Positions 1 to 64,000 of a stretch of 64,000 nt of DNA are shown piece by piece; within the stretch, counting starts at the first letter, position 1, and every line of letters begins with the position of its first letter. The notes beneath the pieces were generated by a model. That model was not told where the DNA came from. It saw only the letters and a list, made by a program, of their open reading frames with translations, and did no database searches. The translations under genes were made by a program, and so were the position numbers. This DNA is from Teichococcus aerophilus (lineage in GTDB: Bacteria; Pseudomonadota; Alphaproteobacteria; Acetobacterales; Acetobacteraceae), in assembly GCF_014490485.1 (NCBI RefSeq), contig NZ_JACTVA010000007.1:62001-126000 (forward strand), written 5' to 3'.

Positions 1-404
1 ACTTCGAGACGATCATGGCCTGGAGCGTCGAGACCTATGGCGGGCATCCCGACCTCGCCTATTTCCTGGATAGCTGGCATTCGCAATACGTCGCGCCGCC
101 GGGCAAGGCGCAGCCCTGGCGCAACTGGCAGCGCTGGGCCAGCCCGGAGATGGACGCGATTATCGAGCGCATGCGCGCCACGCCGTTCGATGACCCTTCG
201 GTGGTCGAGATCGGCCGCGACTACGCCAGGCTGATGGTGCGCGAGATGCCGATCATCCCGCTGATGGCCTACAACGTCTTCACGACGATGGATACCACCT
301 ACTGGACCGGCTTCCCGACCGCCGAGAACCCCTACACCAACCCGGTGCCGAACTGGGGCAACAGCCGCTACATGTTCTCCCGCCTTAAGCCGCGCCAGGC
401 CTGA
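1..404 (+). CDS. ABC transporter substrate-binding protein, family 5 (C-terminal fragment)
   Basis: This is the last ~133 codons of a periplasmic solute-binding protein; the 5' part lies outside the window (codons are in frame from base 3). The tail resembles the C-terminus of family 5 (DppA/OppA-type) binding proteins: a pattern of an aromatic-rich segment, then RDYARLMVREMPIIPLMAY, then a short aromatic C-terminus. Such proteins capture oligopeptides or oligosaccharides and deliver them to a DppBC-type permease. The permease gene follows 70 bases downstream on the same strand, so this is almost certainly the cognate receptor of the importer encoded at 475-4200. Given the GH51 glycosidase at the operon's end, an oligosaccharide ligand is more likely than a peptide (inference). 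Confidence 0.85.
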   Translation, partial: FETIMAWSVETYGGHPDLAYFLDSWHSQYVAPPGKAQPWRNWQRWASPEMDAIIERMRATPFDDPSVVEIGRDYARLMVREMPIIPLMAYNVFTTMDTTYWTGFPTAENPYTNPVPNWGNSRYMFSRLKPRQA

Positions 405-474
405 ACCGGTCCGGCGGGTGCACCTGCACTCGCTGATCCCTCCGCCCTTTCCAGCGTCTTCCGGGAACGACAGC

Positions 475-1479
475 ATGCGCGGCTATGCCTTGTACCTGTT
501 CAAGCGGCTGTTTCAGTTCTGCCTCGTCGTCTTCATCGGCATCAACGTCACCTACCTGATCACCCACGCGACGCCGATCGACCCGGTGGAGCAGACCATC
601 ACCGCCGCGACTGCCTTCGGCACCACCAGCCCGGAAGCGATCGCGATGATGCGGCGCTCCCTGCAGGATCTGTATGGCACCGGCGGCAGCGGCTTCGATC
701 AATGGTTGGCGTTCTGGAGGCGCATCGTGGTCGGTGATTTCGGCCCGTCGCTCTCCGCCTTCCCGACGCCGGTCTCCACCCTCATCCGTCGCGCGCTGCC
801 GTGGACGGCCGGGTTGATGCTGGTGGCAACGCTGCTCTCCTGGGGCCTCGGCAATCTGCTCGGCGGCCTGGCCGGCTATTACCGCCGCAACCGCCTGCTG
901 AAATTCGCCGGCATCGTGGCGATGGGCGTCCATCCTGTTCCTTACTACATCGTTGCCTTCGTCCTGCTGATCATCTTCGGCTATCTATGGCCCGTGCTGC
1001 CGATCACCGGTGCCTATGCGCAGGGTTTGCAGCCAGGCTTCAGCCTGGAATTCGCCGGCAGCGTCATTCGCCACTCGCTGCTGCCTACGGCGTCGCTGGT
1101 GCTGGTCGGCATCGGCGGGTGGTTCATGGGCATGCGGTCGCTGGTCTCCAACGTCGTGACCGAGGACTACACCGTCTATGCCGAGTTGGCCGGCGTGCGT
1201 CGCCGCCGCATCCTCGGCGCCTATGTCATGCGCAACGCGCTGGCGCCGCAGGTGACGGGCCTGGCAATGACGCTGGGCGCCATCTTCAACGGCGCCATCA
1301 TCACCGAGCAGGTGTTCGGCTATCCTGGACTAGGCTCGCTGCTGGTTGCCGCCGTGCATGCGGGCGACTACAGCCTCGTCATCGGCGTGACCACCGTGTC
1401 GATCCTCGCGGTCTCCTTCGCCGTGCTGCTGGTGGATGTGCTCTACCCGCTGCTCGACCCCCGTGTGCAGGCGCGCTGA
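475..1479 (+). CDS. ABC transporter permease, DppB/OppB type
   Basis: Inner-membrane permease of a peptide-family (PepT) ABC importer, 334 aa. It starts with a cytoplasmic stretch and a long hydrophobic segment (about residues 12-30), as in DppB, followed by about five more membrane segments; the EAA-like coupling loop is near residues 237-255 (ELAGVRRRRIL...). I chose the ATG at 475; an in-frame GTG at 418 would add 19 residues with no membrane or family character. It follows the binding-protein gene and is separated by two bases from the second permease. PepT-family importers carry dipeptides, nickel or plant oligosaccharides; the context favours sugars. Confidence 0.9.
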   Translation: MRGYALYLFKRLFQFCLVVFIGINVTYLITHATPIDPVEQTITAATAFGTTSPEAIAMMRRSLQDLYGTGGSGFDQWLAFWRRIVVGDFGPSLSAFPTPVSTLIRRALPWTAGLMLVATLLSWGLGNLLGGLAGYYRRNRLLKFAGIVAMGVHPVPYYIVAFVLLIIFGYLWPVLPITGAYAQGLQPGFSLEFAGSVIRHSLLPTASLVLVGIGGWFMGMRSLVSNVVTEDYTVYAELAGVRRRRILGAYVMRNALAPQVTGLAMTLGAIFNGAIITEQVFGYPGLGSLLVAAVHAGDYSLVIGVTTVSILAVSFAVLLVDVLYPLLDPRVQAR

Positions 1480-1481
1480 TC

Positions 1482-2342
1482 ATGTGGAAGATCCTGCGCG
1501 ACCTGCTGCGCTACAACTGGGAATTCACCGCCGGGGTGATATTGCTGGCGGGTGTCACCATCGTTGCCCTGCTGTCCTTCGTTTCACCCTATCCGCCGCT
1601 GGACGTCTATGTGGTGGCGCCGGACCTGCCACCCTCCATGGAGCACTGGCTGGGCACGACGTCGCGCGGCCAGGACGTGTTCTGGCAGCTCAGCGTCGCC
1701 ATCCGCAACACACTGGCCTTCGGCATCGTCGTCGCACTGATCAGCCGGGTCATTGCCCTCGCGGTCGGTCTGTTCGCCGGTTACGCCGGCGGCCCGGTTG
1801 ACCGGCTGCTGATGTCGGTGAACGACACCTTTATCGTCGTACCGATCTTCCCAATCCTCGTCCTGTTCTACTTCGTCATGCGGGACCAGATGAGCTGGGG
1901 CCTGCTGGCGCTGGTTGCCGCCTGCCTTGGCTGGGCCTATGACGCCCGCCTGATCCGCTCCATCGCGCTTTCACTCAAGACACGCGAGTTCACCGCACAA
2001 TCCGCCTTCTCCGGCATGAACGCGGGCGAGATCGTGACGCGCGAGCACCTGCCCTACGTCATGCCCGTGGTCTTCACCACCACGATGAACAACATGAACT
2101 GGAGCATCGGGCTGGAGGTGACCCTCTCGGTGCTGGGCTTCACCGACGTCAATACGCCGACCATTGGCGGCATGATTTACTGGGCCAACCAGCATGCTGC
2201 GCTGGTCTCCGGCATCTGGTGGTGGATCGCGGCGCCGGTCGCGCTGGTCATCGCGGTGTTTGTCGCGTTGTTCCTACTGGCGGTTTCGATGAACGAGTAT
2301 ATCGATCCGCGCTCCCGCCTCGCGCGTATGGGTGGCGGCTGA
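1482..2342 (+). CDS. ABC transporter permease, DppC/OppC type
   Basis: Second permease of the importer, 286 aa. It has the N-terminal membrane anchor typical of the OppC_N region (about residues 15-40), then the periplasmic loop containing HWLGTTSRGQDVFWQL, which matches the conserved HxLGTDxxGRDV motif of DppC proteins, then the BPD_transp_1 core of about five helices. The ATG lies two bases after the previous stop and its TGA overlaps the next start (TGATG at 2340-2344), so translation is coupled. It forms the membrane channel with the 475-1479 product. Confidence 0.9.
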   Translation: MWKILRDLLRYNWEFTAGVILLAGVTIVALLSFVSPYPPLDVYVVAPDLPPSMEHWLGTTSRGQDVFWQLSVAIRNTLAFGIVVALISRVIALAVGLFAGYAGGPVDRLLMSVNDTFIVVPIFPILVLFYFVMRDQMSWGLLALVAACLGWAYDARLIRSIALSLKTREFTAQSAFSGMNAGEIVTREHLPYVMPVVFTTTMNNMNWSIGLEVTLSVLGFTDVNTPTIGGMIYWANQHAALVSGIWWWIAAPVALVIAVFVALFLLAVSMNEYIDPRSRLARMGGG

Positions 2343-3337
2343 TGGGCCCGATCCTCGCCGTCGAAGGCCTGAAGGCCTACTACCAGATGCGCTACTTCGG
2401 CACGTTGCGCGAAGTGCGCGCGGTGGACGACATCACGCTGGAAATCCAGCGCGACGAGATCTACGGCCTTGCGGGCGAGAGTTCCTCCGGCAAGAGCACA
2501 CTGATCAAGACCATCGCGCGCGCCATCCGTCCGCCGCTGAACGTCGTCGACGGCGCCGTGCGCTTCGACTTCGCCGGGCAGGGTCCGCGCGACATCTACA
2601 CCCTTTCAGCTCCGGAGCTGGCGGCGACGCGCTGGCGGCACCTGTCCTATATCATGCAGGGCTCGATGAACGTGCTGAACCCGGTGCGTCGGATCCGGCA
2701 TTCCTTTGTCGACTTTGCATTCCGCCACATGAGCCTGCCGATGCCCGCTTTCCTGCGCCGGGTGGAGGAACATCTCGGCCATCTCTCCCTACGCCCGGAC
2801 GTGCTGGAGAGTTTCCCACACGAGCTTTCCGGCGGCATGCGGCAGCGCGTCACCATCGCTCTCGCTACGGTTTGCCGACCGGACTTCATCATTGCCGATG
2901 AGCCGACCACTGCGCTCGACGTCGTGGTGCAGAAGGGCGTGCTGGAAATGATCCGCCGTCTGCAGCGTGAGATGGGTTCGTCCGTGCTGTTCGTCACGCA
3001 TGATATGGCGGTGCATGCGAATCTGACGGATCGGCTCGGCATCATGTATGCCGGCAGACTGGTGGAGGAAGCGCCGACACGGGCGCTGTTCCGCCAACCC
3101 TTGCACCCATACACGGCCCACCTGATCCGCAGCCTGCCGCGCATCGGCGACGACACGCCGCGCCATGGGCTGGAAGGCCGGCCGCCCAACCTCGCGTCGC
3201 CGCCGCCTGGCTGCCGTTTCCATCCACGCTGCCCGTTGGCCATGGAGGTATGCCAACAGACGACGCCGGTGATGCAAGAACTTGCACCCGGCCACCGCGT
3301 CGCCTGCCACGCCGCGGCGCAGGGGATACTGCCATGA
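2342..3337 (+). CDS. ABC transporter ATP-binding protein, DppD/OppD type
   Basis: ATPase subunit, 331 aa. The sequence shows Walker A GESSSGKST, the ABC signature LSGGMRQRV, Walker B followed by DEPTTALD, the switch histidine in FVTHDMAVH, and the C-terminal oligopeptide-transporter extension ending in GCRFHPRCP, whose cysteines in this subfamily bind an Fe-S cluster in some members. The ATG overlaps the previous stop by one base. A longer frame open to 2219 only reads through the permease gene and was ignored. It pairs with the 3334-4200 ATPase to power the importer. Confidence 0.92.
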   Translation: MGPILAVEGLKAYYQMRYFGTLREVRAVDDITLEIQRDEIYGLAGESSSGKSTLIKTIARAIRPPLNVVDGAVRFDFAGQGPRDIYTLSAPELAATRWRHLSYIMQGSMNVLNPVRRIRHSFVDFAFRHMSLPMPAFLRRVEEHLGHLSLRPDVLESFPHELSGGMRQRVTIALATVCRPDFIIADEPTTALDVVVQKGVLEMIRRLQREMGSSVLFVTHDMAVHANLTDRLGIMYAGRLVEEAPTRALFRQPLHPYTAHLIRSLPRIGDDTPRHGLEGRPPNLASPPPGCRFHPRCPLAMEVCQQTTPVMQELAPGHRVACHAAAQGILP

Positions 3338-4200
3338 CAGTGCCCTTGCTGGAGCTACGCAGCGTTGGCAAGACCTATGCGGGCGGCGGCCTTTTCTCCC
3401 GCCGGCGCGTGGCAGCGGTCAAGCAGGTCTCCTTCACCCTGGCGGCGGAGACGCCCGAAGTCTTTGCCATCATCGGCGAGTCCGGAAGCGGCAAGTCCAG
3501 TCTGGCCCGCATGGTCCTGGGCATGAGCACCGCCAGCGAAGGGCAAGTGCTGTTCCGGGGCCAGGACCTCGCCGCATCGCGCGGCCGCAGCGCCCGGCTG
3601 GATTTCATGCGGCAGGTCCAGCCGATCTTCCAGAACCCGTTCGAGGCGTTCAATCCGCTGACACGGGTAGACCGCTACCTCTATGCCACGGCACGCAACC
3701 TGACTGGCGCCAAGAACCAGTCGGAGGCAGAAGCTGCGGCGGATCAGGCGCTGCAACAAGTCGGGCTCTCGCTCACCGAGTTGCGCGGCCGCTTCCCGCA
3801 CGAACTGTCTGGTGGCCAGTTGCAGCGTGCGGCGATCGCCCGTGCACTGATCCCCGGCCCCTCCTTGCTGGTGGCCGATGAGCCGGTGTCGATGATCGAC
3901 GCCTCGTTGCGGATGACCATCGTGAACCTGTTCCGTGAGCTGCGGGACCGGCTGCAGGTTTCCATTCTCTACATCACGCACGACCTTGCGACTGCCTACA
4001 CGATCAGCGATCGCATCGTGATCATGCGGCAGGGCGAGGTGGTGGAATCGGGCGATGCCCGTGCGGTGCTGGCGCACCCGCAGCACCCCTATTCCATCCA
4101 GCTCAAGAATTCCGTTCTCTCGGTCGAGGGAGCGTGGAACGACGATGACGATGCGTTGGCGCACGGCACAACGCGCAGCACGGAAGGAACGAGGCCTTGA
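3334..4200 (+). CDS. ABC transporter ATP-binding protein, DppF/OppF type
   Basis: Second ATPase of the importer, 288 aa. Visible motifs are Walker A GESGSGKSS, signature LSGGQLQRA, Walker B with LVADEPVSMIDAS (a sequence typical of DppF/OppF) and the H-loop ITHDLATAY. The ATG overlaps the preceding stop by four bases (ATGA). It is somewhat short because it lacks the C-terminal cysteine extension found in the DppD-type partner. Its stop codon overlaps the start of the arabinofuranosidase gene, which links uptake and intracellular hydrolysis at the translational level. Confidence 0.92.
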   Translation: MTVPLLELRSVGKTYAGGGLFSRRRVAAVKQVSFTLAAETPEVFAIIGESGSGKSSLARMVLGMSTASEGQVLFRGQDLAASRGRSARLDFMRQVQPIFQNPFEAFNPLTRVDRYLYATARNLTGAKNQSEAEAAADQALQQVGLSLTELRGRFPHELSGGQLQRAAIARALIPGPSLLVADEPVSMIDASLRMTIVNLFRELRDRLQVSILYITHDLATAYTISDRIVIMRQGEVVESGDARAVLAHPQHPYSIQLKNSVLSVEGAWNDDDDALAHGTTRSTEGTRP

Positions 4201-5741
4201 AGGCACAGGTCACCATCGACCGCGATGTCACCATCGGCGAGACCCATGATCGGCTGTTCGGCGCGTTCGTCGAGCATCTCGGCCGCTGCGTCTATGGCGG
4301 CATCTTCGAACCGGGGCACCCGCAGGCCGATGCCAAGGGCTTCCGTCAGGACGTCCTGGCACTGGTGCGCGAGTTGGCACCGACGATCATGCGCTACCCT
4401 GGTGGCAACTTCGTCTCCGGTTATAACTGGGAAGATGGTGTCGGTCCGGTGGAACAGCGCCCGCGCCGCTTGGACCTCGCTTGGATGTCGACGGAGCCCA
4501 ACACCTTCGGCACGAATGAGTTCATCGATTGGTGCCGCGCCGCGAATATCGAGCCGATGCTGGCAGTCAACCTCGGCACTCGTGGAGCCGATGCCGCCCG
4601 CAACCTTGTCGAATACTGCAACCATCCCTCAGGCACCTACTGGTCCGACCTGAGGCGCTCCCATGGTTGGGAGCAGCCGCACGACGTGAAGTTCTGGTGT
4701 CTTGGCAATGAGGTCGACGGCCCCTGGCAGATGGAGCACAAGACAGCGCTGGAATACGGCCGCGTCGCCACCGAATCCGCCAAGATGATGAAGTGGACGG
4801 ACCCTAGGCTGGAGCTCGCCGCCTGCGGCTCCTCAGCCCGTAACATGCCGACCTTCGGTGCCTGGGAACGCGAGGTTCTGGCGCATACTTTCGACCATGT
4901 GGAGTTCATCTCGCTCCACACCTACCTGAACGACTATGCCGGCGATATGCCGAGCTTCCTGGCCAGCCCGGACCTGATGGACAGCTTCATCGAGGAAGTC
5001 GTCGCCATCGCCGATGCGGTCGCGGCCGAGCGGCGTTCCGATAAGCGCATTATGCTGAGCTTCGACGAATGGAATGTGTGGTACCGCACGCGCGGCAAGA
5101 AGGAAGGCCGCACAGTACCGGGTTGGCCAGTTGCGCCGCAGATCCTGGAAGAGATCTACACGATGGGCGATGCGCTGGCCTTCGGCGGCGCCTGCATCTC
5201 CCTGCTGAATCACGCGGACCGTGTGAAGGCCGCCTGCCTGGCGCAGCTCGTCAACGCCATCGCGCCCATCATGACCGAGACAGGTGGTCCGGCCTGGCGG
5301 CAGACCATCTTCCATCCTTTCGCGCAGATGGCCAATCTTGGGCGTGGCCGGGTGCTGAAGGCCCGTGTCGAATCGCCGACCTATGCCACCAGCTACTACG
5401 ACCCACGCGGCGCGCAGGAGCATAAATTCGCGCTTCCGGCAGTCCCCTACCTGAAATGTGCCGCCGTGCATGACCCGGACGGCGGGTTTGCCACGTTGTT
5501 CCTGCTGAACCGCCACTTGGAGGACGAGATGGCGCTGACGGTAGAACTGCGCGGCCTCGATGCCGCCGAGATCGTCTCCGCGCAGCAATTGCGCCATGAC
5601 GACCTGTCAGCCACCAACACCCGCGATGCGCCAGACCATGTTTCGCCGGAAGATCTTGCGAACGTCGCCCTGCACGACGGCCGGTTGCAGGCAACGCTGC
5701 CAGCGGCATCCTGGAACGTGATCCGCATAAAGCTGGGCTGA
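4197..5741 (+). CDS. abfA: alpha-L-arabinofuranosidase, GH51
   Basis: Retaining glycosidase (EC 3.2.1.55), 514 aa, which removes terminal alpha-L-arabinofuranosyl groups from arabino-oligosaccharides. The N-terminus carries FVEHLGRCVYGGIFEPGHP, a hallmark of GH51. The acid/base is Glu172 in CLGNEVDGPW and the nucleophile is Glu291 in SFDEWNVWYR, placing both on a (beta/alpha)8 barrel; the C-terminal ~130 residues form the beta-sandwich domain. There is no signal peptide, so it is cytoplasmic and acts on imported oligosaccharides. The start is a TTG whose bases overlap the ATPase stop (TTGA at 4197-4200). Coupling to a peptide-family ABC importer supports arabino-oligosaccharide use. Confidence 0.93.
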   Translation: MKAQVTIDRDVTIGETHDRLFGAFVEHLGRCVYGGIFEPGHPQADAKGFRQDVLALVRELAPTIMRYPGGNFVSGYNWEDGVGPVEQRPRRLDLAWMSTEPNTFGTNEFIDWCRAANIEPMLAVNLGTRGADAARNLVEYCNHPSGTYWSDLRRSHGWEQPHDVKFWCLGNEVDGPWQMEHKTALEYGRVATESAKMMKWTDPRLELAACGSSARNMPTFGAWEREVLAHTFDHVEFISLHTYLNDYAGDMPSFLASPDLMDSFIEEVVAIADAVAAERRSDKRIMLSFDEWNVWYRTRGKKEGRTVPGWPVAPQILEEIYTMGDALAFGGACISLLNHADRVKAACLAQLVNAIAPIMTETGGPAWRQTIFHPFAQMANLGRGRVLKARVESPTYATSYYDPRGAQEHKFALPAVPYLKCAAVHDPDGGFATLFLLNRHLEDEMALTVELRGLDAAEIVSAQQLRHDDLSATNTRDAPDHVSPEDLANVALHDGRLQATLPAASWNVIRIKLG

Positions 5742-5753
5742 AGTTATCGTAGT

Positions 5754-5781
5754 GGCTGCCGTGGCATCAACCGCGGCAGCC
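5754..5781. terminator. hairpin between convergent genes
   Basis: An 8-bp stem (GGCTGCCG / CGGCAGCC) with a 12-base loop lies in the 75-base gap between the convergent arabinofuranosidase and binding-protein genes. No T-run follows on either strand, so intrinsic termination is only plausible. Confidence 0.4.
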
Positions 5782-5816
5782 GCCACCAGCATCTCAGGTC
5801 TCGCCGGACAGGGCGA

Positions 5817-7409
5817 TCATACCCATCGCACATCATAGAATTGCGGGAAGCCACTCCGCACGCCGGTCAGGCGCCGGGTGAAGACAGTCGGCTGGTAGTA
5901 GACGCCGAGGGGCACGTAGGGGACGTCGATCCAGAACTGACGCTGGATGTCCTCGCCGATCTTCTTCTGCGCGGCCATATCGGGCGCGTCGAACCATGCC
6001 TGCCGCAGCTCCTCCAGCTTTGGCGCCTCGGGCCAGCCAAACCAGGCGCGCGCGCCGTTGCCGCGTAGGCCAAGGTGGCTGGCAGGGTCGAAATTGTTGG
6101 TGCCGGTCAGATTGGTGACGAAGATGTTCCAGCCGCCGTTCCGCGGGTCATCCTTCTTCGCGCGGCGCTGGACCACCGTGCCCCAATCCAGCGTCTGCAA
6201 ATCCATGTTGAAACCGGCCCGCTGCATGGCATCGGCGGCGACGATGCCCATGGCGGCCTGCTGCGGATAATCCCCCGCCACGATCATCACGACCGGCTCG
6301 TTCTTGTAGCCGGCGGCGGCCAGCGCGGCCTTGACCTTGGCGTAGTCACGCGGGCTGCTGACAGCCTCGACGCCCACCTCGTTGGCCAGCGGGGTACCGG
6401 GCGGGAAGGGGCCGACATTTGCCTTCCACATCGATGGGTCGCTCCCGGCCACGGCCTGCATGCAATCCGTCTGGCTAATCGCAGCCAGGGCAGCCTGCCT
6501 GATGGCCGGGTTGTTGAAGGGCGGCAGAAGATGGTTGAAACGCAGACAGCCCAGATTGCCGCTGACGTCCTGAATCATGCTGGTGTAGTTGCGGTTGCGC
6601 AGCACCATGGGCATCAGGTCGAGCGTCGGCTGTTGCCACCAATCCACCTCGCCATTGCTCAGCGCGCCGGCAGCCGTGGCGGGGTCGGGGATGACGCGCC
6701 ATTCGATGCGGTCGAAATGCACGACCTTCGGCCCCGCGGTGAAGCCCACGCCGCCGCCGGTCCGCGGCCGATACGCGGCGAAGCGGTCATAGACGGCCAG
6801 GGAGCCTTCGACATGCTCCGCCTTGTTGTATTTGAACGGGCCGGAACCGATGACCTCACTGACCCGGGTAAAGGCATCCGTCTTCGCCAGGCGCTCCGGC
6901 ATGATTGCCGGCATCGAGGTGCCGGTCTTGCCGAGGGCCGCCGGCAGCAGCGGGAACTTCTTCTTCAGCCGGAAGCGGAACACGCGGTCGGAAACGACGG
7001 ACAGCTCGTCCGTGGCGAGCATCAGTTCGGCGGCGAAGGCGTCGCGCTTGGAAAACCGTTGGATGGACGCCACCACATCTTGCGCCCGCACCGGCTCGCC
7101 ATCATGGAAGGTCATGCCTTCGCGGAGGGTGATGTCCCACTGTAGCCCGTCCGCCGAGATGGCATGCCCCTCCACCATCTGCGGCGAGATGGAGAAATCG
7201 TCAGCCTGGGCATACAGGGTATCATAGACGAGATAGCCATGGTTACGCGTGACGGTCGCGGTGGTCCAATGCGGGTCCTGCACGGTCGCGTCGCTCTCGG
7301 GAACGAAGCGAAGGGTCTTGGAGCCTGGACCATAGGCCTGGGCCAGGGAGAGGCGGGGGGCCGCCAGGGTCGTGGCGGCTGCGGCGGCGAGAAGCTGGCG
7401 GCGATTCAC
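5817..7409 (-). CDS. ABC transporter substrate-binding protein, family 5
   Basis: Periplasmic solute-binding protein, 530 aa. I chose the GTG at 7409 because it gives the signal peptide VNRRQLLAAAAATTLAAP...LAQ; the twin arginine suggests Tat or Sec export. The frame stays open upstream to 7574, but that stretch has no signal character. The mature part has the family 5 layout: early TVQDPHW..., the Lobe I motif WDITLREGMTFHDGEPV, and the C-terminal WIDVPYVPLGVYYQ. It converges on the importer operon and has no permease of its own, so it may be an alternative receptor for that transporter. The ligand is unknown. Confidence 0.9.
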   Translation of the reverse strand: MNRRQLLAAAAATTLAAPRLSLAQAYGPGSKTLRFVPESDATVQDPHWTTATVTRNHGYLVYDTLYAQADDFSISPQMVEGHAISADGLQWDITLREGMTFHDGEPVRAQDVVASIQRFSKRDAFAAELMLATDELSVVSDRVFRFRLKKKFPLLPAALGKTGTSMPAIMPERLAKTDAFTRVSEVIGSGPFKYNKAEHVEGSLAVYDRFAAYRPRTGGGVGFTAGPKVVHFDRIEWRVIPDPATAAGALSNGEVDWWQQPTLDLMPMVLRNRNYTSMIQDVSGNLGCLRFNHLLPPFNNPAIRQAALAAISQTDCMQAVAGSDPSMWKANVGPFPPGTPLANEVGVEAVSSPRDYAKVKAALAAAGYKNEPVVMIVAGDYPQQAAMGIVAADAMQRAGFNMDLQTLDWGTVVQRRAKKDDPRNGGWNIFVTNLTGTNNFDPASHLGLRGNGARAWFGWPEAPKLEELRQAWFDAPDMAAQKKIGEDIQRQFWIDVPYVPLGVYYQPTVFTRRLTGVRSGFPQFYDVRWV

Positions 7410-7635
7410 GGTGCGGGCTCCCTCAGCGCGGAGGCCCGGGCGAATGCCGCCCGGTATCCTGCGCGGTCCACGTGGCTGTGCTCGCCGGATCTGCGGCTGC
7501 CCACGGCACCGGCTCAGGTTAGTCTGGCGCCATCTATGCCTTGCGGGAAGGGGAATCCCGCGCCATGCCGTCATTGGTCGTGCAGAAGGGCCCCGGACAG
7601 GCCGCGGAAGGCCGCAGCCAGCGGGCGCCGTGACG

Positions 7636-7857
7636 TCACCCCAACATCAGCACCTTCTTCCAGCCGCTTCCACGCAGCGGTTGGCAGCGCTTGCTCCACG
7701 AATGACGCTCATGGCCGCTGACGAAGACGAGTTCAGGCCCCTCCGGCCCGATCTGCGCCTGGATCTCGCTCGGCAAAGCCTGGCCTTGCCGGTGCTGCGC
7801 CCAGAGCCGCTCCAGCTCCGCGTCCGTCATCTCCGAGTACATGGCACTGCCTAACAT
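7636..7857 (-). CDS. small hypothetical protein
   Basis: A 73-aa protein that I do not recognise. The start at 7857 is chosen because a GGAGG lies seven bases upstream; the frame is open further (to 8007) but that part is low-quality. The N-terminal half is acidic and helical (TDAELERLWAQHRQGQALP), the C-terminal half basic with two histidines and one cysteine. No membrane segment or signal peptide is visible. It stands alone between the binding-protein gene and an HTH gene. The 226 bases between it and the binding-protein start (7410-7635) hold no gene. Confidence 0.5.
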   Translation of the reverse strand: MLGSAMYSEMTDAELERLWAQHRQGQALPSEIQAQIGPEGPELVFVSGHERHSWSKRCQPLRGSGWKKVLMLG

Positions 7858-8133
7858 TCTGCAACCTCCGCAGAGGTCTCCCCCAAGCTCAGGTGCCGCC
7901 CGGGCTAGCCGCCTGAGATGGGTCGAATGTGCCGCATCCCGCGCACAGCGACTGTACGGTTTCGTTCCAAACAGGGCGTGAGGAGCAAAAAAATGCGGGT
8001 TCTGCAATGCGGAATGGCGCCAAAAGCCACGCTTTAGGCCAACCCATCTACGTGCCCCGAATCACGTTGTCGCAGCAATCATCATGAACGATGCAGGAGC
8101 CCGGTTCATCGCTACCGGAATGTAAGCCGACGC

Positions 8134-8532
8134 TTACGTTCGCCGCTTCTTCTCATCCGCCGGGGGCCCAGCCATCTTCTGCACCACCAGCAGCAATGCC
8201 GCCCGGCTGGAAACGTCCAGCCTTCGATAGCCGAGCAGCAGCGCTTCCTCATCCCCCGCCAGCAGGCCAAGATTGCCCTGGTCTTCGGCCAGCAGCTCCG
8301 CCGGTGCCTCCGCGTCGGGGTCCAGGCCCACCAGATAGGCGACGCTGGTGCCAAGCGCGTCGGCCAGCCGCATCAGGCGTTGGCCTCTGGGCACCACCTT
8401 CTTGCCGGCGCGCAACTGGTCCAGCAGGTCGGGCGGCAGGTCGGCGGTGCGCAACACCTCAAGCTCCGGCACGCCGAGGCGGTCCAGCCGGCTTTCGATC
8501 CGCTCCAGCAGCGGTGTGACATCGATATCCAT
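8134..8532 (-). CDS. short XRE-like helix-turn-helix regulator
   Basis: A 132-aa protein. Residues ~35-70 (LLDQLRAGKKVVPRGQRLMRLADALGTSVAYLVGLD) resemble the second half of an XRE/Cro helix-turn-helix, where a recognition helix is followed by ADALGTSVAYLVG. The remainder is Leu/Ala-rich and may dimerise. It is divergently placed from the starvation operon beginning at 8730, with 197 bases between, so it could regulate that operon; this is only positional. The 276 bases between 7858 and 8133 show no gene. Confidence 0.65.
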   Translation of the reverse strand: MDIDVTPLLERIESRLDRLGVPELEVLRTADLPPDLLDQLRAGKKVVPRGQRLMRLADALGTSVAYLVGLDPDAEAPAELLAEDQGNLGLLAGDEEALLLGYRRLDVSSRAALLLVVQKMAGPPADEKKRRT

Positions 8533-8729
8533 GCCCTATCCTAGGCCGAACGAGGCCGGTGCCGCCACCGGCCAGCACCAGCTTGATCTTGCCATTTGCC
8601 AAGTCGGTCGAGATTTCCAGCCTGGTTCCGAAACCATCGCACCGGTCCACCATTTTATTTTTGCCAAGTCCATTCGATCGCGTCGGCGACATGACCGGCG
8701 TCAACAGCAACGTTGAAAGGGTGCCGGCT

Positions 8730-9491
8730 ATGAGTTCTACTTACCCCACCGCAGGTGCACATAACGCCACGCCACCGTTTCGTCCCAGCGAAGGCTCGTC
8801 GCGGGAGAACCGACCAGGGTCCGAGCCGCCGGAAGCTGGCAGCGGGAACCTGAAGGACGAAGCGCACCGTGTCGCGTCTGAGCTTGGCGCGCAGGGCAGC
8901 AAGGCGGCCGAGGATTTGAAGGCGGCGAAGCAGGAGCTTGGCTCCGCCGCCGCCGACAAGGCCGAAGCACTGGCCGAGCAAGGCAAGCAGGCCGGCTACG
9001 AAGGCGGCGTCGGGCTGGCGAATGCCGCTCGGCGCGCCGCCGACGATCTGGAAGGGTCCTCGCCCGAAATCGCCCGCCATGTCCGCACGGCGGCCGATTC
9101 TATCGAGAGCGTCGCCAATTCGCTGCGTGAGCGCAGCGTGGGCGACCTGATGCACGATGCCACTGGCTTTGCCCGGCAGCAGCCCGCGGCGTTCTTCGGC
9201 GCAGCCGTCCTGGCCGGCTTCGCCATCGCGCGCTTCGCCAAGAGTTCCGCCAGCAGCCAGCCGACCCAGGCATCGTCGGCCGGCAGCCATGGCACGTCCC
9301 ACAGCACGGGGACGACGACGCCCCCGGCGGCTGGGCGCGCCCCTGGCTGGGTGCCGGCCACGGGGAGCGACGGTAGCGCCACGGTGGTGCCGGCCACCAC
9401 CGCCGCCGCCACGTTGGGCGGAGCCGCCGCGCACAAACCCGGCGATGCCGAGCCCGGCAGCATGCCAACGATCGGGAAGGAGCCCCTGTGA
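8730..9491 (+). CDS. Ala-rich starvation-operon protein with one membrane helix
   Basis: A 253-aa low-complexity protein. Residues ~35-130 are rich in Ala, Glu and Lys and predicted helical (repeated patterns like AADKAEALAEQGKQAG), followed by a single hydrophobic helix (QPAAFFGAAVLAGFAIARFA, about 155-175) and a Ser/Thr/Pro/Gly-rich tail. This layout is like genes annotated as nutrient deprivation-induced proteins, which precede a holin-family and a DUF3618 gene in alphaproteobacteria, as here. I chose the ATG at 8730 with GAAAGG upstream; an in-frame ATG at 8691 has no clear ribosome site. Stop and next start overlap (TGATG). Confidence 0.7.
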   Translation: MSSTYPTAGAHNATPPFRPSEGSSRENRPGSEPPEAGSGNLKDEAHRVASELGAQGSKAAEDLKAAKQELGSAAADKAEALAEQGKQAGYEGGVGLANAARRAADDLEGSSPEIARHVRTAADSIESVANSLRERSVGDLMHDATGFARQQPAAFFGAAVLAGFAIARFAKSSASSQPTQASSAGSHGTSHSTGTTTPPAAGRAPGWVPATGSDGSATVVPATTAAATLGGAAAHKPGDAEPGSMPTIGKEPL

Positions 9492-9883
9492 TGTCCGCCG
9501 ACCTCAACCGCAGCGTCCCCGACCTGATCGCCGACCTGCTGCAACAGACCTCCAATCTGGTGCGCAAGGAGGTGCAGCTCGCGCGGGCCGAGATGAACGA
9601 GAAGCTGACCACGATGGGGGCCGCCGCCGCTTCCATCGGCGTGGCAGCCGCCCTGCTGATGGCGGCGTTGGTGATCCTTCTGCAGGGCATCGCGGCCCTG
9701 CTGGTGACATTCGGCCTGACCACCTGGGTCTCCAGCCTTATTGTCGGCGTTGTCGTCGCCGTCATTGCCTACGCGCTGCTGCGCGTCGGCATGAACCGCA
9801 TGAAGGCCGCGAGCCTGACCCCCGAGCGCACCGTCAACCAGGTGTCCCGAGACGCGAACATGGCAAAGGAGGCCGTACGATGA
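9491..9883 (+). CDS. phage-holin-superfamily membrane protein (Phage_holin_3_6 type)
   Basis: A 130-aa membrane protein. The N-terminal amphipathic region contains DLLQQTSNLVRKEVQLARAE, typical of the family, then two hydrophobic helices (about residues 42-70 and 75-100) and a short basic tail. Despite the family name it is a chromosomal envelope protein in many alphaproteobacteria, not evidence for a prophage. It is the middle gene of a three-gene operon; its ATG overlaps the upstream stop by one base (a GTG three bases earlier is an alternative) and its stop overlaps the next ATG by four. Confidence 0.85.
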   Translation: MSADLNRSVPDLIADLLQQTSNLVRKEVQLARAEMNEKLTTMGAAAASIGVAAALLMAALVILLQGIAALLVTFGLTTWVSSLIVGVVVAVIAYALLRVGMNRMKAASLTPERTVNQVSRDANMAKEAVR

Positions 9884-11007
9884 GCTCCACCACCAACCCT
9901 GGCAACCGCTCCGCCGCCGATATCGAGGCGGATGTCGAACAGACTCGCATGCGCGTCGCCGATACCATCGTGGCCCTGCGCGACAGCATGTCCCCCGGCC
10001 AGATCATGGATCAGGTGGTGGATTACGCGCGCTCCTCCGGCGGTGCCGATTTCACGCGGAACCTGGGCGCCCAGGTGCGGGACAATCCCCTACCGGTCGT
10101 CCTGATCGGCGCGGGCATCGGTTGGCTGCTGCTCTCCAACGGCAACAGGTCGGCTTCCGCACACTCAGCGCCGCAGCGCATGCTACCGCCGCCCGCGGCC
10201 AGCCACGACGGCCCGGGGATGATGGAGCGGGCAACCCAGGCCGGCGCGCATCTGCGTGACAATGTGCACGGTACGGCCAGCAGCGTCGGCTCCACCATCA
10301 GTGGCGCCGCCAGCAGCGCGGGCTCCGCCGCCAGCCATGCGGCCGGCACGGTCAGCGGTGCGATCCACGCTGCCGGCGAAGCGGTATCCGGCATGGTCGG
10401 CGGCGTGGCCTCCGCCGCCGGTTCGGCGCGGGATTCCACACGAGCCTATGGGCATGACGCCAGCCACGCGGCGCGGCAGGGCTTCTCGGCCGCGGCCGGC
10501 AGCGTCAACCGGCTGGGCCAGCAGACCGGCCAGATGAGCGACCATTTCCGCCAGAGCTGGCAACAGGCCAGTGCGGAACAGCCGCTGTTGATCGGTGCCC
10601 TCGGCCTGGCCCTGGGAGCGGTGGTCGGCGCGCTGCTGCCCCGCACGCAGACCGAGGACCGGCTGGTCGGCGAAGCCAGCGACAACATGGCGCATCAGCT
10701 CGGCGCCGCCGCGCAGGAAGGCTACGCCCAGGCCAAGGAGGTCGTGACCGAACACGCCACCAACCTGCAGGAAAAGATGAGCGGCGGCGACGGCACCTCC
10801 GCCTCCTCCCTGGGGGACAAGGTGGTGGAGACGGCGAACGAGGTGAGGAAGACGATGAGCGAGGCCGCGCACGACCTGGGCAACCGCGCCAAGGAGAAGC
10901 AGGACGGCGAGGAAGCGGGCTTGTCGGCCGACAAGCCCGCCAGCCCGATCGGCGAGACCCCCGCCCGGTCCATCGTGGCGGACGACCAGCCGCGGCGCGC
11001 GCTGTAA
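9880..11007 (+). CDS. DUF3618 domain-containing protein
   Basis: A 375-aa protein. The first ~50 residues match DUF3618 (RSAADIEADVEQTRMRVADT...), followed by a membrane helix (PLPVVLIGAGIGWLLLS, about 70-87). The centre is an Ala/Gly/Ser/His-rich stretch with repeated AAGSA/AASHA-like runs, then a second hydrophobic segment (PLLIGALGLALGAVVGALLP, about 230-250) and a hydrophilic helical tail. Family function is unknown; the genes are usually linked with the holin-like neighbour. It ends the operon and is followed at once by a strong hairpin. Confidence 0.85.
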   Translation: MSSTTNPGNRSAADIEADVEQTRMRVADTIVALRDSMSPGQIMDQVVDYARSSGGADFTRNLGAQVRDNPLPVVLIGAGIGWLLLSNGNRSASAHSAPQRMLPPPAASHDGPGMMERATQAGAHLRDNVHGTASSVGSTISGAASSAGSAASHAAGTVSGAIHAAGEAVSGMVGGVASAAGSARDSTRAYGHDASHAARQGFSAAAGSVNRLGQQTGQMSDHFRQSWQQASAEQPLLIGALGLALGAVVGALLPRTQTEDRLVGEASDNMAHQLGAAAQEGYAQAKEVVTEHATNLQEKMSGGDGTSASSLGDKVVETANEVRKTMSEAAHDLGNRAKEKQDGEEAGLSADKPASPIGETPARSIVADDQPRRAL

Positions 11008-11037
11008 GGCACGACGGGTCGGTCACCGCGCAACCGG

Positions 11038-11066
11038 ACGGCGCCGCGCATTCCGCGCGGCGCCGT
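11038..11066. terminator. bidirectional hairpin terminator
   Basis: A perfect 12-bp stem (ACGGCGCCGCGC / GCGCGGCGCCGT) with a 5-base loop separates the convergent DUF3618 and hflX genes and ends one base before the hflX stop codon. It can serve both strands. Confidence 0.65.
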
Positions 11067-12425
11067 TCAGCTGTCCTGCGCTGCCAGGCTGCGCTTCAGC
11101 CGGGCAATGGCACCGGGCAGGCCGCGGATCTTCAGCACCCGGCCGTTCTCGTCGTAGTCCTCGGACAGTACGCGCGCGCTGTCGTAGATTTCGCCGATCA
11201 GCCCCTGCCGGGTGTAGGGCAGCGTCAGCACGTCCTCGATCATCTCCGCCTCGAAGAAGGCGATGATGGTGTCCCGCAGCGCGCTGACATCCTCCGGCCG
11301 GTGGGCAGAGAGCAGGATGGCATCGGGATGCTTCTCGATCAGCGCGGCCCGCGCGGCGTCATCCACCCGGTCCAGCTTATTCAGCACCAGGCGGGACGGC
11401 ACGGCATCCGCGCCGATCTCGCGCAGGACGCTGCGGCTAACCTCCAGCTGCGCCTCGTAGGTCGGGTCGGAGGCATCGACCACGAACAACAGCAGCGATG
11501 CCTCTAGCGCCTCCGTCAGGGTGGAACGGAAGGAGGCGACCAAATCGTGCGGCAGTTGCTTGATGAAGCCGACGGTGTCGGACACCAGCACGCGCGGCCG
11601 CGTCTCCGGTTGCAGGATGCGCACGGTGGTGTCGAGCGTGGCGAAAAGCTTGTCCTCCACCAGCACCTGGCTGCCGGTCAGCGCCCGCATCAGGGAGGAC
11701 TTTCCCGCATTGGTGTAGCCCACCAGCGCCACCCGCAACTGGTCCCGGCGCGCGGAACGGCGGTGGTCGCTGTCCCGCTGCACGGCTTCCAGCTGCTCCT
11801 TCAACTCCGCCAGCCGGTCGCGGATCTTGCGGCGGTCGAGGTCGAGGGTGCTCTCGCCCGCGCCGGGCCCCTGCCGGCGCTCGCCGCCGCCCGAGGATTC
11901 CCGCAGGCGGGGCGCGACGTATTTCAGCCGCGCCATCTCCACCTGCAACTTGGCTTCGCGCGTATTGGCGTGCCGGTGGAAGATTTCGACGATGACGCCG
12001 GTGCGGTCCAGCACCTCGGCGCCCGTCGCGCGCTCCAGGTTACGGATCTGGCTGGGCGAGAGCTCGTGGTCGACGATGACGAATTCAGGCTTGCGGCCGG
12101 CCTCCTGCTCGGGCTCCGCCGCGCCGGCAGGCCCCGCGGCGCTCTCGAAGCGCTGCCGCGCCTTGGATTTCGGCGGCGGAGCCATCGAGGTAACGACGCC
12201 CGTGCCGCCGGTCAGCGCTGCCAGCTCCGCCAGCTTGCCGCTCCCGAGCAGGGCGCCGGCGCCCGTGCCTTCGCGCCGCTGGGATACGCTGCCGACGACC
12301 TCGTAACCCAGCGTCTTCACCAGCCGCCCGAGTTCTTCCAGGCTGGCTTCGTGCGCGATGTCATCGACCTCCGGCGTCTGGATGCCAACGAGGACGGCGC
12401 GCGGAATAGGGGGCTTGGTCTCCAT
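11067..12425 (-). CDS. hflX: GTPase HflX
   Basis: Ribosome-associated GTPase, 452 aa, which splits or rescues stalled ribosomes under stress. The N-terminal HflX domain includes the GSGKLAEL and DHELSPSQIRNLE motifs; the coiled helical region carries RHANTREAKLQVEMARLKY; the G domain has G1 GYTNAGKSS (about 236-244), G3 DTVGFIKQLPHDLV and G4 NKLD. An Ala/Pro/Glu-rich insert (about 82-112) splits the N-terminal domain between ...GVVTSM and FVIVDHE. In many alphaproteobacteria hflX follows hfq; here it stands alone. Confidence 0.95.
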   Translation of the reverse strand: METKPPIPRAVLVGIQTPEVDDIAHEASLEELGRLVKTLGYEVVGSVSQRREGTGAGALLGSGKLAELAALTGGTGVVTSMAPPPKSKARQRFESAAGPAGAAEPEQEAGRKPEFVIVDHELSPSQIRNLERATGAEVLDRTGVIVEIFHRHANTREAKLQVEMARLKYVAPRLRESSGGGERRQGPGAGESTLDLDRRKIRDRLAELKEQLEAVQRDSDHRRSARRDQLRVALVGYTNAGKSSLMRALTGSQVLVEDKLFATLDTTVRILQPETRPRVLVSDTVGFIKQLPHDLVASFRSTLTEALEASLLLFVVDASDPTYEAQLEVSRSVLREIGADAVPSRLVLNKLDRVDDAARAALIEKHPDAILLSAHRPEDVSALRDTIIAFFEAEMIEDVLTLPYTRQGLIGEIYDSARVLSEDYDENGRVLKIRGLPGAIARLKRSLAAQDS

Positions 12426-12500
12426 GGCGCTCCAGTAGCACGGATTGGCGGATATCCAGCCATCCCCGCGCGGCGCGTGCGCCGGCCCGCCGCCCGTGCC

Positions 12501-12767
12501 ATGAAGCGATGCATGGACGACTTCCTGGCCAGGCTGGATGCGCTGCCGCAGGGCTACAGCGAAGGCCTGTATGAGGGCCGGCGCTACGGCATCACCCTGT
12601 CCGCCTCCGCCGACGGCAGGCGCCGCTGGCTCTATGCGGAGGAGTTGGGCGGCACTGGCCGCGTCAGCTGCAACGTCTACCTCGCCGGCGGCCGGGTGTT
12701 GCTGAAGCCGTGCGAGATGCCGGAGGAGAGGGTGACCGACTTCCTCCTCCGGCTCCGCACGCCCTAG
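12501..12767 (+). CDS. small conserved hypothetical protein
   Basis: An 88-aa protein (MKRCMDDFLARLDALPQGY...) with a compact alternating pattern of charged turns and strands: YGITLSASADGRRRWLYAEEL and VSCNVYLAGGRVLLKPCEMP. It looks like a small soluble alpha+beta protein. I do not recognise a named family. No signal peptide or metal motif is evident. The ATG at 12513 is an alternative start. It is divergent from hflX, 75 bases away, and ends 27 bases before the convergent hydrolase gene. Confidence 0.6.
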   Translation: MKRCMDDFLARLDALPQGYSEGLYEGRRYGITLSASADGRRRWLYAEELGGTGRVSCNVYLAGGRVLLKPCEMPEERVTDFLLRLRTP

Positions 12768-12794
12768 CCGCCGGGTGGGCCCGGCGGGATGCGG

Positions 12795-13877
12795 CTACCG
12801 CCCCAGGTGCCGGTCGAAGAACAGGCCGATCTCGTCGAAGGCTTCCTTCACCTCCGGCACCCGATCGTCGCGGTAGTACTGGGCGTGGGACTGGCCTTCG
12901 AACACCTGCAGCACCGCCTCGGTGCCGGCCTGGCGCAGCGCCCGGTGCATGCGCACGGTGTTGCTCAGCAGCAGGTCGCGCGTCCCGCTGGTCAGGATGG
13001 TCGGCGGGAAGCCGCGGACGTCGCCATAGACCGGGGAGAGCAGCGGGTCCCGCAGGTCATGGCCGTTGGCGTAGAAGCGGGTGGCCGCGTCGCAGAACCC
13101 GTCCGGCGAGACCAGCACGTTGTCCACCATGGCATTGGACTGGAAGGAATCGCCCTGCTTGGTGACGTCCGACATCGGCGTGCCGGGCGCGATGGCACCG
13201 GGCATCGGCAGGCCTTCCTGTTTCGCCCGCAGCATCATCTCCAGCGTCAGCGCCCCGCCGGCGGAGCTGCCGAACACAGCGAGGTTGGCCGGCGGCACCA
13301 TGCGGATGGCCGCCTTGTAGACGGTCATCGCATCGTCCAGCGCGGCCGGGAAATACGCGTCCGGCGGCATGCGGTAATCAACGGCGATCACCTTCATCCG
13401 GGCGAAGCCGGCCAGGAAGATCGCCTCCGGCAATGCCGCCTCGCGCGGGTTCAGCACGTAGCAACCGCCATGCACATGCACCGCCAGCCGATTGCGGTTC
13501 CGCTCCGGCATCTCGGCCGGCGTGATGGTGTAGACGCGCACGCCATCGATCACCGAGGGCTCGATCGTCACCCGCATCCGCTCCGCCATCGCGGGGATCT
13601 GCGGCGCCACGGCGGTAACGTTGCTCTCCGCCAGTTGCCGCCAGCCTTCCGGGGTCGTCGGGGGCTTGTCCCAGTTGGTGCGCAACGGCTGGGCGATGAT
13701 GGCCTGCATCTGCGGGCTGACCGTGGCGGGCACCGGCAGGGTCCTGGCCGGCACATCGCGCGGCGCCAGGGTCGTGGCCGGTGTCTGGGTCGGCGTCTGG
13801 GCCAGGGCAGGGGGAGCGGCAGCCAGCAGCCAGGCTGCCGTGGCCGGCAGGGCCAGGCGGAGTGATCGGGCGATCAT
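12795..13877 (-). CDS. exported alpha/beta hydrolase, HSL (esterase/lipase) family
   Basis: A 360-aa protein with a Sec signal peptide (MIARSLRLALPATAAWLLAA...ALAQ) and a GGAGG ribosome site upstream of the ATG at 13877. The oxyanion motif is HVHGGCYVLN (an HGG variant of HGGG), the nucleophile elbow is GSSAGG, and the likely catalytic histidine is in GQSHAQY; the acid is probably in the SGTRDLLLSN segment. These mark the hormone-sensitive-lipase group, which cleaves short-chain esters. The Pro/Thr-rich stretch after the signal is a linker. Substrate unknown. Confidence 0.85.
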   Translation of the reverse strand: MIARSLRLALPATAAWLLAAAPPALAQTPTQTPATTLAPRDVPARTLPVPATVSPQMQAIIAQPLRTNWDKPPTTPEGWRQLAESNVTAVAPQIPAMAERMRVTIEPSVIDGVRVYTITPAEMPERNRNRLAVHVHGGCYVLNPREAALPEAIFLAGFARMKVIAVDYRMPPDAYFPAALDDAMTVYKAAIRMVPPANLAVFGSSAGGALTLEMMLRAKQEGLPMPGAIAPGTPMSDVTKQGDSFQSNAMVDNVLVSPDGFCDAATRFYANGHDLRDPLLSPVYGDVRGFPPTILTSGTRDLLLSNTVRMHRALRQAGTEAVLQVFEGQSHAQYYRDDRVPEVKEAFDEIGLFFDRHLGR

Positions 13878-14071
13878 GGATATCCTCCAGCGGGCCTTGT
13901 GCGGCCCGTCCGCGGCCAGACTGAACCTGTGCCGCCCGACCCGCAAGAATGCCCATGCCGGCTTGACGGCCGCGCCGATCCGCAGGGTGATGCGTCCATG
14001 ACCCGCCCCGCCAGCCACCGCCCGGACACCCCAGCCAGCCCCCCAAGCCCACCCATGCGGGGGTCGCGCCG

Positions 14072-15082
14072 ATGACCGGCTGGCCCACCGAGACCGGCCG
14101 CCTGCCTCTGGGTGACCTGAGGCTGCAATCCGGCGCCGTGTTGCCGGACGCTGTGCTGGGCTGGAAGACGCACGGCACCCTCTCGCCCACGCGGGACAAC
14201 GTGGTGCTGTACCCCACCAGCTACGGCGCCCAGCACCCGGACCTGGAATGGCTGATCGGGCCGGACGGCGTGCTGGACCCGGGGCGGTGGTTCATCGTGC
14301 AGGTGGACATGTTCACCAACGGCCTGTCCTCCTCCCCCTCCAACACGCCGGGTTGGCCCGGGCTGGTCACGGCGTGGGACAATGTGCATGCCCAGCGCCG
14401 GCTGTTGCTGGAGCTGTGGGGCATCGAGCACCTGCATGCGGTCTATGGCTGGTCCATGGGCGCGCAGCAGGCCTATCACTGGGCCGCGCTGTTCCCGGAG
14501 GCCGTCGCCCGCATCGTGGTGAATTGCGGCAGCGCGCGTACCGCCACGCACAACCAGGTCTTCCTCCGCAGCCTGATGGCGACGCTGGAGGCCGCGCCGC
14601 AGCACCTGGGCGATGGCCACTTCGATGGCCAGCCCACCGCGGCGCTGCGGGCCTTTGGCCGTATCTATGCCGGCTGGGCCGTGACGCAGGACTGGTACCG
14701 CGCCGGGCTGCACCTGGCCGGCGGCGCGCCGGACCTGGAGACCTATCTGCGCACGGACTGGGAAGAACGCTACCTCCGCCGCGCTGCCGCCGACCTTTAC
14801 TGGCAGCTGCGCACCTGGGATGCTGGCGACATCAGCCGGGATGAGCGCTATGGCGGCGACCTGCCCAAGGCCCTGGCCGCTATACAGGCTCGCGTGCTGC
14901 TGATGCCCGGCAGCACCGACCTGTATTTCCGCGTGGCCGATAACGAGGCGGAGCTGCCGCATCTGCGCCACGCCGAGTTGCGCCCCATCCCCAGCATCTG
15001 GGGCCACCGCGCCGGCAACCCCATGGCGAACCCGGCGGATGCCGCCTTTATCCGTGCCGAGGTCAGGCGCTGGCTGGAGTAG
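14072..15082 (+). CDS. alpha/beta hydrolase of the homoserine acetyltransferase-like group
   Basis: A 336-aa cytoplasmic protein related to MetX-type acyltransferases. It has the early LGDLRLQSGAVLPDAVLGW and WKTHGTL segments, DVFTNG-like VDMFTNGLSSSPSN, nucleophile elbow GWSMGAQQAYHW, acid in PGSTDLYF and histidine in SIWGHRAGNP. It is shorter than genuine MetX (about 370-400 aa), lies away from methionine genes, and lacks MetW, so a general hydrolase/acyltransferase is the safer call. It is divergent from the HSL-family gene with 194 bases between. The 233 bases downstream (15083-15315) show no gene. Confidence 0.8.
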   Translation: MTGWPTETGRLPLGDLRLQSGAVLPDAVLGWKTHGTLSPTRDNVVLYPTSYGAQHPDLEWLIGPDGVLDPGRWFIVQVDMFTNGLSSSPSNTPGWPGLVTAWDNVHAQRRLLLELWGIEHLHAVYGWSMGAQQAYHWAALFPEAVARIVVNCGSARTATHNQVFLRSLMATLEAAPQHLGDGHFDGQPTAALRAFGRIYAGWAVTQDWYRAGLHLAGGAPDLETYLRTDWEERYLRRAAADLYWQLRTWDAGDISRDERYGGDLPKALAAIQARVLLMPGSTDLYFRVADNEAELPHLRHAELRPIPSIWGHRAGNPMANPADAAFIRAEVRRWLE

Positions 15083-15315
15083 CGCGCCGCGTGCGCCACC
15101 AGCCAGGCGGGTATCACTGAACCGCGGCAGGAATGGCTCCTGTCCCGGCCGCTGCCGTTGACGACGCCGATCCCCACCCTTGGCCGAACCGGGCCCGCTT
15201 GTGCCGGGACGCCGGAAGGCCGATGCCGGAGGCGGCTTGAACTGGCGGGCTGCCCACGGCATCTGCTCGGCTACGCCAGAGTTCCGGCGCCGGTACCGCT
15301 GCGGGGAGATGGAGG

Positions 15316-16371
15316 ATGAGCCAACCGATCGCGGAGGTTCCGGCAGGGTATGGCGCCTGGCTGGCCGGGCTAAAGTCGCAGATCCGCGACGCCCGGCTGC
15401 GCGCCGCCCTCTCCGTCAATGCCGAGCTGATCGCACTCTACTGGCGCATAGGGCGGGAGATCCTGGCGCGGCAGGAGCGGGACGGCTGGGGTGCCCGGGT
15501 CATCGACCGCCTGGCCACCGACCTGCGCGCCGAGTTCGCCGGGCTGCGCGGCTTCTCGCGCGCCAACCTACTCTACATGCGCGCCTTCGCCGAGGCATGG
15601 CCGGAGGAGGATCTCGTCCAACGGATCGTTGGACGATTGCCCTGGGGCCAGAATATCGAGCTGCTGAGCAAGCTGAAGGACCAGGCCGCGCGGCTCTGGT
15701 ACGCCGAGGCAACGCTGGAACACGGCTGGAGCCGCGCCGTGCTGGCCGCCCAGATCCAGACCGGGCTGCGGGAACGGCAGGGCAGGGCCATCACCAATTT
15801 CGACCGGGTCCTGCCCCCGGCGGCGTCGGACCTGGCACAGCAGATCTTGAAGGACCCCTACCAGTTCGACTTCCTCTCCCTGACCGCCGAGACGCGGGAG
15901 CGGGAGCTGGAACAGGCGCTGGTGGCGCGGGTGAAGGACCTGCTGCTGGAGATGGGGAAGGGCTTCGCCTTCATCGGCAGCCAGCACCACCTGGAGGTCG
16001 GCGGGCAGGATTGGTACGTGGACCTGCTGTTCTACCACCGCCGCCTGCGCTGCCTGGTGGCCGTGGACCTGAAGGTCGGCCCCTTCCAGCCCGAGCATGC
16101 CGGCAAGATGAACTTCTACCTGGCCGCCCTGGATGACCGGGACCGGGAGCCGGGCGACAATCCCAGCATCGGCCTCATCCTGTGCCGCGAGCGCAACCGG
16201 GTGGTGGTGGAGTACGCGTTGCGCAGCGTCGGCAGCCCCATCGGCATCGCCGAATACCGGTTGCTGGTGGCGGATGCGCTGCCCGCCGGGCTGGCGCAAT
16301 CGCTGCCCACACCCGAGGAACTGGAATCCGGCATGACGCTGCCGGACGATGAGGACGGCGAGGCCGTCTGA
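15316..16371 (+). CDS. DUF1016 / YhcG-type PD-(D/E)XK nuclease
   Basis: A 351-aa protein. Residues ~10-160 form the helical DUF1016 N-terminal domain (LIALYWRIGREILARQ, RGFSRANLLYMRAFAE, LPWGQNIELLSKLKD); residues ~180-330 form the nuclease domain with Asp236 in WYVDLLFYHR and the Asp251-x-Lys253 pair in VAVDLKVGPF, then FQPEHAGKMNFYL. This is the complete YhcG layout. In other genomes it is found alone or inside type I restriction loci; here no restriction genes flank it. A strong GGAGG lies ahead of the ATG. Function: probable DNA nuclease (family inference). Confidence 0.9.
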   Translation: MSQPIAEVPAGYGAWLAGLKSQIRDARLRAALSVNAELIALYWRIGREILARQERDGWGARVIDRLATDLRAEFAGLRGFSRANLLYMRAFAEAWPEEDLVQRIVGRLPWGQNIELLSKLKDQAARLWYAEATLEHGWSRAVLAAQIQTGLRERQGRAITNFDRVLPPAASDLAQQILKDPYQFDFLSLTAETRERELEQALVARVKDLLLEMGKGFAFIGSQHHLEVGGQDWYVDLLFYHRRLRCLVAVDLKVGPFQPEHAGKMNFYLAALDDRDREPGDNPSIGLILCRERNRVVVEYALRSVGSPIGIAEYRLLVADALPAGLAQSLPTPEELESGMTLPDDEDGEAV

Positions 16372-16427
16372 GCCTTCGCAGCCAGCTACACGAATTTTCC
16401 CCGGCATCAATCCAGCCTTGGCAAGCC

Positions 16428-16452
16428 CATACGACCTATGTATGGTAGTATG
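16428..16452. promoter_or_regulatory. candidate GntR operator upstream of the GntR gene
   Basis: An inverted repeat CATACGACC-7 bases-GGTAGTATG (8 of 9 paired) lies 44 bases before the GntR start. Its right half, ATGGTAGTATGCA (16442-16454), matches ATGGTAGAATGCA at 21872-21884 in 12 of 13 positions. The half-sites fit the palindromic operators of FCD-type GntR regulators. It suggests autoregulation. Confidence 0.55.
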
Positions 16453-16495
16453 CAAAGCGCCGGACCCTATCCGGCCAGAGACCGGGAGCCCGTCC

Positions 16496-17212
16496 ATGCC
16501 GACCTTGCAAGAGGTGCTGACACCCCTCGATCCCTCGGATCAGTCCGGCCCCGTCGGCCTTGGCATTGCCAGGCTGCTGCGGGGCCGCATCGTCACCAAT
16601 CAGTTGCAACCTGGCCAGGCGCTGCCGGAGGCAGAGGTCGCCAGCCTGCTCGGCGTCAGCCGCCAGCCGGTGCGGGAAGCGCTGATCCGCCTGTCCGAGG
16701 GCGGGCTGGTGCGCATCCTGCCGCAGCGGGGCACGCTGGTCACGCGCATCTCCCGCGCGGGGGTGGAAGGCGGCCGCTTCGTGCGGGATGCGGTGGAACG
16801 CGCCGTGGTGCGCCGTGCCGCCGCCCATGCCGGGCCGGAGGCAACCGATGCCATGCACCGGGTGATCGATGCGCAGGAAGCCGCGCTGAAGGCCGAGGAC
16901 CACCCGGCCTTCCTGGCGCTGGATGACGAGTTGCATGGCGCCTTCGCCGCCGCCATGGGCGAGCCCGGCGCCTGGGCCGCGCTGGGCGAGGTGAAGCTGC
17001 AGATGGACCGGGTCCGCTACCTCAGCATCCCCGACGCCACGCCCAGCACCCTGCTGATCGCGCAGCACCGCGCCATCGTCGACGCCATCCAACGCCGCGA
17101 TGCCGATGCGGCGGAGGAGGCGATGCGCCTGCACCTGTCCGAGGTGCTCTCCGCCCTGCCGAAGCTGGCTGAGCGCTTCCCCGACCATTTCGAGACGAAA
17201 GGCGCCGCATGA
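16496..17212 (+). CDS. GntR-family regulator, FadR/FCD subfamily
   Basis: A 238-aa transcription factor. The N-terminal winged helix is clear (LRGRIVTNQLQPGQALPEAEVASLLGVSRQPVREALIRLSEGGLV..., about 28-85), and the C-terminal helical FCD domain (about 95-225) contains the usual metal/ligand-site residues in LDDELHGAF and HRAIVDAI. Such regulators respond to sugar acids or other carboxylates. Its stop overlaps the dehydrogenase start (ATGA), placing it at the head of the sugar-acid operon. The operator-like repeats at 16428 and 21863 are likely its targets. Confidence 0.92.
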   Translation: MPTLQEVLTPLDPSDQSGPVGLGIARLLRGRIVTNQLQPGQALPEAEVASLLGVSRQPVREALIRLSEGGLVRILPQRGTLVTRISRAGVEGGRFVRDAVERAVVRRAAAHAGPEATDAMHRVIDAQEAALKAEDHPAFLALDDELHGAFAAAMGEPGAWAALGEVKLQMDRVRYLSIPDATPSTLLIAQHRAIVDAIQRRDADAAEEAMRLHLSEVLSALPKLAERFPDHFETKGAA

Positions 17213-18684
17213 CCGCCCCCCGATTGAACGCGGCCCTGCTGCCGTCCCTGAAGCCGGGCATTCGCCGGCCGGGCTATGACCGCGCGGCACTGGGCATCGG
17301 CATCGTGCATCTGGGCCTCGGCGCGTTCCACCGCGCACACCAGGCCGTCTATACCGAGGAGCGGCTGGAAGCGGGGGAGACCGGCTGGGGCATCAGCGGG
17401 CTCAGCCTGCGCTCGCCCGCGGTGCGAGACGCGCTGGCGCCGCAGGATGGCCTGTACACCGTGCTGACCCGCGCCCCTGGCGGCGACGAGGCCCGCATCA
17501 TCGGCAGCGTGGTCGAAGCGCTGACGGTGCCGGAGCAGCCAGAGCTGGCGCTACGCCGGCTGGCGGCGCCGCGGACGCGCATCATCAGCCTGACCGTGAC
17601 GGAGAAGGCCTATTGCCGCGATGCCAACGGTGCACTGGATGAATCGCATTCCGACATCCGGGCCGACCTTGCCGGCGGCGGCTTCCCGCGCAGCGTGCCC
17701 GGCCTGCTGGCGGCGGCATTGCGCGCGCGGGCCGACAGCGGCGCCGGCGGCGTGACGCTGATGACCTGCGACAACCTGCCGGATAACGGCGGCACGCTGG
17801 CGCGCGTGCTGGGGCGCTTCGTCGCGCTGCGGGACCCCGGGCTGGCCGGCTGGATGGCCGAGCATGTCAGCTTCCCCGCCACCATGGTGGACCGCATCGT
17901 CCCCGCCACCACGGAGGCCGAGCGCGAAGCCATCGCCGCGCTGGGCTACACCGATGCCTGGCCGGTGGTGGCCGAACCGTTCTCCCAATGGGTGGTGGAG
18001 GACCGGTTCGTGAATGGCCGCCCGCGCTGGGAAGCAGCCGGCGCGCTGATGGTCGGCGATGTCCATGCCTACGAACTGATGAAGCTGCGCTGCCTGAACG
18101 GCGCGCATTCCTCGCTGGCCTATCTCGGCGCCGTCGCCGGCATCCCCACGGTGAGCGAGGCGATGGCCGAGCCGCTGCTGGCCGCTTTCCTGCAGAAGCT
18201 GTGGACGCAGGACGTCATCCCCACCCTGCCGCCGGTGCCGGGCATCGACCTGCCTGGATATACCGCGCAGCTTGAGGACCGCTTCCGCAACCCGGCCATC
18301 CGCCACCGGCTGTTGCAGATCGCCATGGATGGTTCGCAGAAGCTGCCGCAGCGCCTGTTGCGCCCGGCGGCCGAGCGGCTGGCGCAGGGCGCGGTGCCCG
18401 CCGCCATCGCCCTGGCCGTCGCCGCCTGGATGCGCTTCCTGCTGGGCGAGGATGAGACCGGCGGCACCCATGCCATCGACGACCCGATGGGCACGAAGCT
18501 CGCCGAAGTGGCACGCGGCGCCGGGCGGGATGCCGATGCGCTCTCCGCCGCATTGTTCGCGCTGCCGGAGGTGTTCGACCCGTCCCTGGCCGCGGATGCC
18601 GGCTTCCGTGCCGCGGTACGGGACGCGCTGGCCACGCTGCTGCGGGACGGCGTCCGCCCCGCGCTGCGCGCCGCCCTCGCCTGA
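17209..18684 (+). CDS. uxuB: mannitol dehydrogenase-family oxidoreductase, probable fructuronate reductase
   Basis: A 491-aa NAD(H)-dependent polyol dehydrogenase. The N-terminal Rossmann motif is IVHLGLGAFHRAHQA, a mid-motif is TMTCDNLPDNG-like (LMTCDNLPDNGG), and the active-site lysine helix is YELMKLRCLNGAHSSLAYLG. In this family the closest pathway partners are fructuronate reductase (UxuB), tagaturonate reductase and mannitol 2-dehydrogenase. Coupling to a mannonate dehydratase 30 bases downstream argues for D-fructuronate to D-mannonate (EC 1.1.1.57). It starts inside the GntR stop codon. Confidence 0.85.
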   Translation: MTAPRLNAALLPSLKPGIRRPGYDRAALGIGIVHLGLGAFHRAHQAVYTEERLEAGETGWGISGLSLRSPAVRDALAPQDGLYTVLTRAPGGDEARIIGSVVEALTVPEQPELALRRLAAPRTRIISLTVTEKAYCRDANGALDESHSDIRADLAGGGFPRSVPGLLAAALRARADSGAGGVTLMTCDNLPDNGGTLARVLGRFVALRDPGLAGWMAEHVSFPATMVDRIVPATTEAEREAIAALGYTDAWPVVAEPFSQWVVEDRFVNGRPRWEAAGALMVGDVHAYELMKLRCLNGAHSSLAYLGAVAGIPTVSEAMAEPLLAAFLQKLWTQDVIPTLPPVPGIDLPGYTAQLEDRFRNPAIRHRLLQIAMDGSQKLPQRLLRPAAERLAQGAVPAAIALAVAAWMRFLLGEDETGGTHAIDDPMGTKLAEVARGAGRDADALSAALFALPEVFDPSLAADAGFRAAVRDALATLLRDGVRPALRAALA

Positions 18685-18714
18685 AACACGACATCAACAG
18701 AGGAGACACCGACC

Positions 18715-19923
18715 ATGGAACAGACCTGGCGCTGGTTCGGCCCCGATGACAGCGTGACGCTGGAGCATGTGAAGCAGGCCGGCGCGACCGGCATCGTCAG
18801 CGCGCTGCACCACATGAACCAGGGCCGCGCCTGGCCCGAGGACGAGGTGCTGAAGCGCAAGAAGATCATCGAGGATGCCGGGCTGCGCTGGTCGGTGGTC
18901 GAGAGCATCGCCGTGCATGAGGACCTGAAGACCCGCACGGGTGACTACAAGAACCTGATCGAGCAGTACAAGGGTTCCATCCGCGCCGTGGCACGGGCGG
19001 GCGTGAAGACCATCTGCTACAACTTCATGGCCATCACCGACTGGACGCGCACCGACCTGCACTACCGCCTGCCGACCGGCGGCCTGGCGCTGCGCTTCGA
19101 TTGGACCGACATCGCCACCTACGACCTGTTCATCCTGAAGCGCCCGGGCGCCGAGGCCGACCACCCCGAGGCCCGCCGCAAGGCCGCCGAGGCGCGCTTC
19201 AGAACGATGTCGGAGAGCGACCAGTCAAACCTGGAAAAGCTGATGATCGACTGGCTGCCGGCCCGCGAATTCGTCTACGACCGTGCTGGATTCCAGAAGA
19301 TGCTGGATATCTACAAGGATATCGGCGAGGACGGCGTCCGCGACCACATGATCCGCTTTGTGCGCGAGGTGTCTGAGACGGCGGCCGAGGAAGGCGCGCG
19401 GCTGTGCATCCACCCCGATGACCCCTCCTTCCCCATCTTCGGCATGCCGCGCGTGATGTCCACCGCCGCCGATGCGCGGGCGCTGATGGACGCGGTGCCG
19501 GAGCCCGCCAGCGGCCTGACCTATTGCACCGGCGCGTTCGGCAGCAACCGTGCCAACGACATGGTGGCGATGGCGAAGGAATTCGGCCCGCGCATCCACT
19601 TCGCCCACCTGCGCAACGTGACGATCGAGGAGGACGGCTCCTTCTACGAGGCCGACCACCTGGATGGCAGCACCGACATGGTCGGCTGCGTCGCCGCCCT
19701 GATGGCGGAGGAGGACCGCCGCCGCGCCGAAGGCCGCGCGGATGCCGAGATCCCGATGCGCCCGGACCACGGCCATTTGCTGGTGGATGACATCGAGAGC
19801 GTGAAGAACGGCGTAAAGGTCAACCCGGGCTATTCCTGCATCGGCCGCCTGAAGGGCCTGGCGGAACTGCGCGGCGTGATGCGCACGGTCGAGGCCTTCC
19901 GCGACCACCGCGTCAGAGCGTGA
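18715..19923 (+). CDS. uxuA: mannonate dehydratase
   Basis: A 402-aa enzyme that converts D-mannonate to 2-keto-3-deoxy-D-gluconate (EC 4.2.1.8). It shows the UxuA pattern from [19 protein letters not shown], through [53 protein letters not shown] (metal-site residues), [10 protein letters not shown] and MRPDHGHLL near the end. Length is normal for the family. The ribosome site GAGGAG lies 12 bases before the ATG. The last codons and stop overlap a repeat element (19915-20016). No KDG kinase or KDPG aldolase is in the window. Confidence 0.95.
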
Positions 19924-20016
19924 TGGCTTGAGGTGACATCACCGAAAGCCTGAATCACGCGACCAAACAGAGGCGTAGAGCATGATGCGTGAACGAATGT
20001 GATCGCATCGTGCTCT
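19915..20016. repeat. composite palindromic repeat, copy A
   Basis: A 102-base element made of two hairpins. Hairpin 1 stacks GCGTGAT/ATCACGC, GGCTT/AAGCC and GGTGA-CA-TCACC; hairpin 2 is AGAGCATGATGCG / CGCATCGTGCTCT with a 14-base loop and one mismatch. A diverged copy lies at 53235-53337; the first 30 bases match in 27. It begins inside the last codons of uxuA and includes its stop. It resembles the short dispersed palindromic elements of alphaproteobacteria. Confidence 0.7.
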
Positions 20017-20056
20017 CGCTGAACCCGACCCATGGTGGCGGCGTTATGCCGCCACC

Positions 20057-20776
20057 ATGCAACGCCTCTTCATCGGCACCGCCGGCTGGAACATCCCGTC
20101 GCAGCATGCTGCGGCGTTTCCGCCGGACGGCTCGCACCTCGCCCGCTATGCCGCGCGGCTGCCGGCGGTCGAGATCAATTCTTCCTTCTACCGCCCGCAC
20201 CGCCCGGCCACCTATGCCCGCTGGGCGGCGGCGGTGCCGGAGGAGTTCCGCTTCGCGGTGAAGTTACCGAAGGAGATCAGCCACACCCTGCGGCTGGTCG
20301 GGGCCGAGGCCGCCTTGGCGCGATTCCTGGACGAGGCCGGGCAGCTCGGTCCGAAGCTGGGCCCACTATTGCTGCAACTACCGCCCAGCCTGGGCTTCGA
20401 TGCGGCGACAGCCGATGCCTTCCTGGCCCTGCTGCGCCAACGCCATGACGGCGCCGTGGTGTGCGAGCCGCGCCACCCCAGCTGGTTCGGCGGCGAGGGG
20501 GATGCGCTGCTCACCCGGCACCGCGTCGCCCGCGTCGGCGCCGACCCGCCGCCGGCACCAGGTGCCGCCCGCCCCGGCGGCTGGCCGGGCCTGCGTTACT
20601 TCCGGCTGCACGGCGCGCCGCGCATGTACTACTCGCCCTATGCCCCGGAGCGCCTGGCCAGGCTGGCGGCGCTGCTGCGCCAGCCCGGTTCGCCCGAGAC
20701 CTGGGTGATCTTCGACAACACGGCGGAGGGCGCCGCCTGGGCGGACGCCCTCTCCCTGTTGGAGCAGGCCGGCTAG
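20057..20776 (+). CDS. DUF72 family protein (YecE-like)
   Basis: A 239-aa protein with the DUF72 signature: FIGTAGWNIPSQHAA at the start, LPAVEINSSFYRPH, FAVKLPKEISHT, LLLQLPPSLGF, and the C-terminal FRLHGAPRMYYSPY and VIFDNTAEGAAWADAL. The fold is a TIM-barrel-like domain. Its biochemical role is not established. It follows the repeat element after uxuA, on the same strand, and ends 22 bases before the convergent dehydrogenase gene. It is probably not part of the sugar-acid pathway. Confidence 0.9.
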   Translation: MQRLFIGTAGWNIPSQHAAAFPPDGSHLARYAARLPAVEINSSFYRPHRPATYARWAAAVPEEFRFAVKLPKEISHTLRLVGAEAALARFLDEAGQLGPKLGPLLLQLPPSLGFDAATADAFLALLRQRHDGAVVCEPRHPSWFGGEGDALLTRHRVARVGADPPPAPGAARPGGWPGLRYFRLHGAPRMYYSPYAPERLARLAALLRQPGSPETWVIFDNTAEGAAWADALSLLEQAG

Positions 20777-20798
20777 CGCATGATGGCTCCCATCTGGC

Positions 20799-21836
20799 TC
20801 AGAACTGGATCACCACCTTCAGGTTGTGCTCCCGGTCCTTCGCCGCGGCGAAGGCCTCGCTGGCGCGCTCGATCGGATAGGTGCCGGTCAGCAACGGGCG
20901 GATATCGATCAGCCTCTTCTCCAGGCAGGTCACCGCATCGCCGAACACGTCGCCGAAGCGGAAGGCCCCGCGCAGGTCGATCTCCCGCGCCATGACGCGG
21001 TTAGCCATCACCGGCGTCTCGCCCCCGGGCAGGGAGCCGACCTGCACGACGATACCGCCGGCCCGCACCGCCAGCAGCGCCGCGTTCAGCCCGGCCGAGG
21101 CGCCCGAGGCCTCGAACACTACGTCGTAGCCACCACTGGCCTTGGCGGCCTCCAGCAATTCCCCGGTGCCCTGGCCGACATTGAAGGTCTCGTCGGCACC
21201 CATGCGGCGCGCGGCGTCCAGCGGGGCATCGATCATGTCCGTCATCGCCAAATGCGCGGCGCCGCCCCGGCGGGCGGCCAGCATGACCAGCTGGCCGATC
21301 GGCCCCGCGCCGGTCACCAGCACCCGGCTGCCCATCAGGTTGCCGGCCCGGTGCGCGGCGTGCAGCGCGACGGAGAGCGGCTCGGCGAAGGCCATCTCCT
21401 CGAACGGCAGTTCGGCCGAGACGGGGAAGCACTGGATGTCCCGCACCGTGGTGTATTCGGCGAAGCCGCCTTGCATGTGGGGGAACTTGCTGGCCGAGCC
21501 CATGAAGAACACGTTCTCGCACAGATTAGGCCGCCCCTCCCGGCAGCGCGGGCAATGGCCGCAATTCCGCCCGGGGTTGACGCAGACACGCTGGCCGGCG
21601 GCGACGCGGGTCACCTCCGCGCCCACCTCGGCCACTTCGCCGGCGAATTCATGGCCGGGGACCAGCGGCTCCCGGATCACAAAATCGCCAACGCGGCCGT
21701 GGAAGAAGTAATGCAGGTCGGAGCCGCAGATGCCGCCGGCGCGGACGCGCAGGCGCACGTCATGCGGGCCAAGGGGGGCTTCGGGGCGGTCCTCGATCCG
21801 CAGATCCTGGGCCGAGTGCAGGACGCAAGCGCGCAT
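20799..21836 (-). CDS. idnD: zinc-dependent alcohol dehydrogenase, L-idonate/L-gulonate 5-dehydrogenase type
   Basis: A 345-aa medium-chain dehydrogenase. Catalytic zinc ligands are Cys37 (GGICGSDLHYF), His62 and Glu63 (PGHEF); the structural zinc is held by Cys92, Cys95, Cys98 and Cys106 (NCGHCPRC...LC). The coenzyme site is TGAGPIGQL. Length and the FFHGRVGDF segment fit L-idonate 5-dehydrogenase. Linked to uxuB and uxuA, an L-gulonate 5-dehydrogenase making D-fructuronate is equally possible. The start is 27 bases from the candidate operator shared with the divergent transporter. Confidence 0.88.
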   Translation of the reverse strand: MRACVLHSAQDLRIEDRPEAPLGPHDVRLRVRAGGICGSDLHYFFHGRVGDFVIREPLVPGHEFAGEVAEVGAEVTRVAAGQRVCVNPGRNCGHCPRCREGRPNLCENVFFMGSASKFPHMQGGFAEYTTVRDIQCFPVSAELPFEEMAFAEPLSVALHAAHRAGNLMGSRVLVTGAGPIGQLVMLAARRGGAAHLAMTDMIDAPLDAARRMGADETFNVGQGTGELLEAAKASGGYDVVFEASGASAGLNAALLAVRAGGIVVQVGSLPGGETPVMANRVMAREIDLRGAFRFGDVFGDAVTCLEKRLIDIRPLLTGTYPIERASEAFAAAKDREHNLKVVIQF

Positions 21837-21862
21837 GACGGTTTTTCCTCCGCAGTCATTGA

Positions 21863-21882
21863 CATGCTACCATGGTAGAATG
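21863..21882. promoter_or_regulatory. candidate GntR operator between divergent dehydrogenase and transporter genes
   Basis: CATGCTACCATGGTAGAATG is a 20-base inverted repeat with a perfect 12-base core (CTACCATGGTAG, 21867-21878). It sits 27 bases upstream of the dehydrogenase start and ~134 bases upstream of the transporter start. Its right half matches the repeat upstream of the GntR gene. The position fits control of both genes by the GntR protein. Confidence 0.65.
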
Positions 21883-22015
21883 CACTTTCGGTTTCAATAA
21901 AGGAACCCCGGGGCACCGGTGGGCCGCTCACCGGAGGAAAACACCGGCCCTGAGGGCCCGATGCAGTCCGGCGACCGCACCCCCGCCCCCTATTGGCAGC
22001 GGGAGTACGCGCTTC

Positions 22016-23275
22016 ATGTTCAGCAAGCGACGGCGTCTGGTCATCTTCCTGCTCTTCCTGGCGGGTATCATCAACTACATGGACCGCAGCGCGCTTTCGA
22101 TCGCGGCGCCAGCGGTTTCGGCGGATTTGGGCCTCTCGCCGTCCGAGATGGGGCTGGTCTTCAGCAGCTTCTTCTTCGGCTACGCCATCTTCAACTTCAT
22201 CGGCGGCTATATGTCGGACCGCGCCGGTCCGCACCGCATCTTCTCCCTCTCCATGCTGGTCTGGTCCGCTTTCTGCGCCTTCACCGGCATGGCGGCCGGC
22301 TTCGTCTCCATGCTGCTGATCCGCATCGGCTTCGGCGTGGGGGAGGGGCCGTTCTCGGCCACCGCCAACAAGATGGTCAGCAACTGGTTCCCCCGGCGGG
22401 AAGCCGGCTCGGCCATCGGCATCGCCAATGCCGGCACGCCGCTGGGCGGCGCCATCGCCGGGCCGCTGGTGGGCTTCTGCGTGGTGCAGTTCGGCTGGCG
22501 CGTCTCCTTCTTCGTCGTCGCGGCCATCGGCTTCATCTGGCTGCTGTTCTGGCTGTTCCTGGCCAGCAACGACCCGCAGAAGGACCCCCGCGTCACGGTG
22601 GATGAGCGTGCCGAGATCGCTGCCGACCGCCCCGCGCCCGTGGTGCGCGGCAGCGATGGCGTCGGCCTCGGCACCTATCTGAAGAACCCGGTGGTGCTGG
22701 CCACCGCCTTCGCCTTCTTCGGCTACAACTACATCCTGTTCTTCTTCCTGACCTGGTTCCCCAGCTACCTGACCAATGCGCGCGGCCTCAGCCTGCATGA
22801 CATGAGCCTGGTGACGGTCATTCCCTGGATCCTGGGCTGCATCGGCCTGCTGGGCAGCGGCTTCCTGACCGACTTCATCTACAAGCGCACCGGCAACGCG
22901 CTGTTCTCCCGCAAGATCGTGCTGACCGTCTGCCTGGGCATCGCCGCCGTCTCCATCATCCTGGCCGGCTTCATGACCACGGCGACCAGCGCGGTGACCC
23001 TGGTGGCCATCACCGTCTTCGCCCTGTACCTGACCGGCGCCATCTACTGGGCCATCGTGCAGGACGTGGTGCCCGGCCACTATGTCGGCGGCGTCGGCGG
23101 CTTCGTGCACGGGCTGGCCAACACGGCGGGCATCATCGGCCCGGCGGTCACCGGTTTCATCGTGCAGGGCACCGGCTCCTTCACCTCGGCCTTCATCCTG
23201 GCCGGCGGCATCGCCGTGCTGGGCGTGATCGCGGTGCTGGTCTTCGTCCGCGCGCCGCGCGAGCAGGCGGCCTGA
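22016..23275 (+). CDS. MFS transporter, anion:cation symporter (hexuronate/sugar-acid) group
   Basis: A 419-aa transporter with 12 predicted helices. The N-terminal INYMDRSALSIAAPAVSADLG segment and the loop GGYMSDRAGPHRIF (motif A) match the ACS family that includes ExuT, GudP and DgoT; WFPRREAGSAIGIANAG is another family feature. The likely substrate is a sugar acid (gulonate, idonate or a hexuronate), given its neighbours. I chose the ATG at 22016 with GGGAG upstream; the frame is open to 21872 but the extra part is unlike a transporter. Confidence 0.88.
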   Translation: MFSKRRRLVIFLLFLAGIINYMDRSALSIAAPAVSADLGLSPSEMGLVFSSFFFGYAIFNFIGGYMSDRAGPHRIFSLSMLVWSAFCAFTGMAAGFVSMLLIRIGFGVGEGPFSATANKMVSNWFPRREAGSAIGIANAGTPLGGAIAGPLVGFCVVQFGWRVSFFVVAAIGFIWLLFWLFLASNDPQKDPRVTVDERAEIAADRPAPVVRGSDGVGLGTYLKNPVVLATAFAFFGYNYILFFFLTWFPSYLTNARGLSLHDMSLVTVIPWILGCIGLLGSGFLTDFIYKRTGNALFSRKIVLTVCLGIAAVSIILAGFMTTATSAVTLVAITVFALYLTGAIYWAIVQDVVPGHYVGGVGGFVHGLANTAGIIGPAVTGFIVQGTGSFTSAFILAGGIAVLGVIAVLVFVRAPREQAA

Positions 23276-23291
23276 TACCCTGCCGGTCGCC

Positions 23292-23321
23292 GGCCGCCGC
23301 CGGGCCAACCCGGCGGCGGCC
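23292..23321. terminator. bidirectional hairpin terminator
   Basis: A perfect 13-bp stem (GGCCGCCGCCGGG / CCCGGCGGCGGCC) with a CCAA loop lies between the convergent MFS and lipoate-ligase genes. Confidence 0.7.
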
Positions 23322-23326
23322 ACACT

Positions 23327-24376
23327 TCAGGGCACGTGGCGCAGCCACGCTTCCGAGGCGAATTTCTCCTCGGCAATCTGTTCCGCCGCCGCGTATTCCT
23401 CGGCGGTGATGGTGCCGGCGGTGCCGCCGTGCAGGGAGACGAAGGTCTCCCGCATCCGCCGGATCACCTCCTCCCGCGGCAGGCCGGTCTGGCTGCGCAG
23501 GGGGTCGACGCGCTTCACCGCGCTGGTGGTTCCCTTGTCGCTCAGCTTCTCCCGGCCGATGCGCAGCATCGTCACCATCTTCTCCGCATCCATGTCGTAG
23601 GCCATGGTGACGTGGTGCAGCACCGCGCCGCCGGCGAAGCGCTTCTGCGCCGCGCCGCCGATCTTGCCCTTGGAGCTGGAGATGTCGTTCAGCGGCTTGT
23701 AGACGGCGTCGATCCCCAGCGAGATCAGCGCCTGTAGCACCCACGCATCCAGGAAGGCGTAGGAATCGGCGAAGGTCATGTCGCGCACCAGCTCGCCCGG
23801 GGCATAGAGCGAGTAGGTCACGGTGCTGCCTGGCTCGACGAACATGGCACCGCCACCGGTGACGCGGCGCACGATCTGCACCCCCTGTGCCGACGCCGCC
23901 TCCAGGTCCACCTCGTTCCGCAGGGACTGGAAGGCACCGATGATGATGGCGGGCCGCTCCCACTCCCAGAACCGCAGCGTAGGTCCGCGCCTTCCGGCGG
24001 CGACCTCCCGCACCAGCACCTCGTCCAGCGCCAGGTGCATGGCGGGCGAGACGGGCGGCGCCTCGATGATTTGCCAGTCATAGTCGCGCCAGCTGCCCTG
24101 GGTGCCGAGCGCGCGGCGCACCGCCACGGCCACCGCCTCCGCATTGAAGCCGATCAGCGCGGCATCGGGCCGCAACCCGGTGCGGATCGCCGCCGCGATG
24201 TCGTCATAGCTGGCGGTATCGGGCAGGCCCTGCACGGCGGCACGGATGTCGTCCAGCGCCTCAGCGGGCTCCAGGAAGAAATCGCCGGTGACCTGCACCT
24301 CGGCGATGCGGCCATCCCGGACCTCCAGGTCCACGACGACGAGCTTGCCATTCTGAACCTTGTATTCGCCATGCAT
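23327..24376 (-). CDS. lplA: lipoate--protein ligase with N-terminal accessory domain
   Basis: A 349-aa enzyme that attaches lipoate to the E2 and H proteins of oxoacid dehydrogenases and the glycine-cleavage system. The first ~90 residues (MHGEYKVQNGKLVVVDLEV...) look like the accessory domain (Lip_prot_lig_C), which in E. coli LplA is C-terminal; here it comes first. The catalytic domain follows with ARNPAIIIG-like RPAIIIGAFQS, RRVTGGGAMF, SSSKGKIGGAAQ (active-site lysine) and AVLHHVTMAYD. I chose the ATG at 24376; no strong ribosome site is visible, and an upstream extension to 24448 is possible. Confidence 0.85.
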   Translation of the reverse strand: MHGEYKVQNGKLVVVDLEVRDGRIAEVQVTGDFFLEPAEALDDIRAAVQGLPDTASYDDIAAAIRTGLRPDAALIGFNAEAVAVAVRRALGTQGSWRDYDWQIIEAPPVSPAMHLALDEVLVREVAAGRRGPTLRFWEWERPAIIIGAFQSLRNEVDLEAASAQGVQIVRRVTGGGAMFVEPGSTVTYSLYAPGELVRDMTFADSYAFLDAWVLQALISLGIDAVYKPLNDISSSKGKIGGAAQKRFAGGAVLHHVTMAYDMDAEKMVTMLRIGREKLSDKGTTSAVKRVDPLRSQTGLPREEVIRRMRETFVSLHGGTAGTITAEEYAAAEQIAEEKFASEAWLRHVP

Positions 24377-24516
24377 GTCGCTGGGTACCCGATGATCTGC
24401 GGCGGCCCGGGCGCCGCCATCACGGCATCGCGTCTCCGGGCCCGCCATGGCCTGCCGAAGCGGTTCGGTGTCCCGCGCAGCATAGCGTGCGCCGGCGCCT
24501 TCTGGCGAGCGGGCCG

Positions 24517-25998
24517 CTACGGGCGGTGCAGCGCGACCGCGGCGGCGGCCAGCAGCAGCACCCCGGCCGCGGCGGCGGCGAAGGGCAGCATGGCGCGATA
24601 CGCCGCGCGCTCTTGCCCCGGCGTGCCGGACAGGCTGCAGACGATGGACATGCGGACGGGCGAGACGATGTTCAGCGACAGCGCCGCCGCGTGCTGCAAC
24701 GCCACGACGGCGGTAAGGCTCAGCCCCGCCTCCGCCGCCAGGCTGACCTGGGATGCCATGAACAGCCCGTTGGCCGCGTTGCCGCTATTGGCCAGCGCCC
24801 CGAAGACGGCCGAGATGGCGGGCGTCAGCACGATGGCCCACAGGCCCAGCGAGTGGAACAGCCCCTGCGCCAGACTGCCGGCGATGCCGGAGCGGGACAG
24901 CACCTCCGCCATCATCGAGAAGGTGACGATGGTGAGCACGGCGAGGCGCCCCGTCTTCCAAGCCCCGCGCATCTCGGCGGGGAGGGACGCCGCATGGCCC
25001 CGCCACAGGGCGGTCAGCACGGCGGCGAGGACGAGCCAGGTGCCGGCGTGGAAGAAGGGTGACCAGACCGGCGTGCCAGGGAAGGGCTGGATGCGGCTGG
25101 AATGCTCCAGCAACTGGTGCAGCGGCGGCACCAGCCGGGTCAGCACCAGCCAGCCGATCAGCGCGACGAAGGGCAGCATCTTCCGCGCCGCCCGCGCCAC
25201 CTGCCGCCGGTCCGGCCGCTGGTCCACCAGGAAGCGCAGCACGATCATTGGCCCGTAGGCCGCCAGCATCGCCGTCTCCGGCCCCAGCGCGGCGGTGGCC
25301 GCGACGACGGCGGCGAGGCTGGCGCCGAGCCACATTGCTTCCCCAATCCGGTCCCACCAGGAAGCACCGATGCCGGCACGTTCGGCGAAGCGCCAGTACA
25401 GCGGCAACCAGACCAGGTTGAAGGCGACGAAGAACACGCTGCTATGCAGGGTGAGGGTGGTCGGGTCCGTCCCGGCGAAGGCGGCGGCGATGATGGCGCC
25501 GCTGCCCATGCCGCCCCACAGGATCATCGTCTGGCTGAGCAGGGAGAAGACGATCAGGTAGATCGGCTTCACCTCCAGCTTCCGCACCAGCGCCATGGTG
25601 CCGATGATGCCGACGCCGAAGCCGGTCGCGGATTCGGCGAAGGGGCCGATCAGGAAGCACGCGGCGAAGAGCAGCCGCCGCCGCGCCCGCGCATCCGCTG
25701 GATGATCGGCGGCGGGCGGCACGGCATCCCCGGTGCGGATCGCCATCTGCCAGAACAGCAGGCCGCCGAGGATGTAGGGCACGACGATCCAGCCGATCCA
25801 CGCCCCGCGTGCCAGCGACACGGCGGCCTCCGCCAGTGCGAAGTGCCGCGGCGCCGTGGCGAAGGCGACCACCAGGGCGGTGAGCAGGCCGAGCAGCGAG
25901 GCGCCCAGGGTGCCGGCACGGCCGCTGGCGATGACGCCGATGACGACCAGGGCCGGCAAAGTCCAGACCAGATGGATCAATCCCGCATGCTCCCCCAA
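24517..25998 (-). CDS. L-lactate permease family transporter
   Basis: A 493-aa membrane protein of the LctP/LldP family (proton-lactate or glycolate symport). About 12-14 hydrophobic helices are visible; the conserved FLIGPFAESATGFGVGI segment and the GALANSGNAANGLFMASQ and MSIVCSLSGTPGQERAAYR segments near the C-terminus are diagnostic. No lactate dehydrogenase gene is adjacent, so the exact carboxylate is open. It is 140 bases from the lipoate-ligase gene on the same strand. Confidence 0.92.
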   Translation of the reverse strand: MGEHAGLIHLVWTLPALVVIGVIASGRAGTLGASLLGLLTALVVAFATAPRHFALAEAAVSLARGAWIGWIVVPYILGGLLFWQMAIRTGDAVPPAADHPADARARRRLLFAACFLIGPFAESATGFGVGIIGTMALVRKLEVKPIYLIVFSLLSQTMILWGGMGSGAIIAAAFAGTDPTTLTLHSSVFFVAFNLVWLPLYWRFAERAGIGASWWDRIGEAMWLGASLAAVVAATAALGPETAMLAAYGPMIVLRFLVDQRPDRRQVARAARKMLPFVALIGWLVLTRLVPPLHQLLEHSSRIQPFPGTPVWSPFFHAGTWLVLAAVLTALWRGHAASLPAEMRGAWKTGRLAVLTIVTFSMMAEVLSRSGIAGSLAQGLFHSLGLWAIVLTPAISAVFGALANSGNAANGLFMASQVSLAAEAGLSLTAVVALQHAAALSLNIVSPVRMSIVCSLSGTPGQERAAYRAMLPFAAAAAGVLLLAAAAVALHRP

Positions 25999-26067
25999 GC
26001 CGCGCCCCGGGCGGGGGTTCGGTCGGCAGGACCCGGCCGCCGGCGGGCGTCACGCTGCCCGCAGGCG

Positions 26068-26103
26068 CCTGGCCCGCGCTGTCTTATCAGCGCACGGGCC
26101 AGG
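26068..26103 (-). terminator. hairpin terminator after the zinc-finger operon
   Basis: A long stem, CCTGGCCC-GCGCTG with CAGCGC-AC-GGGCCAGG (14 bp with a 2-base bulge) and a TCTTAT loop, lies 29 bases beyond the stop of the UBP zinc-finger gene on the minus strand. Confidence 0.55.
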
Positions 26104-26131
26104 TTGGGCAACCGGCGGCGGCGCGCGGTGG

Positions 26132-26434
26132 TCAGACGTAGCGCGGAATGGGGCCCCATTGCGGCGTCTGGTCCGGCAGCTCGACCTCGACGTCATCCAC
26201 ATAGCACCAGCCCCAGCCTTCCGGCGGGTCATAACCCTCGATGATCGGGTGGGCGGTGGCATGGAAATGCGCCCTGGCGTGGCGGTGCGGCGAATCATCG
26301 CAGCAGCCGACATGCCCGCAGCTGCGGCAGATGCGAAGATGCACCCAGGGGCTGCCGATCTTCAGGCATTCCTCGCACCCGCGCGCGCTGGGCTTGACCG
26401 TCCGGATGGTGGCCGTGTGGTGGCATTCTGTCAT
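26132..26434 (-). CDS. UBP-type zinc-finger protein
   Basis: A 100-aa protein consisting almost wholly of a ZnF-UBP domain: CHH near the N-terminus, CEECLKIGSPWVHLRICRSCGHVGCCDDSPHRHARAHF, then HPIIEGYDPPEGWGWCYVDD. The Cys/His array supplies the zinc ligands. In eukaryotes this fold binds ubiquitin C-termini; the bacterial ligand is not known. Its start overlaps the stop of the upstream cNMP-binding/FAD protein by four bases (ATGA), and this pairing recurs in bacteria, suggesting a functional unit. Confidence 0.9.
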   Translation of the reverse strand: MTECHHTATIRTVKPSARGCEECLKIGSPWVHLRICRSCGHVGCCDDSPHRHARAHFHATAHPIIEGYDPPEGWGWCYVDDVEVELPDQTPQWGPIPRYV

Positions 26435-28074
26435 GCGATCTCCCTGGCCGCCTGGGCGGCGATCATGCTGTGGATCTGCGCCACCACCGCCGAGCCCTCG
26501 CCGACTGCGGCGGCGACACGCTTGGTCGAGCCGGCGCGGACATCGCCGATGGCGAACACCCCCGGCACGTTCGTCTCCAGCGGCAACGCCCCTTGGCCGG
26601 TGACGAGGAAGCCCTTCGCATCCGTCTCCGCGCAATCGCGCAACCAGGTGGTGTTGGGATCGGCGCCGATGAACAGGAACAAGTGCCGCAGCGCCAGCCG
26701 GAGCACCGAGCCATCCGCGCGGCTGCTGAACGAAGCCGCCGTCAGGCCGGTCACCTTGTCACCCTCCAGCCCGGCGATCTCGTAGCCGACATGGATCTCG
26801 ACATTCGGCAGCGCCGCGATGCGGTCGATCAGGTAGCGCGACATGGTCTGCGACAGGTCGCGCCGCACGAACAGGTGCAGGCGCTTCACCTGCGGCGCCA
26901 GGAACACGATGGCCTGCCCGGCGGAATTGCCACCGCCGACCAGCGCCACCTCCGCGCCCGCGCAGAGCCGGGCCTCGATGGGGGAGGCCCAGTAGGAAAT
27001 GCCGGCGCCCTCGAACTCCGCCAGCCCGTCGATAGCCGGTCGGTGGTAGCGCGCGCCGGAGGCGACGACGACGGCCCGCGCCCGCAGTCGCCGGCCTTCC
27101 GACAATTCCAGGGCCGGCAACGGCCCGCTGCAGTCCAGCCGCTCGACCTTCACGGGCACGGCGATGTTGGCGCCGAATTTCAGCGCCTGGTTGAAGGCGC
27201 GCCCCGCCAGGGCCTGCCCGGAAATCCCGGTGGGGAAGCCGAGATAATTCTCGATACGTGCGGAGGCGCCGGCCTGCCCACCCGTCGCCCGCTCATCCAG
27301 CACGATGACCGAGAGGCCCTCGGACGCCGCATACACCGCCGTGGCGAGGCCGGCGGGACCGGCGCCGACTACGGCGACGTCATAGAGCGCGTCCGGCTCC
27401 AGCACCGGCGTCAGGCCCAGGCAGGCCGCCAGCTCCACCTCGCTCGGCTTCCGCAGCAGGTTGCCGTTGGGGCAGACCACCAACGGCAACTCATCCGGCA
27501 ACAGCCCGGTTCGCTCGACCAGCGCCTTGCCCTCGGCGTCCGAGGAGGCGTCCAGCACCAGGTTGGGGGAACCGCTGCGGGTGAGGAAGCCCTGCAGCCG
27601 CAGCACATCCCGGCTGCCGGGCACACCGATCAGGATGGTGCCGGCGCCGCCTTGCTCGATCAGGCTGACGCGGCGCAGGATCAATGCGCGCATCACCACC
27701 TCGCCCACATCGGCGGAACCGACCATCAGCGCGCGCAGATGCGGCGGGTCGAAGGGCAGGGCGGTGCAGCCATCCGGCCCCGCATGCCCGGCGGCGATGG
27801 AGGGGCGGCCGGCGAGCTGGTTGACCTCGCCCGTGAACTGGCCGGCGCCGTGGGTGGTGATCAGCGCCCGCTGGCTCAGCCCGTCCCGCCGGAAGACATC
27901 GATGCTGCCCTCCAGGACCAGCCACGACGGCGCATCCCGCTCACCGATGTCGTAGACGACTTCCCCGGCGGCGAAGTGCCGCTCCGCCCCGCTGGCAAAA
28001 CGCCGTGCGATGCCGATCTGTCCCGCCTCCAGAACGGGGAACATCTGGTACTTGCGAAGGTCCAGGGTGCTCAT
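26431..28074 (-). CDS. cyclic nucleotide-binding domain fused to thioredoxin-reductase-like FAD oxidoreductase
   Basis: A 547-aa three-part protein. Residues ~10-140 form a cNMP-binding fold (AAGEVVYDIGERDAPSWLVLEG...); ~150-215 a thioredoxin/glutaredoxin-like segment (GSPNLVLDASSD...LPLVVCPNG) lacking CxxC; ~225-540 a TrxB-like reductase with DVAVVGAGPAGLATAVYAA, ATGGQAGASARIENYLGFP, the NAD(P) motif LVGGGNSAGQAIVFLA and the C-terminal GVFAIGDVRAGSTKRVA. The site where TrxB has CATC reads SYWASPIEARLC, so the redox-active pair is missing. It resembles FNR-like TrxB homologues. It probably transfers NAD(P)H electrons to another partner. Confidence 0.9.
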   Translation of the reverse strand: MSTLDLRKYQMFPVLEAGQIGIARRFASGAERHFAAGEVVYDIGERDAPSWLVLEGSIDVFRRDGLSQRALITTHGAGQFTGEVNQLAGRPSIAAGHAGPDGCTALPFDPPHLRALMVGSADVGEVVMRALILRRVSLIEQGGAGTILIGVPGSRDVLRLQGFLTRSGSPNLVLDASSDAEGKALVERTGLLPDELPLVVCPNGNLLRKPSEVELAACLGLTPVLEPDALYDVAVVGAGPAGLATAVYAASEGLSVIVLDERATGGQAGASARIENYLGFPTGISGQALAGRAFNQALKFGANIAVPVKVERLDCSGPLPALELSEGRRLRARAVVVASGARYHRPAIDGLAEFEGAGISYWASPIEARLCAGAEVALVGGGNSAGQAIVFLAPQVKRLHLFVRRDLSQTMSRYLIDRIAALPNVEIHVGYEIAGLEGDKVTGLTAASFSSRADGSVLRLALRHLFLFIGADPNTTWLRDCAETDAKGFLVTGQGALPLETNVPGVFAIGDVRAGSTKRVAAAVGEGSAVVAQIHSMIAAQAAREIA

Positions 28075-28183
28075 GCTGAGATCCGATCTGCTGCGAGGCG
28101 GGGAGGCAACCGATTCGTCCAGAACCCTGCGGCATGGAAGGGACGCGCCATCATAGGGCGCGGCCCCGCCATGGCCGCAAGCG

Positions 28184-29005
28184 TCAGGAACGGATGAAGG
28201 CGAGGAGGTCCTGGTTGAGCTGCGCGTGATGCGTCACCGGCAGCCCGTGCGGCGCTCCCGGATAGACCTTCAGGGTGGCGTTGCGGACGATCTCGGCCGA
28301 GCGGCGGCCGGCGGCATCGATCGGCACGATCTGGTCGTCATCGCCATGCACCACCAGGGTCGGTACGTCGATCTTCTTCAGGTCCTCGGTGTAGTCGACC
28401 TCGGAGAACTCGTGGATGCAGTCATACTGGCCCTTGATGCCGCCCTGCATGCCCTCGCGCCAGAACTCGCGCCGCGCGCCTTCGGATTCCTTGGCGCCCG
28501 GGCGGTTGAAGCCGAAGAAGGGCGCGCTGAGGTCGATGAAGAACTGCGAGCGGTCCTCGAGCGTCGACTGGCGGATGCCGTCGAACACCGCCAGCGGCGT
28601 GCCGTTGGGGTTGGCGTCGGTCTTGACCATCAGCGGCGGCACGGCGCTGACCAGAACCATCTTGGCGACACGGGCGGAACCGTAGGTACCGACGTAATGC
28701 GCGATCTCCCCGCCGCCGGTGGAGTGGCCGACCATTACCGCGTCCTTCAGGTCGAGATGGTCCATCAGCCCGGCGAGGTCGGCGGCATACTGGTCCATGT
28801 TGTTGCCGTCCCACGTCTGGTCGGAGCGGCCGTGGCTGCGGCGGTCATGCGCGATGACGCGGAAGCCCTGGCTGCCCAGGAACTGCATCTGCGGGTCCCA
28901 CGCATCGCTGCTCAGCGGCCAGCCATGGCTGAACACGACGGGCTGGCCATGGCCCCAATCCTTGTAGAACAGGTTGGTCCGGTCCTTGGTCATGAAGTAG
29001 GGCAT
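28184..29005 (-). CDS. alpha/beta hydrolase, cofactor-free haloperoxidase/esterase group
   Basis: A 273-aa soluble enzyme. Nucleophile Ser95 lies in [10 protein letters not shown], the acid is in [11 protein letters not shown] and the histidine in [31 protein letters not shown] supplies the oxyanion region. These are the signatures of the non-haem chloroperoxidase / arylesterase (perhydrolase) cluster. A GGAGG ribosome site precedes the ATG at 29005. It stands alone, divergent from the histidine kinase. Natural substrate unknown. Confidence 0.9.
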
Positions 29006-29307
29006 GATGTCCTCCGTTGCTGGCGGACGATGACAAGGCCGTCCGACACCCGGACTATCGGCGCTGCGAGAGCGTCGCGATATCATACGCAGGTTTCGGT
29101 CTGGCGCCGCCACGACTATACTTTCGTATAACAGTGCGGCTGGGCGGCGTTTCACCAAGCGGCCCATCCACCGCTTCGCGGCTTCTTGCGCCCTACGCAG
29201 GAAGATGGCTATCGTTACCAGACCGGTGGCGCGGCCCGCCCGGCCGTCGCGCTTGCACCGCTCTCGCCCGGCCTTGTCGTCGCGATCCGGCAAAGCGGGA
29301 GGCATGG
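29006..29307. other. intergenic region between divergent hydrolase and histidine-kinase genes
   Basis: These 302 bases hold no gene I can support. The inverted repeat TATAC-TTTC-GTATA at 29117-29130 lies in the locally AT-rich part and could contain a -10 element or an operator for either divergent gene. The rest is ordinary GC-rich sequence. Confidence 0.4.
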
Positions 29308-30828
29308 TTGCAGGCAGGGTTCGAGGCGAAGCGACTGGCGGCCCGCCTCTACGCCGCGGCGGCACTGGCGCTGGCCTTATGCGTGTTCTCGCTGGATGTG
29401 CTCAGCCCGCTGCAAGGCGCCGTCGCGGTACTGTATACCGGCGTCATCCTCGTCGCCGCGCGCGGCCTGCGGCACCGCCTCATCATCGCGGCAGGCGGGT
29501 TCTCGGCTTTTCTTGCCATACTGGGCTACGGGCTGATCCATGCGGAGGAACCGCTCGGCTCCCCCGCCATGCGGTTGGCCGTCAGCCTGGTCGCCATCGG
29601 CATCACCACGATCCTGTCCGTCCGCCACCACGCGGCGGCGGAGGAGCGGCGCCGGTCGGACGAGCGCTACCGCACCATCTTCCACGCCGCCGGCTTCCCC
29701 ATCTGGGAATCGGACTGGTCCGCCGCCTATGCGATGCTGCAAGCTGGCGAGAAGCCGGACCTCGATCTGGTGCGGCGTGCCTCGCTGCTCTCCTATGTCC
29801 GCGATGCCAACCACGCGGCGGCACGCCTGCTGGGCTTCCGCAGCCGGGAGGAGCTGGTGGGCAGTTCCATCCTGCGCCACCACACGCCGGGCGGCGAGGC
29901 CATCCTGGCCGGCATCTTCGCCACGCTGCTGCGGGAAGACCGCGCAGTGGAGGAGGAAGTGCAGTTCCAGACCGTGTCGGGCGAGCTGATCGACGTCGTG
30001 CTACGCGTCACCCTGCCGCCCGGCCATGGCGGCTGGCAGCGCGTGCTGATCATGGCGCTGGACGTGACGGAACGGAACCGCACGCAGGCCCGGCTGGCGC
30101 AGTCGCAATCCGAACTGACCCACGTCTCGCGCGTCACGACGCTGGGCCAGCTGGCGGCCTCCATCGCGCATGAAGTGAACCAGCCGCTCTCCGCCATCAT
30201 TACCTACGCGCGGTCCGGCAAGCGCTGGCTGGCGCGCGAGGCGCCGGACGCGGCCGAGGTCTCCGACTGCCTCGACCATATCGGCAGCAACGGCAGGCGC
30301 GCCGCCGACATCATCGCCCGCATCCGCGACCTGGCGCGCAAGGCAGGGCCGAAGCGCGGCCCGATCCGGCTACCCGAGCTGATCGAGGAGACGATCGCGT
30401 TGCTGCGGCGTGACCTGACGGCGAACGACATTGCCATCCAAGTCTCCGCCCCGGCCGACCTGCCGGATGTGGAGGGCGACCGGGTGCAGCTGCAACAGGT
30501 GCTGATGAACTTGCTGATGAATGCGGAGCAGGCCATGGCGGAGACATCACCAGACCAGCGCAAACTCTGCGTGGAGGCGGAGCGGGACGGGCAGGCCGTA
30601 TCGGTGCTGGTGCGGGATTGCGGCAGCGGCTTCGCCGGCATCGACCCGGAGCAGCTGTTCAGCCCCTTCTTCACCACCAAGGCGGAAGGGATGGGCATGG
30701 GCCTCTCCATCTGCCGCTCCATCGTCGAGCAGCATGGCGGCACGCTGACGGCATGCGGCAACGAGGATGGCGGCGCCAATTTCCTGTTCCGCCTGCCCGC
30801 CGCTGCGGCGGCGGAGGTGGCGGCGTGA
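29308..30828 (+). CDS. sensor histidine kinase, FixL/DctB-like (PAS, HisKA, HATPase)
   Basis: A 506-aa membrane kinase. Three hydrophobic segments fill residues ~15-110, then a PAS domain (about 118-260) lacking an obvious haem histidine pattern, HisKA with phospho-acceptor His288 ([14 protein letters not shown]), and an HATPase domain with [31 protein letters not shown] and HGG. The HEVNQPL motif groups it with FixL/DctB kinases. No ATG is available; the TTG at 29308 has GGGAGG five bases upstream, so I place the start there. Its stop overlaps the regulator start (GTGA). Confidence 0.88.
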
Positions 30829-31472
30829 GCGGGGAGACGCCGCCCGGCTGCGTCTGCGTCATCGACGACGACGCGGAAGTCCTCGGCTCCATCGGCAGCC
30901 TGCTACGCTCCAACGGCTTCCAGGCCGCGCTGTACGACACGCCGGAGGCCTTCCTGCTGGCCGGCGTACCGCAGACCGCGTCCTGCCTGCTGCTCGATGT
31001 CCGGCTGCGCGGGGAAAATGGGCTCGATTTCCAGGAGCGGCTGGCCGCGCGGGGCATCGCCATCCCGGTCATCCTGATCACCGGGCATGGCGATATCCCG
31101 ATGACGGTGCGCGCCATGCGGGCCGGCGCGCTGGATTTCCTGCCCAAGCCCTTCACCGAGGAACAGATGCTGGCCGCCGTGGCCACCGCCATCGGGGTGG
31201 ACCGCCAACGGCGTGGCGAGGCGGCCGGGCACGCCCATCTGCGCCAGTGCTACGAGGCGCTGACGCCGCGGGAGCGGGAGGTGATGGGCCTGGTCGTCGC
31301 CGGGCTGATGAACAAGCAGATCGCAGCGCGGATGACGCTGTCCGAGATCACGGTGAAGATTCACCGGGGTAATATGATGCGCAAGATGGAGGCGCAGTCC
31401 CTGGCCGACCTGGTCAGGATGGCGGAATTCCTGGGCATCCGCGACGACAGCATCCACCGCTTTAACATCTGA
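30825..31472 (+). CDS. FixJ-family response regulator
   Basis: A 215-aa two-domain regulator. The receiver has the acidic pair in VIDDDAEV, the phosphorylation site Asp58 in LLLDVRLRG, the Thr in [15 protein letters not shown] and Lys in FLPKPF; the LuxR-type HTH is [22 protein letters not shown]...[16 protein letters not shown]. The [21 protein letters not shown] stretch is a FixJ hallmark. The GTG start overlaps the kinase stop, so the two form a cognate pair. Neither oxygen-sensing nor targets can be read from sequence. Confidence 0.93.
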
Positions 31473-31554
31473 GTATGATAGCCCTGGCGGCCGCCAGGGT
31501 GCATCTCTGCGCTTCGTCGCGGCGTTGCGCCGTGGCAGAAGCTGGAGCGAGCGG

Positions 31555-31920
31555 TTGAGCCCTGTACCCATCATTGCGATTGTCGATGACGATCCCGGCG
31601 TCCGGGGGAGCGTGGACAGCTTCCTGCGCTCGGCCGGCATGACCAGCATGGGGTTCAGCGGCGCGCGGGAATTGCTGCTGTCCGGGCAGCAGGCCAGGCT
31701 GGCCTGCATCGTCACCGACATGCACATGCCTGGCATGACCGGGCTGGAACTGCAGCAGGAAATGGCGCGGCGCGGGTGGAAGCACCCGGTCATCGTCATG
31801 ACCGCCTACCCGACCGACGAGGCACGGCGCCTGGCGCTGCACTACGGCGCGGCGGCCTTCCTGATCAAGCCGATCGACCCCGAGAGCTTCCTCGAAGCCA
31901 TCGAACGCGCTGTGGCCTGA
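31555..31920 (+). CDS. receiver-only response regulator
   Basis: A 121-aa protein made of one receiver domain: VDDDPGV acidic pocket, Asp55 in VTDMHMPGMTG, Thr in VIVMTAYPTDEA and Lys in FLIKPIDPESF. It has no output domain. I chose the TTG at 31555, which has GGAG upstream; another TTG at 31525 would extend it by ten residues. It lies 82 bases after the FixJ-like gene, so it may be a phosphate sink or a third partner of that kinase. A 22-bp terminator begins at the base after its stop. Confidence 0.85.
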   Translation: MSPVPIIAIVDDDPGVRGSVDSFLRSAGMTSMGFSGARELLLSGQQARLACIVTDMHMPGMTGLELQQEMARRGWKHPVIVMTAYPTDEARRLALHYGAAAFLIKPIDPESFLEAIERAVA

Positions 31921-31969
31921 ATACGGAAGGGGGGAGGCTCGCTGACGGCGAGCCTCCCCCCTTCCGTAT
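31921..31969 (+). terminator. very strong hairpin terminator
   Basis: A perfect 22-bp stem (left arm 31921-31942, right arm 31948-31969) with a 5-base TGACG loop starts at the base right after the receiver gene's stop codon. Each arm starts or ends ATACGG/CCGTAT and includes a G6/C6 run. No T-tract follows. Confidence 0.75.
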
Positions 31970-31978
31970 CCAAGTATC

Positions 31979-32008
31979 ACGGCGGCGGCGCCTTGGCGCC
32001 GCCGCCGT
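31979..32008 (-). terminator. hairpin terminator of the dps gene
   Basis: A perfect 14-bp arm pair (ACGGCGGCGGCGCC / GGCGCCGCCGCCGT) with two central bases lies five bases beyond the dps stop on the minus strand. It is back-to-back with the receiver-gene terminator. Confidence 0.65.
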
Positions 32009-32013
32009 TGCTG

Positions 32014-32538
32014 TCAGCGCTGCTGGCTGGAGCGGCCGGTCTCGTAGAGGAACCAGCTACGGCGCTCGCCCTCGTCGATCCAGACCTCGATCAGGCTGGC
32101 CGTCGCGACGTCCTTGTACTCGTCGCACAGCTCATGCACGCGGCGCAGCTCGGCCACCAATTGCTTGTTGTCGCCCTGCAGCTCGGCCAGCATGTCCTGC
32201 GGCTCGACATACTCGGCATTGTTGTCGAGGATGCGCTGCTGCCCGGCGATGTGGGAGATGGAGCGGATGGTGCTGCCGCCGATCTTGCGGGCCCGCTCCG
32301 CGATCGCGTCCGTCATGGCGAAGATCTGGTCGGACTGCTCGTCCAGCATCAGGTGGTAGTCGCGGAAATGCGGCCCGCTCATGTGCCAGTGGAAGTTCTT
32401 GGTCTTCAGGTACAGCGCGAAGACATCCGCCAGCAGCGCGCTCAGCCCCGCGGCGATGTCGCGCGTCGCGTCGGCGCCGAGGTCGGTCGGGGTGGCCAGG
32501 TAACGGTCCGCCACCCGCTTCATGTTCTGGTCCGCCAT
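32014..32538 (-). CDS. dps: Dps family DNA-binding ferritin
   Basis: A 174-aa mini-ferritin that protects DNA by oxidising and storing Fe(II) inside a 12-mer. The intersubunit ferroxidase motif is intact: KTKNFHWHMSGPHFRDYHL followed by MLDEQSDQIF. The N-terminal arm carries a few basic residues that may contact DNA. AAGGAGA precedes the ATG at 32538. It is a single-gene unit with its own terminator, followed upstream by the decarboxylase gene on the same strand. Confidence 0.95.
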   Translation of the reverse strand: MADQNMKRVADRYLATPTDLGADATRDIAAGLSALLADVFALYLKTKNFHWHMSGPHFRDYHLMLDEQSDQIFAMTDAIAERARKIGGSTIRSISHIAGQQRILDNNAEYVEPQDMLAELQGDNKQLVAELRRVHELCDEYKDVATASLIEVWIDEGERRSWFLYETGRSSQQR

Positions 32539-32645
32539 CTTCCATCTCCTTGATGTCCGGGCGGCCAGGGTGCCGTCCGCTGCCAACCGGTATACGCCTG
32601 GCAGCGGCGGCTCCAACCCACACCAAGGTTTAGGCCCGGCGCGGG

Positions 32646-34973
32646 TTACTCACGGACGACGTAGGTGTGGAAGCGGATACGGCCGTCCTTCCCGGTCTCG
32701 CGGTACAGGCCCTGCACCTCGCTCTCGAAGCCAGGGAAGCGGTTGCAGGCGGCCTCGAAGGCCTTCAGGTAGTCCACCATCGGCCGCGCCCGCTCACCCA
32801 GCCGCTCGCCGGGGATGACGGTGGCGATGCCGGGCGGATAGACCAGCCACAGCGTGGCGGCGATGCGCCCAGCCGTTTCCTCCAGCGGCACGTAGTCCAC
32901 CTTGTTGCGGACCAGGGCGCGCACCGCCTCGTTCGGCGGCATCGCCATTTCGGGGAAATGCGCCTGCTGGAACTGGGCGGATTGCAGGCGGCTGATGCCG
33001 GCCTCGCGGTAGAAAGAATGCATCTCGGCACACAGGTCGCGCAGCCGGGCGCGGCCATAGCGCTCGGGCTGGCGGGCGACGAAGCTGGGCAGCACCTCGT
33101 CCAGTGGCGCGTTATTGTCGTGCAGTTTCTTGAAGGTGATCAGGTGCGCCAGCAGCGTTCCCGCCTTGCTGCTCTCCACGCCCGGCGTCAGCAGGAACAG
33201 CAGGCTGTTGAGGTCATTCTTCTCCGGCACGATGCGGTTCTGCCGCAGATAGGCGGCGACCACCGGGGCCGGCACGCCATGCGCGGCGTAGTCGCCATCG
33301 GCGAAGCCCGGGGTCAGCAGCGTCAGCTTGTTCGGGTCGGTGATGGCCCAGTCCGCTGGATTGGTGCCGAAGCCGTGCCACTCGGCATCCGGCGTCAGTG
33401 CCCAATGCGCCGGGTCGCTTGCCAGTGCATCGGTCTGCGCGTCCTCCCACGCCATCTCGACGCCGCCGAGCTGCACGGTCTTCGGCACGAAAGGTTCGAA
33501 GAACCAGCGCTTCGCCGGGTCGGGGTCGTTGGCGAATTCGCGCTGCGTCAGCCGCAGCTTCTTGCGCAGCTCGATGCCGAGGCGGACGGTGTCGTCCCAC
33601 AGCACCTCGCCCGAGCGGCCCTTCATCATCTGCGCGCCGACATCGAGCGAGGCGAACAGCGGATAGAACGGGCTGGTCGAGGCGTGCAGCAGGAACATCT
33701 CGTTGAAGCGGCGGTGGCCGACGCGCCGCTCCTGCTCGCCCAGGTGGCTGTCCTTCACATGGATTTGCGAGGCCTGGGAGAAGCTGGCGAGCTGCTTGTG
33801 CGTGCTCTGCGTGACGATGATGCCGGGGCTGTCCGGCCCCAGCTGCTCCAGCCCCATGCCGAAGCGGCCGCGGAACAGCGGATGGAACTTCATGAAGCCG
33901 GCCCAGGCCTCGTCGAACAGGATGTAGTCGCAGAGATGGCCGATGCGGGCGATGATCTGCTCCGCCGAGTGGATGGTGCCGTCATAGGTGCATTGCTCGA
34001 CCACCGCGGCGCGGAAGGGGCGGGGGCGCTGCCAGGCCTCCTTGTCCTTCACCAGCGGGTTGTCGCGGATGGCGGCGCGCAGCCGCGCCTCGTCCAGCGC
34101 ACCGGCCTGCATAGGGCCGATCAGACCATGCGGGTTGCGCGCCGTCTCGATGAAGACCGGGATGGCCTCGCCCAGGAACAGCGCGCCGTGATGCGCGGCC
34201 TTGTGGTTGTTGCGGTCGAACAGCACCAGATCGCCTTCGGCCAGCAGAGCCTGCAACGCGATCTTGTTGGAGGTGGAGGTGCCGTTGAGGACGAAATAGG
34301 TGCGCTCTGCGCCGAAGATCTCGGCGGCTTCCTGCTGCGCACGCAGCGCGGGGCCTTCATGCGTCAGCAGGTCCCCCATCTCCAGCACCGAGTTGTCCAG
34401 GTCGTCGCGGAACACCGCCTGGCCCAGATGCTCGACGAAGATGCGCCCCACCGGGCTGCGGCTGTAGAACATGCCGCCGTTGTGCCCAGGACAGGTCCAG
34501 AGCTGGTTGCCCTGCTCGGCATAGTCCACCAGGGCGCCGAAGAAGGGGGTCTTCAGCGTCTCGGCATATTGCCGCAGTTTGGAGACGAGGTTGCGGGCGA
34601 TGAAGTCCGGCGTCTCCTCCGCCAGGAAGACGAAGCCGTCCACGTCGTCCAGCACCTCGACGGGGATGTCCTCCAGGCGCTGGCGGCGCACCAGCAGGAT
34701 GACCGGAACGTCCAGCCCACGCTTGCGCACCAGGGCGATCAGCGCGGCGGCACGGCCTTGCAGCCCCTTCTTGCCCCAGTCGACGACGATGCAGCCGATG
34801 GCGGCATCCGTCCGCACCACCAGCTCCGCATCGTCATCCCGCCGGGCGCGGGTGACGGCGTAGCCCATGCCCTCGATCTCGGCGAGGATCTGGCTGAGAC
34901 GGGCACCTTCCAGATCGGCTTCGTCGAAGCCGGGGGCGCAGATGAGGAACTTGAAGCGGCGGCCGTATTCCAT
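32646..34973 (-). CDS. Orn/Lys/Arg decarboxylase, fold-I
   Basis: A 775-aa PLP-dependent amino-acid decarboxylase, the acid-resistance or biodegradative type. Residues ~1-130 are the response-regulator-like wing domain; ~140-600 the PLP core with WTCPGHNGGMFY, NGTSTSNKIALQA, FDRNNHKAAHHGA, LFDEAWAGFMKFHP and the Schiff-base Lys393 in TQSTHKQLASFSQ; the C-terminal domain follows. These are shared by arginine (AdiA), lysine (CadA/LdcC) and ornithine (SpeF) enzymes, and the substrate cannot be fixed here. Length is nearest to AdiA. No antiporter gene is adjacent. Confidence 0.92.
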   Translation of the reverse strand: MEYGRRFKFLICAPGFDEADLEGARLSQILAEIEGMGYAVTRARRDDDAELVVRTDAAIGCIVVDWGKKGLQGRAAALIALVRKRGLDVPVILLVRRQRLEDIPVEVLDDVDGFVFLAEETPDFIARNLVSKLRQYAETLKTPFFGALVDYAEQGNQLWTCPGHNGGMFYSRSPVGRIFVEHLGQAVFRDDLDNSVLEMGDLLTHEGPALRAQQEAAEIFGAERTYFVLNGTSTSNKIALQALLAEGDLVLFDRNNHKAAHHGALFLGEAIPVFIETARNPHGLIGPMQAGALDEARLRAAIRDNPLVKDKEAWQRPRPFRAAVVEQCTYDGTIHSAEQIIARIGHLCDYILFDEAWAGFMKFHPLFRGRFGMGLEQLGPDSPGIIVTQSTHKQLASFSQASQIHVKDSHLGEQERRVGHRRFNEMFLLHASTSPFYPLFASLDVGAQMMKGRSGEVLWDDTVRLGIELRKKLRLTQREFANDPDPAKRWFFEPFVPKTVQLGGVEMAWEDAQTDALASDPAHWALTPDAEWHGFGTNPADWAITDPNKLTLLTPGFADGDYAAHGVPAPVVAAYLRQNRIVPEKNDLNSLLFLLTPGVESSKAGTLLAHLITFKKLHDNNAPLDEVLPSFVARQPERYGRARLRDLCAEMHSFYREAGISRLQSAQFQQAHFPEMAMPPNEAVRALVRNKVDYVPLEETAGRIAATLWLVYPPGIATVIPGERLGERARPMVDYLKAFEAACNRFPGFESEVQGLYRETGKDGRIRFHTYVVRE

Positions 34974-35045
34974 GTCGCGCGTCCTGCGCCATCCGCGTGC
35001 CTGCGTCTAGCGCCTTAAAATGACAAGATGTCGCCGGCGGCGCCG

Positions 35046-35969
35046 CTACTCGTTCAGTCCCTTGCCCGGGTACGGGTGCTCCCGCATCCAGTGCTGGGCG
35101 ATGTCGATGCGGCGCGTCACCCACACATCCGCGTGCTTCTGGATATGGTCCAGCAGCCTTGCCAGACCGGCGGCGCGGGCGGGGTGGCCGATCAGCCGCA
35201 TATGCAGGCCGACCGACATCATCTTCGGCGTGCGCGCGCCCTCCGCATACAGCGTATCGAACGCATCGCGGATGAAGGAGAACCACTGGTCGGAGGTCCC
35301 GACCGCGCCGTTATACTTCCCGTCGTTGTTGGTCAGGCTGTAGGGGATGACGAGATGCGGCTTGTCCTGCACCGTCAGCCACCAGGGCAGTTCGTCGGCA
35401 TAGGAATCGCTGTCGTACAGGAAGCCGCCTTCCTCGGCCACGAGGCGGCGGGTGTTCACGCTGGGCCCATAGCGGCAGTACCAACCCAACGGCCGGCTGC
35501 CGATGGTGCGCTGGAGCGATTCCACCGCCCGGCGGATATGCTCGCGCTCCTCCGCCTCCGACAGCTCGAAATGCTTGATCCAGCGCCAGCCATGGCAACA
35601 CACGTCGAAGCCGCTCTGCCGGATGGCGGCGGCGGCCTCGGGGTTCCGCTCCAGTGCCAGGGCGCAGCCGAAGATGGTCAATGGCAGGCCGCGTTCCTGG
35701 AACATGCGCAGCAGCCGCCAGAAGCCGACGCGGCTGCCATATTCGAACATGCCCTCCGCCGCCAGGTCGCGCCCCTTGCCGATCTGGCTCATCGGGTGGC
35801 CCTCGGTCAGTCCCGATTCGGAATAGCCCTCGCCATCCTGCACGGAGGGCTCGGAACCCTCCTCGTAGTTCATGACGAAATTCACCGCGAGGCGGGCGCC
35901 GCCGGGCCAGCGCGGATCGGGTGGGTTGGCGCCGTAGCCGATGAAGTCCCGCTTCACCTCGTAGGTCAT
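35046..35969 (-). CDS. polysaccharide deacetylase family, PuuE-like
   Basis: A 307-aa NodB-homology enzyme. It has the PuuE/allantoinase pattern: [68 protein letters not shown] and [16 protein letters not shown]. The motif [12 protein letters not shown] and the EEG following Asn-Tyr are typical of putative urate-catabolism (allantoinase PuuE) proteins, where metal ligands differ from canonical NodB. No other purine-degradation gene is in the window, so the substrate is uncertain. ATG at 35969 has GGAG nine bases upstream. Confidence 0.85.
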
Positions 35970-36168
35970 GCAGCACGTCTCCGCTGGGGGTGGGCGCATT
36001 CTTCGGCCGATCATGCACGCGCAGCCGCCGGGGTCAAAGCGAGCCGCCGGCTTTACCGCCCGCGCCGCCGCCGGCACTCTACCGGGCAGTAGTGGGAGGA
36101 AGGTCCGATGCACCTGCCAGGCCAGGGACGAAACCGCGCGGGCGAGATATCGCAGCGTGGCTGAGGCC

Positions 36169-37638
36169 ATGCATGTCCTGGCAATCGATCAGGGCACCAC
36201 CTCCACCCGCGCCATCGTCTTCGATGCCAGCCGCCGGCCGGTGGCCACGTCGCGCCGAGAATTCGCACAGCACTACCCCGCGCATGGGTGGGTGGAACAC
36301 GATGCGGAGGATATCTGGCGCGACGTCCTCTCCACCGCGCGCGACGCCCTGGCGCAGGCGGCCGTGCCGGTGCGCGGCATCGGCATCGCCAACCAGCGCG
36401 AAACCGTGGTGGTGTGGGACAAGGCGACCGGCGCGCCGGTCCACCGCGCCATCGTCTGGCAGGATCGCCGCACCGCCGATGCCTGCGCGACATTCCGTAC
36501 GGATGGCGCGGAAGAACTGGTGCGCGCCCGCACCGGCCTGTTGCTGGACCCGTATTTCTCCGCGACCAAGCTGGCCTGGATTCTGGACAACGTAGCTGGC
36601 GCCCGGCGACGCGCCGAGCGCGGCGAGATCCTGTTCGGCACCATCGACTGCTTCCTGCTCTGGCGCCTGACCGGCGGGCGGGTGCACGCCACGGACGCCA
36701 CCAACGCCGCCCGCACGCTGTTGTTCGACATCCACCGCGGCTGCTGGGACGAGGATCTGCTGCGGCTATTTCGCATTCCCGCCGCCATGCTGCCGGAGGT
36801 GCGGGACAATGCCGGAAGCTTCGGCGAAACCGCGCCCGGATTGTTCGGGACGGCGCTGCCGATCACCGGCATGGCGGGGGACCAGCAGGCAGCGCTGGTG
36901 GGGCAGGGGTGCTTCCGCCCCGGCATGGTGAAATCCACCTACGGCACCGGCTGCTTCGCACTGATGAATACCGGCACGCAGGCATTGCCATCGCAGCACC
37001 GCCTGCTGACGACCATCGCGTACCGGCTCGAAGGGCGTACGGCCTATGCGCTGGAAGGCGCCATCTTCACCGCCGGTGCCGCCATCAAGTGGCTGCGGGA
37101 CGGGCTGGGCCTGATCACCCACGCATCCCAGACCGACGACATGGCGACGCGGGTGCCGGACCACCACGGCGTCTACATGGTGCCCGGCTTCGTCGGCCTC
37201 GGCGCGCCGCATTGGGACCCGGAGGCACGCGGCCTGATCTGCGGCCTGACGCTGGACGCGACGGCGGCGCATATCGCCCGCGCCGCGTTGGAATCCGTTG
37301 CCTACCAGACGCACGACCTGGTGCAGGCGATGGCCGCCGATGGCGGCGGCGCGCCGCTGGCCATCCGCGTCGATGGCGGCATGGCGGCGAATGACTGGTT
37401 CTGCCAGTTCCTGGCTGACATGCTGGAGACGGTGGTGGAGCGCCCCGCCTTCCTGGAGACGACGGCGCTGGGCGCGGCGGTGCTGGCCGGGCTGGGCAGC
37501 GGCCTGTACCGGGACGCCGAGGCGGCGAAAGCCGGCGACGACCTGCGGCGCTTCACGCCGCGAACGGATGATGCACGCCGCCGCCGCCTGCTGGAGGGCT
37601 GGCGGGATGCGCTGCGGCGGACGCTGACGAAAGCCTGA
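36169..37638 (+). CDS. glpK: glycerol kinase
   Basis: A 489-aa FGGY-family kinase (EC 2.7.1.30): glycerol plus ATP to glycerol-3-phosphate. Motifs: [16 protein letters not shown] at the N-terminus, [54 protein letters not shown] (catalytic Asp in GDQQAA) and the FGGY C-terminal signature [16 protein letters not shown]. The ATG at 36169 follows GAGGCC; an in-frame GTG is 12 bases upstream. No glpD or glpF lies next to it. It is divergent from the PuuE-like gene (199 bases). Confidence 0.95.
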
Positions 37639-37655
37639 GGCGGGGGCGCGTCCTT

Positions 37656-39761
37656 TCAGCCCTGCATCATCGGCTGGGCGCCGGCGACGGTGCCGTTGAT
37701 GGCCTCGTCCAGCTCCTCGGCGTCGTAGGGCTTGCGCAGCAGCGGCAGCTTCGCCATCGCCATGCGCTCGGGCGAGGCCTCGTAGCCGCTGGTCAGCAGC
37801 ACCGGCAGCTGCGGCCATTGCCGCTTGGCGGTCAGCGCCAGGCTCAGCCCGTCGCCGCCATCGGCCAGCATGATGTCGGTGAACATCAGGTCGATCTTGC
37901 CACGGTGCAGCGTCTCCATCGCCTCGCCGGTATTGCGCGCCTGCTCCACCTGATGGCCCAGCTTGCGCAGCACCTGCACCGCCATGTCGCAGACCTCCGG
38001 GTCATCCTCCACCACCAGCCCGCGCAGCGAGCGTTCGGCACCGGGGAAGGCGCCGGTCCGGGGGCGCGAGGTGCCGCTGCTGGCGGAGCCCGCGGCGGGC
38101 AGTAGCAGCCGGATGGTGGTCCCCCGGCCGAGCGTGCTTTCCACCCGCGCGGCGCCACCCGATTGCTTGGCGAAACCATAGACCTGCGGCAGGCCGAGCC
38201 CGGTGCCTTGCCCGGCCGGCTTTGTGGTGAAGAACGGCTCGAAGATACGGCCCTGCGTCTGCTCGGACATCCCTTCGCCGGTATCGGTGACGCTGATCTC
38301 CACGAAGGGACCGGTCAGCCCATCCGCATCCTGCCCCGGCGCCAGATGCACATGCCGGGCGGCGACGGTCAGCGTACCGGCCTCCGGCATGGCATCGCGC
38401 GCGTTCAGGCACAGGTTCAGCAACGCCAGCTCCAGTTCCCCCCGGTCCACCATCGCGGCGGTGCCGGGGGTGGCCTGCGCCACCACGTCGATATCCGGGC
38501 GCAGGGAGGGCTTCAGCAACGCCGCCATCTCGGTCAGCCAGCTCTCCATGTCCAGCGCTTCCGGCTTCAGGGTCTGCCGCCGGGCGAAGCTGAGCAGGCG
38601 GCGGATCAGCTTGGCGCCACGCCGCGCCGCCTGCTCGATGCTGGCGGTCAGGCTGGCGCGCTCTTCCTCCGACTGGCTGCGGGAGATGACGGAGAGGCCG
38701 CTGATAATGATGGCCAGCAGGTTGTTGAAGTCATGCGCGACGCCGCCGGTCAGCTGGCCCAGCGCCTCCAGCTTCATCGCCTGGAACATCCGCACCTGCG
38801 CGGCTTCGCGTTCTGCCATCGCGGTGCGGATCTGCTCGCGCAGGGTCTCGTTATGCCCGGCAAGCGTCAGCTCCGCCAATTTTCGCTCGGTCACATCCAG
38901 CGTCAGGCCGACAAGCTGGTGCGGCTGGCCTTGCTCGTTCAGCAGCAGCCTGCCTCGGGCGGCCAGCCAGCGTTCCTGCCCACCCGCGCGCTGTACGCGG
39001 TACTCGGCGGCGAAGTCGGGCACGTCGTGCTCCAGGCAATCCAGCAAGGCACGCTCGACCGCCACGCGGTCATCCGGGTAAATACTGTCCAGCCACGCCT
39101 GGCCGGACGCCTTGCCCCTGTCGCCGGAGATGCCGTGCATGCCTGCGAAGTCCTCCGACCATGCGAAGGAATCGCGCCGTCCATCCCAATCCCACGCGAC
39201 GGCCGAGGCCACGCTCTGCGCCAGCCGCAACCGCTGCTCGCTCAGCCGCAGGGCCTCGTTCGCGCATTGCAACTCGGCGGTCCGTTCGGCGACGCGGGCA
39301 TCGAGCTCCTGGTTCGCCAGGGTCAGGGCACTGTTGGTGTCCTCCAGCTCCTCCGCCAGCACTTGCATCTCTTCAAGCGCGACGCGAAGTTCTTCCTCAT
39401 TCGCCTCAAGCTCGGTCAGCCGGGTCGTTTCCTGCAGCAACCTGGAACTTGTCGGGCTGAGCCGTCCACGCAGCGCCTCGATGGCCTCCCGGTTCTCTCG
39501 CTGCAACTGGCTCCGCAGCCGCGCTTGTTCCTGTTGGGAAGCCGCAAGTTGCTGCACCAGCTCCTGCCGCTCCAGCGATAGCAGGTCCACCTGGCTATGC
39601 TGTTCTTCAAGAGCAACCCGAAGTTGTTCGTTCTCGTCTTCGAGCCGCCGCAACGCTTCGGCCTCTGGTGACCTTCTGGATGACAAATGTCCTGCTCCGA
39701 CCAACGCGTGACACCGTGAGGAGAAGGAGGGGGAATGGGCCCTGGTGTTCCCCAGTGTCAT
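37656..39761 (-). CDS. hybrid sensor histidine kinase (coiled coil, PAS, HisKA, HATPase, REC)
   Basis: A 701-aa soluble hybrid kinase. Residues ~30-180 are a long coiled coil; ~182-297 a PAS fold (WDGRRDSFAWSEDFAGMHG...TLDVTERK); HisKA with His343 in LTGGVAHDFNNLLAII; HATPase with NLCLNARDAMP, VTDTGEGM and GQGTGLGLPQV; and a C-terminal receiver (GLVVEDDPEV, phospho-Asp in MFTDIMLADG, KPYDAEEL). It has no membrane helix. It is divergent from cheB across 75 bases and close to cheR, making a chemosensory-like module. The receiver may allow phosphate return or relay. Confidence 0.9.
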   Translation of the reverse strand: MTLGNTRAHSPSFSSRCHALVGAGHLSSRRSPEAEALRRLEDENEQLRVALEEQHSQVDLLSLERQELVQQLAASQQEQARLRSQLQRENREAIEALRGRLSPTSSRLLQETTRLTELEANEEELRVALEEMQVLAEELEDTNSALTLANQELDARVAERTAELQCANEALRLSEQRLRLAQSVASAVAWDWDGRRDSFAWSEDFAGMHGISGDRGKASGQAWLDSIYPDDRVAVERALLDCLEHDVPDFAAEYRVQRAGGQERWLAARGRLLLNEQGQPHQLVGLTLDVTERKLAELTLAGHNETLREQIRTAMAEREAAQVRMFQAMKLEALGQLTGGVAHDFNNLLAIIISGLSVISRSQSEEERASLTASIEQAARRGAKLIRRLLSFARRQTLKPEALDMESWLTEMAALLKPSLRPDIDVVAQATPGTAAMVDRGELELALLNLCLNARDAMPEAGTLTVAARHVHLAPGQDADGLTGPFVEISVTDTGEGMSEQTQGRIFEPFFTTKPAGQGTGLGLPQVYGFAKQSGGAARVESTLGRGTTIRLLLPAAGSASSGTSRPRTGAFPGAERSLRGLVVEDDPEVCDMAVQVLRKLGHQVEQARNTGEAMETLHRGKIDLMFTDIMLADGGDGLSLALTAKRQWPQLPVLLTSGYEASPERMAMAKLPLLRKPYDAEELDEAINGTVAGAQPMMQG

Positions 39762-39821
39762 CCATGTAACAATGGCGATGGGAAGATACGCTATTTGTCA
39801 AGTTTCACATCTCCGTGATGA

Positions 39822-39831
39822 GGGGGGGGGG
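39822..39831 (+). repeat. G10 homopolymer at the CheB start
   Basis: Ten consecutive G follow GTGATGA, starting 15 bases before the CheB TTG. As printed, the ATG at 39818 runs to a TGA at 39842. Removing one G (or adding two) puts that ATG in frame with CheB. It could be a slippery expression switch or a base-call error. Confidence 0.8.
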
Positions 39832-39836
39832 TAGGT

Positions 39837-40844
39837 TTGGTTGATCGCATCATCGTGGTAGGCGCCTCGGCTGGCGGTTTGACCGCCTTGAAAGCCTTAT
39901 GCGCCGGGCTTCCAGCCGATCTGCCGGCCGCCGTGCTGATCGTCCAGCACATCGTCGCCACGGCACGCAGCGTGTTGCCGGAATTGCTGACGCGAGCTGG
40001 GCCTTTACCGGCCGCACATGGCGTGGATGGCGAGCGAATCGAAGCCGGGCGCATCTATGTCGCGCCGCCGGACCGCCACATGATGCTGGATGATGGCGGG
40101 CGGATCATGCTGCGCCGTGGTCCTGTCGAGAACCGCACCCGGCCGGCCATCGATGCGCTGTTCCGCTCGGGCGCCGTTTATTACGGCTCACGCTGCTACG
40201 GCGCCGTGCTGTCGGGCCTGTTGGATGACGGCACGGCCGGGCTGGTCGCCATCAAGCGCTGCGGCGGCACCAGCATCGTGCAGGACCCTGAGGAAGCCAG
40301 CTGGCCCGACATGCCGCGCAACGCGCTGATCGGCGATAGCATCGACCACTGCGTCACCATCGCCGACATGGCCGAATTGCTGCCCCGCCTGGTGCGGGAA
40401 CCCAGCGCCACCAACGTGCCGCCGCCGCCGGACCTGGTGGCGGAGTACCGCATTTCACAGCAGGAGGTCCCACCGATGAGCGAGAAGGCGACGATCCTGG
40501 GCTCGCCCAGCCCGTTCAGCTGCCCGCAATGCGGCGGCGTCCTCAACGAGCTGCACAGCGACAAGCTGCCACGGTTTCGCTGCCAGATCGGCCACGCCTA
40601 TGGTGGGGAAACACTCGCCGCCGCGCAGGTGGACTTGCTGGAGGAAGCGATGGCGACCGCGCTGCGCACGCACCGGGAGCGTGTGGTGCTGTTCCGCCGC
40701 ATGCAGGAAAGCGCCCAGGCCCGCGGCTACGCCCACGCCGCGACGCGGTGGGAGAAAGCCGCCGGCGAGGCGGAGCGCTCCAGCGATGTGCTGAACGCCG
40801 CGCTCAACAGCCTGCGGCTGGCACCGGAGGAAGTGAAGGACTAG
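39837..40844 (+). CDS. cheB: CheB-type protein-glutamate methylesterase without receiver domain
   Basis: A 335-aa protein. The esterase domain (about 1-190) has the catalytic triad Ser11 (VVGASAGGL), His38 (IVQHI) and Asp131 (SGLLDDGTAG). No receiver precedes it, unlike E. coli CheB. The C-terminal ~120 residues start with FSCPQCGGVLNE and LPRFRCQIGHAYGGE, a zinc-ribbon-like pattern, then an alpha-helical tail. The start is a TTG at 39837, uncertain because of the preceding G10 run. It is convergent with cheR. The substrate is a glutamyl methyl ester on an unknown partner. Confidence 0.88.
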   Translation: MVDRIIVVGASAGGLTALKALCAGLPADLPAAVLIVQHIVATARSVLPELLTRAGPLPAAHGVDGERIEAGRIYVAPPDRHMMLDDGGRIMLRRGPVENRTRPAIDALFRSGAVYYGSRCYGAVLSGLLDDGTAGLVAIKRCGGTSIVQDPEEASWPDMPRNALIGDSIDHCVTIADMAELLPRLVREPSATNVPPPPDLVAEYRISQQEVPPMSEKATILGSPSPFSCPQCGGVLNELHSDKLPRFRCQIGHAYGGETLAAAQVDLLEEAMATALRTHRERVVLFRRMQESAQARGYAHAATRWEKAAGEAERSSDVLNAALNSLRLAPEEVKD

Positions 40845-40853
40845 GCGGCGCGC

Positions 40854-43088
40854 TCAGGCGCCGACCTGCTCCCGCTCCGTCGTGTCATGCACGATGGCGA
40901 GTAGCATCGGCGGCGTCTCCTCGCCGAAATATTGCAGGCAGATCTCAGCTGGATAGGCACGATCCCGGCCCTGCAGCTTCGTCTCGAACACCACTTCGGA
41001 CCGCGCGCCATCCAGCAAGGGTCGCACCAGCGCGCGCAGCGCTTCGGACGGCACGCTGGGCATCAGATGCGGCAGGCTCATCTGCAGCAACTGGTGCGTG
41101 GCGTAGCCCAGCTTGTACTCGGCGCCCTTGTTCACGAGGGTGAAGCGCAGGGTCTCGGGGTCCAGGAAATACACCTCGTTGAGGGATTCACCCATGATGC
41201 GGCCCAGGCGCTGCGCGAATTCCTCGTTCCGCACGGCCTCGGTCACGTCTTCCAGGATCACCACGGCGCCCTGGGGCTGGCGGTCCTCGTACAGCAGCGG
41301 AAAGATACGGGCGTTGCAGCAGATGGCGCGGCCACGGCGGTCCAGCCCATCGATACGCAGTTCAGCCTGCGCTTCCTCCCCGCCGATCACGGCCTGGATG
41401 CGGCTGCGCAGGGGTAACATCGGCAGGCCGATATCCAGCGACAGCAGGTTCTCGCCGACCACCTCCTCGCTGCGCAGGCCCCAGGCATTCTCGTTCCAGC
41501 GGTTCCAGGAGCGCAGCAGCATGGACTGACCCACCACCATGATGCCGACATCCATGCTGCGCAGGATGGATTCCGCATAGCGGCGGTACTCGGAGGATTC
41601 GATGGAATGGCGGCGCAGTTCCTCGTTCGCGCCCTCCATCTCCTCATTGGCGGAGCGGAGTTCCTCGTTCATCGTCTCCAGTTCTTCGTTCGTGGATTGG
41701 AGTTCCTCGTTGGTGGTCTCCAGTTCCTCGTTCGTCGACTGCAGCTCCTCGTTGGTGGTCTCCAACTCCTCGTTGGCCGATTGCAGTTCCTCGATGGTGG
41801 TCTCAAGGCTCTCCTGCGCCGCTTCCAGCTCCTGCTGCAGCTGATACGTCTTGGTGGTGTCGGAGAAGGCGATCAGGGTCGCGAACTGTTCCTTGTCCTG
41901 GTGGAACAGCGGCGTCACCTCGATGGTCACGCGGATCGGGTCGGCGGGCGGGCGGTGGTATTCCTGGTGCTCGATGCGCAGGCTGCGGCTGAGGCGCTGC
42001 GCCTCATCGATCCGGCTGCGCAACTCGGCCGGGCGGTAGGAGACGGAGAGGTCCTGGAAGACCCGGCCGATATCGGCTTCCACCACGTCCAGCATCCGCC
42101 GCGCGGCCACGTTGGCGTAGATCAAGCGGCCATCCATGCCAACGGCCAGGTAGGCGATCTGTGCCGTGTCGGTAATGGCTTCCACCAGCTTCACCTGCTG
42201 CGGCTGGCGGGGCTGGCGGCTATCGGCCAGGGAAAGGCTGCCGCCGCTGCTGCGGCGCCATTCCTGCGGCAGCTTGCGGAACAGCCGGTGCTTCAGGTCC
42301 ACCGGCTCGAACAGGCGGGAACGGGCCAGCTGCGTCTCGGCCTTGCCAAGGAACATGTAGCCGCCATCGACCAGCGCGTAATGCAGGCGCGGCAGCACGC
42401 TGTCCTGCGTCTCCGCCTCCAGGTAGATGAGCAGATTGCGGCAGACCAGCAGGTCGATGCGGGAGATCGGCGCGTCATGCACCACGTTGTGGCGGCCGAA
42501 GATGACGCATTTCCGCAGCTCGCGCTGGAAGACGAAGTGGTTGCCGGACCGCTCGAAATACCGCTCCAGCATCTCCGGCGGCAGGTTCTCGACATCGCGC
42601 GGGGTGTAGGTGGCGTGGCGCGCGGCGCGTAGCGCTTCCTCATCCAGGTCGGTCGCATAGACCTTCACCGTGTCGCAGAACGCCTCGACGCCCAGCACCT
42701 CGGCGAAGGCCATGGCGACGCTGAACGGTTCCTCGCCGCTGGCGCAGCCGATGCTCCAGATGCGGATGGGCTGGTTGTTCTGCCGGCTGCGCTCCACGAT
42801 CGCGGGCACGACCTCGTTCCGCAGCGCCGTCCAGGCCTCCTCGTCCCGGAAGAACGAGGTCACGTTGATCAGGACGGTGTTGAGCAGTTCGTTGAACTCG
42901 CGCGGGTCGGCTTCCAGCAGGCCATGATAGGTGGCGAAGCTGTCGCTACCGACTTCCTCCATCCGGCGCGTGACGCGGCGGCGCAGGCTGCTTTTCTTGT
43001 AGCCGCGGAAGTCGACCCCCCGGCTCTCCTGGATATAGCGAATCAGATTGGCGAAATCTGGTTCGACGATGTCGTTGCTGGAGCTCAC
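40854..43088 (-). CDS. cheR: CheR-type methyltransferase fused to coiled coil and PAS domains
   Basis: A 744-aa protein. The CheR part (about 10-275) has the SAM-binding IWSIGCASGEEPFSVAM and DLLVCRNLLIYL; then a PAS fold (about 310-425); a heptad coiled coil (about 425-500) built from tandem NEELxxT/S repeats; a second PAS (about 505-620) and a third (about 625-740). This composite is found in non-flagellar chemosensory-like loci. The repeats give a 21/42-bp tandem pattern in the DNA near 41620-41800. No methyl-accepting protein is nearby, so its methylation target is unknown. Confidence 0.9.
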   Translation of the reverse strand: MSSSNDIVEPDFANLIRYIQESRGVDFRGYKKSSLRRRVTRRMEEVGSDSFATYHGLLEADPREFNELLNTVLINVTSFFRDEEAWTALRNEVVPAIVERSRQNNQPIRIWSIGCASGEEPFSVAMAFAEVLGVEAFCDTVKVYATDLDEEALRAARHATYTPRDVENLPPEMLERYFERSGNHFVFQRELRKCVIFGRHNVVHDAPISRIDLLVCRNLLIYLEAETQDSVLPRLHYALVDGGYMFLGKAETQLARSRLFEPVDLKHRLFRKLPQEWRRSSGGSLSLADSRQPRQPQQVKLVEAITDTAQIAYLAVGMDGRLIYANVAARRMLDVVEADIGRVFQDLSVSYRPAELRSRIDEAQRLSRSLRIEHQEYHRPPADPIRVTIEVTPLFHQDKEQFATLIAFSDTTKTYQLQQELEAAQESLETTIEELQSANEELETTNEELQSTNEELETTNEELQSTNEELETMNEELRSANEEMEGANEELRRHSIESSEYRRYAESILRSMDVGIMVVGQSMLLRSWNRWNENAWGLRSEEVVGENLLSLDIGLPMLPLRSRIQAVIGGEEAQAELRIDGLDRRGRAICCNARIFPLLYEDRQPQGAVVILEDVTEAVRNEEFAQRLGRIMGESLNEVYFLDPETLRFTLVNKGAEYKLGYATHQLLQMSLPHLMPSVPSEALRALVRPLLDGARSEVVFETKLQGRDRAYPAEICLQYFGEETPPMLLAIVHDTTEREQVGA

Positions 43089-43455
43089 CTTGCCCTCCGT
43101 ACCCGCGCCTTATGCTCCTAGCGCATTCACGGCGGTATCGGATAGCCGGAAGGCCACGGTTTCCGGGACAGCCCATCCAGGCACGGACATGGCCAGCGCG
43201 GCTGAAGCTGAAGTACTCAGTTGCCTTGGCGCAGGCCAAGCGAAGGCGAAGCCGATCCCGCGGCCACGAATCGGCCACCAAGCGTGCCACCAGGCACATT
43301 TTGTCTTCGCAAAAATGGCTGCGTTCAAGCGAATCATAGCTTCTACTTCGCCGTACTGGACTCGATACTTTCATTTTCCGCTTAAACCAGATGCGTCCGC
43401 GTCAGTTACACCGAAGTCGCGGCAGAGGATCGCGGCCCTTCAACAGGAGATCGAT
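43089..43455. other. intergenic region before the KGG gene
   Basis: A 367-base gap between the divergent cheR and KGG-protein genes. I see no gene. The segment ~43300-43385 is locally AT-rich compared with its surroundings and likely holds the promoters. I found no convincing EcfG-type (GGAAC...CGTT) general-stress promoter. Confidence 0.4.
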
Positions 43456-43806
43456 ATGACGCAGGACAATCGTGGCTTCGCCGGCATGGACGAGAAGAAG
43501 CAGCGCGAGATCGCATCCCAGGGCGGCCAGAGCGTGCCGGCTGAGAAGCGCAGCTTCTCCCAGGACCCGCAGCTTGCCGCAGAGGCCGGCCGTAAGGGCG
43601 GGGAAAGCGTGCCGGCCGAGAAGCGCAGCTTCTCCCAGGACCCGGAACTGGCGGCCGAGGCCGGTCGTAAAGGTGGCGAGGCCAGCCACGGCGGCGGCGG
43701 TGGATCGCAGGGCAGCCAGTCCGGCGGCAACTTCGCCCAGGACCGCGAGAAGGCCAGCGAAGCCGGCCGCAAGGGTGGCGAGAACAGCCACGGCGGCCGC
43801 AGCTAG
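43456..43806 (+). CDS. KGG-motif stress-induced protein
   Basis: A 116-aa hydrophilic protein with three KGG motifs (AGRKGGE, AGRKGGE, AGRKGGEN). It starts MTQDNRGFAGMDEKKQREIASQGG, a known beginning for the family (PF10685; GsiB/conidiation-10 like). Two nearly identical 25-residue units (SVPAEKRSFSQDP...GRKGGE) come from a 75-bp tandem repeat at 43531-43680; a Gly/Ser/His-rich linker and a third, diverged unit follow. Such proteins are induced by starvation or osmotic stress and are probably disordered. AGGAGATCGAT precedes the ATG. It fits the stress-related neighbours. Confidence 0.9.
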   Translation: MTQDNRGFAGMDEKKQREIASQGGQSVPAEKRSFSQDPQLAAEAGRKGGESVPAEKRSFSQDPELAAEAGRKGGEASHGGGGGSQGSQSGGNFAQDREKASEAGRKGGENSHGGRS

Positions 43807-43855
43807 AGGCGGCCCCTGGGGGGGCATACTCGCCCCCACGGGCTCGTCAGCCTGA

Positions 43856-43875
43856 CATGCCGGCCCGCCGGCATG
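43856..43875. other. palindrome upstream of the Mn-catalase gene
   Basis: CATGCCGGC-CC-GCCGGCATG is a perfect 9-bp inverted repeat 126 bases before the catalase start. It could be an operator or the terminator of the KGG gene (stop at 43806). Confidence 0.4.
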
Positions 43876-44001
43876 CAGCGCTGGCGGGCAGCGTAACTTT
43901 TCCATTGCAGGTCACGGCCCCCGGTCCAGTTCCCTGGCCCGGAGCACGGCCGCGCCGGCAGTCCCCACCTCCACCGCCCCACCTTCACTGAGGGAGACAC
44001 C

Positions 44002-44874
44002 ATGTATTTTCACGACAAGCGGCTTCAGTACCCGGTCCAGGTGACAACGCCGGACCCCCTGTTCGCGCGGCAATTGCAGCAGGCGATCGGCGGGATCGAG
44101 GGCGAGATCCGCGTCTGCCTTCAGTATTTCTTCCAGGCCTGGGGCGCCCGGGCGAAGGACCATAAGTTCCGTGACATGCTGCTGCACACGGCCACGGAGG
44201 AAATCGGCCATATCGAGATGCTGGCCACCGCGGTCGCGCTCAACCTGCAGAACGCCCCGCTGACGCTGCAGGAAACCGCGGCCCAGGCCAACCCGGTGGT
44301 GAATGCGGTAATGGGCGGGGAGCGGCCGCGCCACATGGTGGAAGGCATGCTGCACCAGCATCTGCTGTCCTCCGGCCTCGCGGCGATGCCGGTGAACTCC
44401 GACGGCATTCCCTTCGACTGTTCGCACATCTATGCCAGCGGCAACCTGGCGGCTGACATGTATGCGAACGTCACGGCGGAGGCGACGGGCCGCACCCTGG
44501 CCGTGCGGCTGTACAACGCGGCGCACGACCCGGGCATGAAGGACATGCTGAGCTTCCTGATCGCGCGCGATACCATGCACCAGCAGCAATGGCTGGCCGC
44601 GATCGAGGAAATGGGCGGCCCCGCCGTGCTGCCGATTCCGGATAGCTTCGACCAGTCGCTGGAGAAGCAGGAATTCAGCTATGTCTACATGGGCACCGAG
44701 GCCAGCGGCATGTCGCCGCCCGAAGGGCGCTTCAACACCGGTCCCTCCATCGACGGCAAGGGCACCTTCTCCACCATGCAGTCCATCCCGATGGGCGCGG
44801 AGCCGATGCTCGGTCCGGCGCGCGATGGTTCGGGCGCGCAGCGCAAGCAAATGGACGATCCGTCCGCGCCCTGA
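44002..44874 (+). CDS. manganese catalase
   Basis: A 290-aa dimanganese catalase (H2O2 to water and oxygen, haem-free). Ferritin-like helices carry the expected ligands: GGIEGEIRVCLQYFFQAWG, LLHTATEEIGHIEMLATAVAL, ASGNLAADMYANVTAEATGR, and the second His motif IARDTMHQQQWLAAIEE. The C-terminal tail (SPPEGRFNTGPSIDGKG) is typical of the family. It is probably cytoplasmic. It sits with KGG and OBAP-like genes, all linked to stress, and converges with the latter over a bidirectional terminator. Confidence 0.95.
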   Translation: MYFHDKRLQYPVQVTTPDPLFARQLQQAIGGIEGEIRVCLQYFFQAWGARAKDHKFRDMLLHTATEEIGHIEMLATAVALNLQNAPLTLQETAAQANPVVNAVMGGERPRHMVEGMLHQHLLSSGLAAMPVNSDGIPFDCSHIYASGNLAADMYANVTAEATGRTLAVRLYNAAHDPGMKDMLSFLIARDTMHQQQWLAAIEEMGGPAVLPIPDSFDQSLEKQEFSYVYMGTEASGMSPPEGRFNTGPSIDGKGTFSTMQSIPMGAEPMLGPARDGSGAQRKQMDDPSAP

Positions 44875-44888
44875 GCACACCCCGCTCT

Positions 44889-44922
44889 CCGCTGCATTCC
44901 GCCCGGCGGGCGGATGCAGCGG
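44889..44922. terminator. bidirectional hairpin terminator
   Basis: CCGCTGCATTCCGCCC pairs with GGGCGGATGCAGCGG (15 bp with one bulged T, 3-base loop) between the convergent Mn-catalase and OBAP-like genes. Confidence 0.65.
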
Positions 44923-44934
44923 GCGCGGCCCTTC

Positions 44935-45738
44935 CTATGTCCGGTTCTTCACCGGCACCGTATGCAACGTCATTTGCGGCGTCTGCCCACTCTCCCAGGT
45001 ATTGGCGCCGGCGGCAGGTTGCGGCACCGGAATTTCGGCGCGCGCCTGACGTTTCTCCTGCATGGACACGCCCAGCTTCTTGTCCCGCGCGGCGATAGCG
45101 TTCGGGTCCAGCTGGCCATCCCGGGTAAAGCCCATCATCAATTGCGGAATACCCAGCGGCAGCGTATCGCCACGGTCGACCTGCCACATATGCCAGGTCT
45201 TGCCGTAGGTCGTCGCCAGCATCTGCATGGCGGTGGTCTCGATCTTGTCGGGAATGCCGGGCATGACGAGAAGGCCGGAGGTCGTCTCGTAGTGATGGCT
45301 GTGCCACAGCTTCTTCTCATCATCCGGCAAGCCGTTGAACAGCCGTTCGGAGATGATGTACTCCACGCCGATCAGCCTGGCGTCAGGCTCGTTGGAATCG
45401 AAGATCGTGCACTGGTGCATGTCCTCGGTCAGATGCGTGCAGAAATGATACGCCTCGACCGGCCGGCCCATGTCGTCCGCATAGAAGTGGAAGCCGTTCA
45501 GGTAGAGGTTCATGGCATTCAGCGGTGCCTTGGTCTGCAGCACCGCGGCGCCTTCGCTGAGCAACTGGCTGCGGTGCGAGGGCCGTTCTCCCGCCACCTG
45601 CGGCGATGGGCCATGGCCCTGCGCGTGGGCCCTGCCGCAGAGGCACGCGACAGCCGCGGATGCCGCGCCGGCCAGCAGGCTGGTATTGAGCCGCCGCCGG
45701 CCCGCATTCTTCAGTCGGTTCATCGCCATCCTCATCAT
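44935..45738 (-). CDS. DUF1264 / oil-body-associated protein (OBAP) family, exported
   Basis: A 267-aa protein with a likely signal peptide (RRRLNTSLLAGAASAAVACL...AHAQG). The core is strongly OBAP-like: KAPLNAMNLYLNGFHFYAD, VEAYHFCTHL..., DMHQCTIFDS, LIGVEYIISERLFNGLP, EKKLWHSHHYE and TYGKTWHMWQVDRGD. OBAPs stabilise plant oil bodies; the bacterial role is unknown. Conserved His and Cys suggest metal or other ligand binding (inference). Several ATGs occur at the 5' end (45738, 45735, 45729, 45723); the exact start is not settled. Confidence 0.88.
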   Translation of the reverse strand: MMRMAMNRLKNAGRRRLNTSLLAGAASAAVACLCGRAHAQGHGPSPQVAGERPSHRSQLLSEGAAVLQTKAPLNAMNLYLNGFHFYADDMGRPVEAYHFCTHLTEDMHQCTIFDSNEPDARLIGVEYIISERLFNGLPDDEKKLWHSHHYETTSGLLVMPGIPDKIETTAMQMLATTYGKTWHMWQVDRGDTLPLGIPQLMMGFTRDGQLDPNAIAARDKKLGVSMQEKRQARAEIPVPQPAAGANTWESGQTPQMTLHTVPVKNRT

Positions 45739-46012
45739 GCTGTCGTGGAGATGGCGCCTCTGCCTGCCATCCCCTTATGTCGAACAGCATCATCGGCGGC
45801 AGGTTCGGCCACTTTTTTCCCGGCGCGGAAGAACGTCATCAAGAACAGCCATGGCAGCGTCTACCAGCTCGGTGCAATCCACCCTGACGCACCGTTTGCC
45901 TCGTCGTCCTCCGCCAAGCGCTCAACGGCCTGCCTGACCAGCCTTGCGCAACCTGGGCCGCTGCCAAAGGGTTCGTGCCTGCAGGCAGCACCCACGCAAG
46001 GGCCGCGCGACC

Positions 46013-47059
46013 ATGACCGACACACCACAGGCGAATGCGCATTCCGCTCACCACGGCGCCGGTGATCGGCCCCCTGGTCGGACGGCCGTTCCCATTCACC
46101 GTCTGCGCCGGGCGGGAAGGGCACGCAGCGTGCTGAGGCATCGCGGGCGCCGCCGGTGGCTGTGGCCTGCCGCCGCTTGCATGGTCGTACTGGCCGGCCT
46201 GGGCGCCTGGTTCCTCTCCGCGCCACGGCCGGCATTCTCTCAGGATCAGGCTGGTCTTTTCGAAGGGGGCGATGCCGCGCGGGGGCGCATCGTCTTCGCC
46301 ATGGGGGATTGCGCGTCCTGCCACGCCAGCCCCGGGCAGCCGGACCGGCTTCGCCTGGGCGGTGGCATGACACTTGCCGGGCCCGTCGGCTTCTTCCGCC
46401 CGCCCAACATCTCGCCCCATCCGGTGGATGGCATCGGGCGCTGGCAGGGTGTCGATCTGGCCAATGCCCTGATGTCCGGCGTCTCGCCCGACGGCCGGCA
46501 CTACTACCCGGCGCTGCCGTATGTCGCATACGCCCGAATGCAGCCGGGCGACGTTGCAGATCTCATGGCCTATCTCCGCACCCTGCCACCCGTCTCCGGC
46601 CGCCCGCCGGATCACGACGTGCCGTTCCCCTTCACCATCCGGCGCGCCATCGGCTTCTGGAAACTGCTGTTCCTCGACCGCACGCCCATTGAGGCCGATA
46701 GCAGCCGGGACGCCAGTTGGAATCGCGGGCGCTACCTGGTCGAGGCCCTGGGCCACTGCGTCGAATGCCACGGCACCCGCAACCTGGCGGGCTCGGTGAA
46801 ATCCTCCACCCGCTACGCCGGTGGGCCGGACCAGGAAGGCACCGGCTTCATCCCCAATATCACCCCCACCGGCATCGGCCATTGGTCCCGTGATGACCTC
46901 GTCGAATTGCTGACCAGCGGCCGCACCCCCGATGGCCGGCGCGTCGCGTCCTCCATGGCCGACGTCGTCATCAACACCGCCTCGCTGCCGCTCTCCGACC
47001 GCCAGGCCATCGCTGACTACGTGCTCTCTCTTCCAGCCCGGCCAACGCCGCATCCCTGA
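46013..47059 (+). CDS. membrane-anchored dihaem cytochrome c
   Basis: A 348-aa cytochrome. A basic N-terminal stretch precedes one hydrophobic anchor (LWPAAACMVVLAGLGAWFL, about 47-66). Two haem c sites: CASCH at 100-104 and CVECH at 249-253, each in a class I-like domain (GDAARGRIVFAMGDCASCH; NRGRYLVEALGHCVECH). This resembles cytochrome subunits that take electrons from periplasmic dehydrogenases and feed an oxidase; triheme relatives serve PQQ dehydrogenases. No dehydrogenase partner lies beside it, but it converges on the oxidase operon. The ATG at 46013 was chosen over an upstream 45944 start. Confidence 0.88.
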   Translation: MTDTPQANAHSAHHGAGDRPPGRTAVPIHRLRRAGRARSVLRHRGRRRWLWPAAACMVVLAGLGAWFLSAPRPAFSQDQAGLFEGGDAARGRIVFAMGDCASCHASPGQPDRLRLGGGMTLAGPVGFFRPPNISPHPVDGIGRWQGVDLANALMSGVSPDGRHYYPALPYVAYARMQPGDVADLMAYLRTLPPVSGRPPDHDVPFPFTIRRAIGFWKLLFLDRTPIEADSSRDASWNRGRYLVEALGHCVECHGTRNLAGSVKSSTRYAGGPDQEGTGFIPNITPTGIGHWSRDDLVELLTSGRTPDGRRVASSMADVVINTASLPLSDRQAIADYVLSLPARPTPHP

Positions 47060-47062
47060 ACT

Positions 47063-47073
47063 GGGGGGGGGGG
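47063..47073 (+). repeat. G11 homopolymer
   Basis: Eleven consecutive G begin four bases after the stop of the dihaem cytochrome gene. The tract is non-coding. Confidence 0.85.
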
Positions 47074-47078
47074 AGGCC

Positions 47079-47285
47079 GGGGAAGGAATTCCCCAGACCC
47101 CATCTTTTCTCTGCGTGTTGGCGGTGCGCTTTGAATAAGGACGGGCCGTTTTTGTGACTATCGGCCTGCGGGCGAACCGTCGGTCCAGCGTGTCCGGTAC
47201 CGCGATTTCAGATCAGCCGACCCCGCCCCACCCACGCGCAAAAACTCGAAAAAAGAAAAGAAGGGGCCTGGGGAATTCCTTCCCC
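47079..47285. repeat. inverted-repeat-bounded segment between convergent genes
   Basis: Two 32-base arms (47079-47110 and 47254-47285) are inverted copies with 30 of 32 matching. Each begins or ends GGGGAAGGAATTCCCC-type sequence and includes TCTTTTCT/AGAAAAGA. The interior ~143 bases encode nothing I recognise. It could be a small non-autonomous element or a pair of convergent terminators sharing a recurrent motif. No target-site duplication is visible. Confidence 0.6.
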
Positions 47286-47318
47286 ATCCTTGCAGCCTCA
47301 AGCTCAGGAAGCGGCCTC

Positions 47319-47831
47319 TCAGTGGGCGTACAGATACGCCGCGACATCCCGCGCCTCGGCTTCGCCGATGCCGCTGGCCGGCATGGCGGTGCCCGGAGAA
47401 TAGCGGCGTGGGTCGACAATCCAGGCCACCAGGTTCTCAGCCGTGTTCGGGAGCACGCCGCCCACATAGACGCGTTGCCGCAAGCCGGCCAAAGGCGGGG
47501 CCACGCGGCCATCGGCGCCCGGTACGCCCGGCACGGTGTGGCAGCCGCTGCAGCCGTAGCGGATCAGCAGCTCCGGCGCCCGGCGCGGTTCGCCGGAGGT
47601 CAGGGCACGGGCGACGGCCTCGGCCTGGGTGGAGAGCTGATACTGCCGCCAGAAGACGGCGCCGCCCACCAGCAGGGCGGAAACGCCCAGGCCCAGCACC
47701 AGCGGCAGCAAGGGCAGCCGGGCAGGTCCGAGGGGCGGCGACTGCGCCTGGCGGCCGCGCCACCAGCCCACGGCCAGCACCGGCAGCACGGCCGCGGCCA
47801 GGCGCAGCAGCCTAACGCGCGCGGAGGGCAT
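47319..47831 (-). CDS. membrane-anchored cytochrome c, oxidase-operon member
   Basis: A 170-aa protein with two hydrophobic segments near the N-terminus (about 8-22 and 42-62) and one haem c site, CSGCH, in YGCSGCHTVPGVPGADG; the axial Met is likely in GTAMPASGIG. The MPxxGI...EARDVAAYLY ending is typical of class I cytochromes tied to oxidases. It is the last gene of the oxidase operon and its start overlaps ctaG by 20 bases (another ATG at 47849 overlaps more). It is probably an electron donor to subunit II. Confidence 0.85.
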   Translation of the reverse strand: MPSARVRLLRLAAAVLPVLAVGWWRGRQAQSPPLGPARLPLLPLVLGLGVSALLVGGAVFWRQYQLSTQAEAVARALTSGEPRRAPELLIRYGCSGCHTVPGVPGADGRVAPPLAGLRQRVYVGGVLPNTAENLVAWIVDPRRYSPGTAMPASGIGEAEARDVAAYLYAH

Positions 47832-48708
47832 CGCCCGGCCTCCATCCACGGCTGGATCGGCGGACCCAGCGTGACACCATCGTCAGCATCACGGCGGCAT
47901 AGACGGTGCCGCCCGGCACCCACATGACCAGACCTGCAATCTGCTGGTCCTCCAGCGCCGTCAGTCCCCACAGGGCGGCATGCGCGGTCTGCTGCGTATA
48001 GAGCACGCGGGGTGAGAAGGTGAGCAGCGCGCCCAGCACGCCGGTATGCACCATGGTGATGAACAGGTGGCCGGCGGCGGCGGCCGGGTGCGCCCGGCGC
48101 AGCAGCGCCCACCAGAACAACAGCCCGCTGAGCAGGAAGCTGAGATGCTGCGCGCGGTGCAGCCCCACATGCGTCACCGTGGCGTCGAACAACGGCGGCA
48201 TGTGCCAGACCCAGATGGCCAGCCCATGCAGGATCGTCGCCGTAGCCGGCAGGCTCAGCCAACGCCACAGGCCGCCCCGTGCCGCACCGGCCAGCCGGCG
48301 GCGCAGGCGGTCGGGGAAGGCCCACAGCGCCGCGCCCAGCGGCCGCCCGGCCACCAGCAGCGGTGCCGCCACCACCATGACGATTTCATGTTCGATCATA
48401 TGCGCGGTGAACAGGTGCTCACCCCACCAGTGCAGTGGGGAGACCAGTGCACCGGCCAGTGCCAGCCAGCCGGCCACGTATAGCGCCAACTGCCAGTAGC
48501 GCACGCCGCGCCCCATCCCGGCCCGGCGCCATAGCCGCGCGGTGCCGCACAGATATAGCGCCGCCGCCAGCATCAGCGGCAGCATGATCCAGGGGTCGAA
48601 GCTCCAGGCAGGCGCATCGCCATGCGGGTCCGCGCCATGCGCCCAGACACTGGCGGGCGCGAGCAGCGCCAGGCAGAGCGAGAGGAGAGCGGGGCCTAGC
48701 GTTCGCAT
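47812..48708 (-). CDS. ctaG: cytochrome c oxidase assembly protein, caa3-type CtaG
   Basis: A 298-aa membrane protein with a cleavable-looking N-terminus (LLSLCLALLAPASVWAHG), then about seven helices. Conserved stretches are SPLHWWGEHLFTAHMIEHEIVM and PLLVAGRPLGAALWAF, plus HGLAIWVWHMPPLFDA and HRAQHLSFLLSGLLFWW; the histidine-rich pattern is typical of caa3_CtaG (PF09678), implicated in copper insertion into subunit I. It is not the periplasmic Cox11-type CtaG. It overlaps its neighbours on both sides. Confidence 0.9.
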   Translation of the reverse strand: MRTLGPALLSLCLALLAPASVWAHGADPHGDAPAWSFDPWIMLPLMLAAALYLCGTARLWRRAGMGRGVRYWQLALYVAGWLALAGALVSPLHWWGEHLFTAHMIEHEIVMVVAAPLLVAGRPLGAALWAFPDRLRRRLAGAARGGLWRWLSLPATATILHGLAIWVWHMPPLFDATVTHVGLHRAQHLSFLLSGLLFWWALLRRAHPAAAAGHLFITMVHTGVLGALLTFSPRVLYTQQTAHAALWGLTALEDQQIAGLVMWVPGGTVYAAVMLTMVSRWVRRSSRGWRPGDALRAR

Positions 48709-49010
48709 CCGGTCAGCATCCAGCCGGCCAGACCCTGCAACAGCAAGGCGAGGGTGAACACCACGGCCAGCCCGGCCCCCACGCGCAGCACAAAGCCGGC
48801 GGCCCCCCGCCGGCCCGCGGCGCTGCGCCAGGCCAGCCAGCCCCCCGCCACGGCCAGGATGGCTGCCAGGCACGGCAGCCAGAAGCTGCCGCGCCAGGCG
48901 TGGCCGCAATCGGCGTAAGGCAGCACCTGCCCCAGTTGCACGGATGCTATCCACAGCACCGGCGCCGCCAGCAGGCCACAGACGCCCATCCACAGTCGCG
49001 GCGCGGTCAC
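48696..49010 (-). CDS. small membrane protein of the oxidase operon
   Basis: A 104-aa hydrophobic protein with three predicted helices (APRLWMGVCGLLAAPVLWIA; FWLPCLAAILAVAGGWLAW; AGFVLRVGAGLAVVFTLALLL). The GTG start overlaps the subunit III stop (GTGA), and its 3' end overlaps ctaG by 13 bases, so it is certainly translated with the operon. It may be a small accessory subunit in the position of subunit IV. I do not recognise a named family. Confidence 0.75.
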   Translation of the reverse strand: MTAPRLWMGVCGLLAAPVLWIASVQLGQVLPYADCGHAWRGSFWLPCLAAILAVAGGWLAWRSAAGRRGAAGFVLRVGAGLAVVFTLALLLQGLAGWMLTGCER

Positions 49011-49609
49011 AGCCGGGGAATCCCGTACAGGCAGGCGTAGATCGGCAGCCAGGTCAGCACGACGAAATTCCAGTACATCGCGCCATCCTGCACGTCGCCG
49101 AAGCGGCGCGGGTTGTCGGCGTGGCGCGTGAACATCAGCGCCGCCAGCACATAGGTTTCCAGCAGGTCGGTCAGGATATGGGTGGTGTGCAGCCCCAGCA
49201 GCATCCATACGGCGGAGCCATAGGCGTTGCTGTCCCACGACACATCCAGCGCCATGAACTCCCACACCCGCAGCACCAGCGGCGCGGTGCCAAACACCGC
49301 CATGATCAGCAGCCCCGCCCGCACCTTGCGCAGGTCCCGCGCCGCCGCCCAGCGGGAGAGCAGGACATTGGGCACCAGGCTGGCCAGCAGCAACAGCGTC
49401 ACGCCCGTGCCGGGGCCCCATTCCGGCGGCGGTGCCTCGATCGGCCAGGCCGGCGCCAGGCTGCCGAGATAGAGATAGACGCTGATCATCAGCGCGAAGC
49501 CCGTGCCCTCGATCAGCATGAAGGCCACGGTGCCCCACCAGGTCAGGCTGGCGGTGCCGCTGCCGTTCATCGGCAGGTCGGAGAGATCGACGACGACGTC
49601 CTGCTTCAC
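49007..49609 (-). CDS. coxC: cytochrome c oxidase subunit III (five-helix type)
   Basis: A 200-aa subunit III with five predicted helices, shorter than the seven-helix mitochondrial-type protein (~265 aa). Motifs are WWGTVAFMLIEGTGFALM, LLLASLVPNVLLSRWAA, LLGLHTTHILTDLLETYVL and YWNFVVLTWLPIYACLYGIPRL. The GTG at 49609 has a GGAGGAGG-type ribosome site and overlaps the subunit I stop. The two missing N-terminal helices may be represented by the two extra C-terminal helices of subunit I, as in bo3-type oxidases. Confidence 0.9.
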   Translation of the reverse strand: MKQDVVVDLSDLPMNGSGTASLTWWGTVAFMLIEGTGFALMISVYLYLGSLAPAWPIEAPPPEWGPGTGVTLLLLASLVPNVLLSRWAAARDLRKVRAGLLIMAVFGTAPLVLRVWEFMALDVSWDSNAYGSAVWMLLGLHTTHILTDLLETYVLAALMFTRHADNPRRFGDVQDGAMYWNFVVLTWLPIYACLYGIPRL

Positions 49610-51516
49610 GATTCCTCCTCCTTCCTGCCGCCCGGCCAGAACCAGCCGATCAGCGCGATGGTCACCGGCACCGCGCCCCACACCACAGCCCAAGGCGTCA
49701 GGATGGAACCCAGCAGCAGCGCCGTGGTGGCAAGCGCGGACCACAGCGGCCAGATGGTCGGGCGGGGCGAGGATTCGCGGGCTTCCGGCAACGCACCGCC
49801 CACCGTCGTCACCAGCAATTCCCGCCGGTCCACGCGCAGGCCGCCGGCCACCGGCAGCACGCCGTCATCCTCCCACAGCGGGTTCGCGCTCCGCACCACC
49901 GGCAGGCGGGCGAAATTGTAGCTGGGGGGCGGGGATGCGGTGGCCCATTCCAGCGTCGCCGCGCCCCAGGGGTTGTCGCCGGCGGGCTCGCCATGGCGGG
50001 CGGAGCGGACGGCGTCGTAGAAGAACAGCAGGAACCCGGCCGCCAGCACCACGGCGCTCAGGCTGACGAACAGGTTCAGCCCGCCCCAGCCCATGTCCAG
50101 CTGGTAGGTATAGACGCGGCGCGGCATGCCGAGCAGCCCCAGCACATGCATGGGGAAGAAGGTGAAGTTGAAGGCCGCGAACAGCAGCCCGGCCACCCAC
50201 TTGCCGACCCGCTCGCTCATCATCCGCCCGGTGAACTTCGGGAACCAGTAGTACACGCCGCCCAGCAGCGGAAACACCGCGCCGCCGACCAGCACGTAGT
50301 GGAAATGCGCGACGACGAAGTAGCTGTCGTGCAGCTGCGTATCCAGCGGTACGGAGGCGACCATCACTCCCGTCATGCCGCCCATGATGAAGGTGAAGAA
50401 GAAGGCCAGGATGAACAGGAACGGCGTGCGGTAGACCGGGCGGCCGTACCAGATGGTCGCCAGCCAGCAGAAGATCTGGATGCCGCTGGGCAGCGCGATC
50501 GCCATGCTGGACGCGGTGAAGAAGCTTTCCCCCAGGCGCGGCAGCCCGGTGGTGAACATGTGGTGCACCCACAGGCCGAAGGAGAGGATACCGACACTGA
50601 CCATCGCCAGCACCAGCGGCAGATAGCCAAAGATCGGCCGGCGGACGAAGGTGGGCAGGATGGAGGAGATCATGCCCACCGCGGGCAGGAAGATGATGTA
50701 GACCTCGGGGTGGCCGAAGAACCAGAACAGGTGCTGCCACAACAGCACGTCCCCGCCCTCCGCCGGGTTGAAGAAATGCGTGCCCACCAGCCGGTCCAGG
50801 ATCAGCGCCGTGCTGGCCACCATCACCGCCGGCATCGCCATGATGATGATGAAGGACGTCACCAGCATGGCCCAGACGAACAGCGGAATGCGGTCCAGCG
50901 ACATGCCCGGCGCGCGCTGCTTCAGCACGGTCACGACGATCTCCACCGCCACCGCAAGCGCGGAGATCTCGGTGAAGGTGATCATCTGCGCCCAGATATC
51001 CACGCGCTTGCCGGCGCCGTATTGCGGCCCGGCCAGCGGCACATAGGCGAACCAGCCGATATCGGGCCCCATATCCACCAGGAACGCGCCCCACAGCAGG
51101 ATGCCGCCGACCAGGTACATCCAGTAGGAAAACGCGTTGAGCCGCGGGAAGGCGATGTTGCGCGTGCCCACCATCAGCGGCACCAGGTACACCGCCATCG
51201 CCTCCATCACCGGCACGGCGAAGAGGAACATCATGCTGGTGCCATGCACGGTGAAGATCTGGTTGTAGAGGTCCGGCGTCAGCACGCGGCTTTCCGGCCG
51301 CGCCAATTGCCAGCGCATCAGCAGCGCCAGCACGCCACCGAAGGCCAGGAACACGAAGGCCGTGGCGATGTAGCGCCGGCCAATGACCTTGTGGTCCACC
51401 GTCGCCAGCGCGCCCCAGACGCCGCGCGGCGTGTCCCACACCCGGCGCAGGGCGGCGTCCAGCGGCGCGTCGGCCAGGTCGGTATCCCGCTGGTCGTCCT
51501 GGATGCGCGCGCTCAT
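49606..51516 (-). CDS. coxA: cytochrome c oxidase subunit I, haem-copper type A
   Basis: A 636-aa catalytic subunit (O2 to water, proton pumping). It contains FTVHGTSMMFLFAVP (low-spin haem His), HLFWFFGHPEVYIIFLP (CuB His and the cross-linked Tyr; the HPEVY Glu marks family A1), and DSYFVVAHFHYVL (haem ligands). The canonical twelve helices are followed by a loop and two extra helices at ~575-625 (WPLWSALATTALLLG; VVWGAVPVTIALIGWFW). Its ATG overlaps the subunit II stop (ATGA) and its stop overlaps the subunit III GTG. With subunit II carrying haem c, this is a caa3-like enzyme. Confidence 0.95.
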   Translation of the reverse strand: MSARIQDDQRDTDLADAPLDAALRRVWDTPRGVWGALATVDHKVIGRRYIATAFVFLAFGGVLALLMRWQLARPESRVLTPDLYNQIFTVHGTSMMFLFAVPVMEAMAVYLVPLMVGTRNIAFPRLNAFSYWMYLVGGILLWGAFLVDMGPDIGWFAYVPLAGPQYGAGKRVDIWAQMITFTEISALAVAVEIVVTVLKQRAPGMSLDRIPLFVWAMLVTSFIIIMAMPAVMVASTALILDRLVGTHFFNPAEGGDVLLWQHLFWFFGHPEVYIIFLPAVGMISSILPTFVRRPIFGYLPLVLAMVSVGILSFGLWVHHMFTTGLPRLGESFFTASSMAIALPSGIQIFCWLATIWYGRPVYRTPFLFILAFFFTFIMGGMTGVMVASVPLDTQLHDSYFVVAHFHYVLVGGAVFPLLGGVYYWFPKFTGRMMSERVGKWVAGLLFAAFNFTFFPMHVLGLLGMPRRVYTYQLDMGWGGLNLFVSLSAVVLAAGFLLFFYDAVRSARHGEPAGDNPWGAATLEWATASPPPSYNFARLPVVRSANPLWEDDGVLPVAGGLRVDRRELLVTTVGGALPEARESSPRPTIWPLWSALATTALLLGSILTPWAVVWGAVPVTIALIGWFWPGGRKEEES

Positions 51517-52496
51517 CGCAGCGTGGCCAGCCAGGCGGAGACCGCCTGCAATTCCGCGGGGGTCAACGGCACCATGGGCATGTTGTTCCCTGGCTTGATG
51601 GTCTGCGGATCGGCGATCCAGGCCGCCAGGGCGCCACGCGTCATCGGCAGCATCCCCGCCGCGAGGGTGGCGCGGGAGGCCAGGTGCGTCAGGTCCGGCC
51701 CGTTGGTGCCCCTGGCCTCGGTACCGCGCACGGTGTGGCAGGCGCCGCAGGGCTTCTGCTCGAACACCTGGCGGCCAAAGGCCTCCTCCGCGCCGGCGGG
51801 GGCGGCGGAGTCTGCCTGCTGGGCAGCGCGCCACGCGGCGAAGGCTTCCGGTGGCTCGGCAATCACCATGAAGGCCATGTGCGCGTGCTGCATGCCGCAG
51901 AACTCGGCGCACTGCCCGCGATACTGCCCGGGCCGGCGCGCGGTCAGGGTCAGGACATTGTCGCGGCCCGGAATCAGATCCTGCTTGCCGGCGAGGTTGG
52001 GCACCCAGAAGGAATGGATCACATCCGCCGCCGACAGCTCGATCCGTACCGGGCGGCCCGCCGGGATGCGGATTTCGTTGGCCGTCACCACGTCCGGCCC
52101 GGCCTCGCCCGGATAGGTTACTTCCCACCACCATTGCAGCGCGCGCACACGCACCACCAACGGCGCCTCCGCCCCTGCGGAGATGACGCGCGTGGTCACG
52201 TAGCTCGCCAGCGTCAGCCCGGTGATGACCAGCACCGTGGCCACGCAGGCAGTGCCCACCGCGATGCCAGCATGCCGGTCCGCCGCCTGCGGCGTGGCAC
52301 GGGACCGGCGCCGCAGCGCCACCGCCAGCACCACCAGCACCGCCAGCCAGATGGCCGCCAGCACCAGGACGAAACCGTGCAGCAACTGGCCGAGCGCCTG
52401 GGCGGACGGCCCCTGCGGGTCGAGCGCCGACTGCCAGCCGGCGCAGCCGCCGCAGAGGAGGAGCAATGCCAGGCTCGGCAGAGGGCGGGTCCGCAT
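51513..52496 (-). CDS. coxB: cytochrome c oxidase subunit II with fused cytochrome c domain
   Basis: A 327-aa lipoprotein-like subunit II. The N-terminus has a lipobox (LLLLCGGC) and two helices. The CuA domain includes ALQWWWEVTYP and the ligand set in GQCAEFCGMQHAHM; upstream is the HSFWVPNLAGKQD His. A C-terminal class I cytochrome c domain (about 240-327) has CGACH and the likely Met in NNMPMVPLT. The fused haem makes it caa3-type. It receives electrons from the operon's separate cytochromes c or directly from membrane complexes. Confidence 0.95.
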   Translation of the reverse strand: MRTRPLPSLALLLLCGGCAGWQSALDPQGPSAQALGQLLHGFVLVLAAIWLAVLVVLAVALRRRSRATPQAADRHAGIAVGTACVATVLVITGLTLASYVTTRVISAGAEAPLVVRVRALQWWWEVTYPGEAGPDVVTANEIRIPAGRPVRIELSAADVIHSFWVPNLAGKQDLIPGRDNVLTLTARRPGQYRGQCAEFCGMQHAHMAFMVIAEPPEAFAAWRAAQQADSAAPAGAEEAFGRQVFEQKPCGACHTVRGTEARGTNGPDLTHLASRATLAAGMLPMTRGALAAWIADPQTIKPGNNMPMVPLTPAELQAVSAWLATLR

Positions 52497-52502
52497 GACG
52501 GG

Positions 52503-53075
52503 CTATCGCAACGGCGCGCTGGCGGCCGGCAACCGGTTTTCCGCCGGGCGCGTCTGCGGCCTGTCGCTGCGGCCCGGCGCGGCGAGCGAACCGGTATAGG
52601 CCCCCATCGCCTGCACATAGGCGGCCAGCTGCCAGATCTGGTCCCGGGTCATCCGGTCGCGGAAAGCTGGCATGCCGCCGGGCCTGCCGTCGTGGATGGT
52701 GGTGTAGAGCGTCGGCAGATCAGGCCCGTAATTCCACCAGCCATCGATCAGCGAGGGGCCGCTGCCGCCCTGCCCATCGGCATGGCAGGCCTGGCAGCCG
52801 AACCACTCATACAGCCGCTTGCCCTGCGAGAGATGGAAGGCGCTTTCCCGATACGGCCGGCCCAGCGCCGCATAGACTTCGGGCGGGGAACCGCCGATAC
52901 CGTTCGGCATCAGCGCGACCTGGCCCAACGCCTGGGCCACGGGCGGGTCCGGCCGGGTCTCCCGGTCCTCCAGCCTGCAGCCGCCCAGCAGCACGAGCGC
53001 CGGAAGCACCACCGCCAGAACCACGCCGTCTTTCCACCCACCCACACGGTCCATGCCGCGCCTGCACCCGTTCAT
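52503..53075 (-). CDS. cytochrome c lipoprotein, first gene of oxidase operon
   Basis: A 190-aa monohaem cytochrome c. The signal segment ends in a lipobox-like LVLLGGC; the haem site is CQACH in LYEWFGCQACHADGQGG, with a candidate axial Met in GGMPAFRDRMT. The C-terminal ~35 residues are Arg/Pro/Ala-rich. It is six bases upstream of subunit II and the likely electron donor. I chose the ATG at 53075; another at 53054 also works. The gap to the next gene holds a repeat element. Confidence 0.85.
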   Translation of the reverse strand: MNGCRRGMDRVGGWKDGVVLAVVLPALVLLGGCRLEDRETRPDPPVAQALGQVALMPNGIGGSPPEVYAALGRPYRESAFHLSQGKRLYEWFGCQACHADGQGGSGPSLIDGWWNYGPDLPTLYTTIHDGRPGGMPAFRDRMTRDQIWQLAAYVQAMGAYTGSLAAPGRSDRPQTRPAENRLPAASAPLR

Positions 53076-53234
53076 CGCCCAGCCTGGGCGCCTGTCAGGG
53101 ATGGGACGCTCAGGACCCCGGTTTGGTTGCACTCCGTCACAGTCAGGGCCCAGGCAGCCGGTCAGTTAGGCAGGCGGAGTTGCAGCTCAGCCCTTGCGGG
53201 GCCGCAGCGCAGGCGCCTGGACGTGGCGCTGGCT

Positions 53235-53337
53235 AGAGCGCGATGGCTCGAGGTGGCATCACCGGAGAACCGGAATCACGCGGCCTGACGAAGACGGAGA
53301 GCACGGTGCATCAACGACTATGCACGCATCACACGCT
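53235..53337. repeat. composite palindromic repeat, copy B
   Basis: A diverged copy of the element at 19915-20016. The first 30 bases match in 27, including AGAGCG, GATGGCT and GCATCACCG; the second hairpin has GTGCAT/ATGCAC arms. Its right end overlaps the stop codon (53336-53338) of the convergent hydrolase gene. The rest of the 53076-53335 gap shows no gene. Confidence 0.65.
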
Positions 53338-53998
53338 AGCCGCCGGGCGCGGCCAGGGTGGCCCGCAGATGCGCCGCCACCAGGTCCAGCGCCCGCTCCA
53401 GGCACCCCTTGAAGAAGTGGTCGGTCCCCGGGAACACCACGACCGGGTGATGCGCACCCCGGCCCCAGTCGAGCAGCGAGGGCAGGGGGGCCATGGTATC
53501 GTCCTGCCCATGCAGCAGCAGGGTGCGCCGGGGGATGGGCATGGCCTCGTAGTGCCGCCCGCCCGGCACCAGGCCGACCGGCAGGCCCATCAGCACCACG
53601 GCATCGGCGGGCGCCGCTTCCTCCAGCCGGCAGGCCAGGCGGGCATAGACATGCGCGCCAAAGGAAAATCCCACCAATGCCAACGGCATGCCGGGATGCC
53701 GCGCCCGCAGATGCGCGGCGACGGCCAGCGCGTCCTCCGCCTCGCCCACGCCGTCCGCGTAGGTGCCTTCGGAGCCATCGACGCCACGGAAGCTGGGCCG
53801 GACGGCGATCCACCCGGCCGCGCTCAGCCGGCGCGCCGTGCTGTGCGGCACGATGTGGCGCGGGCTGCCGCCCAGCAGCGGCTGCGGATGGCTGATCATC
53901 ACCACGCCCAGCGCCTCGCCCGGCGGGTCATTCACCGTCAGCTGGATCTGACCGGCCGGGCCGGGGATGAGGCTCTGCTGGGGGCGGGAGAGGGACAT
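53336..53998 (-). CDS. alpha/beta hydrolase, dienelactone-hydrolase-like small group
   Basis: A 220-aa hydrolase. It has MISHPQPLLGGSPRHIVPH near the start (oxyanion region), nucleophile elbow GFSFGAHVYA, acid in LLHGQDDTMAPL and histidine in PGTDHFFKG. This pattern is shared by the short predicted alpha/beta hydrolases (COG2945 type) that lack lid insertions. Start at 53998; the frame is open to 54130 upstream but with poor coding character. Substrate unknown. It lies 168 bases after pxpC on the same strand, and its stop overlaps the repeat element. Confidence 0.85.
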   Translation of the reverse strand: MSLSRPQQSLIPGPAGQIQLTVNDPPGEALGVVMISHPQPLLGGSPRHIVPHSTARRLSAAGWIAVRPSFRGVDGSEGTYADGVGEAEDALAVAAHLRARHPGMPLALVGFSFGAHVYARLACRLEEAAPADAVVLMGLPVGLVPGGRHYEAMPIPRRTLLLHGQDDTMAPLPSLLDWGRGAHHPVVVFPGTDHFFKGCLERALDLVAAHLRATLAAPGG

Positions 53999-54166
53999 GG
54001 GCCTGCATCGCTTCGAAAGGTGGCGCCTCGTCTGTTGCACACCCGGCATTCGGCGGAAATGCCGGGGGCTTCGCCAACAGCGCGTCCCGGCGCGGCAGAG
54101 CATACCACCGCACAGAATGGCAGCCGGCATGCCCTGGCGTTGGCGCGGCGGCGCAACCCGCGGCGA

Positions 54167-55117
54167 TCACGCCCCCATTTGCCGCAACCCCTCCAGATAG
54201 CGCCGCGACGCCGCATCCCGGCTACGGACGATTCCCACCGCCTCCTGCGCCGAGACGGCGCGGAACGCCACGCTCTGCCGGCTGCGGAGCTGCACGAAGC
54301 CGTCCAGGCTGGTGGAGACCACCGTCGCGATCTTCGGGTAGCCGCCCGTGCTCTGATGGTCCGCCAGCAGCACGGTCGGCACCGCGTCGCCGGAAACCTG
54401 GATGGAGCCGCGCGCGATGGGTTCGGACGGCATGTCCATCGCCGCGTTCGGGGGCAGGGCGGGGCCGCGCAGCCGCACGCCCATGCGGTCATAAGCCTCG
54501 CTGAGCGCATAGGGCTCGCGCAACAGGGTGGCGATCGTCTCCGGTGCGAAGAAGCGGTCCTGCGGGCCCAGCACCACCGGCACCTCGTTCGGCGGCCGGG
54601 CCCAGGCGGGCAGCGGGATACGCGCGGCCGGGCCGGCATGGCGGCGCGTCTCCGCCACGGTCAGGGTCTGCCCCGCCGCCAGCCGCCCGCCGCCCAGCCC
54701 GGTCGGGCCGTGGGTGGAGACGCTGCCCAGCCAGGGCGCCACCTGCAGCGCACCCGCGAAGGCCAGGTAGGTCCAGCAACCCCAGAAGCCGGGGCGGATG
54801 GCTAGCTCGGCGCCCGCGCGCACGGTCAATACGGTCCAGGCGCCGTGGCGGACGCCATCCAGCACCACCTGGAAGCCGCCGCCGGCCACGGCCAGCGTCA
54901 CCTCACCCTCCAGGCAGTTCAGCGTCAGCCCACCCGGCGAGATCTCGATGGCGGCGGCGTCCGGCGGGTTGCCCAGCGCGGCCTGCACGGCGGCGAAGCT
55001 GGCGCGGTCCATGGGGCCGGAAGTCGGCACGCCGAAGCGCATCATCCCGGCCCGGCCGGCATCCTGGAAGGTCACGTGCGGCCCGGCGGCCGTCACGGCG
55101 AACAGCGCGTCGCTCAT
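54167..55117 (-). CDS. pxpC: 5-oxoprolinase subunit PxpC
   Basis: A 316-aa subunit of the ATP-dependent prokaryotic 5-oxoprolinase. It matches the biotin-dependent-carboxyltransferase-like (AHS2) fold: TFQDAGRAGMMRFGVPTSGPMDR, AIEISPGGLTLN, VVLGPQDRFF, and LLADHQSTGGYPKIATVVS near the C-terminus. PxpABC convert 5-oxoproline to glutamate. The ATG overlaps the pxpB stop by four bases (ATGA). It is the last gene of the three-gene unit. Confidence 0.93.
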   Translation of the reverse strand: MSDALFAVTAAGPHVTFQDAGRAGMMRFGVPTSGPMDRASFAAVQAALGNPPDAAAIEISPGGLTLNCLEGEVTLAVAGGGFQVVLDGVRHGAWTVLTVRAGAELAIRPGFWGCWTYLAFAGALQVAPWLGSVSTHGPTGLGGGRLAAGQTLTVAETRRHAGPAARIPLPAWARPPNEVPVVLGPQDRFFAPETIATLLREPYALSEAYDRMGVRLRGPALPPNAAMDMPSEPIARGSIQVSGDAVPTVLLADHQSTGGYPKIATVVSTSLDGFVQLRSRQSVAFRAVSAQEAVGIVRSRDAASRRYLEGLRQMGA

Positions 55118-55818
55118 CGGGCGGCCTCCGCCTCGAAGGTGGCGCGGTCGATCCGGGTGAAGCGCGCCGTGTCGCCGACATCGAACAGGAACGGTCGGTC
55201 GCCCTCCCCACCATCGAGGATGCGGGTGGGGGAGCGGCCGATGATCCACCAGCCGGTCGGCATAACGAAGGTGGTGACCAGGCATTGCGGCCCGGCGATC
55301 AGCACGCTGCCCGCCGCCACGTCCCGCACCGGGGCGGTCTTGCGCGGCAGGCGGATCGGCTCCGGCACGCCGGCCAGGTAGGCGTAGCCGGGGGCGAAGC
55401 CGTACATGTAGACGCGGTAGTCGCCGGCCAGATGGGCCGCGATCACCGCCTCCGGCTCCATCCCGGCGGCCTCGGCCACGCGGGTCAGGTCGGGCGCCAG
55501 CTCGGCATCGTAGCAGACGCGCACCTCGCGCTCCCGCCCCGCGCGGGGCGCGTTGCCGGGGGCGGCGATCAGGTGGCGCAGCGCCGCCTCCACCACCGCG
55601 TGGTCGCTGACCAACGGGTCGAAACGGACCAGGATGTTCACATAGGCCGGCACCGCTTCCAGGAAGCCGGGCACGGAGCTGGGGGAGAGCGCGGCATCGA
55701 GGCGCAGCACCTCGTCATGCACCGCGTGGCCGATCGTATCGCCGAACTCCACCAGGATCGCGTGGTCCGCCACCGGGCGGAAGGCGGGGTAGGCCGCCGC
55801 CATCCCAGGCAGGGTCAC
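55114..55818 (-). CDS. pxpB: 5-oxoprolinase subunit PxpB
   Basis: A 234-aa subunit (AHS1/KipI-like). Conserved features are DHAILVEFGD, YVNILVRFDPL, DYRVYMYGFAPGYAYLAGVPE and AGSVLIAGPQCLVTTFVMPTGWWIIGRSP. Together with PxpA and PxpC it forms the 5-oxoprolinase that removes the damage metabolite pyroglutamate. The start overlaps the pxpA stop by four bases. Confidence 0.93.
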   Translation of the reverse strand: MTLPGMAAAYPAFRPVADHAILVEFGDTIGHAVHDEVLRLDAALSPSSVPGFLEAVPAYVNILVRFDPLVSDHAVVEAALRHLIAAPGNAPRAGREREVRVCYDAELAPDLTRVAEAAGMEPEAVIAAHLAGDYRVYMYGFAPGYAYLAGVPEPIRLPRKTAPVRDVAAGSVLIAGPQCLVTTFVMPTGWWIIGRSPTRILDGGEGDRPFLFDVGDTARFTRIDRATFEAEAAR

Positions 55819-56588
55819 GCCGCCGCGTCCAGGAACGGCGCCAGGGCGATGCCGGCATCGGTCAGCCGCTGCCGCACATGCCGCGCCATGGCGACGGCGC
55901 CCGCACTGTCCCCATGCACGCAGATGGATTGCGCCTCCAGCCGGATCGGCGCACCGTCGATCACCGGCATCATCCCGGTGGAGAGGAAATCCACCAGCCG
56001 CGCGGCGGCCTCTTCCGGATCGTGGATCATCGCGCCGGGCTTGCTGCGCGGCACCAGCTGGCCGTTGGAGAGGTAGCCGCGATCGGCGAAAATCTCGCTG
56101 AAGGTGGGCAGGCCGGCGTCGCGCCCGGCGCGGTCCAGCGCCGTGCCGGAAATCGCCAGCAGCGCCAGGCTGGGGGAGACCGCCTTCACCGCCCGCGCCA
56201 CCGCCGCGGCGACCTCCGGCTCCGCCGCCGCCCAGTTGCCCAGCGCGCCATGCGCCTTGACGTAGCGCACCGTGGCGCCGGCCAGCGCGGCGGCGCCCAT
56301 CAGCGTGCCGATCTGCGTGGCGACCAGCCGCTCTACCTCCCCGGTGGTGTGCGGGATCAGCCGCCGGCCGAAGCCCTCGCGGTCGGCGAAGCCGGGATGC
56401 GCGCCGGCCACCACGCCCTGTTCCCGCGCCAGCGTCAGGGTCTGGAACATCGTCTCCGGGTCGCTCGCATGGGCGCCGCAGGCGATGTTGGCGCTGGTGA
56501 CGATGCGCAGGATGGCGTCGTCATCCCCCATGCGCCACGGGCCATAGCTTTCGCCAAGGTCGGAGTTGAGATCGATCGTCCGCGCCAT
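55815..56588 (-). CDS. pxpA: 5-oxoprolinase subunit PxpA (LamB/YcsF family)
   Basis: A 257-aa subunit with the family start DLNSDLGESYGPWRMGDDDAIL, then TSANIACGAHASDPETM, GAHPGFADREGFGRR, VKAHGALGN and the end motif SICVHGDSAGAVAMA. It is the first gene of pxpABC, with GGTGGA ahead of the ATG at 56588. The 246 bases upstream contain a 16-bp tandem repeat. Confidence 0.95.
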   Translation of the reverse strand: MARTIDLNSDLGESYGPWRMGDDDAILRIVTSANIACGAHASDPETMFQTLTLAREQGVVAGAHPGFADREGFGRRLIPHTTGEVERLVATQIGTLMGAAALAGATVRYVKAHGALGNWAAAEPEVAAAVARAVKAVSPSLALLAISGTALDRAGRDAGLPTFSEIFADRGYLSNGQLVPRSKPGAMIHDPEEAAARLVDFLSTGMMPVIDGAPIRLEAQSICVHGDSAGAVAMARHVRQRLTDAGIALAPFLDAAA

Positions 56589-56691
56589 TCCACCGTTCCC
56601 TGCATCGTCGCGCTGAGCGCCCATGGCCGCATCATAGCCACGCCCCTGGCTCGCGCGACAGGGCGGGCGGCGGCCGGACACGCTGAAGCCG

Positions 56692-56732
56692 CCCCGCGCC
56701 ACTGCCACCCCGCGCCACTGCCACCCCGCGCC
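56692..56732. repeat. 16-bp tandem repeat
   Basis: Two exact copies of CCCCGCGCCACTGCCA plus a further CCCCGCGCC, about 2.6 units, lie between pxpA and the DksA-like gene, roughly 104 bases upstream of pxpA. Confidence 0.85.
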
Positions 56733-56834
56733 TCCGCATGCGCACCCAGGTGCTGGCGGCCAGGCCCGTGCTTGGAAGGCGCAACGCGGCGTCCCATCTC
56801 TCAGGGCTGAGAATCCCGGCAGGAGGGAGCGGCC

Positions 56835-57098
56835 ATGGCGAGCGGATGGGCCCCGGACGGGGCGGTGCAGGACCAGATCGACGACACCGTGACGGATGGC
56901 GTGCTGCGCGCCCGCGCCCGCATCCCGACCGGGGACGGCGAGATCCATTGCACCGAATGCGGCGAGGACATTCCGGAAGCCCGCCGCCGTGCCCTGCCAG
57001 GCGTCCGCACCTGCATCGCCTGCCAGTCCGAGCGGGACCGCCGCCCGGCGCAGTTCGGCTTCAACCGCCGGGGCAGCAAGGACAGCCAGCTGAAGTAG
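56835..57098 (+). CDS. small DksA/TraR-type zinc-finger protein
   Basis: An 87-aa protein of the TraR/YbiI group: helical N-terminus, zinc ligands Cys in CTECGED and CIACQSERD, basic C-terminus (FNRRGSKDSQLK). Such proteins may bind the RNA polymerase secondary channel like DksA, but the coiled-coil tip acidic residues are much reduced. GGAGGGAG precedes the ATG. It stands alone, divergent from pxpA. Confidence 0.88.
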   Translation: MASGWAPDGAVQDQIDDTVTDGVLRARARIPTGDGEIHCTECGEDIPEARRRALPGVRTCIACQSERDRRPAQFGFNRRGSKDSQLK

Positions 57099-57214
57099 CG
57101 GCGCCACAGGCCCCGGCCGGTAGCAGCCCGGGCGTGGCGGCACGGGGGATATAAGGCGCAACCATGCTGTGAACACGGCGTCTCCTCTGCAATCAGCGAG
57201 GAGACACCAGCATC

Positions 57215-58012
57215 ATGCATCTTGGCATCGAAGGCCGCGTGGCGGTCGTCACCGGCGGCGATTCCGGCATCGGACTGGCCACGGCGAAGCTTCTGCTGGA
57301 GGAGGGCGTGAAAATCGTCCTCACCGACAAGGAGCCGGAGGCTCTGCGCCAGGCCGCCGCCACCCTGAGCGGCGAGGTGATGCCCGTGGCCGCCGACCTG
57401 ACCAAGGCAGCGCAGGTGGACGCCCTGGCCGCCGAGGCGAAGGCCGCGTTCGGTCCGGTGGACATCCTCTACCACGCCGCCGGCATCACCGGCCCCACCG
57501 GCCTGTTCCATACCCTGACGGACAACGACTGGGCCAGCGCGCTGGAGACCGACTTCATGGCGGCAGTGCGGGTGGCGCGCGCCTTCATCCCTGGGATGGC
57601 CGAGCGGGGCTGGGGCCGGGTGGTGCTGACCGCATCGGAAGACGCGGTGCAACCCTATGTGGACGAGCTGCCCTACTGCGCGGCCAAGGCGGCGATCCTC
57701 AACCTCGCCAAGGGCCTGTCCAAGACCTACGCGAAGCAGGGCGTGCTGGTGAACACCGTCGCCCCCGCCTTCATCCACACGCCGATGACGGATGCGATGA
57801 TGCAGAAGCGCGCGGCGGAGAAGGGCGTCTCCTTCGACGAGGCCGTCCGCTCCTTCCTGGAGGAAGAGCGCCCGAACCTGGAACTGGCCCGGCGGGGCGA
57901 GCCGCAGGAAGTGGCCGCCGCCATCGCCTTCCTGTGCTCGGAGCGCGCCAGCTTCATCAACGGCGCCAATCTCCGCGTCGATGCCGGCTCGGTCGCCTCG
58001 GTCGGCACCTGA
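57215..58012 (+). CDS. short-chain dehydrogenase/reductase (SDR)
   Basis: A 265-aa classical SDR. The coenzyme motif is VTGGDSGIGLA, DLT and HAAGI follow, and the catalytic Ser-Tyr-Lys set is in LTASEDAVQPYVDELPYCAAKAA (YxxxK). The C-terminal RRGEPQEVAAAIAFLCSERASFINGANLRVDAG is typical. The Asp at the end of the second strand (VLTDKEPEA) suggests a preference for NAD(H). Substrate cannot be inferred; neighbours give no pathway. Confidence 0.92.
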   Translation: MHLGIEGRVAVVTGGDSGIGLATAKLLLEEGVKIVLTDKEPEALRQAAATLSGEVMPVAADLTKAAQVDALAAEAKAAFGPVDILYHAAGITGPTGLFHTLTDNDWASALETDFMAAVRVARAFIPGMAERGWGRVVLTASEDAVQPYVDELPYCAAKAAILNLAKGLSKTYAKQGVLVNTVAPAFIHTPMTDAMMQKRAAEKGVSFDEAVRSFLEEERPNLELARRGEPQEVAAAIAFLCSERASFINGANLRVDAGSVASVGT

Positions 58013-58089
58013 GGCGGAGCGGCGCTTTGGCCTGCGCGGTGGGTGGCGATCAGCGCTAGTATGCGGGCCTCGCTTCCGGGCAGGGCAGG

Positions 58090-58821
58090 GTGGGTTCGCG
58101 GCATCTCCTCACAGGCTTCATGGCGATCGGTCTTTGGGCGGCGGGCCCGGCCATGGCGGAGCCGGTCATCCCCCGTTCCGAATTGCCCGGTCTCGGCGGT
58201 GCCGGTGCGCGGCAGCCGGTGGATGCCAAGGCGGCACCCTGGCGCAGCCTGGGCCGGGTGCAGACGGAGCTGGGCAGCCGCTGTACCGGAGCGCTGATCG
58301 CGCCGGACCGGGTGCTGACGGCGGCGCATTGCCTGCTCTCGCCACGAGCCGGCGGGGTGGTGCAGCCCGGCTCCATCCACTTCCTGCTGGGCTATGCCGC
58401 CGGGCGCTACACGGCCCATGCCCGCGTCGCAGCCTTTCGGCTCGCGCCCGGCTATCAGCCCGCGTCACGCGGCCCCGCCAGCGCGGACTGGGCCATCCTG
58501 CACCTCGCTGCACCGCTGGCGGAGGCACCGCCCTTGCCCCTGGCGCCGGCCCGCGCAGCGGACACGCTTATGCTCGGCGGCTACCAGCAGGACCGGGCGG
58601 AAGTCATCCTGGCGGATACCGCCTGCCGGCTGCTGGGCCTGCGCCGAGGCCAGGACGGCCCGGTGCTGCTGCATGACTGCGCGGGTACCCGTGGCGCCAG
58701 CGGCGCGCCGCTGCTGCGGCGGGACCCTAACGGCGACTGGTCCGTCATCGGCATCGCCGTCGCGGCCATACGCGGGCAATCGGGCGGGCTGGGCATCCCG
58801 GCGCAGGCTATCCTGCCATGA
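58090..58821 (+). CDS. exported trypsin-like serine protease (S1)
   Basis: A 243-aa protein with a signal peptide (LLTGFMAIGLWAAGPAMA). Catalytic residues of the chymotrypsin fold are visible: His in VLTAAHCLLS, Asp in SADWAILHL and Ser in GTRGASGAPLLRR; cysteines at TGxRC and AHC could form a disulphide. I chose the GTG at 58090, which supplies the basic n-region; the ATG at 58120 would remove most of it. It is 140 bases upstream of the iron operon. Confidence 0.85.
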   Translation: MGSRHLLTGFMAIGLWAAGPAMAEPVIPRSELPGLGGAGARQPVDAKAAPWRSLGRVQTELGSRCTGALIAPDRVLTAAHCLLSPRAGGVVQPGSIHFLLGYAAGRYTAHARVAAFRLAPGYQPASRGPASADWAILHLAAPLAEAPPLPLAPARAADTLMLGGYQQDRAEVILADTACRLLGLRRGQDGPVLLHDCAGTRGASGAPLLRRDPNGDWSVIGIAVAAIRGQSGGLGIPAQAILP

Positions 58822-58858
58822 GCAGAGGCCGTATCCGCCATGCACTCCCCGCGTTATT

Positions 58859-58877
58859 GCGAATGATTCTCATATAA
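58859..58877. promoter_or_regulatory. candidate Fur-type box upstream of efeU
   Basis: GCGAATGATTCTCATATAA contains ATGA-TTC-TCAT and matches the 19-base Fur consensus at 11 positions, clustered in the centre. It is about 84 bases before the iron-permease start, a reasonable operator position. Confidence 0.55.
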
Positions 58878-58960
58878 GCTAGCGTGGAGACATCCCGCGC
58901 TGCCGGGGCGGAGCCAGAAGGGCCTCCGGCACCGGGCAGGCCCGGAAAGGTGGAACCCCC

Positions 58961-59782
58961 GTGCTGGCGACTTTCCTCATCACGCTTCGCGAAGGCCTAG
59001 AAGCCGCCCTGGTCGTCGGGCTGGTGGCCAGCCTGCTGCGCCGCCGCGGGCACGCCGAATGGCTGCCCCTGGTGTGGATCGGCGTCGCCAGTGCCGCGCT
59101 GATCTGCCTCGGGCTCGGCCTGGCGCTGGACCTGCTGAGTGTCGAGCTGCCGCAGCGTCAGCAGGAATTGTTCGAAGCCGTGGCCGGCCTGGTCGCCGCT
59201 GGCATGATGACCGCCATGGCGTTCTGGATGCGCCGCGCGGGAAGCAGCATGAAACAGCAGCTGGAAGGGCAGGTGGAGGAGGCGCTGGGCACCCGCTCCG
59301 GCCTCGCCTTGATTTTGCTGGTCTTCCTGGCCGTGGCGCGGGAGGGGCTGGAGTTGGTGTTCTTCCTGCTCGCCCTGGCGCAGCAGAGCACAGGCTGGCA
59401 GGTGCTCGGCTCCGCGCTCTCCGGCCTGCTGGCCGCCGCGCTGGTGGGCGTGGCCATCGCCTGGGGTGGGCTGCGGCTGAACCTGGCGCGCTTCTTCCGC
59501 TGGACCGGCGTGGTCGTGCTGCTGGCGGCGGCCGGCATCGCCGCCGGCTCCCTGCGCGCCCTGCATGAAGCCGGCTGGTGGAACAGGCTGCAGCAACTGG
59601 CCTTCGACCTCAGCCACATCCTGCCCGCCGACGGCATTCCCGGCGCCATCCTGGCCGGGCTGTTCGGCTATGTGGACCAACCAAGCGTGGGAGAGGTGCT
59701 GGTCTACGCGCTGTTCCTGCTGGCGACGCTGCCAGCCTTCCTGGTGCCTGCCCGCAAGCCGGCGGCGGCCGTGCGGGCATGA
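58961..59782 (+). CDS. efeU: high-affinity iron permease, FTR1/EfeU
   Basis: A 273-aa membrane protein with about seven helices and two REGLE iron-binding motifs (TLREGLEAALVV at the N-terminus and VAREGLELVFF at ~125). These are the defining FTR1 motifs for iron passage. The GTG at 58961 follows GGAAAGGTGGAA. Its stop overlaps the next ATG (ATGA). It imports iron delivered by the EfeO and EfeB partners downstream. Confidence 0.95.
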   Translation: MLATFLITLREGLEAALVVGLVASLLRRRGHAEWLPLVWIGVASAALICLGLGLALDLLSVELPQRQQELFEAVAGLVAAGMMTAMAFWMRRAGSSMKQQLEGQVEEALGTRSGLALILLVFLAVAREGLELVFFLLALAQQSTGWQVLGSALSGLLAAALVGVAIAWGGLRLNLARFFRWTGVVVLLAAAGIAAGSLRALHEAGWWNRLQQLAFDLSHILPADGIPGAILAGLFGYVDQPSVGEVLVYALFLLATLPAFLVPARKPAAAVRA

Positions 59783-60834
59783 CGCCGCTGGCCCTGCGGC
59801 GCACCATCCGCCTGGGCTACGCGACGGTGGCCGTGCTGGCACTGGGCGTCGGCGCGCTGGGCATTCTGAGTTGGCGGCAGCACCAGGCGGGCGGCGCCCG
59901 GGCCGATGCAGGCGATGCCGTCGCCGTCGCCATCACCGACCGTGGCTGCGAGCCGAACAGCCTGACCGTGCCGGCCGGCCGCGTGGCCTTCCGCATCCTC
60001 AACCGCAGCAGCCGCGTGCTGGAATGGGAGATCCTGGACGGCGTGATGGTGGTGGAGGAGCGGGAGAACATCGCCCCCGGCCTGCAACAGCGCCTCGTCG
60101 CCCGGCTGGCGGCGGGCGAATACGCCATCACCTGCGGCCTGCTGGGCAACCCGCGCGGCCGGCTGCGCGTCACCGCCGGGGCCGCCCCCGCCGCGCCGGA
60201 CTTGCGCGAGCTGATCGGCCCGATGGCGGAGTACAAGGTCTACCTCACGCTGCGTTCCGCCAGCCTCGCCGCCGCCACCGCGGCCTTGGTGGAGCAGACG
60301 CGGGCGGGGGGCGACGCGGAGCCGGCGCTCGCCGCCGCCCACGCCGCCTACCAGCGCATCCGCCCGGCCAGCCGCGTCATGCAGGCCGAACTGGATACGG
60401 CGCTGGATGGCCGCGCGCAGGATTTCGCCGCCGGCGCGCGGGACCCGGCCTTCACCGGCTTCCGCCGCCTGGCACTGGATGCCGCCGACGCCCACGCCCT
60501 GGCCGTGCGCCTGCAACAGGACGTCACCACCCTGCTGGCACGGCTGGAGGAGACGATGGTGCCGCCGGACCGCATGCTGGCCGGCGCGGCGCTGATGGTG
60601 CGGGAGGGCGCGGACACGGCCGACGACGCCCTGGCCGCCGCCATGCTGGAGGGCGCCGCGCGCGTGCTGACGCTGCTGGCGCCCCCCGCGCGGCGGCTGG
60701 ATGCAGCGGCCACCACGCGGGCGGAGGCCTTGCTGGCCGCCGCGCGGCAGGCGCCGGCCAGCCGCCGCCATGACGATTTCGTCGCGCTGGCTGAGGCGCT
60801 CTCCGCCCTGCGCGACACGCTCGGGCTGCGGTGA
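59779..60834 (+). CDS. efeO: EfeO-like protein: cupredoxin plus degenerate imelysin domain
   Basis: A 351-aa periplasmic, N-terminally anchored protein (hydrophobic segment ~12-30). Residues ~45-135 are the EfeO cupredoxin ([52 protein letters not shown]). From ~140 an imelysin/M75-like region follows ([14 protein letters not shown]...), but at the place of the GFHRIE metal motif it reads GFRRLALDA, so the HxxE pair is lost. The intact motif is in the downstream protein at 62183. It is coupled to efeU. Confidence 0.88.
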
Positions 60835-60845
60835 CGGGAGACGGC

Positions 60846-62147
60846 ATGACCGACAAGCCACGCAGCGGCGGCTGCCCCTTCCACCCCGGTACCGGCCCGG
60901 TCGCCGGGCGGCGCGGCCTGATGCTGGGCCTGGCCGGCGGCGGTGCGCTGCTGCTGCCCGCCCAGGCCAAGGCGCAGCCCGCGCCGGCGCCGCTGATGCA
61001 ATCGCCACCCGGGCGGGATGCCGGGGCGGCCGGCACGGCGCTGCCGTTCTATGGGCCGCACCAGCCGGGCATCCTCAACCCGCCGCCGGCCGCTGGCCTC
61101 GTCGCGGCCTTCGACGTGCTGGCCACGACGCCGGAGGAGCTACAACGGCTGTTCCGGCTGCTGACCGGCCGCATCGCCTTCCTGATGGCCGGCGGCACGC
61201 CGCCTGCGGCAGACCCGCGCTTCCCGCCGAACGATTCCGGCATCCTGGGCCCGGTGATCCTGCCGGACGGGTTGACGGTCACGCTCTCCGTCGGCGCCTC
61301 GATTTTCGATGAACGCTTCGGGCTGCAGGCGCTGCGGCCCCGCCAGCTGGTGGCCATGCCACGCTTCCCTAACGATGCGCCCGACCGGGACTGGATGCAT
61401 GGCGACCTGTTGCTGCAGATCTGCGCCAACACGCCCGCCGCCACGCTGCATGCCTTGCGGGATATCATCAAGCACATGCCCAGCCTGTTGCGGCTGCGCT
61501 GGAAGCTGGAAGGCTTCCTGCCCGCCGGGCTGGGCGATGCCAGCGCGGAGACGCCGCGCAACCTGCTGGGCTTCAAGGACGGCACCGCGAACCTGGACCC
61601 GGCCGACGCGACACTGATGGATGCGCTGGTCTGGGCCGGCCCGGCGCAGGGGGAACCCGCCTGGGCACAGGGCGGCAGCTACCAGGTGGTGCGCATCATC
61701 CGCAACTTCGTCGAGCGCTGGGACCGCACGCCGCTGCGGGAGCAGGAGCGCATCTTCGGAAGGCGGCGTGAAGACGGCGCACCGCTGGGCCGCAGTGCCG
61801 AGCACGAGGCTTTCGATTACGCCGATGACCCGGACGGACAGCGCATCGCGCTGGATGCGCATATCCGCCTGGCCAACCCCCGCACGGCGGAGAGCGCCAA
61901 CAGCCGCATCCTGCGCCGCCCGTTCAATTACAGCCGTGGCATCACCCGCGCCGGGCAACTGGACATGGGGCTGCTGTTCATCTGCTTCCAGGCGGACCTG
62001 CGGGCCGGCTTCGTCGCCGTGCAGGAGCGCCTGAACGGCGAGCCGCTGGAAGAGTACATCAAGCCCACCGGCGGCGGCTATTTCTTCGTCCTGCCAGGCG
62101 CCGCCGGGCCGGATGCCTATCTGGGCCAGGGATTGTTCCCCGCATGA
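60846..62147 (+). CDS. efeB: EfeB deferrochelatase / Dyp-type peroxidase
   Basis: A 433-aa exported haem enzyme. A Tat-type signal ([21 protein letters not shown]) precedes the mature domain; the Dyp signature GFKDGTANL is intact, and the proximal haem His lies in [12 protein letters not shown]. Reported roles are peroxidase activity and oxidising Fe(II) for the permease; removing iron from haem has been reported for E. coli EfeB. It starts 11 bases after efeO. Length is normal for EfeB. Confidence 0.93.
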
Positions 62148-62182
62148 GGGCGCCCCAGGCCGTTCCCCGAAAGGATGCACCG

Positions 62183-63010
62183 ATGCGCCGACGTTTCCTC
62201 CTGCACGCCGTGCTGGTCGCGCCCCTGCTGCCCGCCGCCCGCCCGGCCTTCGCCGCCGCCGTCTCCCCGCTGGAGCTCGCCGGGCCCATCGCGCAGTACA
62301 AGCTGTACGTGCTGGACGAGGCGCGGCAGCTGGTGGAACGCACCGAGCGCTTCACCACGGCGGTGAAAGCGGGGGAGCTGGCGCGCGCGCAGGCGCTCTA
62401 CGCCGCGACGCGCGAGCCGTATGAGCGGATCGAGCCACTGGCCGAGTTGTTCAGCGACCTGGACGGCGCGATCGACTCCCGCGCGGACGACCATGCAAAG
62501 GCGGAGCAGGACCCGGACTTCACCGGCTTCCACCGCATCGAGTACGGGCTGTTCCACGAGAAAAGCACCGATGGCCTGGCGCCCTTCGCCGACAAGCTGC
62601 TGGCCGATGTGCGGGAGCTGCACACCCGCCTGCAGGACCTGACGACGCCGCCGGACAAGGTGGTGGGCGGCGCCGCCGCGTTGATCGAGGAAGTGGCGGC
62701 CACCAAGATCTCCGGCGAGGAAAACCGCTACAGCGGCACCGACCTGTCCGACTTCCAGGCGAATATCGATGGTTCGAAGAAGATCGTCGACGTGCTGCGG
62801 CCGTTGCTGCAACGCGCGGATGCGGCGCTGCTGGCGCAGGTGGACGGTAATTTCGGCCGCGTGAACGCCATCCTCGCGCGCTATCGGACAGCGGACGGCT
62901 TCCAGAACTACGAGAAGCTGAGCGCCGCCGACCGCAACGGCCTGCAGGCGCCGATCACCGCCCTGGCGGAAGACCTCTCCCGCCTGCGCGGCACGCTGGG
63001 GCTGGACTGA
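62183..63010 (+). CDS. efeM: EfeM-type imelysin (M75) lipoprotein-like iron-binding protein
   Basis: A 275-aa periplasmic protein with signal peptide (MRRRFLLHAVLVAPLLPAARPAFA) and a complete M75/imelysin domain without cupredoxin: LAGPIAQYKLYVLDE and the metal motif GFHRIEYGLF (HxxE intact). AAAGGA precedes the ATG at 62183; an earlier ATG (62144) overlaps the efeB stop. It presumably supplies the iron-binding function missing from the upstream EfeO-like protein, a split arrangement of the usual EfeO. Confidence 0.9.
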   Translation: MRRRFLLHAVLVAPLLPAARPAFAAAVSPLELAGPIAQYKLYVLDEARQLVERTERFTTAVKAGELARAQALYAATREPYERIEPLAELFSDLDGAIDSRADDHAKAEQDPDFTGFHRIEYGLFHEKSTDGLAPFADKLLADVRELHTRLQDLTTPPDKVVGGAAALIEEVAATKISGEENRYSGTDLSDFQANIDGSKKIVDVLRPLLQRADAALLAQVDGNFGRVNAILARYRTADGFQNYEKLSAADRNGLQAPITALAEDLSRLRGTLGLD

Positions 63011-63024
63011 CCAGGGCCGCGCCG

Positions 63025-63048
63025 CCCTGTGGCTTCGAAGCCACGGGG
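63025..63048 (+). terminator. hairpin terminator after the efe operon
   Basis: The palindrome GTGGCTTCGAAGCCAC (63029-63044) flanked by CCC-T and G-GGG arms forms a 12-bp stem just after the efeM stop. No T-run follows. Confidence 0.5.
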
Positions 63049-63159
63049 CAGGCGCATCCCGCGAAACTTTCCCCGAATGTAACATCGCCTCTTGAGGAGA
63101 TTGCCGAAAAGCAATATGCGAACGCCTCTTAATATCATATAGCCTAAGGATGCCTCCAG

Positions 63160-64000
63160 ATGGCACAGCACAGACCCATGGCCAGGATGCATCGCGCCTG
63201 CTCGGTCGTCGCCCTGACGGCGGCGGCCATGGCGGCCACCGCACAGCCGGGCCTAGCGCAGGACGCGGCCTCCACCACCGCGCTGCCGGCCGGGACGGTG
63301 CAGTTGCCGGAAGTAAACGTGCAGGCGGGGATCGAGCGCGGCTACAGCCCCGTGCAGGGCTTCGTCGCCGGCGTCAGTGCCTCCGGCACCAAGACCGACA
63401 CGCCGATCATCGAGACGCCGCAATCCATCTCCGTCATCACCGCCGATGAGATCACCGCGCGCAACGCGCGCAACCTGAACCAGGTGATGCGCTACTCGGT
63501 GGGCGCGGTCGCGGAGACGCGTGGCTCCGCCGCCGTGCGGCTGGACCAGATGACCATCCGTGGCTACTCCCCGGCGCAGTTCCTGGACGGGATGCGGCTG
63601 GCGGGCGGGCGCGACGCGAATCCCAGCCTGGATTCCTACCGCCTGGAACGCATCGAGGTGCTGCGCGGCCCTGCCTCCGTCCTGTACGGCACGACGCCGC
63701 CGGGCGGCATCATCAACGCCGTCAGCAAGCGCCCGACGGAGGAACGCATCCGCGAGGTGCTGCTGGAAGCCGGCAACCGCAGCCGCTACCGCGCCGCCGG
63801 CGACTTCAGCGGGCAGCTCGACGAGAATGGCGAATGGCTGGGCCGCGTCGTCGGCTCCTACTCCGAAGGCGATGGGGAGCTGGATGAGACGCGGGAGCGC
63901 CGCTACTTCATCTCCCCCTCACTGACCTGGCGGCCGAGCAGCGACACCAGCATCACCCTGCTGGGCCATTACCAGCGCGACCCGGAATCCGGTTCCTATG
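63160..64000 (+). CDS. TonB-dependent siderophore receptor (5' part)
   Basis: An open frame of 280 codons to the window edge. A signal peptide (ACSVVALTAAAMAATAQPGLAQ) is followed by a plug domain: VNVQAG, TPIIETPQSISVITADEI, LDQMTIRGYSPAQFLDGMR, and LERIEVLRGPASVLYGTTPPGG then INAVSKRP, with barrel strands beginning after ~195. This matches FhuE/FpvA-type ferric-siderophore receptors. It lies 149 bases after the efe operon on the same strand; AT-rich sequence at ~63125-63150 (TATCATAT) likely holds its promoter. The C-terminal barrel lies outside the window. Confidence 0.92.
   Translation, partial: MAQHRPMARMHRACSVVALTAAAMAATAQPGLAQDAASTTALPAGTVQLPEVNVQAGIERGYSPVQGFVAGVSASGTKTDTPIIETPQSISVITADEITARNARNLNQVMRYSVGAVAETRGSAAVRLDQMTIRGYSPAQFLDGMRLAGGRDANPSLDSYRLERIEVLRGPASVLYGTTPPGGIINAVSKRPTEERIREVLLEAGNRSRYRAAGDFSGQLDENGEWLGRVVGSYSEGDGELDETRERRYFISPSLTWRPSSDTSITLLGHYQRDPESGSY

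Follow-up and report, generated by a model that had tools for sequence, protein, structure and literature searches.

A conserved candidate operator shared by a GntR-uxuB-uxuA block and a divergent dehydrogenase/transporter gene pair in Teichococcus aerophilus

Genes of the locus and the predicted pathway

The locus lies in a 64,000-nucleotide stretch of the T. aerophilus genome (the window). Its first gene (gntR; 16496..17212, plus strand) encodes a 238-aa regulator with an N-terminal GntR winged helix (PF00392, 61.8 bits) and a C-terminal FCD domain (PF07729, 87.5 bits), both over cut-off, a combination that places it in the FadR subfamily. The predicted fold (AlphaFold2, pLDDT 89.9) matches those of FCD regulators, the nearest solved structure being 7u5q (TM 0.84). 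D143, H147, H191, and H213 were invariant in 21 aligned sequences and may correspond to the putative Asp/His metal site that many, but not all, members carry in their FCD domain. The top-scoring named family, PhnR (TIGR03338), reached 96.5 bits against a cut-off of 271.5, and the models for NanR (NF003011; 70.7 bits, cut-off 260) and E. coli UxuR (NF007588; 35 bits, cut-off 442) likewise stayed below.

The gntR stop codon is overlapped (ATGA) by the start of a uxuB-like fructuronate reductase gene (17209..18684, plus strand; Pfam Mannitol_dh domains), which is followed by uxuA, encoding mannonate dehydratase (18715..19923, plus strand; TIGR00695, 470.5 bits, cut-off 199.55). Beyond these, a zinc dehydrogenase gene called idnD (20799..21836, minus strand) diverges from that of an MFS sugar-acid transporter (22016..23275, plus strand). 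Since the NCBIfam scores of the UxuB-like protein (best model PRK15037 fructuronate reductase, 384.7 bits, cut-off 603), the dehydrogenase (best model L-idonate 5-dehydrogenase, 318.2 bits, cut-off 469), and the transporter (TIGR00893, 339 bits, cut-off 395) are all under their cut-offs, the substrates of these three proteins are putative. The best PDB sequence match of the dehydrogenase was 6dkh.

Uronate isomerase UxaC (PF02614) had no match in the genome, which is 99.91% complete; 7 of 14 control genomes were positive. Since no isomerase was matched, the cluster reads best as a route from L-gulonate through fructuronate and mannonate to KDG. A D-glucuronate (UxuR-type) hexuronate operon with an added L-idonate branch would accommodate the dehydrogenase's best model and the fact that UxuA and UxuB serve the D-glucuronate route in E. 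coli. However, we consider it improbable, given the UxaC result, the regulator's score against the UxuR model, and the fate of 5-ketogluconate, for which, when derived from L-idonate, we know of no entry to UxuB. For the L-gulonate route, pathway logic leads us to propose L-gulonate as the substrate of the dehydrogenase, which would then be an L-gulonate 5-dehydrogenase. The earlier designation idnD is probably a misnomer.

The repeated site and its conservation

The original prediction was built on a 13-base pattern, ATGGTAG(T/A)ATGCA, and both copies were found, ATGGTAGTATGCA at 16442-16454 and ATGGTAGAATGCA at 21872-21884. The first does precede gntR, at a distance of 41 bases (start taken as 16496) rather than the 44 originally given. 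The genome search that had been suggested was performed, and exact ATGGTAGNATGC occurred at just two places in the 5.66-Mb genome, i.e., the gntR and idnD/MFS promoters already noted; at ≤1 mismatch the number of places was 23, and the reversed control gave 11. Within the window, 3 matches at ≤2 mismatches compared with 0.69 expected, and since 7 of 100 shuffles also reached 3 matches, the window by itself is weak evidence. Genome-wide, the 14-mer GTATGGTAGNATGC at ≤3 mismatches gave 431 places vs. 417 for the reversed control, i.e., no excess that would indicate a wider regulon in this genome beyond the two sites, and the exact 12-mer ATGGTAGNATRC was not enriched across 118 genomes (45 places, below the 52 of the reversed control). 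It is thus position and conservation, not frequency, that mark the sites as real.

Upstream of orthologous gntR genes, where the prediction required the site to recur, it was present within 200 bp at 15 of 20 orthologue loci. Three others (L073, L081, and L082) had no site at ≤3 mismatches, and two (L076 and L077) carried it elsewhere than before gntR, in L077 ahead of an ABC transporter ATPase gene. Regulators at 35-41% identity (L038-L053) had no site at ≤1 mismatch within 1.5 kb in any of 16 cases, a count that excludes the three loci between these and the clear orthologues (L035-L037); one of the three, L036 (42%), had a one-mismatch site before its regulator, and the other two had none at that level.

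A weight matrix was then built from ten close gntR promoters and applied, at a threshold of 14 bits, to 78 other loci, which had been picked by regulator protein alone from the best 80 among the matches listed; L112, which shares a genome with training locus L066, and L187, with its regulator at a contig end, were left out. Among these loci we obtained 97 site entries of at least 14 bits (overlaps and both strands counted), 87 of them within -40..450 bp of the start of gntR or of a gene for a TRAP binding protein, ManD, UxuB, or IdnD. Such near-gene entries occurred at 60 of the 78 loci, and with overlaps merged, 71 of 79 places lay near gntR or a pathway gene. By comparison, 100 permuted matrices gave a mean of 14.8 entries, 2.6 of them near and at most 9 near. 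Since the motif is partly self-similar, altered matrices also score before gntR: the reversed matrix placed 15 of 78 top sites there and 1 of 300 permuted matrices reached 22. Nor are the loci independent, the 62 best sites reducing to 39 distinct 20-mers. In 9 of the 18 listed loci without a 14-bit site near a query gene, a post hoc search found exact CTNGTATGGTAG no more than 150 bp ahead of gntR; two of the 18 are Chromohalobacter loci (L121 and L128; best site 10.9 bits). Where pathway parts are swapped the site is kept, before TRAP genes and before the gene for ManD (732.6 bits, cut-off 550), a D-mannonate dehydratase of the enolase type that stands in UxuA's place. One or the other dehydratase is encoded at 19 of the 20 orthologue loci; among the 78 test loci, drawn from the matches listed, the count is 66. 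At many Halomonas-type loci the site points away from gntR.

Between idnD and the MFS gene lies a double operator, O2 (21862..21884), consisting of ATGGTAGAATGCA on the plus strand (21872-21884) and ATGGTAGCATGT on the minus strand (21862-21873). The 20-base inverted repeat described there, CATGCTACCATGGTAGAATG at 21863-21882, is present, its arms pairing at 9 of 10 positions, and consists of two core units in opposite orientation overlapping mid-site; ATGs recur every 8 bases (21864, 21872, and 21880). The ATG at 21872 falls inside O2 and was not used as the MFS start. O2 was kept in all seven aligned idnD-MFS gaps, and outside the operator block there was little conservation before 22016; relatives' MFS starts in this alignment were set by matching a query whose own start is 22016. 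A TTGACA hexamer (21859..21864, plus strand) overlapping the edge of O2 was also retained in 7/7 gaps and is a possible -35 for the MFS gene; a promoter scan of 16370-22060 found no -10 partner for it. In a scan of 20 whole genomes at ≤3 mismatches, the doubled site occurred at one place per genome in seven and its reversed control in none, and those seven were precisely the genomes with an MFS orthologue (0/13 among the others). The gaps of these seven had been inspected earlier; the scan adds uniqueness and absence elsewhere. That two 13-mers are alike by chance might have been argued from the window shuffles and from the lack of enrichment across 118 genomes, but given conservation in relatives, and the doubled-site and 78-locus tests, by which we judge it already refuted, the probability of chance is negligible. 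The repeat common to both promoters is therefore confirmed as real, and alignments and matrix together bear out the central proposal of a shared, conserved operator joining gntR-uxuB-uxuA with the divergent idnD and MFS genes. The proposal also withstood its stated refuting condition, absence of the site upstream of orthologous genes. The link is not universal, since in three genomes (G002, G006, and G013) the operator before gntR is retained without an MFS orthologue or double site.

Operator architecture and proposed regulation

The candidate site conserved before gntR orthologues, O1 (TATGTATGGTAGTATGCAAA; 16437..16456, plus strand), contains GTATG boxes at 16440-16444 and 16448-16452, 8 bases apart, and its TATGGT (16441-16446) doubles as the -10-like hexamer of the gntR promoter. 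With the -35-like hexamer TTGGCA (16418..16423, plus strand), this was the sole sigma-70-like match in 16370-22060 (9/12, spacer 17; shuffles mean 0.2). In ten relatives, the best -35 match located 16-18 bases from the operator's TATGGT/TATAGT averaged 3.4 of 6, vs. 2.25 (sd 0.26) at other offsets, where 0 of 2000 were as high; in five of the ten it was just 1-3 of 6. This coincidence with a -10 could mean that the motif is a promoter element, or else another regulator's site, and uninformative on GntR. We regard that as very improbable, since strong conservation over 17 bases and occurrence in both orientations relative to gntR are unlikely for a plain promoter element, and the motif tracks the orthology of the GntR regulator. 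Because O1 covers the -10-like box, the promoter is likely to be repressed until a sugar acid lifts the block.

The operator unit appears to be a 17-base site without symmetry, for which an 8-base direct repeat is the best description. The consensus, aCTnGTATGGTAGTATGs, is a bounded motif drawn from 49 gntR-adjacent sites, not dereplicated, in the 78 loci from the matches listed. Among the 39 distinct sites, the within-core match at a direct shift of 8, a likeness noticed by inspection without formal test, was 0.62, as compared to 0.46 for the next direct shift and 0.49 and 0.45 for the best inverted centers. A palindrome of the classical FadR-subfamily type, contacted by a single symmetric dimer and centered on the TA of GGTAGT (CTTGTATGgtagCATACAAG), is suggested by the L066 site, which is near a 20-base palindrome (those of L074 and L075 less so), and by the general account in PMC4494728 of such sites as usually palindromes with TKGT/ACMA boxes. 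However, TKGT-N2/3-ACMA is absent from the consensus of the 49 sites, the direct shift outscores both inverted centers, and the left arm of the first site is not conserved; we therefore hold this alternative to be unlikely. In the same account the palindrome is the norm without being required, NanR and BioR being exceptions. The spaced palindrome originally read into the first site likewise did not survive: its letters are there, CATACGACC (16428-16436) and GGTAGTATG (16444-16452) with seven bases between, but the left arm was missing from nine other aligned close relatives. A third box was not seen as a general feature of the motif profile. Extra units 8 bases off were observed in L072, L147, L161, L191, and seven Microvirga loci.

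With the direct-repeat unit as the working description, we consider it highly probable that the FCD GntR protein is a local, sugar-acid-induced repressor of gntR-uxuB-uxuA and idnD/MFS, acting through the shared operator on an L-gulonate pathway. The regulator (16496-17212) would bind the unit ATGGTAGNATRC at two promoters: once at its own operon, over the -10-like box, and at the divergent genes through two overlapping, inverted units, each facing one gene. Without substrate, RNA polymerase would be blocked at both; L-gulonate, D-fructuronate, or D-mannonate would bind the FCD domain and cause release, so that the transporter, first dehydrogenase, UxuB, and UxuA would be induced together and L-gulonate converted to 2-keto-3-deoxygluconate. 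We infer the binder, repression, effector, and substrate from the placement and conservation of the sites and from gene content.

More tentatively, and with rather less than even confidence, the system may represent a sugar-acid FCD regulator that, in contrast to most repressors of its kind, reads an 8-base direct repeat across proteobacterial classes (the group presumably spans three, as assigned by organism names). Its own promoter would carry a pair of boxes and the divergent transporter promoter an array of three forming a pseudo-dyad, the overlapping units being filled cooperatively. The operator would remain near-constant while MFS, TRAP, and ABC transporters, and UxuA and ManD, are exchanged, so that it would be the cis-element, not gene order, that defines the pathway. 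The site offers a concrete candidate operator for this regulator group, usable for regulon prediction in other genomes holding the regulator, and corrects a probable misannotation (idnD).

Comparison with known systems

The kind of system is known, its DNA site being more repeat-like than a plain palindrome. A literature search found no publication on a GntR regulator with ATACTAGTAT or TACTAGTA, and no such regulator by title with ATGGTAGTAT or ATACTACCAT among the matches listed; supplementary tables or RegPrecise may hold the operator. E. coli LgoR (L-galactonate) resembles our locus in combining a GntR regulator, a dehydrogenase, and an MFS transporter. It was rejected as a named relative, the regulators having no BLASTP match at 1e-5, and no comparable site was found around the E. 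coli lgo gaps at ≤4 mismatches. E. coli UxuR, named for uxuA and uxuB, and ExuR are GntR regulators of hexuronate genes, as proposed here; in contrast, our regulator falls below the UxuR cut-off and there is no UxaC match. Their sites are presented in PMC4494728 as palindromic with GT-N2/3-AC spacing.

Parallels in enzyme logic are the Chromohalobacter salexigens/Halomonas (GntR and TRAP) and Haemophilus influenzae (gulPQM-gulD-uxuB-uxuA) loci, where, as here, a dehydrogenase, UxuB, and UxuA accompany a transporter and regulator. For H. influenzae, PMC5788505 outlines conversion of L-gulonate via GulD, UxuB, and UxuA, with genes induced by L-gulonate or D-mannonate, and the Halomonas TRAP/GntR locus is assigned to L-gulonate, after C. 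salexigens, in the account of PMC5507952. Halomonas and C. marismortui loci among the matches listed have a related GntR (about 45-52% identity) beside such genes, many with the operator, although the site is weak at the two Chromohalobacter loci. Our locus differs in having MFS in place of the TRAP of those loci, and in being divided into two transcription units that the operator connects. Nonetheless, the putative dehydrogenase, UxuB, UxuA/ManD, transporter, and GntR under one operator that would characterize an L-gulonate regulon all appear to be present.

In its site, the regulator recalls E. coli NanR, also an FCD member of the GntR family that represses a sugar-acid pathway, as proposed here, and that has a direct-repeat operator, (GGTATA)3; the boxes there are spaced by 9 and 8 bases, compared with 8 in our site. 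According to PMC8012715, binding by NanR is asymmetric and cooperative. Box sequence and pathway differ, however, and with the NanR-model score below cut-off the likeness would be limited to the direct-repeat operator, and the regulator is not classed as a NanR. It may thus provide, beside NanR, a second case in which to ask how an FCD dimer with two-fold symmetry recognizes a direct repeat.

Genes around the operator and their proposed pathway

The regulator is an FCD GntR protein, encoded at 16496-17212, and its gene ends in an ATGA overlap with the start of a uxuB-like gene (17209-18684) that is followed by uxuA (18715-19923). Farther along, a zinc dehydrogenase gene, here 'idnD' (20799-21836, minus strand), is divergent from an MFS transporter gene, the start of which was taken as 22016. 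A DUF72 gene (20057-20776) lies 3' of uxuA, an arrangement shared, of the 20 relatives' loci, by L063-L065 alone. Past the MFS gene, two of these loci carry a second UxuB-like dehydrogenase gene (L074, 15926-17392; L075, 15974-17398; gntR-orientation coordinates), the product of which is ~42% identical to the window's UxuB. On the other side lies a YhcG-type PDDEXK nuclease gene (15316-16371), its end 125 bp from the gntR start. The absence of any match to it at 1e-20 in the 20 relatives' loci suggests that it joined this neighbourhood recently. In E. coli, too, yhcG adjoins the NanR-controlled nan operon, which is probably a coincidence.

No match to UxaC was found in the genome by a search that was positive in 7 of 14 control genomes, and fructuronate, the substrate of UxuB, should therefore come from elsewhere. 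In H. influenzae, GulD makes fructuronate from L-gulonate, UxuB and UxuA act next, and L-gulonate does not support growth of GulD mutants (PMC5788505). L-gulonate is the assigned substrate of a Halomonas TRAP/GntR locus, following work on C. salexigens (PMC5507952). From this we infer that 'idnD' probably encodes an L-gulonate 5-dehydrogenase. The best named model for this protein, L-idonate 5-dehydrogenase, scored below its cut-off, and the Halomonas-type dehydrogenases are just ~30% identical to it.

Position of the operator across relatives

The original prediction of a repeat shared between the gntR promoter and the idnD-MFS gap was exact as to position, for the two 13-mers as well as the 20-base inverted repeat. 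These sites are here called O1 (before gntR, 16437-16456) and O2 (a double operator in the gap, 21862-21884). By itself the shared repeat is weak in the window, being equalled at ≤2 mismatches in 7 of 100 shuffles. In the 5.66-Mb genome (the window is 62001-126000 of its contig C108; genome G006 is of the same genus), ATGGTAGNATGC has two exact copies, both at O1/O2, and GTATGGTAGNATGC is exact at O1, the next places, including O2, having 2 mismatches. Since the exact 12-mer ATGGTAGNATRC was not commoner across 118 genomes than its reversed control (45 vs. 52), site frequency proves nothing; position does.

Comparison of regions upstream of orthologous GntR genes, proposed as a check on the prediction, bore it out: TATGGTAGTATGC (≤3 mismatches) occurred <200 bp before gntR in 15 of 20 fetched loci. 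In L076 and L077 such a site was present elsewhere in the cluster, in L077 upstream of an ORF encoding an ABC transporter ATPase domain, and L073, L081, and L082 had none at ≤3 mismatches. Alignment of seven idnD-MFS gaps, one of them the window's, shows the block TTGACATnCTACCATnnTAGnATnCA to be conserved and the rest to be variable. We then searched 20 chosen genomes, 10 with and 10 without a close GntR orthologue. An MFS orthologue (E ≤ 1e-120) was present in seven, all with a GntR orthologue as well, and the double site occurred in the same seven, at one place each (on both strands, because it is an inverted repeat), although in G010 and G011 only at 3 mismatches, the limit set. The other 13 had neither, and the reversed control was found in 0 of 20. 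As the seven gaps were known beforehand, this search adds uniqueness and absence elsewhere.

For distant relatives, a 20-column weight matrix built from 10 close gntR promoters was applied to 78 loci chosen by regulator protein sequence alone (the best 80 among the matches listed, 2 dropped). The best-scoring site of the whole locus (mostly ~20 kb) lay before gntR in 46 of these loci, which are not independent, because 62 best sites represent 39 distinct 20-mers; 300 column-permuted matrices gave a mean of 4.5 (maximum 22) and the reversed matrix 15. Of the 97 site entries that reached 14 bits, 87, in 60 loci, were just before gntR or genes for a TRAP binding protein, ManD, UxuB, or IdnD (71 of 79 places when overlapping entries were merged), vs. 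a mean of 2.6 of 14.8 (maximum 9) for 100 permuted matrices. Among the 18 loci without such an entry, nine (L121, L122, L128, L131, L136, L140, L146, L164, L171) had an exact CTNGTATGGTAG, sought afterwards, <150 bp before gntR with the right part drifted; none was found there in the other nine. The test loci include Halomonas, Chromohalobacter, Azospirillum, Microvirga, Paraburkholderia, Caballeronia, Pantoea, and Rahnella, which we take to span Alpha-, Beta-, and Gammaproteobacteria.

The operator follows the pathway across loci. UxuA or ManD was present in 19 of 20 orthologue loci (missing in L069) and in 66 of the 78 test loci. The gene beside UxuB in Paraburkholderia/Caballeronia/Burkholderia (L138, L139, L149, L151, L152, L154, L155, L163, L167) is for an enolase-type mannonate dehydratase (ManD), with the site, their common operator, between the two. 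The enzyme of L138 passes the NCBIfam model of D-mannonate dehydratase (ManD; 732.6 bits, cut-off 550). In other loci TRAP binding-protein genes follow the site.

Proposed regulation and operator architecture

The sole sigma-70-like promoter match in 16370-22060, TTGGCA-17-TATGGT (16418-16446), has its -10 within the operator. Over 10 relatives, the -35 match at that distance beats other offsets (3.4 vs. 2.25; 0/2000), with five (L067, L068, L069, L074, L075) scoring just 1-3 of 6. Since the -10 is inside the operator, the bound regulator would occlude RNA polymerase and thereby repress the gntR promoter; at O2, idnD and the MFS gene would each face their own copy of the operator unit. A sugar acid of the pathway probably acts as effector by binding to the FCD domain, of which D143, H147, H191, and H213, presumably metal ligands, are invariant in 21 aligned sequences. 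Among solved structures, the regulator's structure model (pLDDT 89.9) is closest to 7u5q (TM 0.84). NanR, UxuR, PhnR, and LgoR were ruled out as its identity by the tests run.

Among 49 gntR-adjacent sites (≥12 bits, duplicates kept), conservation begins and ends sharply, covering aCT(a/g)GTATGGTAGTATG(c/g). In a self-comparison of the 39 distinct best sites, the within-core match was 0.62 for a direct shift of 8, 0.46 for one of 5, and 0.49 for the best inverted centre; because inspection had suggested the shift, this serves as a description and not as a formal test. In the window, O1 reads GTATG-GTA-GTATG and O2 has ATG at 21864, 21872, and 21880. Paralogous FCD regulators (~37-39% identity; L038, L041, L043, also L040, L045) have upstream ATACTAGTAT, not ATGGTAGTAT, and ATACTAGTAT is a perfect palindrome of the same TAGTAT box; a Methylocapsa regulator (L113, 56% identity) has GGATACTAGTATCC upstream. 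The box seems to be used inverted in these and direct in the window.

The kind of system is ordinary; within the literature searched, the operator and its reach appear to be new. FadR-subfamily sites are usually palindromes, accompanied in 13 orthologous groups by a further, weaker box that lies 7-12 bases off centre (PMC4494728). E. coli NanR has boxes 9 and 8 bases apart; the direct shift here is 8. Repeats like those of NanR are bound by its dimers in an asymmetric, cooperative manner (PMC8012715).
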